Shown here one piece after another: positions 1-64,000 of a stretch of 64,000 nucleotides of DNA; positions within the stretch are counted from its first letter, which is position 1, and each line of letters opens with the position of its first letter. A program made the position numbers and the translations under genes. Where the stretch lies: assembly GCA_011947345.1 (NCBI GenBank), contig JAAVTG010000057.1, positions 186,001 through 250,000 on the forward strand, written 5' to 3'. The notes beneath the pieces are model-generated. The model made no database searches, was not told the DNA's origin, and saw only the letters and a list, made by a program, of their open reading frames with translations. The DNA comes from Phytophthora quininea. Its lineage: Eukaryota; Oomycota; Peronosporomycetes; Peronosporales; Peronosporaceae.

Positions 1-706
1 CGTCCTTGTCGTGGCCAGTGGGCGTCTTCGAGTACGCGATCCAGTGCTTCATGCAAGCAGACGTTTGATTGTTCTCCTGCATGCCACGAATGAGCGAGTC
101 TGCCATGACAGACACAAGGTACGGGTCTTCTCCGAACGTCTCCCACGTGCGAGGCCACAGCGGGTTCTGCGAGATCTCAAGCACGGGCCCAAAGATCCAC
201 GGCGTGCCTGAAGCTTGGGTATCTCTTCCTGTGATCACTCCCATCTCGTGAACCAGGTCGGGGTTGAAGGTGGCGGCAGCGTTGATCTGCTGGCCAAACA
301 TGACGGCGCCGGTGGTGAAGCCGGCACCGTGGGTGGAGTCGATACCGAACACGAACGGGTGGCCGTCGTTCTCCTCCATGACGATTTTCTGAGCTTTCGA
401 GAGCACATCGCGCCACTCTTGAGCCGTCCAGCCGTACTTGCCGTCGTACGATCCCGACTGCCACGGTCCACTCAGATACGAACCGATTTTAAGCTTAGCG
501 TACTCACGGAAAGCATCCTCATCGAACGTCTTGTCCTTATTGAAAAAGCGTGAGAAGGCCACTTGAACCATCTGACCGATGAGCTGGTCCTCGGACATGC
601 CTTCGATGATGACATCGGTTTGGGCGTCCCATTGATCGGCGACGGTGCCTTGAGCAGCGAGGCTCATGACCAAACAGCACACTGCGGAGAACCATGACTT
701 GAGCAT
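1..706 (-). CDS. Secreted beta-glucosidase, GH3 family (5' part, runs off left edge)
   Basis: The reverse strand gives one open frame from ATG at 706 to the window edge, about 235 residues without a stop. The first 20 or so residues (MLKSWFSAVCCLVMSLAAQG) look like a signal peptide. Downstream are hallmarks of the GH3 N-terminal barrel: GIDSTHGAGFTTGAVMFGQQ, then FGPVLEISQNPLWPRTWETF and GEDPYLV, then the KHWIAYS strand. GH3 enzymes remove terminal beta-glucosyl units from cellobiose, laminaribiose or plant glycosides. In oomycetes they are secreted and used on plant or self cell-wall glucans. The nucleophile Asp and the C-terminal domain lie outside the window, so activity cannot be judged. 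No frame break is seen in this part. Confidence 0.9.
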   Translation of the reverse strand, partial: MLKSWFSAVCCLVMSLAAQGTVADQWDAQTDVIIEGMSEDQLIGQMVQVAFSRFFNKDKTFDEDAFREYAKLKIGSYLSGPWQSGSYDGKYGWTAQEWRDVLSKAQKIVMEENDGHPFVFGIDSTHGAGFTTGAVMFGQQINAAATFNPDLVHEMGVITGRDTQASGTPWIFGPVLEISQNPLWPRTWETFGEDPYLVSVMADSLIRGMQENNQTSACMKHWIAYSKTPTGHDKD

Positions 707-1412
707 TCTTGATCGCTCCCGGTTGGTTTGATGTTGCGGTCCGCTGGAGAATTGGGGAATGGCAGTCGACGTCAGTGACCGCGCTCGTAGCAGAGACCAA
801 ACACAAGAGAGCCATTGCATCTCGAGTCCTTTCCACACTAGCGAGATTAAAATCAAGCTCCGTCTTCTTCAACCACGCAAGCTCTTCGGCCCCGGCTCGA
901 CGTCAGTGACGAGAAATGCGGTACGCGAACAGTCTATGGACGTTGCGGGGTCCTGCACTGTAGTCAATCGAGCGGGATGTTTTTAATTCTTTAATCTTGT
1001 CGTGTTCGACACGTTACAGCTTACCTTTGCTGAGTGGAGTCTGCCTTGGCACTTGGCGTTTTGGTCGGCCCTGTATCAAATAGAAGTTAGGAGCACTTTC
1101 ATCATGTACCTTTGCACCGCAAATGTCCGCTTTGCGGATCCCTCGCAAGCACTCGAAAATCGCCGCTGCTTTGCAAGCAGCTGGGATAACATGTGTTCGA
1201 GCGACCCCGAAAGCCTGAAGGCAACATCAACATCGGTTTGCTGTTGCTTTCGCATCATTTTGTTGGCCAAAGATCAAGTGGACACAACGATAGCTGACTA
1301 GGTCAATGATCGCCATCGCCGATGGTAGCGTGACATGCACGAAAGACAAGCAGTAGAGTTCACCCAGAAGACGTCAATTGAAAGTGTCCCGACGTACATG
1401 CTTGTATTTTCG
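707..1412. other. Intergenic region upstream of GH3 gene
   Basis: About 700 bp between the GH3 start and the RAD51 stop. Short ORFs on both strands show no recognisable domain and no signal peptide. It should hold the promoter of the GH3 gene and the 3' end of RAD51. I see no repeat or RNA gene in it. Confidence 0.5.
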
Positions 1413-2850
1413 CTAGTTCAGCTCGTCTTGGATGCCTTGCTCCGTGATGGAGTAAATGGCCTCCGATTCGGGCAGGATGGGGAGTCCACCACCTTCATGA
1501 CGCGGTTCTCACCGCGGCCCTTCTTCAAACGCAGCCTGGTAGACAATTTCAGATTTGTAAACGAACAACTTGTCAACTTGATTGTTCAATGAACGCACCG
1601 TGTGCACGAGGCGTGTGCCATAATGTTGCCGCCAATGGGCTGCAGCGGGTCCTTGGCAAACATACCTGAATCTGGATTTGCTGTCATCTAATAAAAACGA
1701 CACAAATTACTGTGTGAATAAAAGCCAACACACTTCAACAAGCATGCCCTGTAGACGAACCTGGTTCGTGATGACCACTGCGACACCAAACTCATCTGCC
1801 ATCCGCGTCAATGCGCGGAGAAACCTGTCAAGATACACCCTCGTTAGTAAAATTCCCTCCCAACAGGAATACGATACATACTTTGCCAATTCTTGCTGTC
1901 TTGCAGCCAGCTCTCCGCGACCCGAGTAGTCAGTTCTAAAGAGCGCCGTGGCGCTGTCCACAATGACCAGTGCGAATCTGGACTCGGCCATCATGGCTGA
2001 TGCCTGGATCAAGAGTTGCATCTGGTGCTCCGAGTTGTACGCCCTGGCGAAAGCCACATTGTCTAGAACACTATCTCCGTCCAGACCATATCTCTCAGCG
2101 ATTGCCTGCAGTCTCTGGGGTCTGAACGTTCCTTCTGTGTCGATGTATAGCGCTTTTCCTTCACCACCACCGCGATCGACCGGCAATTGGCAGGTCACGC
2201 AGAGCTGGTGGCACAATTGCGTTTTACCGGTACGGAACTCGCCAAAGAGTTCGGTAATGGACCCGGTCTCAACACCACCTTGCATTAAATAAAAACTATT
2301 AGTAAGACGTCAATACTATCTGTAAGAATTTGTGTACCTTTGAGTAGTTCGTCCACCGCGTTCGACCCCGTGGACAATGTGATCAGGTCTTTCCTGCTCT
2401 CCAGCACGTCTGCCGCCTATAGAAGAAACAAATTAAATATTAAATACATAAATTCTACAAAATTTATATATAAAACCTCACCGTGGTGAAGCCGACGTTG
2501 ACCATCTCTCTGGCCGCCTTGAGCATCTTCTCGGCCTTGACTTCGCTGATGCCCTTGATCCCCACGAGCTGCTTCTTGGTGGCCATGGCCACGGCGTCCA
2601 CCGTGTGCATTCCCGCGTCCTTGAGCTTGTTCACGTCCGACGCATTGATGCCTGCCTGCTCTAAAATATTGACGAGACGCGGTCCTTGCTGAGGAATTCA
2701 ACCCAGTCAGAGGAACTTGCACTTGAGAATACAAACTCCAAGTCTAAATTGCTGGTAGAAGAAAAGCCCCTTCATGGACGGCTGGACACTCACCATCTCG
2801 TGCTCCTCGGCGCCCATGTGCGCCTCCTCCTCCATGTACTGCCCGTTCAT
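1413..2850 (-). CDS. RAD51: RAD51 recombinase, seven exons, one frame break in last exon
   Basis: RecA-family strand-exchange protein for homologous repair and meiosis. Exons by splice consensus: 2794-2850, 2482-2688, 2338-2416, 1882-2278, 1761-1824, 1599-1687 and 1413-1535. The protein starts [19 protein letters not shown], then has a helix-hairpin-helix N-domain ([30 protein letters not shown]). Walker A is GEFRTGKTQ; the Walker B strand is [20 protein letters not shown]; the [15 protein letters not shown] and KKGRGENR segments follow. [20 protein letters not shown] and ERYGL favour RAD51 over DMC1. The exon sum is 1016 nt, exactly one short of 339 codons. The frame breaks at the GGGG run at 1479-1482, just before the conserved C-terminal end, so I take it as a consensus error. 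The start lies 161 bp from a divergent gene. Confidence 0.93.
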
Positions 2851-2962
2851 GCTTGCTCCGAGAGATGAAAGACCGCTCCGACCTTCGCTGCAACAAGTTG
2901 ATTAGCGGAATGAGCGTTGCAACAAAAACTTTTGTTGAATGGTACCAGGTACCAGCAGATTC

Positions 2963-2972
2963 TCCCGCCAAA
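2963..2972 (-). promoter_or_regulatory. Possible E2F/DP site in the divergent RAD51 promoter
   Basis: The reverse strand reads TTTGGCGGGA, a match to the E2F consensus TTTSSCGS. It lies 113 bp upstream of the RAD51 ATG and 39 bp upstream of the divergent gene at 3011. RAD51 is an S-phase gene under E2F control in plants and animals. Use of the site here is inference. A GGTACC-A-GGTACC direct repeat lies beside it at 2941-2953. Confidence 0.4.
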
Positions 2973-3010
2973 AAAAAAATCTTAGACCTTGAAGCGACGC
3001 TGTATCCAAG

Positions 3011-4823
3011 ATGATGTGGCGGAGCTTGCTGGTGCTTCTCGCGCTCTGCTGCTTGGTGGCAGGAGAGATCGAAGTCTCACTGGATGCCGACGGGTCTGTC
3101 GCCGAGAGAGAGTCTCTAGCGGCGGATAGAGAGCCTCAAAGATCCGATAAGAAACCTCTAGAAGAGATGACCGAGCAAAAATCGACAAAACCAGAACATA
3201 GTCAACTTGAAAATAATGAAATTCCAGGCGCACTTGTTGCTCTTCAAGAGGAACTGGCGATGGTGGACCAAATGGTACAACTCCAAGAGAAGAAACTACA
3301 AGTGTTGCAGAAGATTCGCACCAAGATGATGGAGAAACTCGAGGCAAAAGAAGTTGCTGGAGAGGAAGAAGATTTTCCTAGACAGAGACCTCCTGTGGAT
3401 TTTGCAGACCTTATTGAACGGAAAATTGACCAGGCGATTTCCAACACGGAGTTGACAAGAACGTTTGACAATTATTTTGTGGAGCGAGCGAGCATTCCGC
3501 TCTTGGACGTTGTGGCAGACGTCAAGATGGCGAAGATTACGCCAAACAGCGACCAAGAATTCATCGCAGTCGCTTACTCTAATGGGAAAATTACTTTTTC
3601 ATTTCTCCTACAACCGAAGTGCGGACAATCTTCACTGACCACGGGATTAAGAATATCGCGCTGAGTTCTCAAGATGACCAAGTGTCTTTGGTTGTGAGTT
3701 ATGAAGCTCCAACTCTTGGACTCTTCTCGTTGAATTTGACAGAGGAAAATGCTACGCCAAAACTGGTCATACACTATCGTTGTGGCCTAAATACTCGGTA
3801 AGTATTCATGAACAGACAGAGATTAAGCTAACTTCTCCAGTTGCCGCAGCGACAATTGCTAGAGCTCCCCGACAAAATATTGCTGTAGTGGCTCAAGTCG
3901 ATGGAGTAGTCAACTTCTTCTCGCTGAACGGAACGAGTTTACGCCAATTGCATACAAACGCCTCGATTGCTGCGATGGAGACGAGGAGAAACCTTTTGGC
4001 GTTCAATAACGGTACAGCACTGGTACTTTCGTCCATGACACGGACTCAAGGTTCGGAGTTTTACATTTGTCCCGGGTCGTCAGTAGACATCTCCTCGATC
4101 GCATTTGATACGGTGCATCAAGATCTAATCTACGCTGGAACGCAGCGAGGAGACGTTCTTGTGTATGCGATGAATCTGGGCGGTGCTCAACCGTGTCAAT
4201 TGGTGTCTAGAGCAAAGGTCAACATTGGTGATCGTAATCTTGGCCCAGCGGTGTTAGCCACTACAAGAAAGTACATCATTGCAGCGGGGCCGCAGAATAT
4301 CGCAGTCTTTAATGTGTCGAAGGCGTCACATGTCGAGGTGACCCTAGAGCAGCTTTGTGACAGTCGTATAACAAAGTCGAAGCAAGCTAGTCCTGCCATG
4401 ACATTTTCTGAGGGTCCGATGGGATCTCATTTGGCTTTCGTTGCGACTGATTTCGACGGACAAAATTCGCTCGTTCTCTTCCACAGTTTGCTTCCTGTGG
4501 AGAGAGAAGCGTCGGAATTCCAATGGACGATATTCTTGTACGCTGCCATTGTGATAGCCTCTGTGGTGGGGACGCAGCTCTACGTGCGCTGTCAAAAACG
4601 CTCGAATGTTAATCCATGGGATTCCATCGGCAAAACACGACAATCACCGTACGGAAAGTATGGTGGCTTAAATAATGAACGCCGAGGCGCACCCGATCTC
4701 CCCGAAGACAATTTCGAGCGGTACGAATCGTTGAGTGACGATTTGCGCAGGAAAATCGCCCAGGCGAAGAAGGAAACGACTCACTACCCGATCGATAAAC
4801 CTGCTTACGACTATGACTATTGA
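3011..4823 (+). CDS. Type I membrane protein with a beta-propeller-like lumenal domain
   Basis: Starts with a clear signal peptide (MMWRSLLVLLALCCLVAGE). An acidic linker and a coiled-coil segment (about residues 75-115, EELAMVDQMVQLQEKKLQVL) follow. Then come repeated beta-rich blades such as IAVVAQVDGVVNFFSLNGTS and LIYAGTQRGDVLVYAM. A single membrane helix near the C-terminus (WTIFLYAAIVIASVVGTQLYV) precedes a short basic, tyrosine-rich tail ending YDYDY. The fold suggests a secretory-pathway or surface protein. I do not recognise the exact family. The frame changes twice, at the T run 3595-3599 and the A run 3789-3791; one base at each joins matching halves. A GTAAGT at 3799 could be read as a donor, but the resulting 43-nt intron does not keep a frame. 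Confidence 0.75.
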
Positions 4824-4934
4824 ATGCCAATCAAATTCATCTTTAGACAAAGTGGATTAATGAACGCATTGGTTATCGTTGTCGGTGTTGCTGCAAAGTG
4901 CAACCTCATCGCGCCAAACTACACGAAAGAATCT

Positions 4935-5986
4935 TTAAAGACCGGGGTGGTCGCCGAGGAAGCCTGGGGTGGCCTCGCCCTGCACTTCGCCAAAGTAGAG
5001 AGCGAACGTCTGCTTCCATTCCTCAACCTTCGCGCGGTCCTCCATGAATACTGGGAACGCGGCCATGTTTGCTGCTGGAACATCCCAAGGAGCGTCCGTA
5101 TTGATATCCGTGCGCACACTCGGCGCCACCGTCGAGTTCTGCACCTCCTCCGACAGAGCCCAGTTCATGAACAGCTTGGCAGCAGCAGGATGCTTCGCTT
5201 TGGCCAAGATGCCGACACGCTGTCCCCAGCTGATGTACTCCGTGGCATTGCCGCCCACCACCTGAATGGGGGCCGAACCCGAGTCCGAGCCCATGGCGAT
5301 CACCTTCTCTCCAGCCACCACCAATTCAGCTGCGACGTTCGAGCCGCGACGGAAGTCCACACTTTGGTGGACCATTTTGGCGACCCAGTCCCAGCCGTAC
5401 TGGTCCACGTAGCGGGTGTACAGGAACAGCACGGCGTCGTCGTCGTGAGGGTAGGACGACGCGATGTTGCCGCTCCATTGCGGGTCCACCAAGTCTGCCG
5501 GAGACGACGGTGGGGCCACTCCGCCAAGGTCACTCGAGTTGTAGCTCGAGGCGAACGAGTAGATGGTGTAGGCCATCCACGCTCCAGTGTCATCTTTCAG
5601 TGACTCGTGGATCTTGGAGAAACCCTTGGGTTTGTAGCATAGCAGTTTGTCCTCACGAGCCCAGCGAGTGAAGTCCTGAAGAGTTTGCAGCGCCACGACA
5701 TCCGGAACCAACGTGTCGGTCTCCAACTGGTTGTCGATACGCACGTCGTGGTACTTGCTGTAGTCGACGATAAGCGTGAAGTTAATCTTCGGGAAACGCT
5801 CCAAGAACGCAGCGTGCAGACTGTCTTGCTGGGTCGGGGTGTCGCCGCCGTGGTACAGGACGAGCTTGCCACCTTCGGCAACGGCATCCGCGTAGAGTTC
5901 GTCGATGGTCTTGGACTCCTCGCGATGAAACAATCTCGTCAGCGTTTGAAGATTGGTGAGTTATCCAGAAACAGACTAGTGGTCAT
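4935..5986 (-). CDS. Bacterial-type extracellular solute-binding protein (ABC importer SBP-like)
   Basis: An open frame of 332 codons (5933 to 4935) matches the two-lobed periplasmic binding fold of iron/polyamine-type importers: GGKLVLYHGGDTPTQQDSLH, FLERFPKINFTLIVDYS, PDVVALQTLQDFTRWA, then AELVVAGEKVIAMGSDSG and the end motif AKAKHPAAAKLFMNWALSEE. Such proteins bind a ligand between two lobes and normally feed an ABC permease, which oomycetes lack, so the role here is unclear. The family is typical of bacteria, so ancient transfer is a reasonable inference. The frame has no ATG at 5933 (TTG). An ATG at 5984-5986 lies upstream, one base out of frame, with the break near the TTT run 5945-5947. 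I see no signal peptide in either version. Confidence 0.75.
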
Positions 5987-6112
5987 GCTGGTATATTGTA
6001 GTGCCAAGGAATTCCTGGACTTTGGTGTTCGGTCGTGCTTGGCTCGCTACCAAATGAGGAACCCCGTAAAGAAATCAACATCTTTCGTAAATATGACGTG
6101 AGGCTAGTAGAT

Positions 6113-6938
6113 TCAATCCGATTCCTTCGACGCGGCTACTTGGTTAGCATAGCGAACGTTATTCTCCTTTACTTTCTTGATGAATGGCGTCAGCTGGAAT
6201 TTTAACTGTGAAAGTGCCGTCGGATGACTTTGGAGCAGCTCAAGCGCTTGTTTCTCGGGTAGAAACCCACTTCTCGATTCGTCAAAGAGGATAAAGTGTT
6301 TCTTCAGCCACGTGTACAGTTTGTCGAAGTGTCGGGGTCCGTGGCGCGGAGAAGTTTGTGATCTTTCATGACAACGTTGGAGACGAGTTCCGAGTGGTCT
6401 TTTAGCATCTGCAAGAGTTCTGATCGGTCGATTCCGAGCTCGTTGGTGGCGTACGTGTGGCATAAGTCTATCGAAAGTAGGAAGACTTAGCTGCTAAACT
6501 TTTTATGTATGGATTTGAAAACGTACATTGCAATTGCTGAGCTGGCGATCCGTGCTGTATCAATGTGCTCAAGGCGACGCAGTAGTGGTGGAACGAGAGG
6601 TCATATCTCGTGCTGCTTTCATAAATGTTATCGGTTGTAGTGGAAAATTGGTCACTAGAGCAAGAAGAATAGTTTAGCGAAGCAATAGCAAATAAGATAA
6701 TATTTCCCAATGCACTTACGAGTCGGTGCTGTTAGAGCTAGCACAAAAAGTGTTTAATATGGAATAGTGCGTCTCTAAGACTTCCAGTGCAACAGCAGGA
6801 ACTAAGTAGACAAACGACGGTCAGAAAAAATATTATGATCATAAGAAATATCTGACACTTACATGACGTCTCAGCTATGAGCTCTGCGAATCGAGTGAGT
6901 CCTCCCTTCCGCTTCTTTTTATTTGTTGTCCTCGTCAT
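6113..6938 (-). CDS. Small conserved protein, four exons, function unknown
   Basis: ATG at 6936-6938 opens a basic start (MTRTTNKKKRKGGLTRFAEL). Three introns with GTAAGT/GTACGT donors and TAG acceptors join it to YDLSFHHYCVALSTLIQHG, then YATNELGIDRSELLQMLKDH, and the end FDKLYTWLKKHFILFDESRS to stop at 6113. The last exon is split at the GGGG run 6336-6339; one more base links ...LLRATDP to HFDKLYTW. The product is about 200 residues, alpha-helical, with a basic N-terminus and no membrane segment. I do not recognise the family. Confidence 0.6.
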
Positions 6939-7032
6939 CTAAGACTCGAAAATGATTCCGACCGACAGCAGTTTCGTGGTGACTCGTTAGAAAATAGTAA
7001 CCTCCCTTTCGCTAAGGTTTAAGGGCTTTTCA

Positions 7033-10000
7033 ATGAACCGAGTGCATGTGGTGGTCATCCCGTCAGAAAATGAGGGTCCACATTCCATTCCACGCAAGTT
7101 TGTGGGCTGGATCCCATGCGACTACGCGGCGGGTCTGCTGAAGCAAGATGTGGCTCGCTACTGGCAGTTGAAAGCGGACAAATACGAGCTTTACGGACCA
7201 ACTAACAGCGTTTTGGATGAGGATAAACCACTGGAGTTTACAGATTTCCATCCTGCCATTTTGAAACTACAGCGTCGGGAACGAGCGCCGCTAGCTAAGA
7301 AACCAAGTCCCGACACAAAAACCATCGACCCTTTCTGGATCCACGACCAGCTTTTCGAATTGTTCGTCTTCAATGCGTTGCAGAACCGACAAACCAACAC
7401 TTTACGGATCACGGGGTTCCAGTTTAAACATATTCTCCAAAAGCTACGAAAGACACAGTCTTCCAGCAGAAAAGGAAGCTCGTCTTTGATAAAAGAGTGA
7501 CGTTAGCTTTCCGAGGCGCCCAGACGAATTCCAGCGGCACAGTAGTGAGTCTCGGCGCGACTTTCGACGAGTTCCTGGATGCTCTTGTGGATGTCGCTTG
7601 TTTCATGCTCCCAAAAGAGTCGTCGAAAGAGTTAGCACTCGGGAAACTCGCTACTCACCATGTTATCCCTTATCACGAAAAGAAACAGCGTGCTGGCGGC
7701 CCTAATACTTTTTCTTGGGATCAAATGGACGACGTATTGTCCAGAGACAAAGTACAAATCATTTCCCAGCGGTTTGGCAAGTCCGTCGGCGATCTCGCCA
7801 CTTCCTACAGTGCCAATGTCGGCATTGCCAACGATCGCTGCGTCTTGAGGTACCATGAGTTCCATCGATTTGTTCGAGATGTTGTTCCTACTACCGTGCG
7901 ACTCGGCTCTGCTGAAGTATGTAAAGTCTTCATGTATTGTGCTCGAAAAGAGCATAAAGCATCGAATTCGTTTGTGGATCAGGGCAATGGAGGACCAGAA
8001 TGCAGCTCTGCGGACGAAGAAGCATTAGCTAGCAATATTTTATCCGGATTGGGCACGTCGAAACTGGAGATTACCTGTGGGAAAATGATCGATGTGATCG
8101 GCTATATCGCTCTGCTGACACTGCCTCGTCTTGTTAAGGCCAAGGAAAAATGCCGATCAATATTGTCGACGTGGGTTTGACTAGCAAGCTTGGTGTGCAA
8201 TGTCTGAAGGCCCTTCTTCATCATATCTCAACTTTCTTGGAGCAAAAGGCGGAGCTTGTTTGAAGAAGAATGCAGAGTTCAACAGAGCGCGAATTCACTT
8301 TCTAGTCGCGTTCAACAAGATGCATCGAGAAGATGAATTAACAGACTACGAGAGTGGATGTGTGGGGTTACTGAGAGCGCAGAAATGTGAGGAGTATATA
8401 GCGCCAAGTACGAACCAAGAAGTCGATCCAGCCAAGCAAGAAGACACTGATCTCGACGCTGAATTCTCGTGGAATTTGGATACTCAAGACGCTGAGAGTT
8501 CGAGCGAAAGTGAAGCAAGTAACTCTCCTACTTCACGAACTTCTATCCGAATTAATCCACAAGTTCTGTTGGAGCAAAAGCGACGAGAATTGGAGCAGTC
8601 AAATACCTTAGCGAACGAAGGTGATGAGATATACTCCTTCTTAGCTGGCGAGCTTCAACGACATGCCATTTCAAAGCGATCCGATGGACCTGACACTGTA
8701 CCGCACATGTTGGACGTCTGGGTCTCTGCTGGCGAGAAATATTCCGAGGTGATCAACCATGTGGAGCCAACTTCACTACTGCACGCCAAGTTCCTGTCTC
8801 GATTCGGTCGATCGCTGTATGTGTTCGCATCTCAAGTGCTAAAACGTACCACGAAAGTGTATCGCTACGAAGAACTCTTTTACATGACCAACGCGCGAGT
8901 ATACACGACCACTTCGGATCTCTGGCAGGACAACGCAACCTTATTTACCCTCGATTTAGCTATGGAAACATTATCTCTTGCCTCTGGAAAATTGGCACAA
9001 GCAAGTGAAGAGTTTAATGCACTTGTAACATCCAGCAAAGAGACCGACCGACAAAGCGACAGCGAAGGCGATTCAAGCGATGAAGACGACGACGTCTTGA
9101 CACCAAGCGCTCTTTACGACAGATACTTGTCTTGCTTGTATTTCCGCGCGAATTGTCTGGCTGCGTATGGAGACGTCACGGCTCACGGTAAGAAGGCTGG
9201 CATTGACTACGACTTGGGCTGTTGCTTCACCGACGACAGCCACGTCGACGAGAGATCCACCACCAGCGACACCTTCTTCGCGAGTCCCGTCGTCCTCTCA
9301 AAAACATCATCTCCCGGTCAGTTCTACTGGGAAGCCAAGAAAATGTTTCGGTTCCTTTTGCAGCACTCGAAAGGGGCTTAAACTTCTCTCGGAGTCGACT
9401 ACATCATAACTTGGCCATGGTGCAGTTTAAACTGGCCACGCACTTGCCCAGAGGCTGTGAAGCTGAGAAGAAATTGCTTGAAAATGCCTTACAAAACCTC
9501 GAAGCGTGTGAACAACTGCCAGATCCTATCGAAGAGCGAAATATCCTAGAGTCTAAGCGGAACTACATTAGAGCAATTCTGGCGGCTCGACGTAAGTTCT
9601 TCATCACGGAAAACTTAACTCCGGCATTGAGTGAAGAAGCTCGAGACGTCCTAGGGCCAGAAGATAATCTCGCGCCGTTTTACCGCTTTGTCCTGGCCGC
9701 AGAATTCAGTGAGTTTGATCCTGACAAGAAAGGTGTGATCTTACTGCCCGAACTTACCCTCATGAGCAAAGCATGCGGACACCGAGCAGTCTCTGCAGAA
9801 ACGTTCCAATGGTTGCTGGACAACTTTGATAATCTCGACGGCGGCTTGACAGAGCGAGGTGTTCTTCAATATTTCTGCTGGCTTGCTGAAGCAGGTACAT
9901 ATCACTGCGATAGTAATACTGAATTTGCCTAACACCTTTTGTTTCTGTGTAGACCCAGTGGCTTTCTGCAACATCATCGACTTGCTGACAGCAAAACATA

Positions 10001-12360
10001 CTGGAGCGCACAACATCTCCATCTATTCAGGCGATAGTGTGTTCCCACGCAAACACTCCGCTTTAAAAGCATCATCGCCCACCGTACGTTCCTCAATTGC
10101 TTTACTACCCACAGACTGTGGGAATTGACGATACTATCCTTGTGCAGAGAAAACCTCGATCTCGACAGGCAGCGAGCGCTTACGTGCCAAACGTACCGGA
10201 GTGGCAGACTGTGTTGTCGTGCTCAGTGGGAAGCTGTCGAAAACGGCGAGCATAGACATCAGCCGAACAACCTCGCCGTCAGATATTCGACTCGAACCCG
10301 AAGTTGTGGACGTCTTACCGTCTCGAGCCAGTCTTCCTGAAGAGCTGTCCAAGTTTTGCTTCCCCGACGACATTTACCTGACAAAAACACCATTCTCCCC
10401 AAAGACATTTGACATCGTTCTCACCGGTGCGTAGCAATCTGTACTGATTGACCCATTTGAATTCGACTGCTAACCTTCTTGACTGTGTTCGTAGATATCA
10501 AGGGGGCCGCTCGTATGGAACTTGTCTGCAGTTCTGCGAAGAAAAACACCCGATGGATGTACTCGGGTTAATATCTGCAACCGAGAAAGGTCGAACTGCA
10601 GACTTGCCGTCCTGGGTAAGCCTGAAGGATATTCAACAGGGCCAGACCAAGTGGAAGTGCTACACGCCCAAGTGTCTCTGCGTCTTGTCCAGCTCTCCAT
10701 TATTCCAGACGTTCCGGGACTTCTTGGTTTATCTCTATCGAGTGTCGCTTGCCAGTGCTTCGAGTCTGCCACTCGAGGCGATCATTTTCAACTTCCTGGA
10801 GCAAACTCCTTTCCCAACAGCAAACTCAACGCAGACGATTTTCAAGCTGGGGACACCACGCGCTTATTGTCGGGGTTTCCATCGAATCTGCCGCTGTTTT
10901 CGCCCACAGAAGTTGACTTCACTATTCTGTTCCAGTGTCTCAATCCAGACAACATTTTGAAGGTAACAACACCGTCAATTCGCTGCATTATGACGAGGTT
11001 CTAACGGTGTGTCCACAGGTCTACGGGTATTTGCTAACCGAGAAGAAAGTCGTTCTCAGTTCATCCAGTCGTCCAATCTTGACACACGTTGCAGAGACTT
11101 TGCGAGCATTGCTGCATCCCTTCGAATGCCAGCATGTGTACATCCCGCTCCTTCCACTGGTGAGATAAATTGATTCTCTTCTGGGACGATGTATATCAGC
11201 TGAATATGTCCTTCTTGCGCAGTCTTTGGTTGAGTTCATCTGTGCACCCGTGCCGTTTTTCATGGGCATCCGCTCCGACCAGCGGCTTGAGCGATTAATG
11301 GCGGAAGGCGTCATCTTAGTTGATCTGGACAACAACGACATTCGACTACCTCCGAATGAGGAATTACCAATCTTGGCTGACGTTAAGGCCAGGAAACTCC
11401 TTCACACGCTGCGCAAGCTCTCCATCTGGCCAGCCAGTCAACGTAGTCGTCACACTGTTGGCCGTGGTTTCAATGACGACGAACGGCCGATTCCTGCCAC
11501 GTTTATCCCGTCCCAACCTTCAGAAGCAGAGGCGACACGGATCATGCAGCACCACGACGATCTGACGGAAAAGTGGAATGAAATCCATAGCTTATTCTCT
11601 TCATTCGCGACCAAGTACGTCCGATAGCAAACCGAAGCATACAGGAGAATGCATCTAACGTTTTATGTGCCACAGGCTGTTGAAAGAGGTGAGAAAGCAT
11701 TGCACAAGAGCGCCATCATCCCCAGCATCAAGCAACAGCTCCAACAACAACGTGATCTTCGACGAACGTAGTTTCTTAGCGATGCACCCGAGTCTCCGAG
11801 AGTTCTGTACACACTTGTTCCAGACCCAACTCTTCCAGCGTTCAATTGAGAATATCTGGGCTTTCAGGTGCGTATTCTAATCCTTCACAGCCCCTAGTTT
11901 ATCATCTGACCCTACTTCTTTGATTTTTTTTAGCGACACATCCAGTACAACAGAACCCGAGCAATACTGGAAAGCTGTCCGTGCTAAAAGTTTGCTGCGA
12001 AAGAACTTCGAGACAGTCGAAGACGTAGTCAAACCCCAACGTCGAGTCATCCATGCACCACTGCCGCCTCGCAAACAAGTTCAACAGAAACTTGCTTCTC
12101 AAGGAACGGCTGATGGCTTCCCAATCTTTAATGGACAGCTGTATGACGATCTGCTCGAAGAATTCGGAGACCTGGGCGACCTCGAATCATCTGCCTGTGA
12201 ATATGCAGCTCCTGTTCGACCACTACTACCGTCTGAAACATCAAGCACGTCAATTTTAACATCACCTTCCTTCTACGATGACGACGCTGACGCTTTCCAA
12301 CTCGTCAACGCAGCCAGAAAACGCCTTGAAGGTCGCCGCGGCGGAGAAATAGCAGAATAA
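7033..12360 (+). CDS. Large EF-hand/DENN-domain protein (Rab regulator candidate)
   Basis: I read one gene of about 1,600 residues. The N-terminal third (MNRVHVVVIPSENEGPHSIP...) is unrecognised. A helical segment then carries an EF-hand-like pair (EFDPDKKGVILLPE, NLDGGLTERGVLQYF). A tripartite DENN module follows: uDENN FCFPDDIYL, core SYGTCLQFCEE, KCLCVLSSSPLFQTFRDFL and LPLFSPTEVDFTILFQCLNP, then EKKVVLSSSSRPILTHVAE and FICAPVPFFMGI. DENN modules activate Rab GTPases. Introns lie at 9895-9952, 10084 to about 10149, 10427-10494, 10963-11018, 11161-11222, 11615-11675 and 11868-11933. Breaks at homopolymers 7449, 8146, 8259, 9373, 10502 and 10813 split it into many ORFs. A boundary between two genes near 9.9 kb cannot be excluded, but the frame is continuous across the first two introns. 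Confidence 0.75.
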
Positions 12361-12492
12361 TGATAAAAAATTAAGGTTAAAAGTAATCAATTACCTTCTC
12401 CAAGAACCTTCTAAACAAAGTCTATGCATGGCCGGAATCATTCCACCGCTTCTAAAAGGTATATTCACCGCATTGTCGCTCTTTCTTCTTCT

Positions 12493-13426
12493 TTACTGGG
12501 TCTTGGTCTTCTCGAACGCTTCCTTCTCGTATTTTTCAATCTTGCCTTTGAAAAGTGTTGGCAATAAAGCAACAAATTGCAGCAGGAAAAGCACGGCGAA
12601 ATTGACGGCATTGCTGCCTCCTGAAGCGCCGGCAGCACTGTTGAGCGTCGCGCCGGTCGTAATATGCAGGAAATTGGCCGGCAAAAGGCCAATAAACGTC
12701 GCGAGGAAAAATACTTGAACGGTACGTCTACGAGCGGACACGCGATGTTGACGAACCAATTGGGCAGCAGCGGAGTGATCCGCAGGAACAGCAAGTAGTA
12801 AAACAGGTTTTCTTGGTTCTGCGCGATCTACAGTCCAATATTTATGATTAGAAAATAAATAAATTACGCCTGTATACACACATATGTATACCTTTTCTTT
12901 GAAGCGGCCGATCATGCCCGACAGCAAGCTGTTGAAGACGCCTCTGCCCAGGAAGTAGGACAGCATGAAGCAGAGCGAAGCCCCGTCGTAGCGCAGAACG
13001 CCACCAGTAGCTGAGCTTGAAGAAATGGGTACATGGCTCCGGACAAAATACTGAGCACGATTGGTCCGGGGATCGCAAATGTTTGCAGCATAATGTAGAC
13101 CATGCAGAAGCTGCTGAGCACGAAGGCCGCGTGGTGCTCCCGGTACTGACTAGCGCACTGCCACAGACCCTGCACGGTGCCCATTTTGTCGTTGCGGCCG
13201 TTGAGCCACGTGGGCAGCACGCCCTGCACCACGTACGAGACGGAGATAGGCTCGCATTCCGGACTAAAATCATAAATTACAGTTAGAAATAGAAATTCAG
13301 ACGTACAAGGAGATTGAGCACGTACAATTCGGCGTCGGGCGCGTTCTGGAAGAAGACGTAGACGCCCGTGATGGCGCTGGCCACGAGCAGCAGCAGCAGC
13401 GCCACCTGAGTACCCTCCGTCGCCAT
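12493..13426 (-). CDS. TMEM41-like VTT-domain membrane protein
   Basis: ATG at 13424-13426 starts a hydrophobic helix (VALLLLLVASAITGVYVFF). The core has the VTT/SNARE-associated signature: LQTFAIPGPIVLSILSGAMY, SLCFMLSYFLGRGVFNSL, then YYLLFLRITPLLPNWFVNIA and FIGLLPANFLHITTGATL. The C-terminus is a basic helical tail (KGKIEKYEKEAFEKTKTQ). Family members TMEM41B and VMP1 are ER scramblases acting in autophagy and lipid flow. LRITPLLPNWFVN resembles TMEM41 more than the other two VTT genes here do. Introns lie at 13264-13325 and 12828-12891. The frame breaks at the CCCC run 12981-12984 and the A run 12707-12711. The stop is 130 bp from the convergent DENN gene. Confidence 0.85.
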
Positions 13427-13489
13427 GTTCTGTTGGAGAATGACGCGTCAGAACCTTATCTTTGTGAAATAGAAAATACTTTATAGTTT

Positions 13490-14154
13490 TTATGGAAATA
13501 ACCCTAGAAGGGTTAAACGTGTCTGAGTTGTAGCATTCTCAAATTGTGTGTCCTCGAAAGCTTTTTCTTGCCTTCTCAGTCAATTGTTCCCACAAAGGCA
13601 AGTCTTGGAATTCATTGGTTCCGTCGCCAATCGATCCAAAATCTACGTTTAGCCGGGTCTCGCAGCATAATAGATGACTTTGGTGGAACTTCCATCTCGG
13701 TAATCCTCCAGTCTGGAATTATAAACTTCGTAAGCATTCACGTCTCGATTCAAGACGGAAATCGCCTTCATCGTGGCATTTGAATCTGAATTATCAATCC
13801 AAATAACAATGTGCTGCCAGTCGTGGCAGAAACCTTCGTGTTCTGTCGAGTCGTTCTTGGGGAAGTACCAGGCGTACATGATGGCCATAGACTCATTATG
13901 CTTGTCGATTCGTCCGTAAATTTGCGACCCCCAATTTTGACCCTTTGCAGTCCGTGGACCCAGACTTGGTTGACTCTAGTCCACTGTTCGTCTCTCCAGC
14001 AGCATTTACAGCAGGGTACGCGTGACAACCATCAGCTATTGATATTGGTGGTAGGTTTCGGCTGAGCAAACGGCTGGACTTGATCGGGGTTGACGGTAGC
14101 TGCTTCAACGGTGAAGGCGGAGAGAGCGAGGATGACAAGTGCAAGGAAATTCAT
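13490..14154 (-). pseudogene. Broken copy of an NLP (NPP1-type) secreted protein gene
   Basis: ATG at 14152-14154 gives an intact signal peptide and the start of an NLP, similar to the gene at 52608. The frame is lost near 14032-14045, and the stretch between the N-terminus and the first conserved Cys is much shorter than in the intact gene, so sequence is missing. It shifts again near the G run at 13927-13933 and in the last part near 13655. The CHAYPAVNAAGE, YAWYFPKN and C-terminal WEQL regions are present but in three frames. The histidine motif reads CHDWQ, also damaged. Most likely a decayed paralog, though some shifts may be assembly errors. No repaired reading is given. Confidence 0.75.
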
Positions 14155-14384
14155 CAGTGATGTTGCTTAACTCGTCCAATTGCAAAATGCCAGGTAAAGT
14201 CACGACAAAATGCGTTCGTGGGTCTGCACTATAATATCGCTGACGATACAGGGCAGACAAATGAGCAAAGCTCAAACGTATCTTGCTTTTGTGGACGATT
14301 AATGACGAGTAAAATCGAGTAAAAAAACACTTCATTTCAATTGTGTTGTTAACCAACCACTTCCAGGGCCATTCGTTGCTAGTC

Positions 14385-14678
14385 TTAGTTGTTTTGCTTG
14401 TTCTCGTCCGCCGACACCATTTCCAACAAGGCTCGAATTTCTTCGTCCGTGAGGTCGAGATCGGTGTCGGGTTTCGCTTGTTGCGACTGGTTTGAACGTG
14501 CCAAATCCTGTTCCAATTGGTGTCTTTGATCCAGTCGACGCTGGCTGAAATTGGCCTTTTGACGGTGCATCTCGCAGAACTGATGCAGCTCTCCATTCCG
14601 CTTGACAGCGCGAGGATTGGAGCATTTCTTACTGGCGTAGAGACAAGTTGTGCCTTCGGACGCATTGCTAGTCGACAT
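14385..14678 (-). CDS. Cys/His-module basic protein 1 (tandem family)
   Basis: A 97-residue protein from the second ATG of its frame (MSTSNASEG; a longer start at 14714 adds 12 residues). The module is C-x6-C-x15-C-x2-H with CLYASKKC, then PRAVKRNGELHQFCEMHR and KANFSQRRLDQR. It is followed by a short linker and an acidic amphipathic end, DLDLTDEEIRALLEMVSADE. The Cys/His spacing resembles small zinc-binding DNA-interaction motifs such as the plant WRC. The basic block plus acidic tail looks like a minimal transcription factor. That role is inference. It is the first of four same-strand paralogs, at 14.4, 17.0, 17.6 and 18.4 kb. Confidence 0.8.
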   Translation of the reverse strand: MSTSNASEGTTCLYASKKCSNPRAVKRNGELHQFCEMHRQKANFSQRRLDQRHQLEQDLARSNQSQQAKPDTDLDLTDEEIRALLEMVSADENKQNN

Positions 14679-14784
14679 GATCGGAGCGTCACCAATTCGA
14701 AAGTGAAAGCGCACTGACTCAGCTGATCGTCACCATAGTCCTCAATGTTTCTTTGAGGACACACGGACACGCACTATCGTCAAT

Positions 14785-15310
14785 TTGGAGCAAAGGAAAG
14801 TATCATCGATGCTGAACCGTAGGCACTTGACGTTGAAGCTAAAGCTGAAGCGAATAAGCTCGCAGGACGAGCAGTTAGAGTACGATGGATTTCGTGAAAC
14901 TGCTCGACTCAATTGTTGTTCTTCCTTCCGAATCAACTGTCTCCTCGAAGCGACGAAATACATTTCGAGTGAGGGTCTCATCGTTACGGTCCACGCTGGG
15001 AAGTTCAGTTGTAGTATTGAACCATCACTACATTTCCGTCTTGTAACACGAACATCTCTGAGAGTGTAGCGTTGGAAGTATTGTCGTTTTTCTTTTGTAC
15101 CTGCTACTCGCACCAACGCTGGAAAAGATACTGCCGTCATTTCAGTTGTGTGATATCGAGATTCCGGACTCTCACGGAATATATAATGCACGTAGAAGCG
15201 AAATATGTAGTATGGTTATTGACCACTACTTGGCGAGAGGTAGCGTTGATACTGAAGCGGTACCCGTCGAGCTCTTTCAGTACAGATTTCAAACGGCTCC
15301 GTACCCTTCA
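14785..15310 (+). CDS. Possible small gene, frame-broken, unknown
   Basis: Two plus-strand frames look protein-like in sequence: 14809-15069 (RISSQDEQLEYDGFRETARL, SEGLIVTVHAGKFS) and about 15095-15300 (APTLEKILPSFQLCDIEIPD, ICSMVIDHYLARGSVDTEAV). They would join if bases are missing between 15060 and 15095. The 3' end abuts the convergent transporter gene. No domain is recognised, and a non-coding explanation remains possible. Confidence 0.3.
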
Positions 15311-16810
15311 GGCTTGGACAGATCGTTCACCAGTAACACCTCCGTCTCGTCCGCCGTACTGCTTGAAGCGTTCTCCACTTTTCGTCGTCGTCGATCTCCA
15401 GAGCCACTGCAATGGGTCATAAACATGACTGTACACAGCCCCACCAGCGCAGCGAGCGACGGCAAGATGCAGTACACTTGGCGTAGAAATTCGCCGTCTT
15501 GTTCCGGAAAGTCCTGCAGCTACTGACGCTCGTTCTGGATGAACAAAATGGCGATACCGTTGGAGATTTTATCCGTGAAACTCATGGCACCGTAGACAAA
15601 CGCCCCACTCTCGATATTGTTGCCGACCAGGTCGCCTTCAAGACACACTGAAGTCACCATGATGATGGAATTGCCCATACCGAGAATGATCGAGAACGGG
15701 TAGATCCAAATGGCCGTCTCTGGTGTCAGGAAGTATGACAACATGAGAGCTACCGCAATGAGACCAGCTCCAAGAGCGAACGTGCCCGTCCGACCCAAAG
15801 ACTCGTTCAAATACCGCAGGAAAAACGTCGCCAGGAAGCCTGACAGATACACCAGCAACGGCACGATCGCAATGGACGTGGCCGACATCTGCAGCGTCAC
15901 GATCAAGTAAAGGAAATGAACACTTGTGTGACGTTCACCACTAGCCGAGTGCACATGTAAACGAGTCCTACTTCGTAGAACATGCCGACTTTGAACCACG
16001 AACTCCAAGTCATGTGGTAGGAAGCGGTTGCTACAACAGGGTGCTCCACACTTCCTTCAAACGGCAGTGTCGACGGTCCTCGTTCTTGTAAATCCGCCAT
16101 CACGGGACTCTGCATTGCACTTCTTGGTTGGATTTCTTGCTTAGTCGTTGTCAATTTCTCCGGAGTTCCGACTACGAACACGACCGTGCAAAGTCCTCCA
16201 ACGAGTAGCGAAAAGTATGCCAACAGCGTGAATTTGTCTGCATCTGGAACTCCGAACGGTTCCACCACCCGTAAAAGCACTAAGAAGACGCAAAACACCA
16301 ACACATTCGACAGAATGGTGAAGGCATAGCGCGTGCTGTTGAGTACACAGCGGACGTTGTCATCTTCGGAAAGTTCCGGCACCATGGCCATGTGCGAGAC
16401 TTGCACTGTAGCCCACCCAATGTTGAAGATACTTGCGGCAGCACTGTAGTACACCAGTAGTACCATTCGACTTGGAGAGTCTGAAAACCATCGAGGAGCA
16501 CAAGCAGCAAACACGAAGAAGAAGCAGAGCACTACAAGAAGAGCTCCCATAGTCAACCAGAGTTTACGACGGCCTAGTTCGATAGCCGGTAGACCCGTCG
16601 ATCGGTCCGAGAAGACCCCCACCAGTGGGGTCGCGACCCCGTCGGCGATCTGACCGCAGAACATGACGACGGCGGAATCCACGGGGACATGTCCACTGCA
16701 TGACGCAGGAAGACGAGCAGGTAGGAGAACCACGTCGAAGCACACATGTCGTTCAGGACATGGCCTACCCCGTAGGCGAGGAAGCGGACGGGAGTCCACG
16801 TCGTGGACAT
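15289..16810 (-). CDS. MFS transporter (GPH/MFSD12-like), with an in-frame stop before the last helix
   Basis: ATG at 16808-16810 opens MSTTWTPVRFLAYGVGHVLN and a 12-helix transporter pattern: MFCGQIADGVATPLVGVFSD (the conserved loop after helix 2), ELGRRKLWLTMGALLVVLCF, FNIGWATVQVSHMAMVPELS and later SIILGMGNSIIMVTSVCLEG. The fit is with the glycoside-pentoside-hexuronide/MFSD12 branch; the substrate is unknown. The frame breaks at GGGG 16683-16686 and AAA 15914-15916. A TAG at 15520-15522 then interrupts an otherwise continuous frame that goes on to a final helix (LPSLAALVGLCTVMFMTH) and an acidic tail to 15289. That stop is a substitution, not a run error, so it may be a true nonsense change. 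Confidence 0.8.
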
Positions 16811-16957
16811 GGCGACGATTGTAAAGTGCGTGGCGGTTGTGCCGGTGGTGGAGGGGCGGTTATAGACGGAGGATTCTGGAACTGGATGGTGACGATGAGT
16901 CGAGGTGAAGCGGCATCCCATCAAGGTCGGTTCATCGGATACCACAAGAGAATTCTT

Positions 16958-17290
16958 TTAGTTAACCGGCGAGAGTTCAATGTCGGTAAGGAACTCGTCT
17001 AGTACTTGCAGTTCGGTTTGATCCAAGTCTGAGTCTGTGGGGTCTTGTTGATTGGAATTGGATTGACGACGATTTTGTTTCCGACGACGTTCGTCGAGTC
17101 TGCGTTGGTTCACGTTGGCTTTGGCGCGATGGTATTCGCAGAGTCGATGGAGCTCTCCATTGCGCTTCCGGACGCGTACGTTCTGACAGGGTTTGCTTGG
17201 ATATCCGCACCGTTGAAGATCGTCGACGGGTTTCTTCTCATCGACATTGTTGAGTTGGTGGTGGGTGGTTGACGGAGTGTCGGAACTCAT
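16958..17290 (-). CDS. Cys/His-module basic protein 2 (tandem family)
   Basis: A 110-residue protein from the internal ATG (MSSDTPSTTHHQ); an upstream ATG at 17395 would add 35 residues of unlikely composition. The module C-x6-C-x15-C-x2-H is CGYPSKPC, VRKRNGELHRLCEYHRAKAN, NQRRLDERRRKQNRR. The acidic end DSDLDQTELQVLDEFLTDIE matches the tail of the other three copies. It is intact in one exon and sits 148 bp upstream of the MFS gene on the same strand. The role is unknown; nucleic-acid binding is inferred from the zinc-like Cys/His set and the basic helix. Confidence 0.8.
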   Translation of the reverse strand: MSSDTPSTTHHQLNNVDEKKPVDDLQRCGYPSKPCQNVRVRKRNGELHRLCEYHRAKANVNQRRLDERRRKQNRRQSNSNQQDPTDSDLDQTELQVLDEFLTDIELSPVN

Positions 17291-17605
17291 GGACTTGGAA
17301 CTGCTGAGGACGAGGCAGATTTTACAATGGCAAGGCGTTAAAAGCACCCGCTCGCCCGTGCGTAAGGAGTTGCTGGACTTTGCGGCACGAATCACCCACG
17401 ACCCCGATCCAAACAGCCTTTTGCAGATTTTTCATGGTCGATCGGATCGAAAGCCGACAGACAGGTGACCCCTTGGTATAACACTTGGGCCTGTCCTGCT
17501 GAAGATCCCCAGGAAAGTCATTGCTGGTCGGCATTTACTGTCTGCAAGGCAAGAACAACATACCAGAAATGGTCAGACGATCGTTTATATTCTCTCATTC
17601 TTCGT
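17291..17605. other. Spacer between tandem copies 2 and 3
   Basis: About 315 bp without a credible gene. It holds the 5' flank of copy 2 and the 3' flank of copy 3. I see no repeat. Confidence 0.4.
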
Positions 17606-18034
17606 TCAAGGACGGCTGTCGCTTACGTCGTCTTCAAATTCAATGTCTTCCAAGCTGTTTTGCGACAGCAGTTGGCTTAAGAAGTTGAGTTCGTCCTGCT
17701 TCAAGACGGTGTGAAGTGGTTCTGGAGGCTCGCTTGATTCTGGCCAAGTTGGATGCGGCTCGATCTTGGGGTCTTGACTCTCTGGGATTGGTGTGCGCTT
17801 TGGAGCTGACGCCACTCGAGCTTTCTCTTCGAGTTTCCGTCTGGCTTCGAGTCGCCGTTGGTTGTGGTTGGCTTTAGCTCTGTGGGCATTGCAGAAGCGA
17901 TGCAGTTGGCCGTTCCGTTTGACCGCGCGAGGTTCTTCACAGCGTTTACTAGGGTATCTGCATCGCCAATCTTCATTGAAATGGTAGTAGCAGACGAAGG
18001 CTTGGGTATGGTTGGTGGAGACTGACGGATCCAT
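17606..18034 (-). CDS. Cys/His-module basic protein 3 (tandem family)
   Basis: A 142-residue protein from MDPSVSTNHTQ; a further ATG at 18103 would add 23 residues. The module is CRYPSKRC, PRAVKRNGQLHRFCNAHR, KANHNQRRLEARRKLEEKAR with identical Cys/His spacing. The linker is longer and proline-rich (PKRTPIPESQDPKIEPHPTW), and the end has the amphipathic helix VLKQDELNFLSQLLSQNS plus an acidic patch EDIEFEDD. Single exon, no break. Same strand and spacing as its neighbours, consistent with tandem duplication. Confidence 0.8.
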   Translation of the reverse strand: MDPSVSTNHTQAFVCYYHFNEDWRCRYPSKRCEEPRAVKRNGQLHRFCNAHRAKANHNQRRLEARRKLEEKARVASAPKRTPIPESQDPKIEPHPTWPESSEPPEPLHTVLKQDELNFLSQLLSQNSLEDIEFEDDVSDSRP

Positions 18035-18420
18035 AGCGGAATTGGACAGTGATGTTGGGAAGGAGTCGAATTGGCTTGTGAGACCGAACCAAAGCTTGAT
18101 CACGCTGAGGCTTATCGATTGTCTATCATTGCTTACGGATTCAAGTCATAATGAGCCGTGTCGATAGGTACTAGCATTTGTGGCCCGCCTTGAGCCTTAC
18201 CACGAGAATCCGGGGAGAAGTAATGATCTTGACTTGGGTTCTTCTGGATACTGATTTCGATGGGCGGACTACAATCTTTCGGTGCGTTTTAGCGGAGACC
18301 AAGCAAGGTGATGGAGGGCTAGCCTATTGCTGATATCTTACGAGCAGTGCACTTGACTGAAGCGAGTGTTAAACCGCTCACAATATACTTTTTTTATTGA
18401 TGAACAGTAGTTCAACGCCA
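18035..18420. other. Spacer between tandem copies 3 and 4
   Basis: About 385 bp with only short, unsupported ORFs. Nothing recognisable was seen. Confidence 0.4.
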
Positions 18421-18809
18421 TTACGGATGGTGTACGGACGACAAGTAGTGCATCATCTGCTCCGAGTTCTCGTCGCTGTCACCGTCCAAGATCTTGTCGG
18501 CTTCTCCCGACGAGAGCAAGTTGTCGAGGTATTCCAAGTCCTTCGCAGTCAGATCTTCGTACCACGGCGAATCGCCATCCAACGGAGATGTGGGGCTGCT
18601 TAGATTGGCCTTTTCCTCTTCAGCTTTGAGTTTACGTCGACGGTCGACTCGGCGTTGGTTGAGGTTCGCCTTCATTCGATGGTAGTCGCAGAAGCGATGC
18701 AGATCGCCGTTCCGCTTGACGGACCGAGGGAACTCGCATCGTTTGCTTCGGTACTTGCACCGCGTCTCCTCCGTCACTCACGCAACACAGCGTCGTAGGT
18801 TGTCGACAT
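18421..18809 (-). CDS. Cys/His-module basic protein 4 (tandem family), start uncertain
   Basis: The frame 18777-18421 encodes CKYRSKRC, PRSVKRNGDLHRFCDYHR, KANLNQRRVDRRRKLKAEEE and the tail WYEDLTAKDLEYLDNLLSSG, then a Ser/Met/His-rich end. The frame has no ATG (GTG at 18775-18777, preceded by TGA). An ATG at 18807-18809 opens MSTTYDAVLR, which resembles the MST/MSS starts of the other copies but is one base out of frame. I take 18809 as the likely start with a missing base. The module itself is intact and identical in spacing to the other three. Confidence 0.72.
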
Positions 18810-19093
18810 GCTTTCAACGGTTCTGAAGTTGGTAGTCGTGTCAAACGTAGCGTGAATTCAGGAATGCTATCGACCATCGACTAGGTGTCGGACCTTCGTT
18901 GCAGAACTTCATTCGTGTCGAATTTCCGCGCGAATATTGACGAAGCCACCTCGTGCTCTATCAATGACCGGATTACGACGGATATTATCTTCGTTCTTGG
19001 CATGAAAGTCCTGGATATCAACCCTGGGTACATCTCCATAAAGTCCTTCGTAGTCTCACCATGACTCCAAACTATTGTTAGAGAGCACGCAGG

Positions 19094-20380
19094 ATGTTTC
19101 ATGTCCGTCGTCAGTCAGTGGGAGTGTCCTCGGGATTAAAAAAACTCCAAGTAGTAATGCAGTCTCCGAAAGCGCTTCACCATCAAACTCGACGAGCCAA
19201 TGGGCCCATTTCCATCCCGCTAGAGAGCTTTCGAAAGGGATCAGATAGTGTGACCATGCGCGATGCCCTTGCGGAATTGGCTCTGAGACTGATCGACCAG
19301 GAAGATCGAGAGGAGTTTCGCAAGATGGACGGCGTCACAACTCTCGGTAGGTCGGACAGTACTTGTGGAAAGGAAAAAAATCAAAACTCTTTGACGCTCT
19401 CTTGCAACTACGACATGTAGTCGATCATTTGGCACGAATCATGGAGGAGCAAGCTTCTCATAATAATTCCTGGACCTCGTCCCAAGTGTTTGGCACCAAG
19501 TAAGTTCCATCCGTAGGTATCAAAGAAGACCACTAACTTGTTAAACGTTGCAGATGGGACGAGTTTGAAGTCCACGACTCGCTCCAGTTCTCACGTACGG
19601 AAATCACCGATAGAAACTTTGAAAACATCCATGCTTACGATCATCTCTTTGTTCTAGTGATAGCAATTTGTCACGCCAGTATCGATTCGGATATCGCACT
19701 GGAGATGTTTGAGCTTGGTGCTCTGGAGTCTATTTCCCAAGTGATATATGTGTTGCCGAAAAACGCCACGATTTCGTTCCGCTCGCGCTCGAATGCTTGA
19801 GGAATTTGTGCTGCTCCGACTGCATTCACAATGGGCTTCCCAATGACTTCGCCGACAAGATGTGGGAGAACCTTCTTGACCAAAATGAGGTGCGATACTC
19901 TCACCGACTATTCCGTGATCTTAAAGCTAAGAATTTATGCCTCAGACCTCATCGTATTGGCAAGAATTGGCGGCTGAAGTTCTCGGTAACGTGGCTGCCA
20001 TATCGCCGTCAAGTGCGTCCGCAGCTCCAGAGAAACTAGCAGTCATATTGACGTCGTTCCTGGCTGCAGTTGCTGACGTCGACTGCCACAACTTCGCAAT
20101 CGCTTTGGCCGATCTACTCTGCAATCTCTGCGTGGATCCAGATCTGTGTCTTTTGCTGATCTGTGAGCTTGACAATCATCGTCCTCGGAGGCGAACAAGA
20201 CACAGCGGCGTCGTATACCTCGCAGAGCTGACCGACAAAATCGACAATGAAGCTCTTAAGCACAGTATGGAGTCGCTCGTCCACAACCTCTCCTGGAGCG
20301 ATCCAGCAGGCAAACGTAGTGTCCAGAAGCTCGCTTTATCCAGTTTCATGCATCGATTTGCAGTAGAACCAGCGCTTTGA
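19094..20380 (+). CDS. Armadillo-like helical repeat protein
   Basis: Four exons with introns 19347-19420, 19500-19553 and 19890-19945. The product is helical and ARM-like: MRDALAELALRLIDQEDREE, then SIDSDIALEMFELGALESIS, ALECLRNLCCSDC, WQELAAEVLGNVAAISP and FAIALADLLCNLCVDPDLCL. ARM repeats bind partner proteins; the partner is unknown. The break at the A run 19759-19763 separates YVLPKN from LALECLRNL; one more A joins them. About 370 residues. I do not recognise a specific subfamily. Confidence 0.7.
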
Positions 20381-20559
20381 ATATACTAGCTCAAAAATAG
20401 TGGTGTGAAAAATAGTGAAGTCGTGACCTTGACCTTCTTCATCTTATCCCTTTTCCAAGGACATGGCGTCGTCATGACCTCGATTTCCTTGCGGTTTGGA
20501 CTGTCAGTCGAGCAGCGTCCAAGTCTTGAGCAAGTAGAAGCAGTACTAACCCATAAAAC

Positions 20560-22526
20560 ATGCTAACGATGGCTGCCTCGTTCCCAATCCGGAATGGACA
20601 AGGGTATCGCTCTACTCAAGTCGATGTCAACTCCAGAGGACGGGTCGGATCAGTCCACGGCATTGCAAGCCCAAACATTCACGCGAGTGTCCGTGCGGCA
20701 GCAATAGCCGCTCGAAAAGCCCGTCAAATTCGTCAAAAGAGAACTCCAACGCTTCCATCCGTACCTGACGATGATCCCGTCAACTTTGATGAACTTGCCA
20801 TCCGTGCTCCGAGTCCAGCCTCACCACCGCAGCTGCAGTCAGCTTCGCCAATCAAGCGCAAAATGAACCTCCATCTCTCACTGGAAAAGCTCGAAAAGCC
20901 CGTGCTGCCGACGATGATGATAGTGCCTCAAGAAGCTCAAACGGACCGTGGTCCACACCGTAAAAGTGTTTTGTTTGACGATGAATTCACGCCAGTTCAA
21001 GTGACCCCGGTCGATGCTACCATGTTAGCAACTACTTATCCCGTTGGTCGTCCACGACGAGCTTCCAGCGTTACTCTGCCGATGAATTCTCCTGAAGCTG
21101 CGGAGTTCTTTGAAGTAGCACACGACGGACCGGAACAACTTGGCAAGTGCACGAAGCGTGTCAAAAAGCTTGGCAAAGGAGCAGGAGGGACAGTATTTCT
21201 TGCACTGTACTTGCCAACGTTGAAGCTCGTAGCTGTCAAGGAAGTCGTCGTGTATCAAGAAGAAGACCGTCACATGGTCAAACGAGAACTTCATGCACTC
21301 CACGAGAACTTGGCGCCAATTGATATCGACAGTACGGAGCCTAAAGGCAACCACCGCTTCTTCCACAAACAACGTCCTCCGTGTCCTTACCTCGTCACGT
21401 TCTACGGCGCATTCTTGAAGCCGGCGCGGTGTGCGGTCTCGGTGGTGATGGAGTTTATGGATATGGGAAGTGTACAAGATATACTCGACGCAAACATCAC
21501 AGTCTCCGAAAACGTGTTGCGTCACGCAGCTTTCTGCTGCATCACTGCTCTTGATCACATGCACAGCCAACGGTACGTTTCTTACTGTGCTTGGAAACAC
21601 CAACAGTCTGCCTAACGCTTTATGTGTAGAATGATCCATCGCGATATTAAACCAGCCAACATTTTAATGAACCGAAAGGGAGAATTCAAGGTACGAAAGC
21701 GGTAAAGACCTGCTGTCGCCACCGTGACTCACCCTGTTGTTTGTTCAGGTCGCTGATTTCGGCCTGGCAGGCACATTGGCCAAGTCCAATTCGTTTTTCT
21801 CGGATTTCACTGGCACGATGATGTACATGGCTCCTGAGAGGATTTCCGGCGCTCAATACGCCTGCGTCAGTGATGTCTGGGCTCTGGGTATCACGCTCTT
21901 TTCCCTCGCAACTGGAGCGTATCCGTTCACCGTTGACGACGGCTTCTTTGGCCTTGAAGAAGCTATTTGCCACGACACTTTACCACCCATGCCAATTCGA
22001 TTCTCGCCAGTGTGTCGAGACTTTGTCAAGCGAATGCTCAACCGCGATCCCGACAAACGATTGACGTCGGACGCAGCTCTAACACATCCGTTTATCAGCG
22101 GTTATGCCAATAGCGCGGACTTTCGAAACTTCCCAAATACGTGGCAACAGCTCAACCTGAAGCGAGCTATTGAGCCGGGTGATCCCAGGACCATTGCTAG
22201 TCTTGCAGTTGAATATTCCCAACGCTATCCTGAGCTGGTAACCTTACCACCAGAAGTGACAGGGGACGAACCGGCGGCCGAGATCTCTCCGATTCATAGC
22301 ACGATGCCAAGCAAACAATCTCTATTCCATCGGTTCACAAATTTATTGAACCACGGCTCCACCATCAACGAAGTATCGCCGCGGAATATCCTTGCACGGC
22401 TTGCTGAAGACTGTGGCGTGTCTAAAGAGCACCTCCAGCAATTATTCCACGAGGTACGCACATTAATACGTTGCTGTCATGATTGTTACCATCAATTCTG
22501 AAGCTCAGTATGCTTCCAGGTTATGA
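20560..22526 (+). CDS. STE7-like (MAPKK-type) protein kinase
   Basis: Four exons with introns 21573-21629, 21691-21748 and 22454-22508; no frame break. An N-terminal extension of about 190 residues is low-complexity. The kinase domain has the Gly loop LGKGAGGTVFLALY, VAVK lysine, YLVTFYGAFL, catalytic HRDIKPANIL, DFGLAG, and an activation segment FFSDFTGTMMYMAPER with Ser/Thr spacing like MAPKKs. The last exon is tiny and ends at 22526, 1 bp from the end of the convergent giant gene. A C-terminal part of about 110 residues (ISPIHSTMPSKQSLFHRF...) is unrecognised. All catalytic residues are present, so it should be active. MAPKK is the best fit; a more general STE kinase is the alternative. 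Confidence 0.88.
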
Positions 22527-22527
22527 A

Positions 22528-25500
22528 TTAGCTTCGTCGATCAAGGGTGTGGAATTTCGCTGCTGTCGCACGTTGGTTGGATAGATCTTGCTCCATTTTA
22601 GACACGATCGCCTTTGTAGCGAATTTCATCTTGCCCACCACGTTCCTCTCGCGTAATTCCAGAAGCTGTTGGTTGATTTGATCCAGAAGCGTCTGCTCTT
22701 GCGAGGATTTTGTTGCCACGAGATCTTCCAGTTCGGGGTTGTTTCTGGCAGGCATGTGAAAGCGTCGTGTACAGCCAGAACTACCGTAGCGTCCTTCCTC
22801 CGTTTCATCACAGCAAAGCCAACGTTTGGCTCGATGCATCATGCAGGACGCTGGAACTGCTGCTGGGCTTGACGAGGCGTGTCGACGGGTCTCACACGTT
22901 TTAACAAACGCGAATTCATACGTTCCTGGATGGTACGTACAAGAGTACCGATTGTTCTGCTCTTCAGAATATTTTTGCCGACATAATCGACATTGCAGGA
23001 CTCGCTTCTGATGGTCATGAAGAATGGTCAGTCTTGTAGGGACACTTACCGCCTTCATCTCTCGGAGGAGATTTTCTTGCTTTAACAAGGGGAGCTAGTA
23101 GTCATCGCCAACTTCTGCTTCTGAAGCAACAGCTCGTGCTTCAGCTTGAAATTTGTCCGCACTCTTGCTCTCTCCGACCACAACTTCGTCCACCGGTAGA
23201 ACATTTCCTTCAATAATCGCTGTCTTGAGCGACCAAACATGAGCTTGTTGAGCTCCGACCGCTTGAACCGCATTCGAAGAGCTCTTCTCCGCTTGCGTTG
23301 CAATACACTGACCTCTTTGCTCTTTAATTTACGCTCTTGGTCAAGTCGTCTGATCTTGTCTTCTAACCGCACAATTTCACGCTCAGTACTCTCCACTAAC
23401 GCTCGACGGATGATCGACTCGGTTAATAGCGCGAAATATTGAGAGTGCAGTCGATCACGCAAGTAAGCTGTTCGGAAGCGCTGTACTCGGTCATGGAGTA
23501 CTTCAGAATCGATGGTAACGTTTAGTTTGTGGACGCGTTTATATTTTAGCATCGCCTTCTCCTTCTCTTGGATAGCACTCGATAGAGAGGTATCAGCTTC
23601 AGCAATTCGCTTCTTGCACTTTTCAGCGTATTCACGCTTGGCACTGGCATCGTTCACGACGTGCTCTCTTTCCTTTAAAATCCGTTGGAGTTCAGGCTCC
23701 ATTCGCTTTAAATTCTCATCCAGAAGAGGCGCTTGCTTCTCCCAGTACGCAGCTCTCTCCACTGCATCCATCCATTGAACCTCTGCACGTGACACAACGT
23801 AAAATGTTTCCACGGTCGCTATCATTTTTTCCTGCACCATTTTCACCTCGAAAACTTTGCGCTTTTCCGCCGCGACTTGCTGTGCTTCTCGAAGTCTTTC
23901 AGCTACTTGCCTCGCCTCCATTTCGGCTGACAACTTACCCTGCAGAGCCTGATCAGCTAGATACTTGCCGAACTGCCGATCTAAAGCTTCTGCAAGAGCA
24001 TCTGCAAGTTCGTTCTCGCGGATTTTCATCGACAATTCGTCTTCCTCTTTGATCTGTCTCCATTCGCGATGTAGACGATGTTGTTCATTCTTTCCGTGCT
24101 TAATCTCAAGCCGACGAGCGGCTTTATCGTTGACACGGTTGCGATCCTCCAGCATCTTTGAATACTTAGTCTTCATCGCCTCTAGCTCCAACTGTCGAAT
24201 GTATTCTCTCATCTCCACTTCAGCACTGGCCATCGCTTTGCGCTCCTGCATATACAACACGCTTTCTTCCAAGTAGAATCGACGACATAGACGCTCTTCT
24301 GCTAACATTTCTTTTCGACGAGCTTCTAGACGCAGTCGCTCTTCCTCAGCGAGTCTCCTTAGTTCCTCACGCCGAGCCATTTCTTCACGGACTAGTTGTA
24401 ACTTTGCAAACTCTTTTCGCCACGTTTGATGCATGATGTTGTACTTGGCTTTCCTTGCAATCCAAAGCCGATCGAGGCCGAGAAGTGGTCTAACCAATTC
24501 GCTAATTGATTCTGATCCATCACTACTCAATAATATAGCGTTGCTTTTCTTGTGCAGAAATTCTTGAGCTTCATACTTCACCTGCTGAATTGTTTCTCCA
24601 CAAAGCGATTCTATCGTCTCTCTAATAATTTCTTCGAATACTCCTTGGGACAACGACTTGACGCTGATAGCGTTCCGCTCTTGCTCGCTCTCACTTCTTA
24701 ATTGCTTCTCCTTGGCCAGCAAACTTTGTTCGATTGCTGCCATCGCAAGACGTTTCTCGCTGGCACGAGTAACTCGCTTGACATCCAGTTTATTTGGCCG
24801 TTGAGTTAGTGGTCTTCTCTTTCGTGGGGGATACATTCGCCCTCGTCGTTGCAATCTCATCGCCTCTTGTCGAGCTGCTTGATACTTTTTAATCTGTTTT
24901 CTGTCTCATACACAAACTGGGACTCCAATTCATCTCGACAAATGGTTTTTGACAGCAGTTCCTCTTCTTCTACTTTCTTCCTTCGCCAAGCCATGATCAC
25001 ACGTATTTCCTCTTCCTCGACTCGCATTCTCTCGCGTTCTAAAGCCTCCATCTTTTGCTCCATTCGCACAAATTTATGACCTTGTTCGTCTTCATCTGCC
25101 ATAACAAACATTTCTTCCTCCCGATAGATCGCTTCGTACTCTAAAATGTCGTTGACAGGGATAAATATCGTACCACTCCAGTGGAGTGGCGTCACCACGA
25201 CGCAGTTATCTTCTTCACGGAAGAAGTTAACTTTGACAAAGCCAAACTTCGTACGTAGCACAGAATTTTGCGTCCGACAGTGAAGTCGACTTATTAATTG
25301 GTCCACCTTCGAGCGTTCAGTGTCGGCCATCGATAGCTTCTCCTTTGCTGCCACCATTTGGTCAGTTACGAACTTAAATTCCTCTTGGAGACGCTTGAAG
25401 ACTGCACTCATTTCGTCACTGCTTTTAATCAGCGCTGGAGCGTGAAACTCAGAGAACTCCGCTTCTTCTTCCACTCCTTCGATCGCATGATGAGCCGCCT

Positions 25501-28500
25501 AATACACAGTATGGGTGCTGTTAGCGTCTCCAGCAGTAATCAATTGCACTACAGCTAGTTACCTCTCGCTCTGCTTGAGCTGCGGTTAACCGTCTTTTGC
25601 CTTTTCGAAGCTTTTAAAGGCTGCTGCATCTTCTTCCAGCATTGCTACGGTACGGGCATGGTCCGCTTCAATGAGAGGTAGTTTCTTCAACACAATCTTC
25701 GTCTCGTGTTGTACATTTTCCAGGAACACACGCTAATCACCCACAAGGTTAGTATTTCGTTTACTGTAGACACTTGGTCACTCTACCTGCATTGAAAGTC
25801 GATCGATACAGTCTGCGTGCTGTTTAGATATTTGCTGGATGCGAAAATTGAAATTGCGTAGCCGTCCATGAAACAGAAGCTCATCTTGGTGCGCTGCACG
25901 ATGGATATCCTGAACTAATCGATGATGCAATGGGTCCGAGCTATCCGCTTGATCCAGGATTGTTCCTCGGTTAATACCGTGCCGATAGTTGAATTCGTCG
26001 ATAGACTTAGGGTCCACTCGATCGTACATCATACTCTCCAATTCGCCCATTACTCGCGCCTCTTTTTCAAGACGAAGTCGTTCATTTTCAACCTTTGAAG
26101 ATGCTCTGAACTCCTAAATCGAAATGCAATCCCGCTTGCTTCTTGCGCACGGTGTATTCGAACATCATCGTCAAGATCCGCATCACCTCCTTTAATATGG
26201 TCTGGATCGTCGAAGGATTTCGACATCTCCTTCCCGCATTGCTTGCACTTCAATCCAAAATCATACTTTGTTCCCCATGCTTTCAGCTCGAGGTGCTCAC
26301 AGTCAAAGTTTTGTTGAACAACCGTGTCAAAGTTCGGTATCCGTAAAGCACCTCTGGCTCTCTCTCTCTGTTCAGCTTTCAACTCCGCCATTTCGTGCTC
26401 GTTGGTCTCGTTGATTTCTTTCACCAAGTTCTGCTCTTGTTTGATCCGAAACTCGCGCTCTTTGCGATCTTTGACTCGTTTGTTCATTACTCGGTTAGCT
26501 TTCCGCTCCCACGTCTTCTTCACCAAGGCGAGTTTCCCTTGGACAAATTGCTTGGCAAATGCCTCTTTGACCTCAGTGATAATCGGCTCAAGAGTTGAGC
26601 TCGTCACTTCTTGTTGATGAGCTAGAGCGTTTGCCTTGCGCTGGACTTGGAAATCAATCTGAGACGACACATTCTCATTGTAAGTCGCCAGTCGGATGGC
26701 GTCTGCGTAGAATAGCTTTTCTCTCCGCTCCAGTTCGTGCTGCATTTGATGCGATAGAAGCTCGTCTTCTTTCGCCTCGCGAATTACAGCTTCGTTCTCT
26801 TCATCGACATGCTTTTGAGTTTCTTGCTGCAAGCGTTCAATTTTCGCGTCTTTAGCCACCATAAGTACGCGTGCTTCAGCTTCTTCCGTACGACTACGGC
26901 GGAGAACTTTAACACACGAACTAGCTAAGAAAATTGCATTCGCATTCTCCAGTTGATGCCATTCCGTCGTCATTCCGAAACCCGACGCTTTTGGAGGACC
27001 ACAAAGCTGCAATGTGATGTACATGCGAGTGAATAAACATAAGAATTAATTCCAATGCATGTCTTCACGTACCTTGTGCATCACGTGGAGTTTTGTTCGA
27101 GCCTCTCGCCACTCGTATCGAACACCCATAACCATTGCTTCTTTTCGATAGGAAGCGTCTTCTTTTGCTGTAAATTGTTGAGATTTGAAGCTGCAATAAT
27201 CCCCGATGAACTTCTGCACGGCTAATCGTTTTGGCTCCAGAAGCGCTGATTTCCGTGTCTGGAAATCCATTCTGAATGAAATAATACACAGTTACTGTCA
27301 AGTGTCGAGGGTTCATGCAGGTTTCATGTACCTTACCTTGATGCTTCTTTTCGTTTGCCTTTCAGTGATGTATCAGACACAACTGGAGTGCCGGCTGTCA
27401 TCATATCACTCTCACTAACTCGTCCTTGTCGGAAAGCAATGCCGTAGTCGATTTGGACAGCGATCTGGTACATTTACAACCCACGGGTGAGTAGACAGTG
27501 ACCTCGGTTATTTAGTTACCATACCTCTTTTTAATCTCTCCACGCAGCATGGCTACGTAGTCCGCACGTTTAAACCTTTGCGAATGACCGTGAAACAAGC
27601 TCGAATCCCACATTTTAGTTCGGCTTTTCTCAACCTGGATCAATTCTTGTAATAGCTCTGTAGCTCGCTGGCTACTCGTCTGTTTGGCTTGCATACGCAT
27701 GGTCTTGACCAGTTCCGACACGAAATGTTTCTCCTTTTGAAGGAGTCGTACACGGTTGTCTTCTTCACGAAAGTCTTCCAAACGTTCTTCATACTTACCC
27801 ACATTGCTGAATTCGTAGCGGAATTGCTTTCGTTTGGGATTTCTAACACCGCGATGTGATATCTCCAAGCAGAAGCAGAAACGAAATCCAGAAAACTCAA
27901 AGAATAAGTCCCCGGTTCTTAGAATCTGCATTCGCAAAATAAAATCGTCAGTAAAGCTGAAAAATTTCTGCTACATGGTCAACTCACCTTGCCTCCAAGG
28001 TCTCGAAACGTATGATGCTGCAATGAATCCATTTCAGGTCCGACATATAACTTCCAGTCTTCCGTCTTTGCAGTAACTTCGTCCATCTCTCCAGAGCTTT
28101 CTTTTTCGCACTCAATCGGTGAATCACCGACGATAATTTTCCTTACAGCAACGTGTACTTGTATCTTGTAGAAGCAACGCTTTGGTAGATGAATACACCC
28201 CGAAATCTTACCCAGCATTTGTCCTTCAGCCAAGAAAATGGTGTTGTGCTCGACAGAATAAGCTAATCCCATGGACTTCTTCGGCATTTGATGGCCCCAC
28301 CACTCAATTTGCCCTTTCAATGGGAATATACACTGACGCAACTTGTTGCCGTCTTGCTACAGCATAGCGAGGATTAGTGTGTCAAACATACACAGCCGTG
28401 GAGCACGTACATGGTACTTTTGGATTGCATGGACGATATCACTGCGTAGCGAGGTATTTTGTAGCTCAGTATATCGATCCCGAACTTTAATGAGCCGCGC

Positions 28501-30283
28501 TTTTGAGTCGTCTAACTCCTGCTCTGCTAATGACCGCAACTCATTCATTTTCCAGCTCTCGATAGCGTGTCGTTTAGCCTTCTTGTAGTGCTCATTTACA
28601 GGAGCAACAGCGCTCTTCAAAATCTCGAATTTGCTCTCCATCGTGACCTGGTTTAGCAGCTTAGTCGGATCAGCCACTCGCGTCGTGATTTGTACGCTAG
28701 AATCTGCTCCATCAACTCCATCTACAGGGCCTTCTGGATGGAAAATTGCCTTGCCGACAACAACGGGAAGATCGTGACGCTCCTTCTCCATTGTGTCCAC
28801 TTCTGTTTGCAGTTTAGCCAACTTTTGTTCGGCTACTTGCAGCATCGGTAGAAAAGACGCCTCAGATCGCTGGACAATAGCCGTGCGTTTTGAATATTTG
28901 CGATACGAGAATCTAAATCACCAAGTTGTTTCATGTAGTCTGCTCTTCGGGTCACCAAAGTATGAAATTGCTGTTTTTCTTTCTCTGAAGAATCGCGTCG
29001 TGGCGGACCTGCAAGGGCGTCGTTCAAATCGTCTTGTTCGGCTTTCACTTGCCTGATTTCTTGCAGCGTGCGGTCTTTTCGTTCGAGAATGAGCCTCATA
29101 TCGAGTCCTAAATTGTTTTTCGCCGCCTCAGTTTGCTCAAGTTTTTCGCGGAGCATCAGTACTTTGACTGCATCTCCATTAGCTCGAGACGCTTCTGCTC
29201 ATTCTCAACTTTAAATCCTCGCGTAATGGAAACTCCGACAGTGTGTTCATCTACAAAATAATGGTGAATATTCCCGTAACCACGAAATAAAGCATTAGAC
29301 GTACCGAGTCCAGTCCGATGCCCACCATCTATCGCTGAATTCCATTCTCCCGGTTCGAAAGCCGTATCAAATATTCCTATAGATGAAGAAGTCTGTAGCC
29401 GATCAAGCCCTTCTGTCGCATCCACTCCTGCTTCCTCTGCTACCGCTTGAATTTCCTGCTTCATTTCCAAAACTCCATTATGAAATTCCTGATCTTTTTG
29501 CTGTTCATAACGCTGCTGTTCTGCGAACTCTCTGGCTTCAATGAGTTGTTTCTGCCAGAAATTTAAATTCATTTGTCGACGCTGCTTCAATCTCTGCTCC
29601 GTCCTCAGCTCTTTCTCTTCTTGCAGTCTCTGCTTTTCCTGTAAGATTTTCTCCATTCTTTCACGTCGCTTTTGATCGATTTCATCAGCTATTTTTTCTT
29701 GCTGAATACGATCTGCTTCCGCTTTTAATTGCTGAGAGCGATTTAGCAGCGGCGCGCGACGGATATTCCTCTTTTGAGTCCGAAATGCAGCTCCTCCTCC
29801 AATTTGTTGGCGTCTTGAAACTCGTCGATGACGCGTTGACGAATACTCAGTATTTTTGTGTCTTTGTCCATTTCATGGACATTTGCCACATGCTGTCGTA
29901 ATAATCTCCTTCTTCGAAGTGGCGGCAGTTCGGCATATTTTTTAGCCGCAGCTAACGCTTTTTTACCTTCCACTTTGGCTTTTTCTTTAAATTCTTGCGC
30001 AGCTTCCTTCGTTTGGTTGATGAAGGAGCTCATGACGTGCATTCCTTTCAACAGCTCTTGTTTATCAGTTAAATCTTCTTCATCGTCGTCGCCGTCGCCG
30101 TCGTCTTCTTGATCCCATAGCTCTACAGTAAAATATTTACATACCACTCAACAAAAATCATCACATATAAAGACAGAGTTACGTACTGATCATCTTATCC
30201 ATGGAGAAATCTTGTGCTGCTCGTCCTCTGGAGACCCACTCGGCCAGCGCTTCTTCGCGTAGTTCGTCATCCTCTTTCGCCAT
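22528..30283 (-). CDS. Giant coiled-coil protein with Cys-pair motifs, about ten exons
   Basis: From ATG at 30281-30283 (MAKEDDELREEALAEWVSRG) to stop at 22528 I read one gene of about 2,400 residues. Its frames join through short introns and homopolymer breaks (29761, 29163, 28852, 27528, 26063, 25595, 24886, 23089). Most is charged coiled coil, for example LRRLAEEERLRLEARRKEML. Non-coiled islands include WWGHQMPKKSMGLAYSVEHN, FFEFSGFRFCFCLEISHRGV, a CKQCGKEMSKSFDDPDHI motif and a C-terminal CRLCRQKYSEEQNNRYSCTYHPG segment with CxxC and C..H, likely metal-binding. Its size and composition are like axonemal or basal-body scaffold proteins, and oomycete zoospores are flagellate; this role is inference. 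Two or three adjacent genes cannot be fully excluded. Confidence 0.7.
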
Positions 30284-30426
30284 ATCTAACGAGATTTCCA
30301 ATAAAAGTTTTTTTAGCGTGCGACCTTTCAGATAAAATGTAGCCATATACCTTTTTACCCATTTTATAGTGCATATGACGTCAGTTCCAAAGAACCAGAA
30401 CGGTATTGGACCAGACCTCGTCGCTT

Positions 30427-31340
30427 ATGCCTCCGTCCGCGGTCACCTACAACAGCGTGGCCTCGTACGACCGCTGGAACGCGTCGATGAGTGCCTCTAA
30501 ACCTTCCCCACGCGATCGGGTGCTCTTCTGGCTGCGTCTAGTGGCGTTCCTGCTACTTCTCTCAAGTGTAGCCATGTTGCTTTCCAGTCTGCCAATTCAC
30601 GAGTATTTAGTGGCGACGACGACGTGGGTGCAGGCGCATTTCGTGCTGGGGACATTGGCAATGATCGTCGCGTTCTGGCTGGCCGTGCCGCTCTGTCTAC
30701 CGGCCACAGCACTAGAAATGGTGGCAGGTCTACTCTTCGGAGTTCCTCATGCCGTGCTGGTCATTACTATTGGCAAAACAGGGGCTCTACGTTGGCGTTT
30801 CTACTGGGGAGAACGATGGGCAAAGAAGTGATCGGAGGCTACCTACGTACCAAGTTCCCGACCTTCCGAGCCTTCTCGGAAGTGCTCAACAGCTCCAGTT
30901 GGAAGCCAGTGATGCTCTTCCAGTTGTCCAGTATCCCCAATATCGTCAAATGTTACAGTCTAGCCATCACTCAAGTGTCTGTATGGAGGTTCGCTGTCTC
31001 GTCAGCGGTGGGGAATATCCCACATGCGGTTTTATGGGCGTATATCGGAGACCAAGCGACTGACATCGCTGCTATTGTGACGGGAGAAGCGAAGTTGTCC
31101 ACTGGACGCATGGTGGTGATCGTCAGCGGAGTGGCGTTGACGGTGCTGGCTGTGACGTTCCTTGTGGTGTACACTAGACGAGAATTGCGGGAGCTGCAAA
31201 GAGAGAATGCAGAAGCAGCAGCGAAGAAGATTCGTTGGTGTCCATTGAGGTGGACCCGACGACGCCAGCGAACTTTAAAAGTCCGGCGCAGGGCGTTCGG
31301 CCATCCACACCGACGCGACTCTGGGCTTGAGAAATTCTAA
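30427..31340 (+). CDS. VTT-domain (TMEM64-like) membrane protein, copy A
   Basis: Start at ATG 30427 (MPPSAVTYNSVASYDRWN). The membrane core has LFWLRLVAFLLLLSSVAMLL, AVPLCLPATALEMVAGLLFG, STLAFLLGRTMGKEVIGGYL, then SSWKPVMLFQLSSIPNIVKC, AVSSAVGNIPHAVLWAYIGD and a last helix before a basic/acidic tail. Members act at endomembranes; exact function is unknown. It is clearly paralogous to the gene at 35250. The frame breaks at GGGG 30781-30784. Near 31230 another frame gives an acidic SSEED tail more like the paralog and ends earlier, so the printed C-terminus is uncertain. Confidence 0.82.
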
Positions 31341-31496
31341 TGCAGATTTTGTTTTGACCCAACGCTTCGAATCCACGTGCGTGAAATGATGCCATCTCCA
31401 ACAAAATACTTAACATTAAAACTCCTTCGTACGCCAACTTAAAAAAAAACTGCGCTACTCGGTACTGGAAGCGGAACACAAACACCACTTCTCAAT

Positions 31497-33225
31497 TTAC
31501 TTTTTCTCCACCAGAACCAATCGCTTCTTGGGTTTGGCCGCCATCTTGAAAATCAAGTTCAGAATGTTGTCGTCCACGCGGTGAATAGCCTTCCGGTTGT
31601 GCTGGTTAGCTTGGCAACTAGATGGCAACACCACACTGAGCAGAGCTGCTTTGTTTTCACGCGGAAATCTCTGGCCAGCAACAGGAAGAAATTCACCGTG
31701 GTGTGTCATGAGCCGCCCAATCTGCTCGTCGCTTAAATTGCCATTCGGTGGGAGACTGATGTTCAGATCTTCCAATTCGCGCGACATTCGATGCATGGGG
31801 TCTTCTAGGCAAATTGTCAAGTCAGCCACGCGCTCGTTTGGTGTGATATCTAAATATGCGATGGCCCAGTTTCTTAGCGCGTCGTGGTCGGATATCAAGA
31901 CATCCATGTCAGTCAAACTAAGCATTCCGATGTTTGGACAGGCAGCAGCCACCGCGCACAAATCCACCTCCAGTTCATTCTGTCTGAAATATATCGTAAG
32001 ATTGCCCAGCCGCCCACTGATCAGTGCCAGCATATCTGTTAGCACTGTAATATCATGAAGCCTAATATTGTCCAGACAGAGTTCGTTGACGCCACTATCA
32101 ATATTTTCTGGTTCGGGAAACTTGCCTGGAACGAACATGTCATTGCATTACCAAGCTCGACTTGGCAGATCCCAAAACCAGGGACGACAACATCCATCCA
32201 AGAGCTGGTACTCACAGGATCATAAACCGCTCGACAGCGACAGCCACGGGGCAGCAAAACGGTAATGTCGTCGTTCTCGCCGTCACTGGATCCGGCAAGA
32301 CGCAACGGCGTTCCTTTTTGTAGGTCGACGAATCCATACTGCGGTTCGAACGCAGCTGCTCGATGAAGCAGAGGTTGTGGATAATTTGTCTGCATCACGG
32401 CTGCAACTGCTTCTACGTCCCGCGCGGTCAGGTGGAACTTCGTGATAGTCAAATCTCCGACGTCCGCATTCGCTGCTTTGCTGAACAACGCGTACGCTAG
32501 CCATTTCCAGTGCATCGGCGTTGTTGGACGGATCTGCCATTCATCTTCATTTTCCGTAGGGTTTTCAGTACTAAGATCCACTTCGCGAAGGCCCGACAAG
32601 TGGGCAACCGCAGACAAAATCGCAGTGTAGCCCGCTTCAGCACGTGTCTGGCAATATATGTGGATTTTCCCAGCGTATTGGAATAGAGATCGAGCCGGAA
32701 GATCCGCTCTTAGCAAAACAGCAATGTTTTGAACGACGTTTCCCCAGTGCCGTCGATCCGTAACCCCGTCGCCAAGTATGAGTTCAAGTCTCCCCAGGTT
32801 GCACTCGGCCAGCAACTCACCTATGCGTGGCGCCGTTAGATCCACCCTAGAAACAGAAACCTCCCGATAATAGGAGGATCTTTTCTCCTTCTCTATCAAC
32901 CGAGATTGCTGGGGCCACATTTCAATAAACCTGTCGCGGTCATGGCCAGCATAACGTTAAACAATTGACGGGATCTTCTCACCGAAGAAACCCCCATAGC
33001 ATAAGGATTACAAGTTCTCACGTCAAATAACATGTTCGTCTGGATCTCTTCGTTGCAGATGCTCCAAGCCAGTTTAGTCTCCACCCGGAACAGCTTTCCT
33101 TGGCGAGTGTCCGCCATTCCCAATAGTCTGTCCATAACTGCTCGATACTCTGGCGAATATTCCCACGGGTTTTCTGAAAACCCAAACAGCTCCCCCACGT
33201 CGCACCAGATCGACCCCCACTTCAT
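31497..33225 (-). CDS. Leucine-rich-repeat-like protein of unknown role
   Basis: From ATG at 33223-33225 (MKWGSIWCDVGELFGFSENP) to stop at 31497, about 575 residues. The sequence shows irregular LRR-like units: VDLTAPRIGELLAECNLGRL, LSGLREVDLSTENPTEN, VGDLTITKFHLTARDVEAVA, VNELCLDNIRLHDITVL, CPNIGMLSLTDMDVLISDHD. There is no signal peptide and no membrane helix, and a lysine-rich end KMAAKPKKRLVLVEKK. Breaks at GGGG 32911-32914 and GGG 32115-32117 each join with one base. Such proteins are often variable paralogs in oomycetes. It heads a run of related, more damaged copies to its right. Confidence 0.65.
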
Positions 33226-33298
33226 TTTGCCCGACCAGCCTGCATTCCCAACTAGGGACGGTGAAAGACCAACAGTCTGGGAAAATAGTCTTCAATAA

Positions 33299-33860
33299 TT
33301 AGTCGGAAGCAGAGATGTCCACAATGGCGAGGACACTCAACAGCTCCATGGCCTCTCGAACTCGCCGCAGATGAGCGAGATCCTGCGGATGCGCTGCAAT
33401 CTCGAGGGGGATATCGTTGCCAAACGAGTTGTCTCCCCATCGGAAAGACGCCGTGACCGATACATCAGTTGAGCGATGCCCGAGTCCAACCACATGACGA
33501 CGCAGACCTTCCACCCAAGGGCCTAGAAACGCCAGATCGACACCGTCGTCGGTGCTGGACATGGCAAATTCGATTGTGACCGGCTGGATTGGTTTTCGAA
33601 CCGATGACGCGAGATCGAAGAACATGTAGAAGTTGTCCATATGAAAAGCAAGTACACAGGCCAGGGCGATTGATGAGCGAGCTAGATGATGGAGGGCCGA
33701 TGCCTCCGTTGGCAAGTGCACATTGTGTGTCAGTCGTCTTCCTCCTTCCAGTTTCGTCGGTTGAAGGGATCATCAATAAGACCAAATACCGCGGCAAAAT
33801 TCACGCCCGATTGGGTCTCCACTGCTGCAGATAACTTCGACTTGTGTCGCCATGAACTCT
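33299..33860 (-). pseudogene. Partial or broken LRR-like paralog
   Basis: The frame 33721-33299 carries PIQPVTIEFAMSSTDDGVDL, WVEGLRRHVVGLGHRSTDVS and HLRRVREAMELLSVLAIVDI, in the style of the gene at 31497. Upstream, NFAAVFGLIDDPFNRRNWKE lies in another frame, and a possible ATG at 33860 is in a third. Either a broken paralog or a gene with several base errors. No complete model could be drawn. Confidence 0.45.
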
Positions 33861-33956
33861 TTCGCATTGATACGTTGAATACGTAACTTCATCGTTTTTC
33901 GAATCCACCACTCTTGGATGTACTAATTCGCGATCAATCCCCACACGTTGCCAAAG

Positions 33957-34816
33957 CTAGTCGTCCACAGGAAGATAAACAAGCCTTCTCGCGCCATTTC
34001 CACGACGTCCCAGCAGCGAGTTGTTTTGAAGACGGTCGCCTCTAGCAGCTAGCGCGCCTTGAGCCGTGAGCTGCAGCGTGCAAGTTTCCAGTGGATTCTT
34101 TGCCGGAGACCAGTCAAACTTCCTCGTAGCCAGCAAGACGACCAGGCAATTTGAAACCACACCTGATATCGATATATTGCTGCAGACACCTGCTGCCGCC
34201 CGACAAGAACTTCGTGTGTGCGTTGTCGTACAGGAAAATCCTGAGCATGTTCACGCGGAGAATCATTTTTTGGTCTGTCCCTTCAGCGAGCGGTAATCTT
34301 TCATGCCTCGGCTTGTGCTTATCGGGTTGTCTGGATATTTATGCTTCAAACGCGGCGCCTTCCTGCACGGCCATCTCGTTGGCAGTAAACCCTCGCATGG
34401 AGCGGCAGCCGATTCCGGAGACTGTTAGACACGTTTTCGCCCCGTATGACTCGACATCCACATCGGCACCATTCACATCTGCGAAAACTTGAATACCTAG
34501 CAATTGTCATGCTTTCCTGGTCTGCTACAGTTATTCTGACTGTGTGCATGGCGGTAGAGCTCGATTTACGCCATTGCAGGAGCAAGTGGACGGACACGCG
34601 GGAAGTGCTCGCATTTGCCCCTGCAACGCGACAGCAAAGTGCCCGTAAGCCGCACAGCTGGCCGGGCAATGGAGTAAACTGCATCCTCATCGATGGTGAG
34701 CTGTTACCATCATCATAGTTTTCGTTCACGTTGCTCGCGGGCAACAAACAAGTCGCCACTGGCCATCGAGATAGGCGGCTGTGGAAACGCGATGATGCAG
34801 GCCGCCAACGACACAC
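33957..34816 (-). pseudogene. Degenerate LRR-like copy
   Basis: Scattered frames resemble pieces of the neighbouring LRR-like proteins: SYGAKTCLTVSGIGCRSM aligns in style with VVVPGFGICQVEL, followed by KMILRVNMLRIFLYDNAH. Several stops and shifts interrupt it and no start is clear. Probably a decayed third member of the cluster. Confidence 0.35.
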
Positions 34817-35249
34817 AATCCCCTTTCGTTCAGTCCCGGTAGTTCAAGTACTAGAGTCCTAATTGTGGCGTATGAATAAGCCGTGCCGCCTTGCCAAACT
34901 TATCCGGGACAATCGACTAAGCTCTAAAAAGCTGGGAAGGGAAAAGATGATGTTTTGTAGTCATACAACCTGAGTTCAATGTCCCAGTGGGTTGTCCTGC
35001 GGATATTGCAGCGCCAAAAGGCAACAAGTGGTGAATGGCAACCACAGTGGATGGCTACAGGGAGGCGACTACCACGCCCTTACATTGTTCAAGTGAATGG
35101 GTAATCACTTGCCCACTTGCGGAATGTATGGCTAAAAATAGCATGTCCCAAGTAGGTCAACGATCACTTCGGAACCTGTCGTCAAGCGCACAGACATCAA
35201 TTGCACCGGGCTGTGATAGGCCTGGTAGACCGCAGCCCCCAAGTCCGCC
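34817..35249. other. Intergenic region upstream of VTT copy B
   Basis: About 430 bp with no supported ORF; presumably the promoter of the gene at 35250. Nothing else recognised. Confidence 0.4.
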
Positions 35250-36128
35250 ATGCCGTCCCTCAAGCCCTACGTCAAGCTGCTCTTCTGGTCCACACTATGC
35301 TGCGTCGCGCTCTACCTGGTGCTCACGCTGGTGCCCGTCAAGCTCTACGTGGCGTCTTCTATGGCCTGGATACAAGACAACCCGGGCATGGGCGCCATGC
35401 TGCTGCCGTTGATCCTCTGTATAGGCATCCCGCTGTGCATCCCGTCGCCAGGCTTCGAGATTTTGGCAGGCTCCATGTTCGGCATCGTCTCGGGCGTGCT
35501 GCTCAGTGTAGCAGGCAAGACGGCCGGCCAGTTGATCGCCTTTGCACTGGCCAAGCGGTTCGGCAAGGACCGAATCGTCAGCTACATGCAGAGCAACTTC
35601 CCAACCTTTGCAGCGTTGGCTACAGTGCTGCAGAGCTCCAGTTGGAAGCCGCTGCTGCTGATTCAAGTGGCCAATGTGCCGCATTTGGTCAAATGTTACG
35701 GCCTGGCCATCGCGGACGTCTCGACGTATCGCTTTGCCGTGTCCTCGGCGCTGGGAGGGCTGCCCTACGCGGTTCTGTGGGCCTACATTGGCTACCACAG
35801 CAAGGGACTGGTCGTGGGTAGTGAGGAGAGCGAGGTGAACGAGCTGCAGACGTCGTTCCGCCAACGGATGGTGATTGGGGTGGGAGGCACCGTGTTCACC
35901 GTCGTCGGCATGTGGTGGCTCGTGGTGTACACCAAGAAACAGCTTCACAGTGAACTGCAGAAGGCCACCAAACACCTGCACCGATCCAGTGAAGACAGCG
36001 ACGACACGTGCATCACCATTTCGTCGTCCGAAGACGACGAGGAAGTGGTGCAGATTGGACTGCTCCGACCCGACACATTCCCGACAGCTCTCACTGCTGC
36101 CGTCCCACGCGCTTATAACGACATTTAA
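35250..36128 (+). CDS. VTT-domain (TMEM64-like) membrane protein, copy B
   Basis: One uninterrupted 292-residue frame with four or five membrane helices. Key segments: LLFWSTLCCVALYLVLTLVP, GIPLCIPSPGFEILAGSMFG, AGKTAGQLIAFALAKRFGKD, SSWKPLLLIQVANVPHLVKC, AVSSALGGLPYAVLWAYIGY and MVIGVGGTVFTVVGMWWLVV. The tail is acidic (EDSDDTCITISSSEDDEEVV). It shares SSWKP, VKCY, AVSSA and AVLWAYIG with copy A, so the two are paralogs about 4 kb apart. VTT proteins act in lipid or ion handling of endomembranes; the exact role is unknown. Confidence 0.9.
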   Translation: MPSLKPYVKLLFWSTLCCVALYLVLTLVPVKLYVASSMAWIQDNPGMGAMLLPLILCIGIPLCIPSPGFEILAGSMFGIVSGVLLSVAGKTAGQLIAFALAKRFGKDRIVSYMQSNFPTFAALATVLQSSSWKPLLLIQVANVPHLVKCYGLAIADVSTYRFAVSSALGGLPYAVLWAYIGYHSKGLVVGSEESEVNELQTSFRQRMVIGVGGTVFTVVGMWWLVVYTKKQLHSELQKATKHLHRSSEDSDDTCITISSSEDDEEVVQIGLLRPDTFPTALTAAVPRAYNDI

Positions 36129-36389
36129 GGTGGAGATTTCGAAAGGGGAAAAGGCTTGTAGACTATCACGCTTAGACACAACTGTACAATATCAATCCCA
36201 ACGGATCCCTTACGTACTTTACAACCTCTTCCTTTGTCCAGCATAACGTGGTGCTTCTTCGTCTACATGCTTTTAGTCTTTACATGGTTAGGATTTAGGA
36301 TTCGTAGTTTTAGATTCGCTTAGTCAAAACGTGGGACAGTCAGTCGTGTTCTATCCAGCGCAGACCAAGTCAAGTGGCACCTCCGTCTA

Positions 36390-36833
36390 ATGGACTTCGA
36401 CGCCACCATCGAGCGCTTGAACGCGCTCAAGCTGCAAGAGCGCGGCGGCAACACGCAGCAGAATCAGGCGACACACCACTCGGAGACGGCGCAGCTGCAG
36501 CAGCACGTGCGGCGCCTGCAGGAAGACAGCGAGCGGCAGGCGCAGCAGTGGACGGCGCAGATGCGCGAACTGCAGACGCGATTGGAGGCGGCCGAGCACC
36601 AGAACCGCCTGCTGAAAGCGGCGCTGGGCGAGGTGGACACGTACCGCCAACAGGCCGAGACGCAGCAGCTCGTGATCGACGAGCTGCAGGCGCAGGTCAA
36701 GCAGCTCCGCATCACCAACTACAGACTGCAGTACGTGGTGCAGCAGAACGAGCCTCGAGGGCCCAACAACTTTTACCGCCGCCACCGCCCGATATTTTCT
36801 AAAAGCCGGAGCTCCTTTACGGACGGAATGTAA
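36390..36833 (+). CDS. Small coiled-coil protein
   Basis: A 147-residue single-exon protein. Residues about 30-120 form one continuous coiled coil rich in Gln and Glu (LQQHVRRLQEDSERQAQQWT, MRELQTRLEAAEHQNRLLKA). It ends KQLRITNYRLQYVVQQNEPR and a basic, Ser-rich tail. High GC, strong codon bias, intact frame. Probably a structural or adaptor protein; the family is not recognised. Confidence 0.75.
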   Translation: MDFDATIERLNALKLQERGGNTQQNQATHHSETAQLQQHVRRLQEDSERQAQQWTAQMRELQTRLEAAEHQNRLLKAALGEVDTYRQQAETQQLVIDELQAQVKQLRITNYRLQYVVQQNEPRGPNNFYRRHRPIFSKSRSSFTDGM

Positions 36834-37048
36834 ACTGTAGAAGCTAGAGACTTCGTGTGTGCTCTAATATTAAAGAAGGCCTTTACTTGCGAAGGCGATC
36901 GATGAGGCTGGCAAAGAGAAGGTCAGTTATAGAGTTATATGTTAGTTAAGAACGTACGTCTTTTGTGATGTGACTTGAGAGGAAAACGTCGCCGCTGCAA
37001 CGTAGAATTCTTGGACGAATTTCTCCATCTGCATTGCAAGTGATCAGC

Positions 37049-37536
37049 TTATTCCACAGCTGCAAATCGATTAGCATTGTTGACCTCGTTTTCCAGGATT
37101 GCGATCTACCAGGAACGTTGCATGAGAACAAATGACGGCAGATAACCATGGATTTTTGCCGCACCTCGCTCTCCAGCTCCTCGAGTCTCTCCAGCTCCTG
37201 CTCCGAACAGTGCTCGGTATCCACTCTAACGAGCATAGCGGAATCATTTACAACATTGCGATACAATTATTAAATAAACATGGATACCCACTTTATCTTC
37301 ATGACGTCCTGCTGCTGATTCAGCAAGTGCTTGGAGGCGCCAGGTCTCCGTTCATTCGGCATCCATCTACGTCGAGTATCTCGCTCCTCCGGCCGCAATA
37401 AAACCTTCGGTCTAAGCAAATACGATAGCAAAGTCATTAAATAATTGTATTCCTATTTCCTTTATGCATTTACGCCCACGTACACGTAGTTCTGCACGGC
37501 CGACGGCTTCTCCACTGGCACCTCACGCGGCTTCAT
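37049..37536 (-). CDS. Small four-exon coiled-coil protein
   Basis: Exons 37484-37536, 37292-37411, 37147-37225 and 37049-37105 sum to 309 nt, an exact 102 codons plus stop. It reads MKPREVPVEKPSAVQNYVPK, LLRPEERDTRRRWMPNERRP, ASKHLLNQQQDVMKIKVDTE, EQELERLEELESEVRQKSMI and ends NNANRFAAVE. The last intron is 41 nt with a GTTATC donor, weaker than usual; reading through gives an unlikely tail. A short basic protein with a C-terminal coiled coil. Function unknown. Confidence 0.65.
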
Positions 37537-37617
37537 CGTCTTTTCGGATTTGGTAAGTTCTAAAATAAGTTTGAAACGTTACAAAAACATGCAGTCAATC
37601 AGAAACCTGTGGCCGAG

Positions 37618-38903
37618 ATGATGCTGAGCTTGCTGCGGCGTCCGTCCGTGCGGCTGTCGCTGGCTCGGGCCTCCCGCAATGACGCTGTGGTCTTGGCGCG
37701 CAGCTTCAGCGCCGCCTCGGGCGAGGACAAGAAGCAGGAGGAGCCGCTAACCAACCGCACGATCTGGGACAACGTGCTGAAGGACAAGAGCCAAGCGGAC
37801 ACGGAGCAAGGCGGCGACTTGTTGTATGAATATTCACGCAAGGTATTTAATTTTTTTGTTGAAGCTATTATATATATATATTTAAAACATTATGCTGTGA
37901 ATGCTGTAGAGCTACTTCGGATGGATGTCGGCGGGATCACTCGCGCATGTACGTCAATTGACATTTTTGTTCAGCTCTTTGGTGCTGGTCCTTTTCATGT
38001 TTATTTGCTAGGTTGCCTTTTGGTCATGGCTGAAAGGTTACGAGCAGAGTTTGGTGGAGAGTAAGTGCTGTGAAAATATTGTGAATGAGCGGAATGAGAT
38101 GATAATTTTTTTCCTTTGTTTTGTAGTGCACCCTGTGCTGGGCGAGCCGACCTTCTTTTCGTTCGTCACGGACGACTTCGGGTCCTCGATTGGTTTCGGC
38201 ATGAGTATCTTGCTGGCGGGTTTGATTGGCTTCCATGCTCGGGTAGGTTGAAAGTGTCCAAGCGGGAAGAAAATCCTGGAAGGAAATCAATTAACATTGT
38301 CCTGGCTTTCAGCGAACTGTGGCACGAATTTCAATCGTATCTGGAGGCGACAAGCTGCGCTTCACAACTCACAAATTCTTTGGAGTAAGCTTTGTGTTAT
38401 TGCTAGTATTTTTCGCGTTGGATTTTGTTGGATCTTAACATTTTTTTTCGTTTAGGATTTAGGGACGCCTATTGACGTGCCCATTTCGTACGTTTCGGCG
38501 CACCCGAACACCAAGAACAACATCATCCTCAAGCTGGCCAACACTCGTGGGTTTTACCTTGTCGACACAAACGGCAAGTTCTACAACCGCGAGAAGTTGG
38601 AGCGGATGATCACGTTCCGCACAAACTTTGTACGTTTTGTAGTTGTTTCCGATGCAATTACCAGTCAATATTAACTTACTGTTGTCATTGCAGAAGGACC
38701 ACGAGAAGATGATGGAGAAGAAGACGACGGTCGAAGTCCGCACAGACCTGCCACGAGTGGATCTGAAGGCTGAAGCAGCTCAGGCAGATGCGAACCGGAA
38801 GCTCCCCACACGCCCGCGCCCTAAAGCGCGCTACGGCAACCTGCTCAAGAAGACCAAGAACAACAACCACGGCAAAAGAAATAGGCCCTCGTTGTTGGGT
38901 TAG
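37618..38903 (+). CDS. TMEM223-like mitochondrial membrane protein
   Basis: Seven exons with introns 37843-37909, 37949-38011, 38061-38126, 38243-38312, 38385-38455 and 38630-38693, all in frame. The N-terminus is a mitochondrial presequence (MMLSLLRRPSVRLSLARASR...RSFSAAS). Two membrane helices follow (SYFGWMSAGSLAHVAFWSWL; DFGSSIGFGMSILLAGLIGF), then DKLRFTTHKFFG, DVPISYVSAH and ANTRGFYLVDTNGKFYN. The order matches TMEM223, an inner-membrane protein linked to complex IV assembly in animals. The C-terminal basic tail (RPRPKARYGNLLKKTKNNNH) is extra. The intron at 37843 has an AT microsatellite. Confidence 0.82.
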
Positions 38904-38998
38904 CTAGATGTAAATGACTGCTCGACTGGTTGGTTCAGACGAGGTTTTGGAGCACGACAATTCACTCAGCCACGATTTTTCTCCGCCTAAAAGTTAAG

Positions 38999-40884
38999 TT
39001 AATTGGACCCCATCGAGGCCTCCACCGCTGCGGCGAGAAGCAGCGCGTCATACAGTTCGCGAGCATTGTCGACTAGCCGCGTGGGATTAATCCTGTCGGC
39101 AACGTCTCGCAAGGTCAGCAGCACATTCGTAGCATCCTCAGCCGCCAGAATTTCCTCGCGGAATTCGCGAACGACGGCGACACAGAGCAAGTTGATGAAT
39201 GAGAAGTCGCTGGGCGTCAGACTGAAAATTGCATCCCAGATCTGCCACACCTGCGGCATCTCAAACTCGCGAGCCATCAGCACGCGCACCCAGCGCAGTA
39301 AAAACATCTGCGGCTCTACACCTAGACTAGCTAAATGTCTTGCCGTTGGTGGGTCGCATCGACTTAAAATGTGGTGGTGGATGCGGTTCATCTGGTCGTC
39401 CAGAGGCGACACGGGGAGCTGGTCTGCCGAACTGAGAGGCTTCTCGAACGAGCTTGAGTTTCTACGAGGAAGAGGGACGTGCGGGCAAAAGGTACCTGCC
39501 ATCCGCACCATCATTTCTTCCAACAAGAGGTAAGCATCGTGTTCGATGAACTCCGCAGCCGTCATCTCCCGTACGATTTCATAGGCAGCGTCGCGACAAC
39601 ACTCGTAGTATTTACCTGATCCACCCCGGAACGGACTCATTCGAAGAAAGCTGTCCCGGTCAAGAAACGAGTCGTCGTTTTGGATATTGATGAAGCTTTC
39701 GACGTAGACGTACGCGTCTTCTTCTTCAGTGCTGGAGCTCTCGGCCCGGTTTTTCAAAGGGGAATTGGCAGGGAAGAAATACGACCCACTTAGTCTTCCG
39801 TCTGACTCAGTGTCGTACTCTCCAGCACTGACTTCTTCAATATCGTCTTCTTCCATCGGCCACTGCTCAATGTGCAGCAAGTACACTAACGTAGCTAGTA
39901 ATTCGCCCATTCCTTGATTGTACGAAATCTCGGGGTGCGTCACTGAGTAGACGTACAATACTCGAATTAGTAGACACTGCACAACTGGGTCTCTGAAAAA
40001 CTCCATCTCTCCTCTCGTCCGTCTGACGTCCTTGTAGATGCTGTACAGTAATCCATCAGAAGAGTTTTCGCACACGTTTAGAAACTCTTCAGCTCGTTGA
40101 GTTCCTTGCACCAACTCGCTAAACAGAGCTTGGTGGCGTCTCTCTAGTTCGTATCTTTGTCTTTTTCTCTTGTAATCGACGTCCACTGGTTGAATGGAAC
40201 ATCTCCTGGAATGGACTCGAGCCAAACCTTCCACGTTAAACTTCGCATACAGGACCACGAGAGTTCGCCTTTGGCTGCTTGAAGAGACAAGTCTTCTCTT
40301 GAAGAGCGCACGAAAATCTCCAAAACTCATCCACGCGGTTCTTAACGCCTCTTGACTGGAGTTCTCTTAACGTGACAGCTGCGGCCCTGCTACGTGGTGG
40401 CTTGGACTGTTGACGAGCGTTTGTAACGCGTTCAATTGCGTTGCAGATAGCATCACTCCAATCTGAAGCCTCACGCACGTGATCTGCGCATAGAAACCAG
40501 GTCTTGTCTTTAGAAACGACCATTAGAACCTCTTCGAGGCTGTCGATATGCGCGTCCTGCAGTCGGATACAGCCCATGGGCGTACTGTCACTCTTGTGGG
40601 GAAGTAGTAGAGTCCCAGGTCGCCGGGGCTGGCCCCAGCCAGCACCACTTCGAAGGGTTTCCATTCGGGAGGACGACCCATTTCCAAAAGCAATGGGCCG
40701 GACTTGAGCTTCGGCTGAAAGTGAACAGGATAAGATTTAGAAACGGGGTTTAAAGTGGTGGCTACAGAGTTTCTAAACGCACCAGGAAGCGGTTAGCGGC
40801 GGGTGCAGGCACGGCGAACGTCTGCAGCAGGCGCTGGAGCATGCTGGAGGACGGCGGCTCGGAGGACAGGCCCAGTGCCTCCAT
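38999..40884 (-). CDS. PH-TBC domain Rab GTPase-activating protein (TBC1D5-like)
   Basis: Exon 1 (40783-40884, MEALGLSSEPPSSSMLQRLL) joins across intron 40715-40782 to a PH domain (WKPFEVVLAGASPGDLGLYY, DKTWFLCADHVREASDWSDA). The TBC domain follows: SLTWKVWLESIPGD, VYSVTHPEISYNQGMGELLA, FIEHDAYLLLEEMM, LGVEPQMFLLRWVRVLMARE and QIWDAIFSL. The order and the long insert before EHDAY fit TBC1D5, a Rab7-type GAP. The residue order RR-x-R near the IxxDxxRT finger is degenerate (SIYKDVRRTRGEM), but the Asp/Arg pair remains. Breaks lie at 40598-40601, 40322-40325 and 40148. Without them the start of the TBC domain reads in a wrong frame. Confidence 0.85.
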
Positions 40885-41669
40885 GGTCGAGTGCAGCGTG
40901 GCGCCAGTTGGCGAGTGCCACGACTGGCCGCCAACGATAGAAAAATATGGATTTTTTCGGATTGAAAACAGTATACAACGAAATGTGGCATATTGAAGAG
41001 GGTTCTGGTGCGCGCCCTTTCAAGATTGAGCGAGATTTTTACGTGACAACAAGGAATTGCTGTAGTACAAGACTATGTAGTACTACGTACTAGTGCGCCG
41101 GCGGGCGGAAATCGAGAAATATCCGGGTCGACTAGGCCTGGCCTTGGACAGGATCAGAGCAAGACTGCAATAACCCTGGGCGGGAAATTCTAACGCAGTA
41201 TTGTACTGCACTTTGCATCACATCGTTAGCAGAGAAAACTAAAGGCTCCGTTGAAAGGAAATTCAAGGTTCACTGGTCAACTTAACAGCGCTGTTTCCCA
41301 CGAACTACAGTAGGGTACAATACGATAGGTGAAGGAATTCCTTGCTTTGTCAATGTATCAGGCACAGATTTCACTAAGGATGCGTATGCCATTGCAGGGC
41401 CTAACGTGGCCCTAGTGAGAGGCAACATTGCTGGCGAGTAAAGACTTTGCTGCAAACTTAGGACTTACGACACGACACGACACCACGCAAATCCTAAGCT
41501 TATGTGCAAGGAGCTTGTGATCGGCTTATTCATTGCCATAGAAGAGCATTCCGAGCTGCATTTACTGCACTGTCGTTCCCTTACATCGCCAGGTCTCCGT
41601 CATCCTAAACAAAGTTTGCTGTCCACCATTCTAGAATTCGCGGCCACCTCGACAAAAGCTCCATCGACC
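40885..41669. other. Intergenic region between Rab-GAP and RxLR gene
   Basis: About 785 bp. It holds a GGCGGGAAA E2F-like word at 41179-41187 and a short CGACA repeat at about 41467-41485. ORF 41502-41669 is an upstream extension of the effector frame without a signal peptide and is not supported. CCACCATTCT at about 41617-41628 resembles an oomycete initiator, weakly. Confidence 0.35.
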
Positions 41670-42113
41670 ATGCGTCTCAGTTTGGTCTTCGTGGCCGTGT
41701 TGGCTGCCATCGCTGTGAGCATGGAAGCGGTCTCTGCTGCTGCTGATCAAACCAAGGCGGTGGAGATTGTTGACCGGGGCCAGGGCACCAGGTCTTTGAG
41801 AGGACAAGAAGCTACGAGGGACACAGCCGACGATGAAGAGCGGGGACTCGAACTGAACGTGTTTCTTCTCCTCAACTCTTCGAACATGAGGCGCCGACAA
41901 TTTGCGGAGTGGTTTCGCAGCGGTAAATCGACCGCCGACGTCTACAGCATCCTGCGCTTGGAAGATCTCGCGCGAACTACCAAATGGGGAAGCTCACGAA
42001 GACCCGGCGATACAGGCTCTATCGCAAGTACAGGACGTACTTTGACAACCAAGGATTCTAGAGGAAAACTAGCGTCGTATCCTAGGACTGTACAGGTTGC
42101 CATCGCACCATGA
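41670..42113 (+). CDS. RxLR-EER secreted effector candidate
   Basis: Start chosen at ATG 41670 because it opens a clear signal peptide (MRLSLVFVAVLAAIAVSMEA). About 25 residues after the predicted cleavage is RSLR (RxLR), then an acidic stretch with DDEER (dEER), the classical oomycete host-targeting pair. The effector part has FAEWFRSGKSTADVYSIL, which resembles a W-type helix of WY folds. In the printed frame the last third is low in pattern and ends at 42113. Another frame ends earlier, at about 42063, and has the Tyr-rich helix typical of RxLR C-termini, so the frame probably shifts near 41965-41975. No repaired reading is given. It would act inside plant cells; the target is unknown. Confidence 0.8.
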   Translation: MRLSLVFVAVLAAIAVSMEAVSAAADQTKAVEIVDRGQGTRSLRGQEATRDTADDEERGLELNVFLLLNSSNMRRRQFAEWFRSGKSTADVYSILRLEDLARTTKWGSSRRPGDTGSIASTGRTLTTKDSRGKLASYPRTVQVAIAP

Positions 42114-42450
42114 ACTACAGCATCTGTTTACCAAAGCTAGCTGCTTCGATTTCTTTGTGAGTTTGTCCTCCAGCTCGGACTCGCTCCATCGCTCGAAAAA
42201 AATGAAGCAAGAGCGCAGCCAAACACGATACAGCTCTTCTCGCCAAGCACATGAATTGTCTTGGCTTCTGTGCGAAAACCGATCTCAGGGATGCAGGACT
42301 TGCTCAGGAATCTGCTGTAGCATTGCGTGTCAAGGACCGTTTTAATCTTCATTTTCGAACGGGTGCCGTTTAAGCTACGATTTAATGAACTGGGTCATGC
42401 AAGAGAGAAGAGCGAAGGTCAAAGGCAATCTCTTCAATTGCCGTCCGAGT
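42114..42450. other. Spacer between RxLR gene and hAT element
   Basis: About 340 bp of AT-richer sequence with no supported gene. The 8-bp target duplication of the hAT element starts at its right end. Confidence 0.4.
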
Positions 42451-42458
42451 ACCATAAG

Positions 42459-42480
42459 CAGGGCTGCCGATAATGGCATG
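42459..42480 (+). repeat. hAT left terminal inverted repeat
   Basis: Begins CAGGGCTGCCGATAATGG; matches the reverse complement of 44565-44586 except at two positions. Confidence 0.9.
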
Positions 42481-42596
42481 TTTTTCTAGCAAGAACGACA
42501 ACACTAGATAAATAATGGTAGGCAGCCAGCAGAATCATCTACATAAATAATGGCATGTAGAAGGTTTAACACATTCATAATGGCTTATGATGGTGG

Positions 42597-44330
42597 TTAA
42601 CTTCGGAGACTATCAATGGTACCTACGTCCCAGTAGCTTGCGTTCTGACGGAGAAAGAGGATCTGCTCGAGCGTCGCTGGTTGAAGGCTGTTGCGTTCTT
42701 GCCCAAATGTCGTCCGGGCAATACTAAAGAACCTCTCCACGATGTTCGACGTCGGAGGGATACTACGGATCAGCACGTACTTCTGCTCTTGTTGCGCCAG
42801 CTTCCTGCGCTTTTGAAGGCGCTCGACGAACGACGAGCTCTCTTCGTCGTCCGATTCGGGCGCGGCTGCAGCACTTGCAGCGAAAGGCTGGAGTACTGCC
42901 TTCTCCGTTCTTGTCAGGCGGTTAGAGTTGCCTCGCAAGACACGGACACAGCCCGACTCAAAGTCCGGGCTGTGGACAATGTCAGCTCGTGGCGCTGTAT
43001 GATAGATATCGTTAGTTTTCACAGCGTAGTTAGCAGAATGTGTAACTTACCAAGGTAATGCGCGTACTGCGGCTTCATAGCGATGAGACCGTCGAACCAT
43101 TCGCGCACGTCTAAGAGATCAGCGCTGCCTTGAAGAGCCTTCGATACGGATTCGACATTGGCGACCTCCTTCAGCAGCTTGCGCAGGCGGCGGTTGCACG
43201 CCGGACCAGGAAGAAGCTCAGCGACGTCATCGTCATCTTTATCGAGGTGCTCGAGAAGCTTGAAGTAACGGTGCAACATTGCAAACGTTGAACTCCATCG
43301 TGTGTCCTGCCGAATTACCGGGCGGAGACTTGTTTTAAGCCTAAGAATTATCATAAAACACCACATATTATCCTTATTAGTAGGAATTATAGATAAAACC
43401 ACAGAATAACAACATGGGTACCTCAGTTTAGCCGACTGCGTCAGCGTCCGAAGCTTGATCATTAGCCCGTGAACTGCGGCAAGATCAGCCTCGTGACTTT
43501 GAAGATCTTGCTGGACCGCCCGATTAAGTCGGTGCGAAGCGCACCCGATTAAGGGAACGCCGATGAGCGAAGCTAAGCGCTGATTAACGCTGCAATTATC
43601 ACCCACAACAAATAGACACTGGTCAATCTGTTTCCCAAAATCCCTCGGCAGCATATCCGCTAGAAACTCTCTGTGCGCGAGGGCAGAGAGACCGTCATCA
43701 ACCTCATTCATCAGAGGAGCCATGCAGATCAAGGGAGTCTTCACCTTGCCACCAACCTCGTAGCAGGCGAAGACTCCAAGATAGTGCTCAGACATATGGG
43801 TCCATCCATCTAGAATGAGCCCAAATTGGTCCGGCATCTCAGAGGCGATTGACCTCTCCACTGCCACAGACACGCCTTCAAGCGCAGCGCGCAGCGTCTC
43901 GACGCATACCGGATCGAGTGTCGTATAGCTAAGATCAATAATAAACAGTTAGAAATAATTCTTTGTTAAATTGTAGTCGCTTTTCTTACCGTCTTGTCGC
44001 TCTATTCTCACAAAAAGTGAGAGGTAGATTGCTCGTAACGACCCACATGAGCCAGCCGTACAGGTTTTGCGAAGACCGCGACACGTAACTGAGTAGCGAG
44101 CCGGTTTCAGATGTCGTGGCCTCTAGCATCTCGGCCTCAAAGTTGGGATGCTCATGTCTAACGTGCTGCATGAGGTTAGCACGCCCGTTTCGACGGGTCT
44201 GCTTTCTAACCGTGCCGCAACGACATCGGAAATATTCGAGAATAATCTCGTCGAAGTCATCGCGGCACGGCTGGAAATAAAACCCAGTGACTTGAGCTGA
44301 CGTGAACCTTGGTCTGGCGGTGATCGCCAT
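42597..44330 (-). CDS. hAT transposase with BED-type zinc finger, four exons
   Basis: Exons 43990-44330, 43422-43928, 43051-43340 and 42597-42994 sum to 1536 nt, exactly 511 codons plus stop. The N-terminus carries a BED-like finger (FRCRCGTVRKQTRRNGRANL, HVRHEHP). The catalytic core has LILDGWTHMSEHYLGVFACY, FVVGDNCSVNQRLASLIGVP and GCASHRLNRAVQ, which fit the RNase H-like fold with its first Asp in LDGWT and the second in GDN. A late QDTRWSSTFAMLHRYF block follows. The end RSIPPTSNIVERFFSIART is the hAT dimerisation motif with the acidic residue in VERFFS. All introns have GT-AG ends. It is one of few long genes in the window without a frame break. Confidence 0.9.
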
Positions 44331-44564
44331 GGCTGGTGTAGAGCAGTAGGGGCTTGTAAACGTGGGCGTGAATCGGGAAATGGAGAACAGCTACAGACAA
44401 AACACACTCCAGTAAATGGTTGGTTCTGCGGGGGTCATAATTTTGCTGTGCACCTTGCATACATTATTCTTTTAGCTAGGATTGCCACATACATTATGAC
44501 ATTGTATGGTCCATCGCTAAAACATACATTTATGTATGATATGTATGGCCATTATTATTATTGC

Positions 44565-44586
44565 CATGCTATTTTCGGCAGCCCTG
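44565..44586 (-). repeat. hAT right terminal inverted repeat
   Basis: Ends TTCGGCAGCCCTG on the plus strand; partner of the repeat at 42459-42480. Confidence 0.9.
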
Positions 44587-44659
44587 TCCATAAGGCATCT
44601 TGACATTTTCAGCCAATCACCGAGTTTTATTTATTTACATTTCGTTGAAAATCACAAAT

Positions 44660-46082
44660 ATGACTCCGAGACGCAAGTGGCTGACCGTGCAGCAGAAGTA
44701 TGAGGTACTGGTGCACCACACGAAGCACCCTCGCCTATCTTCGGAGCAGCTGGCGGAATGGGCCAAGCTCGAGTTCCGTCTGGAGAAGCCCCCAGTCGCT
44801 CCGTCGTCTGCAGCATCCTCAAGTCAGCCGACGCCATCGAAGAAATGGCCAGGACGGCTCCAGCTTCTAAGAGAAACCCACAGTGCTGTGTCCCGAGTTA
44901 GAGACGAAATTGGTTCGGTACATCCAAGAGTGTCGCGAGAATGATATTTTTCTGAGCCGCAAACTGCTGGTAGAAAAAGCGGTCTCGATTTTAGAAACGA
45001 TCCCAGACGCTCCAGCGTTGTCGCTCTCGGACAGTTGGCTCGCCAGATTCATGACGAGAAATGGCTTTGGAGGAAATCCGCAAATGGAGAGGAACGAGAA
45101 TTTCGTTCCTCTGTCGGAAATTGAACCGGAAGAAACTGAAGAAGTTCAAGAACCAGTGAGAAAGAAGAGAACGCCGAATAGGAACCGAATCATTGCTCGA
45201 GTGTATGGGCCCGCTTCATTCCGAACTAGAGCAGAGGATAGCGAAGCTGAGGAAGTCGGGGAGTTTTATGCTGATTCTACTGGCGAGGAGGCTTCTGTTA
45301 CCTCGGCAGATGACCATCCAGTGCAGCCTATTGTCATTGCTGCAGCTCCTGCTACCCAGACAATGTGTGAACCGACCGAACGATTGATCGAAGACATGAT
45401 TGCTGCAGGGGCTCAAAAGAAGAAATCGGCGCCAACTTGTGCGTCTTGCGGATCGACGGTGTGCACTCCACAGCATGGAAGTTGTACTTGCATTGGGCGA
45501 TGTCGCCCGGCGTACTCAGTCCGCTGGTGCAGGCCGTGTTTGCGCCGACGCACCTGATCCAGGACTCTGGTAAATGTCCTCCGGATACGCGTGGTGCGTT
45601 GCTCCAGAAAGAAGCAAATAGTATTATCCACCACATGGCCGGGCTTTCAATCCGAGATTTTCTTAATGGAATCCCAGAGCTGCCGGATGCCCTAGAGACG
45701 CCTCCTCGACTCACGAATTTTCAGGACGCGAAAGTTGCTGTGGTTGGACTACTACCGGCGCTTTCGAACCCGGGTGCTAAGTACCCGACGATCAATTCGC
45801 TGAGTACAGGGCAGTATATTTGCAACGTGGACTATACCTGGCGAGGCGCAGTCGTCACTGTCCCCGTCTTTAGATGTTGAGAATCGAGCCAAGAACTACC
45901 ACCGAGTTGACGATGCTGAGTTCCTGGTATTCTTGGTCGGCACTGCTGGACATCACGTGGCGAAGTATTGTGGTCACAGTGCAGTGCCGATTATCAAGGG
46001 TTTATTCGATACTTGTGGCAGCTCTACCCTATCTTGTTGTATATGTCGTCAAATTCGATGGGGTACCAAGTGCTACCGGTAG
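44660..46082 (+). CDS. CENP-B/Tc5-type DNA-binding protein, possible domesticated transposase
   Basis: Start MTPRRKWLTVQQKYEVLVHH, a psq/CENP-B-type helix-turn-helix (LSSEQLAEWAKLEF...SILKSADAIEEMARTA). A Tc5/CENP-B second HTH follows (PELETKLVRYIQECRENDIF, LSDSWLARFMTRNGFGG). Then come an acidic linker and an unrecognised C-terminal half (CVLRIDGVHSTAWKLYLHWA, ANSIIHHMAGLSIRDFLNGI, NRAKNYHRVDDAEFLVFLVG). A DDE catalytic core was not found, so this could be a host gene built from a transposase DNA-binding part. Breaks lie at 44789, 44892, 45423 and near 45870. The last shift is not a simple one-base run. The model end at 46082 overlaps the convergent gene by 59 bp and is uncertain. Confidence 0.6.
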
Positions 46083-48295
46083 GCATCTCTTCGCATGACA
46101 CTGCGGTTTTTAGCGTAACCCAATTATCAGCAGAGGCGTTGGATAAAAGCAGTGATTGCCCTTTGTAGTATGGAACTGAGAAACGATTTTGGTCTCCATC
46201 GAAAATTCTCTGCAGCTCTCTGCAATACGGAGTGTCATAGGCTGCAATTGACCGGGTGTTGAATGTCGAGACATAGGCATTTTCAACAACAACGTCGATC
46301 CAAGACCAAAAGGATGACACGTTGGTACGGTCGACGAGGAGTTTGAGCGACGGTGAGATGTCGGTGACATTCTCTGGAAGCTCAGATATGCGAGTACCCG
46401 TTAGGCGAAGGTAGCCAACATCGTCGCGAAATAGTGAAGCAGGGATGTCCGTGACCGGGTTCATTGCGATCGACAGATCGTACGGCGCTAGCCTTGCAAG
46501 TGAAGCTGGAATCTCAGTCAGATTACCGTCCTCCAAGTAAATACTTGCAACTTGCGGCCACTTGGTGTCGAAGTCTTCTGGTAGTGAATTCAAATTCGTG
46601 GTACAAAACTCGATGTCTTGCAGTCTTTGGGGAAAGTCGTCCGATTGCAGGCCGAGCGGTAATTCTCCGTCTGTAAAGTTGACACGCGCCATATACAAAG
46701 ACTGTAGCTTTGAGTGGTGTGTTTGCGATAATGCTGCGTCGCTATTCCACCTCACAATTGTTACGTTATAAACCTTGAGCGTGCGCAAGTGTGAAAACTT
46801 GATTATTTCTTTTGGCATCTCAAGACTAAGACAGTGTCGGATCACCACGCGTACGGTTGGTGTTGGATCGACAGAGCTCCAAACTGCAGCGACTTCTTCC
46901 TTAAAGCCATTGACGCCTAATTCGTGGCAGTCAACGACGTGGAGATAGCACGATAACTGGGTGCGCCCCACGGTTTGCACTGCATCTTGCATTGCTGCAG
47001 GTCCGGTAGTGACTCGGCGTACGCATGAAGCGCCAATATGACAAACCCCCAGATGAAGAATAAGATCTGCGTGAATCGGTGCTCCGCAGACAACATTTTT
47101 CGGGAGTGGTCTTCTAAATCATGATGCTGAGGTGATGTGAATGGCACCACGGTAGTCATCCGATGCTTGGAGTTACTCTTCTTCACGACTTTTTTAAGCT
47201 CAACAACTTCTTCAAATTGTTCATATTACTCAGTGTGCTCAAGGCAAATATTAATCGCATGATGAGATCGCTGACGGAAGTTACTAAAAGAATTTGAAAT
47301 TCACTCGTAGCGTTCACTGCCCAGACGTCATCAAACCATTTGAATAGCGGGAATCCACCGAAATTGAAGTCAAAATCTGGGTAATAGATCCCCATCAAGA
47401 TCGTGGTGATCCCAACCGAAGTAAATAAATCGAGGACACAGTCGCAGACGATGGCGAAGAAGCGTCGCTTCGACTCTTTCTTGTGGAACACGGAATGCAC
47501 CGCTACAGTTGACCAGCAATTCAAAACTAATAGGGTAACGTAGACCCTGTTGAGCTGAATGCGAGGCACCAAGCGGCTCATTCGATACGCTTGTTGTGTT
47601 TGCAAAGCTGTCTCCACAATTTCACGACACAAGATCACGATGTCAAAATACGGTCCATCCACGGCGACCATGCCACTTTTCGTGAGAAAGCCATCGTAAG
47701 CTCGAGATAGACTGCTCGTGCGGGAGCTAGAGCTCCGATTAAAGACATTGTACACGGCGAACACCATTTGTCGCTTTTTGAGGGACCAACCAATCATCCA
47801 CAACATATATGCCAAGTGAATCGCAGCCACACAGCCGTGGACGACTGCAACCAAGCGTTCGTAATCAGTTCCAAACCCAAGTTCATAAAAGTACAGCGAC
47901 AAGTCCAACAAAGTTCCTGGGAGATTCCAGTAGCACCACGCGATGACAGCATAGTAGACAAAGCAAATCGAATGGATGGTAAGGATTCCTAACCAGCACA
48001 AGTGTACAATTGTTGACGTGAACGCGGCACTAAGGACAACATCGTCCTCGATGGCAGGGCCCTCTTGAAGGCTGTTAACAAGACGATGAACGATCTGCAT
48101 GGCTGGACAAGCCAAACTACGGACGAAACTGATCTCCTGGACGTGCAGCAGACGATAAGTATAGCGAATCAATGACTGGAACACACAAATAAAATTGTCA
48201 GGAAGACCACTCATCGAAAGTCGTTCTACAGTTGAGACGCGAGTCGTCCAGGAGGTGCGAATGTAGGTGTGGATCAGTAAAGATAGCCCCAACAT
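46024..48295 (-). CDS. Multi-TM protein with C-terminal leucine-rich repeats
   Basis: From ATG 48293-48295 (MLGLSLLIHTYIRTSWTTRV) about 755 residues. The N-terminal half has six or more membrane helices (HLCWLGILTIHSICFVYYAV, VHGCVAAIHLAYMLWMIGWS, VYVTLLVLNCWSTVAVHSVF, FTSVGITTILMGIYYPDFDF), then a further helix ILFFIWGFVILALHAYAES. A soluble half with LRR units follows: LSLEMPKEIIKFSHLRTLKV, DIEFCTTNLNSLPEDFDTKW, VASIYLEDGNLTEIPASLAR, YLRLTGTRISELPENVTDIS. The LRR side has N-glycosylation sites and Cys pairs, so it may face outside. A surface receptor or sensor role is inference. Breaks at the T run 47190-47195 and CCCC 46966-46969 split it into three ORFs. Confidence 0.72.
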
Positions 48296-49007
48296 CTTGG
48301 ATGCCCACGATCGTGCTGTCCGAATGTAGTTTTCCCATGTAAAGTGACTGAATACTGGGCCGTATCGTACAGCAAGTCGATCTTGTTGATCCAGTCGTTG
48401 CCTTATTTAACCCCTTTACCCCCGCTATCCGGGACGTGCTAGTAGCTACTCCTTTCCTACAGCATCAGCAGGTTAATGCCGGAGACCACCGGCTATCCTG
48501 ATGCCACCCGCGGGCACACACGGGACACTTGTGGTTTTTCAAGGCGCCACGCCGGAGGAAAAGCCTTCGTCATGACGGCTGTACCAAGGATTAACTGTTT
48601 CTACAGCTGGAACGCCGTCGCGTAGACGCTTCTGCTTGATTTTCTTCCTGCCTTGGAGGTTGGTTGAGAGGGATCACTTGAGCTTGATTGCTGAGCTTCA
48701 GACGACACTGGGGAAGCCACGGGGCTTCGACACGTAAGGTCCACCCTCAAACTCGGGCTCGAGGGGACCTCTGGCAGCATGGCCTCCGGTGGTCTTCGTC
48801 GCCAGATGCACACGTCGTGCATTGCGCTGTCGGAGCTTGGAGCCTGGACTTGACCGAGCAAATGGCGAACTGAGCGATGGAAGTGGAGGCGCTGCTGGCA
48901 GCTAGCGCACGAAGTGCTAGACAACCACGGTGGTGGCTTCCACGGCGGCTGCCAAAGCATGGAGCTTTATGCTGTATAGTTCGGGGCTAGAACTGTTAAA
49001 CTTCGGT
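48296..49007. other. Intergenic region with repeat-like sequence
   Basis: ORF 48601-48960 (minus, 119 residues, SSTSCASCQQRLHFHRSVRH) has a CxxC but no clear family. The GC-rich stretch 48440-48590 looks like degraded transposon sequence. Neither is assigned. Confidence 0.3.
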
Positions 49008-49027
49008 GTTCAGCTGTGAACACCGAA
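49002..49027. repeat. Perfect inverted repeat (11-bp arms, 4-nt loop)
   Basis: TTCGGTGTTCA at 49002-49012 and its exact complement at 49017-49027 around GCTG. It sits at the edge of the kinase relic below. It could form a hairpin; any function is unknown. Confidence 0.7.
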
Positions 49028-49180
49028 CGTTAAGACATCCAGGAACCGGGTTTTCGATCCCGTACAAGCTCAAGAAACGAAATTCACTACTTCCTCCGCT
49101 CAAACTGATATGGAGAACTGGATTACGAGTTGTTTGGCCATGGTCTACACCTTGACGTTGTTCTCCACCTTCCAACCCAT
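49015..49180 (-). pseudogene. Fragment of an alpha-kinase gene
   Basis: The minus strand contains AKQLVIQFSIS and EEVVNFV with stops, aligning with AKQLAIQFSISEQVDEAVDFV of the intact gene at 59.6-61.7 kb. At DNA level the stretch gatcccgtacaagctcaaga matches gatctcgtaccagctcgata of the relic at 62 kb. A short, dead fragment. Confidence 0.7.
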
Positions 49181-49279
49181 GAAAGCCACCTTCATTTTAC
49201 GGGATGTCGACAGTTAAGTAGCATACTTTTACGTTTAAACGGTATACCGCCTCTCGTATCCTGAGGCTCACAATCCAGG

Positions 49280-52032
49280 ATGCTGGCGGTTCGACGGTCC
49301 CTAAGCCGACTGCCGTCGCTGTTGCGGCCGATCGGCGGACCACCGCCCGTCACTATCTACGCCCGACGGTTCCCCGCTTCGTTGCCGGCCCTACCGGCCG
49401 CTTTTGCCTCCTCATCACCGCTGGGGTGGCGCACCTACGCCCAATATACAGTTAAGGAGCATCCGCACAATGAAGATCGTCCTAAACAAGGCAAGTCGAA
49501 GCACAAGAAGTTGCAAGCTGCTTTGAAAGAGTTTGCTGCGGTACAGAAAACCGATGGCGTTGGTCTCACTGAAGAGAAGGCGTCGAGGTTGCTGGAAACA
49601 TTGTCAAAACAGTCGCGGACTGATGAGGCTGGTGAATTGCTTCAGTACTGCCAGCAACAAGCTGTCACACTAGAGTTTGGGCCTCGTGCGATTGCGCTGC
49701 ACGCTTTTTGGAGGCGAAGAAGTACGACGACGTGCTAAAGATTTTGGGGGATGCAGAACGATGGCAGCGTCGTGCAGCCGTGGATCTTTGGTGTGGCGTT
49801 GAACGCTGCATCCAAGGCTGACAAGAAGGAGACGGTGGCAGAAATTTTCCGGCAATTGATGAGGAAGGATGGCAAGGGCAGCGACGCGGATGTCAGTGGA
49901 GATAGCGTCGACGAGTTACTGAAAGATGTTCGCAGCCGCGAATTGAAAATGCCCGAATTTGCGCTTATGGCTATTGCCAACCTCGCAGAGCAGACGATTC
50001 AACCTGGTTTGGCGTTGGACGTGATGTCCATGGTAAACGCCGACGATAATCTGTCGGTAGGTTTCTACAGCTCTGTTCTGATCGCGTGTGCCAAGGGGAA
50101 ACGGTGGAGTGATGTGATTAAAATTTACAATGAAATACCCGAGAAGTTGCGCTCTCAACTGCAGCACAACGCCTTGGCATCGGCTATTAAGGCGCATGCT
50201 TATTCCGACAGCGACGAGTTGAAGCTGCGCGGTGCAGACATCGTCGGCCAGTACAAAGGAAAGCAAAACTCCTTCGTGGGCAGTGCTGCTGTGCAGGTGT
50301 TATTCGAAACCGGTCAGTTTGATGTTCTGTTTGCCCTCGCCCGCGATTTGCAACGCCAAGGGATCCGTCTTGAGCGTTCTGCGAGGAAGAGAGTGATCCA
50401 GGCCCATATTCGCAACGGTGCTGTCGAGAAGGCGAGGCAATTGCTGGCTACCAATGGAAAATACATGAAGAGCCAAAGCGCGCCCTGTTATCGCGAGCTC
50501 ATCGAGTACTACGCGAAAACTGACGAAAACGCCGAAGAAGCTCGCCGAGTATGCAACGAGATGTTGCAGAACAGTGACATGGAATATACAGACTGGTGTA
50601 ACTCTCTAGAGCTGGCGATGCGGCTGCCCGACACTGCGATGTACTGGGATATCCGGAAGGCAATCTTGGCCATAAAATATTTGGAAGGTAAGCTTCCGAA
50701 TCGGCTTATTCTGCCTCGACAAGGCTCTTCCAGCGAACGAAATTTGCTGTCCACATCGGGGAAACTAAGCAACCAGAGAGTGAGACTCCTGCTGCGACTT
50801 CAAAGCGATCAGAGAGTGCGACTCCTACAGTGACGTCCGATATTCAGGCGGCTTTGGACAAGTTCGAGGCTTTCCAGAAAGCTGACGGTAAGGGTCTGTC
50901 GGGACCTATTGCGTCGAGACTTCTCCTAACGGTGGTTGAACACAAGCGCATTGATGACTGCGCTAGGATTTTGCGGTTCTTCCAAGACCACGGCGTGTCA
51001 TTAAAGCCTTCTGCGCGCTTAGCAGCTTTCCGTACACTGTTCTTTAGTCGCCAGAATGCTGCGCTGGAAGCGGTGGAGGACATGATCCACGACGGTTCAT
51101 TAACGAACACTTGGACGTGCAGCAGAGCACTAAGCATTGCGCTGAGACGGAACAGGCATGAACTGGTGGACGAAATCTTTGCGCATATGCGTCGCCTCGG
51201 GATGAATCTTAGCAAGCAGGACTATGGCAACATCATTCGAAGCTATACACGCCAGCAAAAATGGGACTCAGCGCTTGAGATGCTATCGACCATGCAAGAA
51301 GAGGGCCAGACGCCATCAACCAGCAATTATGCAGTGTTACTACACGCTTTTGCCGGAGAAAAGATGTGGGAGAAGGTTGTTCAAGTCTACGACCTCATGC
51401 CGGAGAACCAGCGCATCGAGCTGCAAGCTCAAGCGCTTGGCTTCGTCTTTGTAGCGCATGCAGCCTCAGAGAACGGCGACCTTCAAAAGCGTCTTGTACA
51501 GGTTTGCAACGAGCAGAAAGCCAACCAGCATTTTTCCTCTAGAGCGGCTCTGCAAGCTCTGCTGGATTCCCAGCAATACTCGGAGGTGTTAGCACTAGCT
51601 GACGACTTGAGAACCAAAGGAGAGGACTTGTCTCCGTCTGGACATGTAATTGTAGTGACGACCCACCTCCGAATGGGTTCGATGGACCAGGCGAAGGACT
51701 ATCTGGTCGAGAATGCCAAGCGAATGGCAAACCGAAGTGGGAGTTGCTACCGCGAACTGGTCGCGTACTACGCCGCGGTGCGCAAGGATGTTCCGGAGGC
51801 TTGCGCTCTTTGTGTGGGGATGGTTCAGAACAACCGACTTGTTCCGACGGAAGACTGGCGTCTAGCACTGGAGCTGGCCTTGCAGCTTCCGGACCACGCG
51901 GTCTACTGGGAGTTGCGGAAATGGCTGCGTCTCCAGAACAATATCTCGCTGAATAGTCTTCCTGAGAGCCTCTTGCTTCCTGACGCCCAGCAAGAGCAAA
52001 CGACGAGTGTCAATGAGCAAGAGGGGAACTAG
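49280..52032 (+). CDS. PPR-like mitochondrial protein made of two homologous halves
   Basis: The N-terminus is a mitochondrial presequence (MLAVRRSLSRLPSLLRPIGG, then Arg/Ser/Pro-rich to about residue 60). Two modules of about 400 residues follow, each starting alike: LQAALKEFAAVQKTDGVGLT in the first and IQAALDKFEAFQKADGKGLS in the second. Both continue with helix pairs of PPR type (VGFYSSVLIACAKGKRWSDV; KQDYGNIIRSYTRQQKWDSA) and end in CYRELIEYYAKTDEN / CYRELVAYYAAVRKD. They finish with LELAMRLPDTAMYWDIRKAI / LELALQLPDHAVYWELRKWL. PPR proteins bind organelle RNA. Breaks at 49705, 49746 and 50758 split it. One base at the last, just before a Ser/Thr-rich linker, fuses the halves into about 915 residues; two separate adjacent genes is the alternative. 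Confidence 0.78.
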
Positions 52033-52607
52033 TTGCGAAGCCGCGGTATCTCCCGACGAATTTACTCGTAGACTTTTGCGGAGGGAAGCATAATGTCGAC
52101 GACCGTGTTGTTGATCGCGAGCTGTCACGTTATCTTTTCTGCGTTTCTTGACGATGTCGCCCTTGTTCATCCCTCGGAAAGTGCATTAGATTGAGCATCG
52201 ATTTTCATCGCTGTGGCAATCACAATTGAGAGGCTAACAGTCACAGGTGACGATCATTGCTCTCCAATTCGATGCGGCGTTGTTTGGGGGAGCTCACGTT
52301 GACGGCCTTGTGACCATCGACGATTCTTTTTCAGATTAGATTTGAGGTGCTACCTGTCTCGATTCCATCCGTTCGAACACTACAGTCGTTTGGAAAGCGG
52401 CGAAATACGGAACAGTGTGTAGCGCCCAGGCCTGTTGGCGCACTGCCCTGGAACTTTCATCAACATTGCCATCGTCAGCACCTGGGATTGGTGGTGCGAT
52501 GGGAAGGATGGGGACGCCGAAAGAGAGAGGTGGGGCTCAAGGCAGGTTGGACGCCACTCAACCCCGTGGCTCGACCATTTCTCGATTGTCCAAGTGGATC
52601 ACACGCG
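52033..52607. other. Intergenic region upstream of the NLP gene
   Basis: About 575 bp without a supported gene. The NLP frame is open back to 52347, but that extension lacks a signal peptide, so I leave it out. Promoter elements are not clear. Confidence 0.4.
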
Positions 52608-53336
52608 ATGAACCTGCGAAACTTCCTCGTCGCTGCCGTTGTGGGGCTCTTTACTGCCGAAGTCTCCGCTATCGGCCATGACCAAGTCCAGCCGTTCCCT
52701 CAACCAGTTCCTGTCACTGCGGCCGAGAAGGCTGCGATTCAATTCAAGCCTTCGCTGTGGATCTACAGCGGATGCCACTCATACCCGGCTGTGAACGCCG
52801 CCGGTGAAATTAGCGGCGGTTTGAAGGCATCCGGCGATCCCGACGGACAATGCAAGGGCTCCGGTTACGGCTCGCAGGTCTATGGTCGAGCTTCGCTCTA
52901 CAACAACATGTGGGGCATCATGTACGCTTGGTACTTCCCCAAGAACCAGGCCATGTACCAAGACGGCCACCGTCACGACTGGCAGCACATTGTGGTGTGG
53001 CTTAACAACGTGGACGCCACCCCACCGATGATGACCGGCATTTCGGTCTGGCAGCGCGACCATTACAAAATCGTCACGACCGAGCTCGATAAGTGGAAGA
53101 CTGGCGACTCGCCCAATGTGTACTACTGGACCGACTCGTCGTTCAAGACGCAAACGCTCGAGTTGAGCTCCACTTCCAAAGACGGTCAATTCCAGGACCT
53201 CATCATGTGGGAGCAAATGACCGATGCCGCGCGAATGAGTCTCGAGGACGCTGACTTTGGTGATGACGCTACGGTGCCGTTCAAGGACTCCACTTTCCAG
53301 GAGAACCTGGTCAAGGCATGGCCAGTAGGCAAGTAG
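52608..53336 (+). CDS. NLP (necrosis- and ethylene-inducing peptide 1-like protein, NPP1 family), Glu-to-Gln in the core motif
   Basis: A 242-residue secreted protein; the start gives a signal peptide (MNLRNFLVAAVVGLFTAEVS). Two conserved cysteines (SGCHSYPAV and GQCKGS) mark a type 1 NLP. The central strand contains YAWYFPKN and the heptapeptide region GHRHDWQ. In cytotoxic members the last residue is Glu and helps hold the metal ion needed for membrane damage; here it is Gln. This suggests a non-cytotoxic NLP, as many Phytophthora members are. The frame is intact. A broken relative at 13.5-14.2 kb has the same Gln. The nlp-type pattern recognised by plants lies in the same region. Acts in the plant apoplast. 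Confidence 0.9.
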   Translation: MNLRNFLVAAVVGLFTAEVSAIGHDQVQPFPQPVPVTAAEKAAIQFKPSLWIYSGCHSYPAVNAAGEISGGLKASGDPDGQCKGSGYGSQVYGRASLYNNMWGIMYAWYFPKNQAMYQDGHRHDWQHIVVWLNNVDATPPMMTGISVWQRDHYKIVTTELDKWKTGDSPNVYYWTDSSFKTQTLELSSTSKDGQFQDLIMWEQMTDAARMSLEDADFGDDATVPFKDSTFQENLVKAWPVGK

Positions 53337-54505
53337 AGTGCATTCAGTTTTACCTGTTATAAGATTCGGAATGGAATTTGCTCAGACTACGGATTAATGG
53401 TGTTGGGGTCCCACCACTTTCAGAGTTGCCTTGGAACCCAAAAGATGTCGTTGTGGAACAAAAACAAGAAGTCGATCCACGGCAAAGGGATCAACTTGGA
53501 GAAAGTTCAAGTTATTGCGCCACTTAAAGCTGCTGCAAACGCTACGTCAAACACGAAATTGGCGATCAAAGCGAACTCGAGTCGCGTCGAGGAAGCTGAA
53601 CGTGAACTACAAGCCAAATATCGCGAATTGTGCTCGAAGTAGCAGATTTATGAATCCTAGACAACTACTGCAAACCTACTGTCAGTGGCTCTCGTGCACC
53701 CTGCCGCGTCAACACGCACCGTCATCCTCGCACTACACAAACACCTGAAGTCCTGGGAATTGCATCAGCTGGCGTACACCAAATTCAACTCGAAGCGCGC
53801 CAAGAAGAACCCACAACGTACACATGACAACGAAGTGGGGAACTTTGGAACAGGCTCATCACCAAGGACCGCGAAGTAACGCTTTTAAAGCAGTTTGGCT
53901 ACCTTCACGGAGAGATGGCGGTCAAGTTAAAAGCTGTAAAGCACAAGGTGAAGCTCGAGTATAAGAAATTCGACCTCGTATTCGTGATGGATTGCACCAG
54001 GTCCATGTCCCGTGGATTGATCAGGCGAAGGCATCAATCATCTCTAAAAGACCACACCAGCACATTGGTGCGTGTCGGCTTCATTGCCTACCGTGACTCT
54101 TGTGACAGCATCAGCCACAAGAAGCAGCAATTATCTCGCATCAGCTTTGCATGACAGCTGGAGGTCGCTCCAATGCGCCGGCAACGTCTTCGGGCTCGTC
54201 GCCATCTCCCATCGCTTGAAGACCGCTAATGAACTTCTGCACAAGTGCAATGCCCCCAGTCGAACGTTGAATTTCCAGTAGCTTGTCTCTACGTGCCATG
54301 GAAGTCTATTTCATGACCTCAAAGACGATATGAATTACGCTGCACAGATCCACAGCAACCCCGATTTTCTGTCACCTAATGGTGCGTATGACACACGACT
54401 GTATTGATTTTACGTTTATCGAGGTCCAACCGAAACACACCAGCACGACGACCGCGTTTCTGCAAGCTGAATACGTGGTTTCCGTCGGTCGTTTAGTAAA
54501 AGTGT

Positions 54506-54520
54506 CCTTAACTGGATCCG
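54506..54520 (+). repeat. LINE target-site duplication, left copy
   Basis: The 15-bp word CCTTAACTGGATCCG recurs exactly at 56180-56194 and brackets the LINE fragment. Confidence 0.85.
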
Positions 54521-56179
54521 GGCATTATACACCACATCTTACGGTGCCAAAACTTTGCGTCCGAAGATGGCAACGCATGGTGAACAAGTTTGTGTTATCT
54601 AGGAAGCACGACGCCGAATCCAACCTTTTTCAACTCGCTCCCGCAAAATTACTGTACCAGCAAAAGGGCTTGGAGGGCTCCAGATCCCTTTCATTCAAAG
54701 CCAGCTTAATGTGCAACGTCTCCAACTATTGCAGCAATTTACCCAGCAAATGCTATCAGAGAGCAAGGAACCGTGGCCTGCGATCGCTTCACCATTCCTT
54801 ACTCAATTAACACCGTTACTGCCATCAACTCAACCACTCAGCTTTCTCGACTTATCTCCCAGACGCTACAAATATCTATTAAACAAAGAAGCCCTTTCCT
54901 CTTGGTGGAGAGAAACGTGGAGAGTATGGCACTTAACGCACTGGCCAAACCACGGCCCCCAACAACAATACATATCAACACTGCTGCGAGCACCATTGTG
55001 GATGACAAAAATACCGACCTCCACTACCAATCTCGTTCAGGACATCTCCGTTGCCTGCTGGCAGTTGCTGAACCAGCTAGAAGCTTCAGGCTACAATTGG
55101 CGCGGCGAGCTTGTTACGAATGTTTGGCGGATATTCACGATGAGCACGGCTGGCCCTCGAAGGAGGAATTTCTGAGGCAAAACTTGGACCCCAGCTCAAA
55201 TCTCTACCTCATCTGCCAGCAAAAAAGACTACTAGGCGCCACATTCAGAGAACTGACCCAAATACTTCAGCGGGTTACAGCCACGCAAGAGCTCTCTCCA
55301 CCCGCCTCGTTATTCGTACCAGCAGCTGGTGTTAAGGTAGCAGAAAAATACTACGCCTTCCCTACGATACGAAAGCGGGCTCTCCAAAAATATCCGAACA
55401 GCCAACCTTACAGCTCGATGAACACCCAATCCGTCGAGACCTTCAAACGACAACAACAGACGTAAAAAATATCTGGAGTTCAGTCGAGAACACCGTCAGG
55501 AACTGCTGCCGGTCTACGACGACCTCCAGATGCGAGTCGCATTCCGACTACTTCCAGTGAAATCCAGACTTTGGTTCCTGTTGAAACATGACCCCTTAGC
55601 TCAACAATGTCAGCTCCCAGCGTGCTCGTCGATTGAGACTTCACAACATCTCTTCTTGGAATGTCCTCCCTCAGCGGCAATATGGTCCTTGATTTGGTCT
55701 GATTGGGAGATATTTTTCGTCGGACCACTCACATGGACCTTGGTTGTACTCCCGCACAAACTCCGGGTCGTACAACATTGGAAGCAACACCGGGACATAT
55801 TAATTATTCTCTGGAATATGCTACGATGCACAGTTCTCCACCATCGCTGGACTGAGCGCAACAGGATATGCTTTGAAGACGGCAGTCCAGAACCCAAAAC
55901 GACAGCTCTGGCCGCGATATATGCAACATTTGGAGCACACGTCCGCAGAGGCCTTAGAACCGCAGACAGTAATCTACACGAGCAGTATCACGCCATTCTG
56001 CGCCAACTAAAGCAAACATCACACTTCGGCAACTTCATCCACTGCAACCCAGAACTATTTCGCCTCCGACACGTTCAACTTCACAGTACCCAACGCTCTG
56101 GCGTTGTATTCCAGACCTTAGTAGATTAGATTTAACACCGCAGATTGAGAACTCACAAATAATCGGTAATCGAAGCCCC
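54521..56179 (+). mobile_element. 5'-truncated LINE retrotransposon fragment
   Basis: About 1.66 kb between exact 15-bp direct repeats. It carries the 3' part of a LINE ORF2: YKYLLNKEALSSWWRETWRV, then MRVAFRLLPVKSRLWFLLKH, CQLPACSSIETSQHLFLECP (the Cys/His zf-RVT end domain) and LHHRWTERNRICFEDG. The frame is broken several times and the reverse transcriptase core is missing, as expected for 5' truncation. No poly-A tail is seen before the right repeat. Confidence 0.85.
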
Positions 56180-56194
56180 CCTTAACTGGATCCG
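56180..56194 (+). repeat. LINE target-site duplication, right copy
   Basis: Exact match to 54506-54520. Confidence 0.85.
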
Positions 56195-56633
56195 AGAATG
56201 CCGTGGGGTTCGCAGGTATTGTACACGATTCTGCCAGTTCTTCTATCTCGGATAGCAAAACCCGAAATGCTTTAAAAACCGGCCAGGAAGCGTCAGGCGT
56301 GTCAAGTATCCCGGCTTTTAACTTTCCATCTATCATGGAGAATGGTGCTACAGAGGAACCAGCGAAAGTGATTGCAGCTTCTGAAAATCAAGCCACTGAA
56401 TTGGAGTGAAGTGGATATCGTTCCCAATGTGAATGCTGTTCGCCACTCCTTCATACTGGTATCAAATGAAGGGGATTAACATTCCAAGGTGAATGCTGTA
56501 ATACCATTTCATTTTGGGATTATTTTTAGCAACTTTTTCATGAAAAGTTTGGCTCGGCTCAGATTGATGACGGTCAAAAATCAGAACAGCAATCTCACAA
56601 AATTTCTGACGTCACTTTGGAATCCGCTAAGAA

Positions 56634-59440
56634 ATGGACGAGCTGGACGCGTTGCTGGACGCCGTGTACGCCCAGGCCTCAAGTCTCAAGGCCGCCCAAG
56701 ACCCAGAGCAAGAGCTGCGCACGCTGTTGGCACCTGTGCGGACGCTGTTTCTGCAGACTCTGGACCAGTCTGCTGAGGCTAATAATTCCAAACCTTTAGG
56801 GTTTCTAGCGTCCAGATTCCAAGCCCTGGTGCGGTCCCCACCAGCCAGAATCTCCACTGTAAGGACCAGTCCAAGTAGACCGCAGACGTATCTAAATGAT
56901 GCAGCCATCAGACTCCAAGCGCTGGTCAAAAGAAGTCCACCAGCTAAACAGAGCGAAGCAGCCACTCGGATCCAGGCCCTAGTAAGGGGTAAAAGCCAGA
57001 GACAAACTCTTCAGAGACAGCAAAGTGCTCTGGAACAAGGTACCAAAGTACTCAAGAAATATGTGCTCAAGACGGACAGATTCCCCAATTGTCACGTTTT
57101 AGACACTGGGGATGGCGAGAAAGCGCCGAATTTTAGACGGCTGGGCAACACGCCGTTGTATGGAACGGCGCAGCCTTCTTTGGAAGGCATTCAGATGATT
57201 TTGGACAGAGTGGTGGAGGATGGATTCAACAAGGTAGTGTGGGTGAATCTAAGAGAAGAAGCAGTGATTTATGTGGACGGATTGCCGTTTACAGCGCGAA
57301 GAAGCGCCAAATTGAATGAGAACGACTTGGTGCCAGGTATTACAGGCCATAAAATTCAGGTTTTGGAGTCGTCATTGAAGTCGAGTCTGCAGGAAGAGCT
57401 CAAACTGGCGGGAAATCGATTCGAGTACTGGCACGAGGTCGCTTTGAGGGAGAACGAGCTTGTTGAAGCGACTACAGAGCCGGAGAAAGTGATGACACTA
57501 CCGGAATTATATGAAAGCGCAGAAGTAGCTAAGTACAAGGATAGTATTCAAAGTGTGGCGTACCGCCGGATTCCGATTGAGCGCGAGAACGCCCCGGAGC
57601 ATTCGGATGTTGAGATGCTGATGAATCTGATCGATGAAAGTGGAGGAGAAGGGACTGCGTTCGTGTTTAACTGCCAGATGGGGAAGCGCCGAACGACGAC
57701 AGCGATGGTGATTGGAAGGCTCATTTGTCAGCGGCATACGTTGGATATCTCGACGTTAATTTCACCAGAAAGTGACGAAGAAGGCGAGAACCAGAGTAAA
57801 TCGGGCAATTTCGCAGTGATCCGCGAAGTTCAAACGCGTTTGAAACACGGTAAGGAAGCGAAGCGATGGGTCGATATGGCTATCGACGAGTGCGCGGCTA
57901 TCTGCAACATTCGAGCAGTCATTCATGAGTACCACGACCTGTCCAACGCAGAGGCCAAGCCTGCTAAGCGGTCCTATTACTTGCACCATGCCATGAGCTT
58001 CCTAGAAAGATACTTTTACCTTGTCGTCTTTGGCGAATACATGATCGAGATGCGCAAGCTTCAGTTGGAGCGTAGTGAAGGAGAAGAGCCATCCCCATCG
58101 TTCTCGAAGTGGCTCCAGCAGCATCCGAATCTCTTCCGGTTGTTAGACGATTTGGGTGGAGTACGCTACAAGTCTGACAAGGTACTGGCGAACTGCGTGC
58201 TCAAGATGGACCACTTCTTTGGCATCGCGCGGATCCCATTTGAATTGACATCGAATGTCCCGAACTACCGCCGCATTGGCGATGAACCCATTTTGGTACT
58301 GCTCAATGCTTGGAGCAAGGTATTGTCGATGTTATCGAGCACTTGCGTGGAGAATTTGACCGTGCGGTCTGGATTAACTTGCGCGAAGAGGCAGTCATCT
58401 ACGTTAGTGGACGTCCGTTCTGCGTGCGTCACCAGGATGATCTTATGGTAAATGTTGAATACCCAGGGATTGAAGTGGACGAAATCACGGCGATTGAGCG
58501 TCAAGTGAAAAGCGAGTTGCAGATTAAGGTCCGAAAAGATAAAGGTTTGTTCATGTATTGGTACGAGCCTAGCGAAATGGTAAACGACGAGACAATGGAG
58601 CACATTAACCCGCAAGTGGACATCAAAACACTTACGGAAGTGTATGAAGACGCAACAGACCACACTGGCTTCGATCTGCGGTACGCGCGGATCCCTGTCT
58701 CGGATGAGACTGCGCCAGAGGAGAAAGACCTCGACGATATGGTAAGGCTGTTGGTGCCAGCCTTCATGAAGGAGCTGGGGCTCCAGCTACCACCAGACAA
58801 GGTAGTGTCTAGTGACAGTAACAAACAGAAGACGGCAGTGATTTGCAACTGCCAAATGGGTCGCGGTCGCACTACAACAGCACTCGTTTGTGTCTACATG
58901 CTGCGTGTGGTGTTGGAGGACTGCGCGTCGTCCAATACGTCGAGTCTTTTGAAGGAGATTCTTGGCTCTAGAACTGCCGGCAGACGACGCCAATCCACGG
59001 CAATCACGGCTGAGTTTGTGGTGATTCGAAATCTGATGAAGACGTTAGACAATGGCCATGACTGTAAGCTGCTAGTCGACTACGCCATCGATCAGTGCGA
59101 GCACATGCAGAACCTCCGCGACTGCATCAGTCAATGCCGTGACTTGGCGGTGGATCGCGATCTTCCAAGTGCAAAGAGAGACTTTTTCATGTTGCGTGCA
59201 GTCAACTACCTGGAGCGCTACTTCTACCTCGTGTGCTTTGCTTCGTACCTGCTAGAAGAGCGTGCGCACTTTTTCCAACCTACACTCTTTGTGTCGTGGA
59301 TGAACGAACGCTATGGTAGTGCCCTGTATGAGCTACTCGACAACCTCTGCTTCGAAGAGGAAATCGGTGCCGAGACTCATGTGTCGTCCATGCGATGGAG
59401 ATGGCGTCGCAAGAGAAAACTGGTGTCGCGTCTGGAGTAG
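56634..59440 (+). CDS. Paladin-like dual phosphatase-domain protein with N-terminal IQ motifs
   Basis: The N-terminus has three IQ-like motifs (SRFQALVR, IRLQALVK, TRIQALVRGKSQRQ), likely calmodulin-binding. Two homologous phosphatase modules follow. Module 1: YGTAQPSLEGIQMILDRVVE, VWVNLREEAVIYVDGLPFTA and the CX5R loop FNCQMGKRRTTT. Module 2: VWINLREEAVIYVSGRPFCV and CNCQMGRGRTTTALV. Each module ends with LERYFYLV. This is the architecture of paladin and inositol-phosphate phosphatases. Both Cys and Arg are present, so catalysis is possible. A break at TTTT 58291-58294 separates the modules. Near 59390 another frame continues with DDAFTKLIELKYLRPHVFKT, so the true C-terminus probably extends towards 59.6 kb and the stop at 59440 is doubtful. 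Confidence 0.85.
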
Positions 59441-59575
59441 ACGATGCATTCACAAAACTCATTGAACTCAAGTACCTTCGACCACATGTATTCAAAACCA
59501 GAAATCTCGCGGAGCACAGCGCAATATCATCCTCTCCAACTTTAAATTCCATCGCTGCGTACGCAGAAACCTGTC

Positions 59576-61716
59576 TTATTTTCCAGCTTCAACAGCGGCT
59601 TTCACCTTGCAGAGTTTGCATGTGGTGGGAGGATCCATGCCCTTCATTAAGTACCAGTACGGCGAGATTTTGACTTTCTTCTTGCACAAAGTGCACTTGC
59701 GAGCCACACGTGGTTCGACCTTCGTTGTGCAGGCATCACAGTAAACCTCACACCCCTTTTGATACTTTTCGATAAACTTGCCACGCAGAACCTCGATCAC
59801 TTCTCCACACAACGGGCAACTGCACTTCATCATCTTGGCTTCAGGATTTGGCTTGTGCGTGGCTGGTGGATCATCAGTAGCATCACTTTTGCGTGTTTCT
59901 TTGAGTGAACGCAGCCCGAGGGCCTTGCATACTTCGTTACACTCGTGGGTGGCGAAGAATGCAGTCATTCCAGCCTTCGACAAATTCCCGTGGCCATACG
60001 CGCTCATGTAGCGAGTGAATTTGCGGATCAGTGAAGATACTTCCAACGCCTTGAATGTCAACGACCATGAGCTGTCCGAATGTCGTCTCCCACGAAAAGT
60101 GACTGAACGCCTGCGCCGTATTACATTGCGTCAGTCCTTCCTTGTTGACCCAACCGTTGTTATTGTTGTACTTCTTGTATTCACCGGCAATATACGGTTC
60201 GGCGGTGAACACTGTCATGGAAGCACTCAAGCCCGCCAAAGTCGGAAAATCAATCTCGTACCAACTCGAGAAAACAAAATCCACCGCTTCATCAACTTGT
60301 TCGGAAATCGAAAACTGGATGGCGAGCTGCTTGGCCACAATCTGCATTTTAACATCATCCTCTGCAGCAGTTGACGTGCCCGTCTTACCAGCGTAGAATT
60401 TCGCCACGAAATATTTCTTCAATTTGCAGTCGAACATGGCGTGGGCCGAGCGCATCGCCCCTTGGCAAAGCAGTACGGGACTACGCGGACGGTTGTTTTC
60501 TGCTGGGAATGCTTCAAGTCCACTTTGTTCCAATCGATCTCTTTATTGGGTAGGAAGTGAAGCGAGTGGCGAATAGCGCTGACTTCGGGGGCGCCATCCA
60601 CTTCTTTCCAATCGAGAGGCTTTAGTTCTGTAACATTCGATCGCGGTGACGAAGCTTCTTCTGAGCTTTCATGTTCTGCGATGGAGGGTAATTCGGAAGC
60701 TTCAAAACCGGTTGGTCCATAGTGGTTAATGGTAGAAATCTCCAACATTTCCTTCGAGTGCTTCCTTACCTCGTGCGTCTTACTCCTTGAGATAGAAGAG
60801 CTCGCTGATTCGCGAACAACACTTGCAAATCGCACAACGTCGCTCGACTTGGACAACGACACACTTTTGAACGACCGCTTTGAGTTCTTGCTTGAGGCAA
60901 CACTCCTGTACTCATGTTTCATAATTGCTTTCATCGATGCCGTTTTGTGACGTTGAATTTCAATAAACGTGAAATCAATTCCGCCAGATGCCATGCGTCT
61001 CATTAACTTGCAAATGTCGGGGCTTTTTTCGATCTGGGCAGCATATTTCTGATCGTCAAACCCGCGGTTAAATCTTTCTCCATGACATGGCGAATCGGTC
61101 ACTAGCACCAAGAGCTTGGCTTGGGCTTGGAAGGAAAGCGCTAAAGCTGCTTCCAATGCGCCAGCAATATCCTCTGGTTCGTCGCCACCACCAAATGCTC
61201 TGAGGGATTGGATGAAGTTGCGCACCGACACAATGTCTTCAGTCAGAGCGTGAACTTCCAGTCGCTTTTCTCCGTCGCAAAAATCGCGGTATGCCACAAA
61301 CCCCACACGAACGACCGCACCGGCATGATCTTTCTTCACATGTTCAACGATCGAGATCATTGACGCTTTGGCTTGATCAATCCACGGTTCCATCGATCGC
61401 GTACAGTCCATTACAACCACGAGGTCGAGCGTGGTCGCGTGTGCATACCTCAATTTTGCCGCTTGCTTCTTGACCTTAGCCGTCATCTCATGACGAATGG
61501 CACTGAACTGCTTCAAATCCTCCAACTCTCGAGTTTTTGCCGCAAGTTGTTTTCGCAGAAGGAAGACCGCGCTTTCTTGTGCGTACTGGAGGATAGCAGC
61601 AACCTTGGAGTCAAGTGCATTTTCTCTTCAGTTCCTTCGTGCAGCTGTACTAGCTCAAACTCAGAGTCATCCGATAGACTCGAGTCCTCCAAACTCTCGA
61701 CAGAAGAAACTGTCAT
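59576..61716 (-). CDS. vWFA/alpha-kinase protein with C-terminal Cys-rich zinc region
   Basis: Start MTVSSVESLEDSSLSDDSEF. A helical lead (KQFSAIRHEMTAKVKKQAAK) precedes a vWFA domain (LDLVVVMDCTRSMEPWIDQA; MIDAS DxTxS-like DCTRS; VGFVAYRDFCDG; GGGDEPEDIAGALEAAL). A Ser-rich linker follows, then an alpha-kinase domain: KKYFVAKFYAGKTGT, YNNNNGWV, FSHFSWETTFGQLMVVDIQG, FTDPQIHS, YGHGNLSKAGMTAFFATHEC. The end has CSCPLCGEVIEVL, CEVYCDACTTK, CTLCKKK and CKLCK, likely zinc sites. This is the VwkA-type kinase layout plus an extra zinc tail. Breaks lie at 61620, 61534, 60458 and near 60025, where the shift is not one base in a run (two missing or one extra). Confidence 0.85.
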
Positions 61717-61895
61717 TTGCGGTTGGCCTCCACTTCTTGCTTCCGCTACAATTTAGGAAATGGGCCAACATGGAGTGATACTGAGCGCGTTCTCTAAACA
61801 AAACGAGATTTTCCGGAGAAAAATTCCGCGATTTCGTTGGACCCCACTTTGAAGTAAACATTGATGCCGTTAAACTCACATCCATCAAACTACCA

Positions 61896-62700
61896 TCCCT
61901 TTTAACCATAAGGTTCGACGGTGAACACCGACATGGCAGCGTTCAGGCCTGCAGCGACGGGGTTTTCGATCTCGTACCAGCTCGATAACACATAATCCAC
62001 CGCTTCTTCCACTTGATCCGACATGGAAAACTGAGTCACGAGCTATTTAGCAATGATCTCGATTTTGAAGTCGTTCTCGGCAGCACCTGTAGAGCCGGCT
62101 TTTCCAACGTAAACTTGGCCACGAAATATTTCTTCACGTTGCAGTCGTACATGGCGCGGGACGAGTGCATCGCTCCTTCGGCGAAACAGTGCGGGGTCAG
62201 TCGAACTGCCGTCGCTTGTCGAGAATGTTTTAAGTCCAAGTTGTTGAATCCAATCGATCGCTTCATCAGGTCGAAAGTGGAGCGAGTGGTGAACAGCATT
62301 CAGTTCGGGGAGCATCGTCAACTTCCTTCCAGTCGAGCGGTTGAAATCTTTAAAGCCGCCTTCAAACTCACCGTCTTCATGCCATTGTTAACCCTGGCAG
62401 CCATCTCATTACGGCTTACAATAAACTGCTTCATGCTCTCCATCTCGCGATCCTTCGCTACGAGCTTCTTCCTGAGCAATTCAAGTTGAATTTCGTGTTT
62501 GTCGTGACGTGCAGGATCCATCTTGAATCGAAGGGAGTGCTTGTTGCTTTTGGGCTGCGTGTTTTGGTAATGGTATCGTGATTTTCACAACCGCTTCATT
62601 GGCAATAGAATCCACAGCGCCTTCCTTCGCATCGAGTTGAGCTCTAAGCGAATTAATCTCGTCTTGAGCTTTCGGATTTCTAACGAGACCAAAACGGCAT
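61896..62700 (-). pseudogene. Truncated vWFA/alpha-kinase relic
   Basis: Fragments in three frames: AQDEINSLRAQLDAKEGAVD, MDPARHDKHEIQLELLRKKL, then NAVHHSLHFRPDEAIDWIQQ, AMYDCNVKKYFVAKF, SMSDQVEEAVDYVLSSWYEI and MSVFTVEPYG followed by a stop. The vWFA domain is missing entirely and the kinase stops before its catalytic motifs. It lies directly upstream of the intact gene on the same strand, consistent with a decayed tandem duplicate. Confidence 0.75.
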
Positions 62701-62939
62701 GGCGAACTCTTGCGATAGAATTATTCTGTCGACTTCTTGTTCGCCCTACATGTTTGAAAGTGAGTCCATTTCGCAGAGCTGGTCAAATGAAAACCGTTAG
62801 ATCTTGCTTTTCACTCAACATCCTAACGGTACGTGCACTCTCATATTTCCTCCTTCGCTAGAGATTTTCTTAAAAGAAAATCGAACGGTGCCGTAGTATC
62901 AACGCGTTAATCACTCCAACGTTCCTTATGTTTGCCATA

Positions 62940-64000
62940 TCAAGCGGCTTCGTTCTCACCGCTGATTCCCACCTCATTATACTGCGCGATACGTTCTTGA
63001 ATGAGCTCCTCTTGAGCAAACTCCTGCAGTTTTTCCACTGCTTCCGACAAAGGAAGACGCTTGAGCGGATCAAATGCGCATAGCGACAGAACCAATTCCC
63101 ATTGCGCGTCAATTTTGAACGCTTTCGGTCTGGGTAAGAAGTGTCCCTTTCCCAAGTGGAACCTTATCACTGTGTCGGGCAGCTTTCCCCAAGGCACTAG
63201 ACCAGTAACCGCCTCGACAATGCACATGCCAAACGAGTACAGGTCCGATTGGAAGTTGGGTTTGGAGGGGTTTTCCTTCCGGATGAGCTCAGGAGCTTTC
63301 CAGCGGATAGCGCCCAGGGTCTCGCCTACTTCTCGTTCCTCCACCGAGTTAAAACTCAGCCCGAAGTCCGTCAGCATCGCCACGCCCTCCTTGCTCACCA
63401 GAACTTGATTGCACTTGAGGTCGCTGTGGACGATGCCACGCTGATGCAGGAAATGCAGACCCAGCGCCACTTGGTGCAGTTTGCGCCAGACCGGCGGCTT
63501 CCTTCCTGTTTTTGACGGTACAAGTAATCCATCAAGTTGCCGTTCGTCGCTTCCTCACAGACGAAAGAGTACGGCGTTCCATCGTCACATGCACCAAAGA
63601 ATGGCAAGATGTTTGGGTGGCGAGCTTGTTGCCAAATCCTAGCTTCTCGATGGAAAGCCTTGCTTTCCTTGTCCGTCTTAACGTTGACGCACTTGACTAC
63701 CACTCGAGAACTGAGCCACCATCCTCGATACACTTTGCCAAAGGAACCGAAGCTGAATGGATCCTTGTCTTTCAAGATTTCTCGCTTCGGGATAAACCAG
63801 GTCGGTTTGTCATGAGCGACAGCAGCAGGAACTTTACTCGGTGTTCGGACGGGGCCGGGTGCTTTGATGCCATGGGTTTTGACGGGATGGGCACGCTCGA
63901 ACGCGACGATGTTGTAGTGCACTTGCATCCAATTGTTCATTTTCGCGATTTGCGCAGCTGATTGCCCAAGCTTGTCCGTCAGACCCGGATCGGCTTCCTC
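62940..64000 (-). CDS. TKL-type protein kinase with altered catalytic loop (5' end outside window)
   Basis: The frame is open to the right edge (…DPGLTDKLGQSAAQIAKMNN), so the start is not seen. The kinase has a Gly loop SFGSFGKVYRGWW, lysine in VVVKCVNV, Glu in AFHREARIW, HPNILPFFGACDDG, then the catalytic loop IVHSDLKCNQVLV, DFGLSF, WKAPELI, SDLYSFGMCIVEAVTG and a final helix region. HRD is HSD, and the usual loop Asn is Gln. Oomycete TKL kinases often have HGDLKCNN, so the first change is mild, but the Asn loss may weaken activity. A break at the CC pairs 63501-63506 splits the domain. The C-terminus ends IAQYNEVGISGENEAA. Confidence 0.85.

What the first reader, a model, noticed from the sequence alone, without database searches (positions are those of the whole stretch)
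14385..18809. Four tandem genes share an invariant C-x6-C-x15-C-x2-H basic module and an acidic amphipathic tail
Seen: all four proteins (97-142 aa) keep exactly C-x6-C-x15-C-x2-H-R-x-K-A-N-x2-Q-R-R-[LV]-[DE]-x-R, with KRNGxLH in the loop. Each ends with a helix of pattern L-x3-[ED]-[LI]-x2-L-x2-[LFM]-[LV] in an acidic setting, while linkers diverge freely. Known: the spacing is near that of small zinc DNA-binding motifs such as plant WRC, but not identical. Inference: a compact oomycete transcription-factor-like family with a zinc-stabilised basic DNA-binding part and an acidic activation tail, expanded by tandem duplication. I recall similar unnamed oomycete proteins but cannot confirm a description.
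Basis: partly seen in the sequence, partly recalled or inferred. Interest (0 to 1): 0.78.

Follow-up and report, generated by a model that had tools for sequence, protein, structure and literature searches.

The report
Oomycete zinc-finger-like regulator gene family
Four neighbouring genes in a water-mould genome belong to a large, unnamed family of small proteins that probably control other genes: each has a strictly conserved, probably zinc-holding DNA-binding piece, often with an acidic tail that may switch genes on.

Summary
Four minus-strand genes (14385-18809) keep C-x6-C-x15-C-x2-H, KRNGxLH and HRxKANxxQRR. Corrections: an MFS transporter ORF lies between genes 1 and 2, and gene 4's frame is broken near its start, though a 98% identical copy on another contig is open. 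The module recurs at 68 places in the genome. Every listed database hit with an organism name is an oomycete. 222 of 223 collected proteins keep the exact spacing; eleven positions never vary in 36 module types. AlphaFold2 models a confident module with a long basic helix and a separate tail helix. Profiles for WRC, SBP, SCA7, zf-C3Hc3H, EsV-1-7 and WRKY19-type repeats fail. Best reading: an oomycete family of small zinc-type DNA-binding regulators, many with an activation tail. Zinc, DNA binding and activation are inferred. Members exist publicly as 'hypothetical proteins'; nine paper searches showed no description of the family.

The parts
14385..14678 (-). gene 1, 97 aa, complete single ORF
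14565..14645 (-). gene 1 module C-x6-C-x15-C-x2-H (residues 12-38)
14415..14441 (-). gene 1 tail motif EIRALLEMV (residues 80-88)
16958..17290 (-). gene 2, 110 aa, complete single ORF; its best matches are beside gene-3 orthologues in four Phytophthora species
17129..17209 (-). gene 2 module (residues 28-54)
16988..17014 (-). gene 2 tail motif ELQVLDEFL (residues 93-101)
17606..18034 (-). gene 3, 142 aa, complete single ORF; 12 hits in the first search, 48-63% identical, 11 of them named, all Phytophthora
17882..17962 (-). gene 3 module (residues 25-51); modelled with pLDDT 91-97 (means of 10 residues), followed by helix 49-76
17666..17692 (-). gene 3 tail motif ELNFLSQLL (residues 115-123) inside modelled helix 113-125
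18421..18809 (-). gene 4, frame broken between its ATG and the module in this window; an intact copy exists on contig C256
18679..18759 (-). gene 4 module
18514..18540 (-). gene 4 tail motif DLEYLDNLL

Best explanation
The four genes are members of a large oomycete family of small nuclear transcription regulators. Each carries one compact module in which three Cys and one His (C1, C8, C24, H27; an invariant fifth candidate is H21) most likely hold one zinc ion and brace the start of a long basic helix (HR-x-[KR]-A-N-x2-Q-R-R). That helix and the invariant K15/G18 loop most likely contact DNA. A variable linker leads, in many members, to a short acidic, amphipathic helix ([ED][LIV]xx[LF]xx[LFM][LFV]) that most likely recruits the transcription machinery, as acidic activation domains do. 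Shown: conservation, spacing, purifying selection on the module, recurrence of the tail, predicted helices. Inferred: zinc, DNA binding, nuclear location, activation.
For: 222 of 223 collected proteins have the exact spacing; 11 positions are invariant in 36 module-cluster representatives, and the 25 residues after the module carry net charge +3 to +11, mean +7. Module pN/pS 0.05 against 0.65 for the rest, pooled over 10 sequence pairs. AlphaFold2: module pLDDT 91-97, helix 49-76, separate helix 113-125 (88 over residues 111-120, 73 over 121-130); module alone pLDDT 88, pTM 0.62. Genes are clustered and the gene-2/gene-3 pair is old: adjacent locus tags in P. pseudosyringae, P. megakarya, P. 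boehmeriae and P. cinnamomi.
Confidence: 0.62

Rival explanations
1. The module is a chromatin or protein docking zinc finger (as the SCA7 domain of ataxin-7 is reported to bind nucleosomes; recalled) and the proteins are co-regulators that do not read DNA sequence themselves.
For: A small CCCH layout with a basic helix fits nucleosome contact as well as sequence-specific DNA contact; public names call some members 'SCA7 domain-containing' (P0027, P0039, P0063).
Against: The SCA7 profile has one genome match, below its cut-off and not at a family locus; P0027 has no SCA7 match in Pfam. The many divergent paralogues fit a sequence-reading family better than a co-regulator (inference).
Confidence: 0.2
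2. The module binds RNA (basic helix plus zinc site) and the proteins act after transcription.
For: Basic, Arg/Gln-rich stretch after the module; nothing in the sequence distinguishes DNA from RNA.
Against: The acidic amphipathic tail is typical of activators (general knowledge) and recurs across divergent members.
Confidence: 0.1
3. A secreted or host-directed effector family expanding in clusters.
For: Clustered, multi-copy genes in an oomycete; one hit is named 'Secreted protein F2' (P0126); a necrosis-inducing-protein gene lies in the same window.
Against: By eye no hydrophobic N-terminal signal in genes 1-3; no signal-peptide program was run. The module is under strong purifying selection, unlike the host-contact part of most effectors (general knowledge).
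Confidence: 0.05
4. The four loci are decaying duplicates without function.
For: Gene 4 is frame-broken here; some copies elsewhere are truncated or have lost a ligand.
Against: Genes 1-3 are complete; genes 2 and 3 have orthologues in other species; gene 4 against its C256 copy shows 2 synonymous and 0 non-synonymous changes in the module (small numbers).
Confidence: 0.05

Closest known systems
WRC domain of plant GRF transcription factors (PF08879)
   Same: Small Cys3His layout with C-x2-H at the end, described as DNA-binding (PMC7380329, passages); two members carry the public name 'WRC domain-containing' (P0160, P0199).
   Different: Spacing CX9CX10CX2H against C-x6-C-x15-C-x2-H here; no Pfam WRC match in 14 proteins scanned singly nor listed for 24 members; no WRC match over cut-off in the genome.
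EsV-1-7 repeat (Ectocarpus IMMEDIATE UPRIGHT family, PF19114)
   Same: A stramenopile-expanded Cys-rich module (passages); spacing recalled as C-x4-C-x16-C-x2-H, the nearest to this one and nearer still to the C-x5-C branch (recalled; one search found no paper that prints it).
   Different: A repeated motif in IMM against one module in most proteins here; 7 matches in this genome, all below cut-off (best 18.2 bits against 25), none at a family locus; not listed for 24 members.
WRKY19-type zinc repeat (PF24906)
   Same: Cys-Cys-Cys-x2-His layout; very abundant in the same genome (184 matches, only 150 of 933 candidates scored).
   Different: Shorter spacing and an HGG signature; profile-profile comparison with 26 repeats from 8 loci finds only the shared C-x2-H locally (hhalign probability 1.7%; 0.1% in global mode).
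SBP, SCA7 (ataxin-7), KANSL2-type zf-C3Hc3H
   Same: Small zinc modules of nuclear proteins (general knowledge); SBP and SCA7 appear in public names of some members.
   Different: One genome match each, all below cut-off and away from the family loci; no match in 14 proteins scanned singly.

Membership tests
WRC domain (PF08879) | spacing CX9CX10CX2H | tested here: not met
   C-x6-C-x15-C-x2-H in 222 of 223 proteins; WRC spacing from passages of PMC7380329
WRC domain (PF08879) | match to the curated profile | tested here: not met
   0 of 14 proteins scanned singly, P0160 and P0199 among them; not among the 25 families listed for 24 members, a list that ends at E 7.8; 5 genome matches, all below cut-off. 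HMMER's filters drop most matches above about 0.1.
EsV-1-7 repeat (PF19114) | match to the curated profile | tested here: not met
   0 of 14; not listed for 24 members; 7 genome matches, all below cut-off, none at a family locus
EsV-1-7 repeat (PF19114) | remote homology by profile-profile comparison | not tested
WRKY19-type zinc repeat (PF24906) | profile similarity and HGG signature | tested here: not met
   0 of 14; not listed for 24 members; hhalign probability below 2%; C-x2-H is followed by R in 36 of 36 representatives
SBP (PF03110) | match to the curated profile | tested here: not met
   0 of 14, P0107, P0111 and P0119 among them; 1 genome match below cut-off
SCA7 (PF08313) | match to the curated profile | tested here: not met
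   0 of 14, P0027 among them; 1 genome match below cut-off
zf-C3Hc3H (PF13891) | match to the curated profile | tested here: not met
   0 of 14; 1 genome match below cut-off
any solved zinc fold | structural similarity of the module model | tested here: inconclusive
zinc-type DNA-binding activator (functional class) | conserved Cys/His ligand set | tested here: met
   63 of 82 own-genome domains by a strict count
zinc-type DNA-binding activator (functional class) | binds zinc | not testable with these tools
   needs purified protein
zinc-type DNA-binding activator (functional class) | sequence-specific DNA binding | not testable with these tools
   needs HT-SELEX or microarray
zinc-type DNA-binding activator (functional class) | acidic amphipathic tail activates transcription | tested here: inconclusive
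   tail motif recurrent and modelled as a helix in gene 3; activity not tested

The most novel reading that the evidence does not exclude
This is an uncatalogued, oomycete-wide class of DNA-binding transcription factors with its own zinc module and a modular acidic activation tail. With at least 28 module clusters (78% identity) in this genome alone it could be among the larger oomycete TF families, missed because catalogues are built from known domains. One branch of it has been picked up and spread by a Helitron-like element.
Probability: 0.5. Interest if true: 0.75.

Novelty: new variant of a known kind. Interest (0 to 1): 0.56.

Why it matters
The P. infestans TF catalogue with measured binding sites found its factors by Pfam and InterPro domains (PMC11267843, named sections). 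A family with no such domain would probably be left out of it and of the regulatory maps built on it; its supplementary tables were not seen. If the family binds DNA, oomycete gene control has a large missing layer that can be tested at once with existing binding-array methods. Public names for members now conflict (SBP-type, WRC, SCA7, bZIP, Hsp70-like, secreted protein), so a defined family would also clean up annotation.

Tried and rejected
Pfam gave only matches below its cut-offs (the strongest were E 0.0011 to 0.0027, HrpB7, UPF0240 and PEHE, one member each, taken as noise from basic or low-complexity stretches). NCBIfam on 8 proteins gave two noise matches. PDB sequence searches gave noise. 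Foldseek and VIA-align on the full gene-3 model and on the module alone gave nothing useful; absence of WRC, SBP or other zinc folds from those lists is no evidence against them. A pattern-based scan of viral contigs confirmed no relative. One of prokaryote genome contigs gave one locus (L088), which on reading has no module and overlaps an aminotransferase-like ORF on the other strand, so I take it as chance. The species was not identified. Paper searches for locus tags of members (0 papers), for the spacing written out and for oomycete factors of these kinds showed no description of the family in their listings; only open-licence PMC papers are held. Searches were searches for the comparison families. 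A first translation of gene 2 was in the wrong frame and was redone. A bacterial promoter scan does not apply to this genome and is not used.

Rows dropped and limits of counts: clusters 274 sequences, namely 222 of 223 proteins then held (P0103 has no full module), gene 2 and 51 own-genome ORFs; those ORFs come from 48 of the 57 fetched loci, the ones that fit the regex. The wider tail motif was fixed after I had seen non-window tails, so only the strict one is an independent test. The P0007 cluster is a split of the gene-3 orthologue group: without it the counts are 15 and 6 of 35. Only 120 of the 174 hits were listed, and one search scored only the 7,992 candidates sharing most words. 'Two modules' is mostly an artefact of CC starts. 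In one search, whose profile was built partly from these same loci, 19 of 82 domains do not show all four ligands: in most the profile alignment begins after the first Cys, some are truncated, and copies in L058, L060, L061 and L065 have lost a ligand. In one search the 'rest' ratio is apparently inflated by pairs with frame changes outside the module (L034/L037, L036/L040), and L012 is used twice.

Full report
Observation. The four minus-strand genes were read from the window. Pairwise BLAST between the four gives E 7e-20 to 5e-26. Two points need correcting. Gene 4 cannot be read from its ATG into the module in this window; a 97.9% identical copy on contig C256 (probably the other haplotype) is open. 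Between genes 1 and 2 lies an MFS_2 transporter ORF on the same strand.

Extent. The window lies in an 87-Mb assembly of 993 contigs. Gene 3 finds 68 places in it at E up to 1e-3, on 44 contigs, nine of which hold 2 to 6 places. The 64 places outside the four window genes were fetched as 57 loci; all 57 carry at least one domain by a profile built here, partly from the same loci, and 63 of 82 domains show all four ligands by a strict count. Many places are near-identical copies or haplotype pairs, so the number of distinct genes is lower: 28 of the 40 module clusters are represented by a sequence of this genome (24 other loci plus the four window genes).

Distribution. Three protein searches returned 12, 88 and 174 hits, 120 of the last listed. 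Every listed hit with an organism name is an oomycete: Phytophthora, Nothophytophthora, Peronospora, Hyaloperonospora, Bremia, Plasmopara, Peronosclerospora, Globisporangium, Pythium, Lagenidium, Albugo and Thraustotheca. A scan of viral contigs confirmed no relative, and one of prokaryote contigs gave one chance match. The searches need shared short words, so remote relatives elsewhere are not excluded.

Conservation. 222 of 223 collected proteins have C-x6-C-x15-C-x2-H exactly; the exception, P0103, lacks the front half of the module. In 36 module-cluster representatives with this spacing, C1 Y3 C8 K15 G18 H21 C24 H27 R28 N32 Q35 never vary, and the 25 residues after the module carry mean net charge +7; four further clusters have C-x5-C. 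H21 is a fifth possible ligand. Over 10 sequence pairs the module has pN/pS 0.05 (27 synonymous, 5 non-synonymous differences) against 0.65 for the remainder, the latter apparently inflated by frame changes in two pairs.

Tail. A wider form, which I set after seeing non-window tails, occurs in 16 against 0.70. One cluster is a split of the gene-3 group, so 6 and 15 of 35 are the fair figures. The wider motif ends within 40 residues of the C-terminus in 14 of the 16. It is kept in 11 of 11 sequences of the gene-3 group, 33 of 33 of the CSYPSKLC group, 21 of 23 of the CSYRTGKC group and 14 of 15 of the CRYPNKRC group, but in only 6 of 11 of the gene-2 group and 9 of 14 of the CRYPSKHC group. Twenty clusters lack it. 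The tail is a real, recurrent but not universal part.

Age of the tandem. Gene-2 and gene-3 orthologues have consecutive locus tags in P. pseudosyringae (007107/007108), P. megakarya (00016151/00016152), P. boehmeriae (008030/008031) and P. cinnamomi (g475/g474), on contigs of the same length (best hits). The pair is therefore old within Phytophthora. Genes 1 and 4 have no clear orthologue among the hits: their best matches lie in other clusters at 38-59% identity.

Structure. With a 56-sequence alignment AlphaFold2 models gene 3 with a compact module (pLDDT 91-97), two short strands, a helix 49-76, a poorly defined linker and a helix 113-125 over the tail (block means 88 and 73). The module alone gives pLDDT 88 and pTM 0.62; there the helix stays but the strands shrink to bridges. 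No solved structure is similar enough to name.

Known families. Pfam and NCBIfam have nothing over a cut-off for the members tested. Public name fields call members SBP-type, WRC, SCA7, bZIP, C3H1-type, Hsp70-like or secreted protein. The Pfam models for SBP, WRC and SCA7 do not match members so named, and these, zf-C3Hc3H and EsV-1-7 have no match over cut-off in the genome. WRKY19-type repeats are very common in this genome but share only C-x2-H with this module. WRC has spacing CX9CX10CX2H (PMC7380329, passages). EsV-1-7 is the nearest in spacing, from recall.

Literature. The P. infestans TF catalogue (PMC11267843: abstract, sections 5, 13, 22, 26 and passages) used domain models and lists 22 families; its main text does not hold SBP, WRC or SCA7 as words. 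The stramenopile TF survey (PMC4222949: abstract and results) is also built on domain rules. EsV-1-7 was read about in passages only (PMC7457493, PMC12993054). Nine paper searches, seen as listings, showed no description of this family; five of them were aimed at it. The nuclear-localisation paper PMC5288373 was seen as abstract and outline only; it reports that P. sojae nuclear signals often need additional basic residues, which would suit the basic helix (inference).

Mechanism. The most economical reading is a one-zinc module that braces a basic helix for DNA contact, plus, in a large part of the subfamilies, an acidic helix that recruits the transcription machinery. What is shown is anatomy, constraint and recurrence. 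Zinc, DNA, nucleus and activation remain to be tested, and a chromatin- or RNA-binding role is the main rival.

Noticed in passing
L049-L052, L054, L055, L060 (and C16): A two-module C-x5-C relative occurs in 8 dispersed copies, 97-100% identical. Seven compared copies share one sharp edge, close to CTAG on the opposite strand, and the two copies read further carry PIF1-like helicase ORFs on that strand inside the shared unit: a Helitron-like element carrying a member of the family.
   Followed up: partly
L012-L020, L023, L025, L029, L030 (contigs C704, C705, C706, C292): Thirteen near-identical modules of one member, with variable Ser/Thr repeats in the proteins, in both orientations several kb apart: a recent amplification or an assembly duplication.
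   Followed up: partly
whole genome G000: 184 matches to the WRKY19-type zinc repeat with only 150 of 933 candidates scored, many in arrays.
   Followed up: no
window 52608-53336 and 13649-13963: A complete NPP1 (necrosis-inducing protein) ORF at 52608-53336. At 13649-13963, minus strand, a short ORF resembles it by eye and looks like a remnant; the gene-1 locus L004 matches window 52913-52993 at 79% over 81 bases.
   Followed up: partly
window 15520-16921: The MFS_2 transporter between genes 1 and 2 appears spread over several frames (introns or decay not resolved; only 15903-16664 was tested).
   Followed up: no
window 18401-20284 and L003/L009 (C256): C256 ends in a 97.7-97.9% identical copy of this region, probably the other haplotype.
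   Followed up: yes
P0020, P0025, P0043, P0067, P0101, P0126: Members of the family bear unrelated public names (Hsp70-like, RAN GTPase-activating protein 1, 12-oxophytodienoate reductase, Secreted protein F2), probably carried-over misannotation.
   Followed up: no
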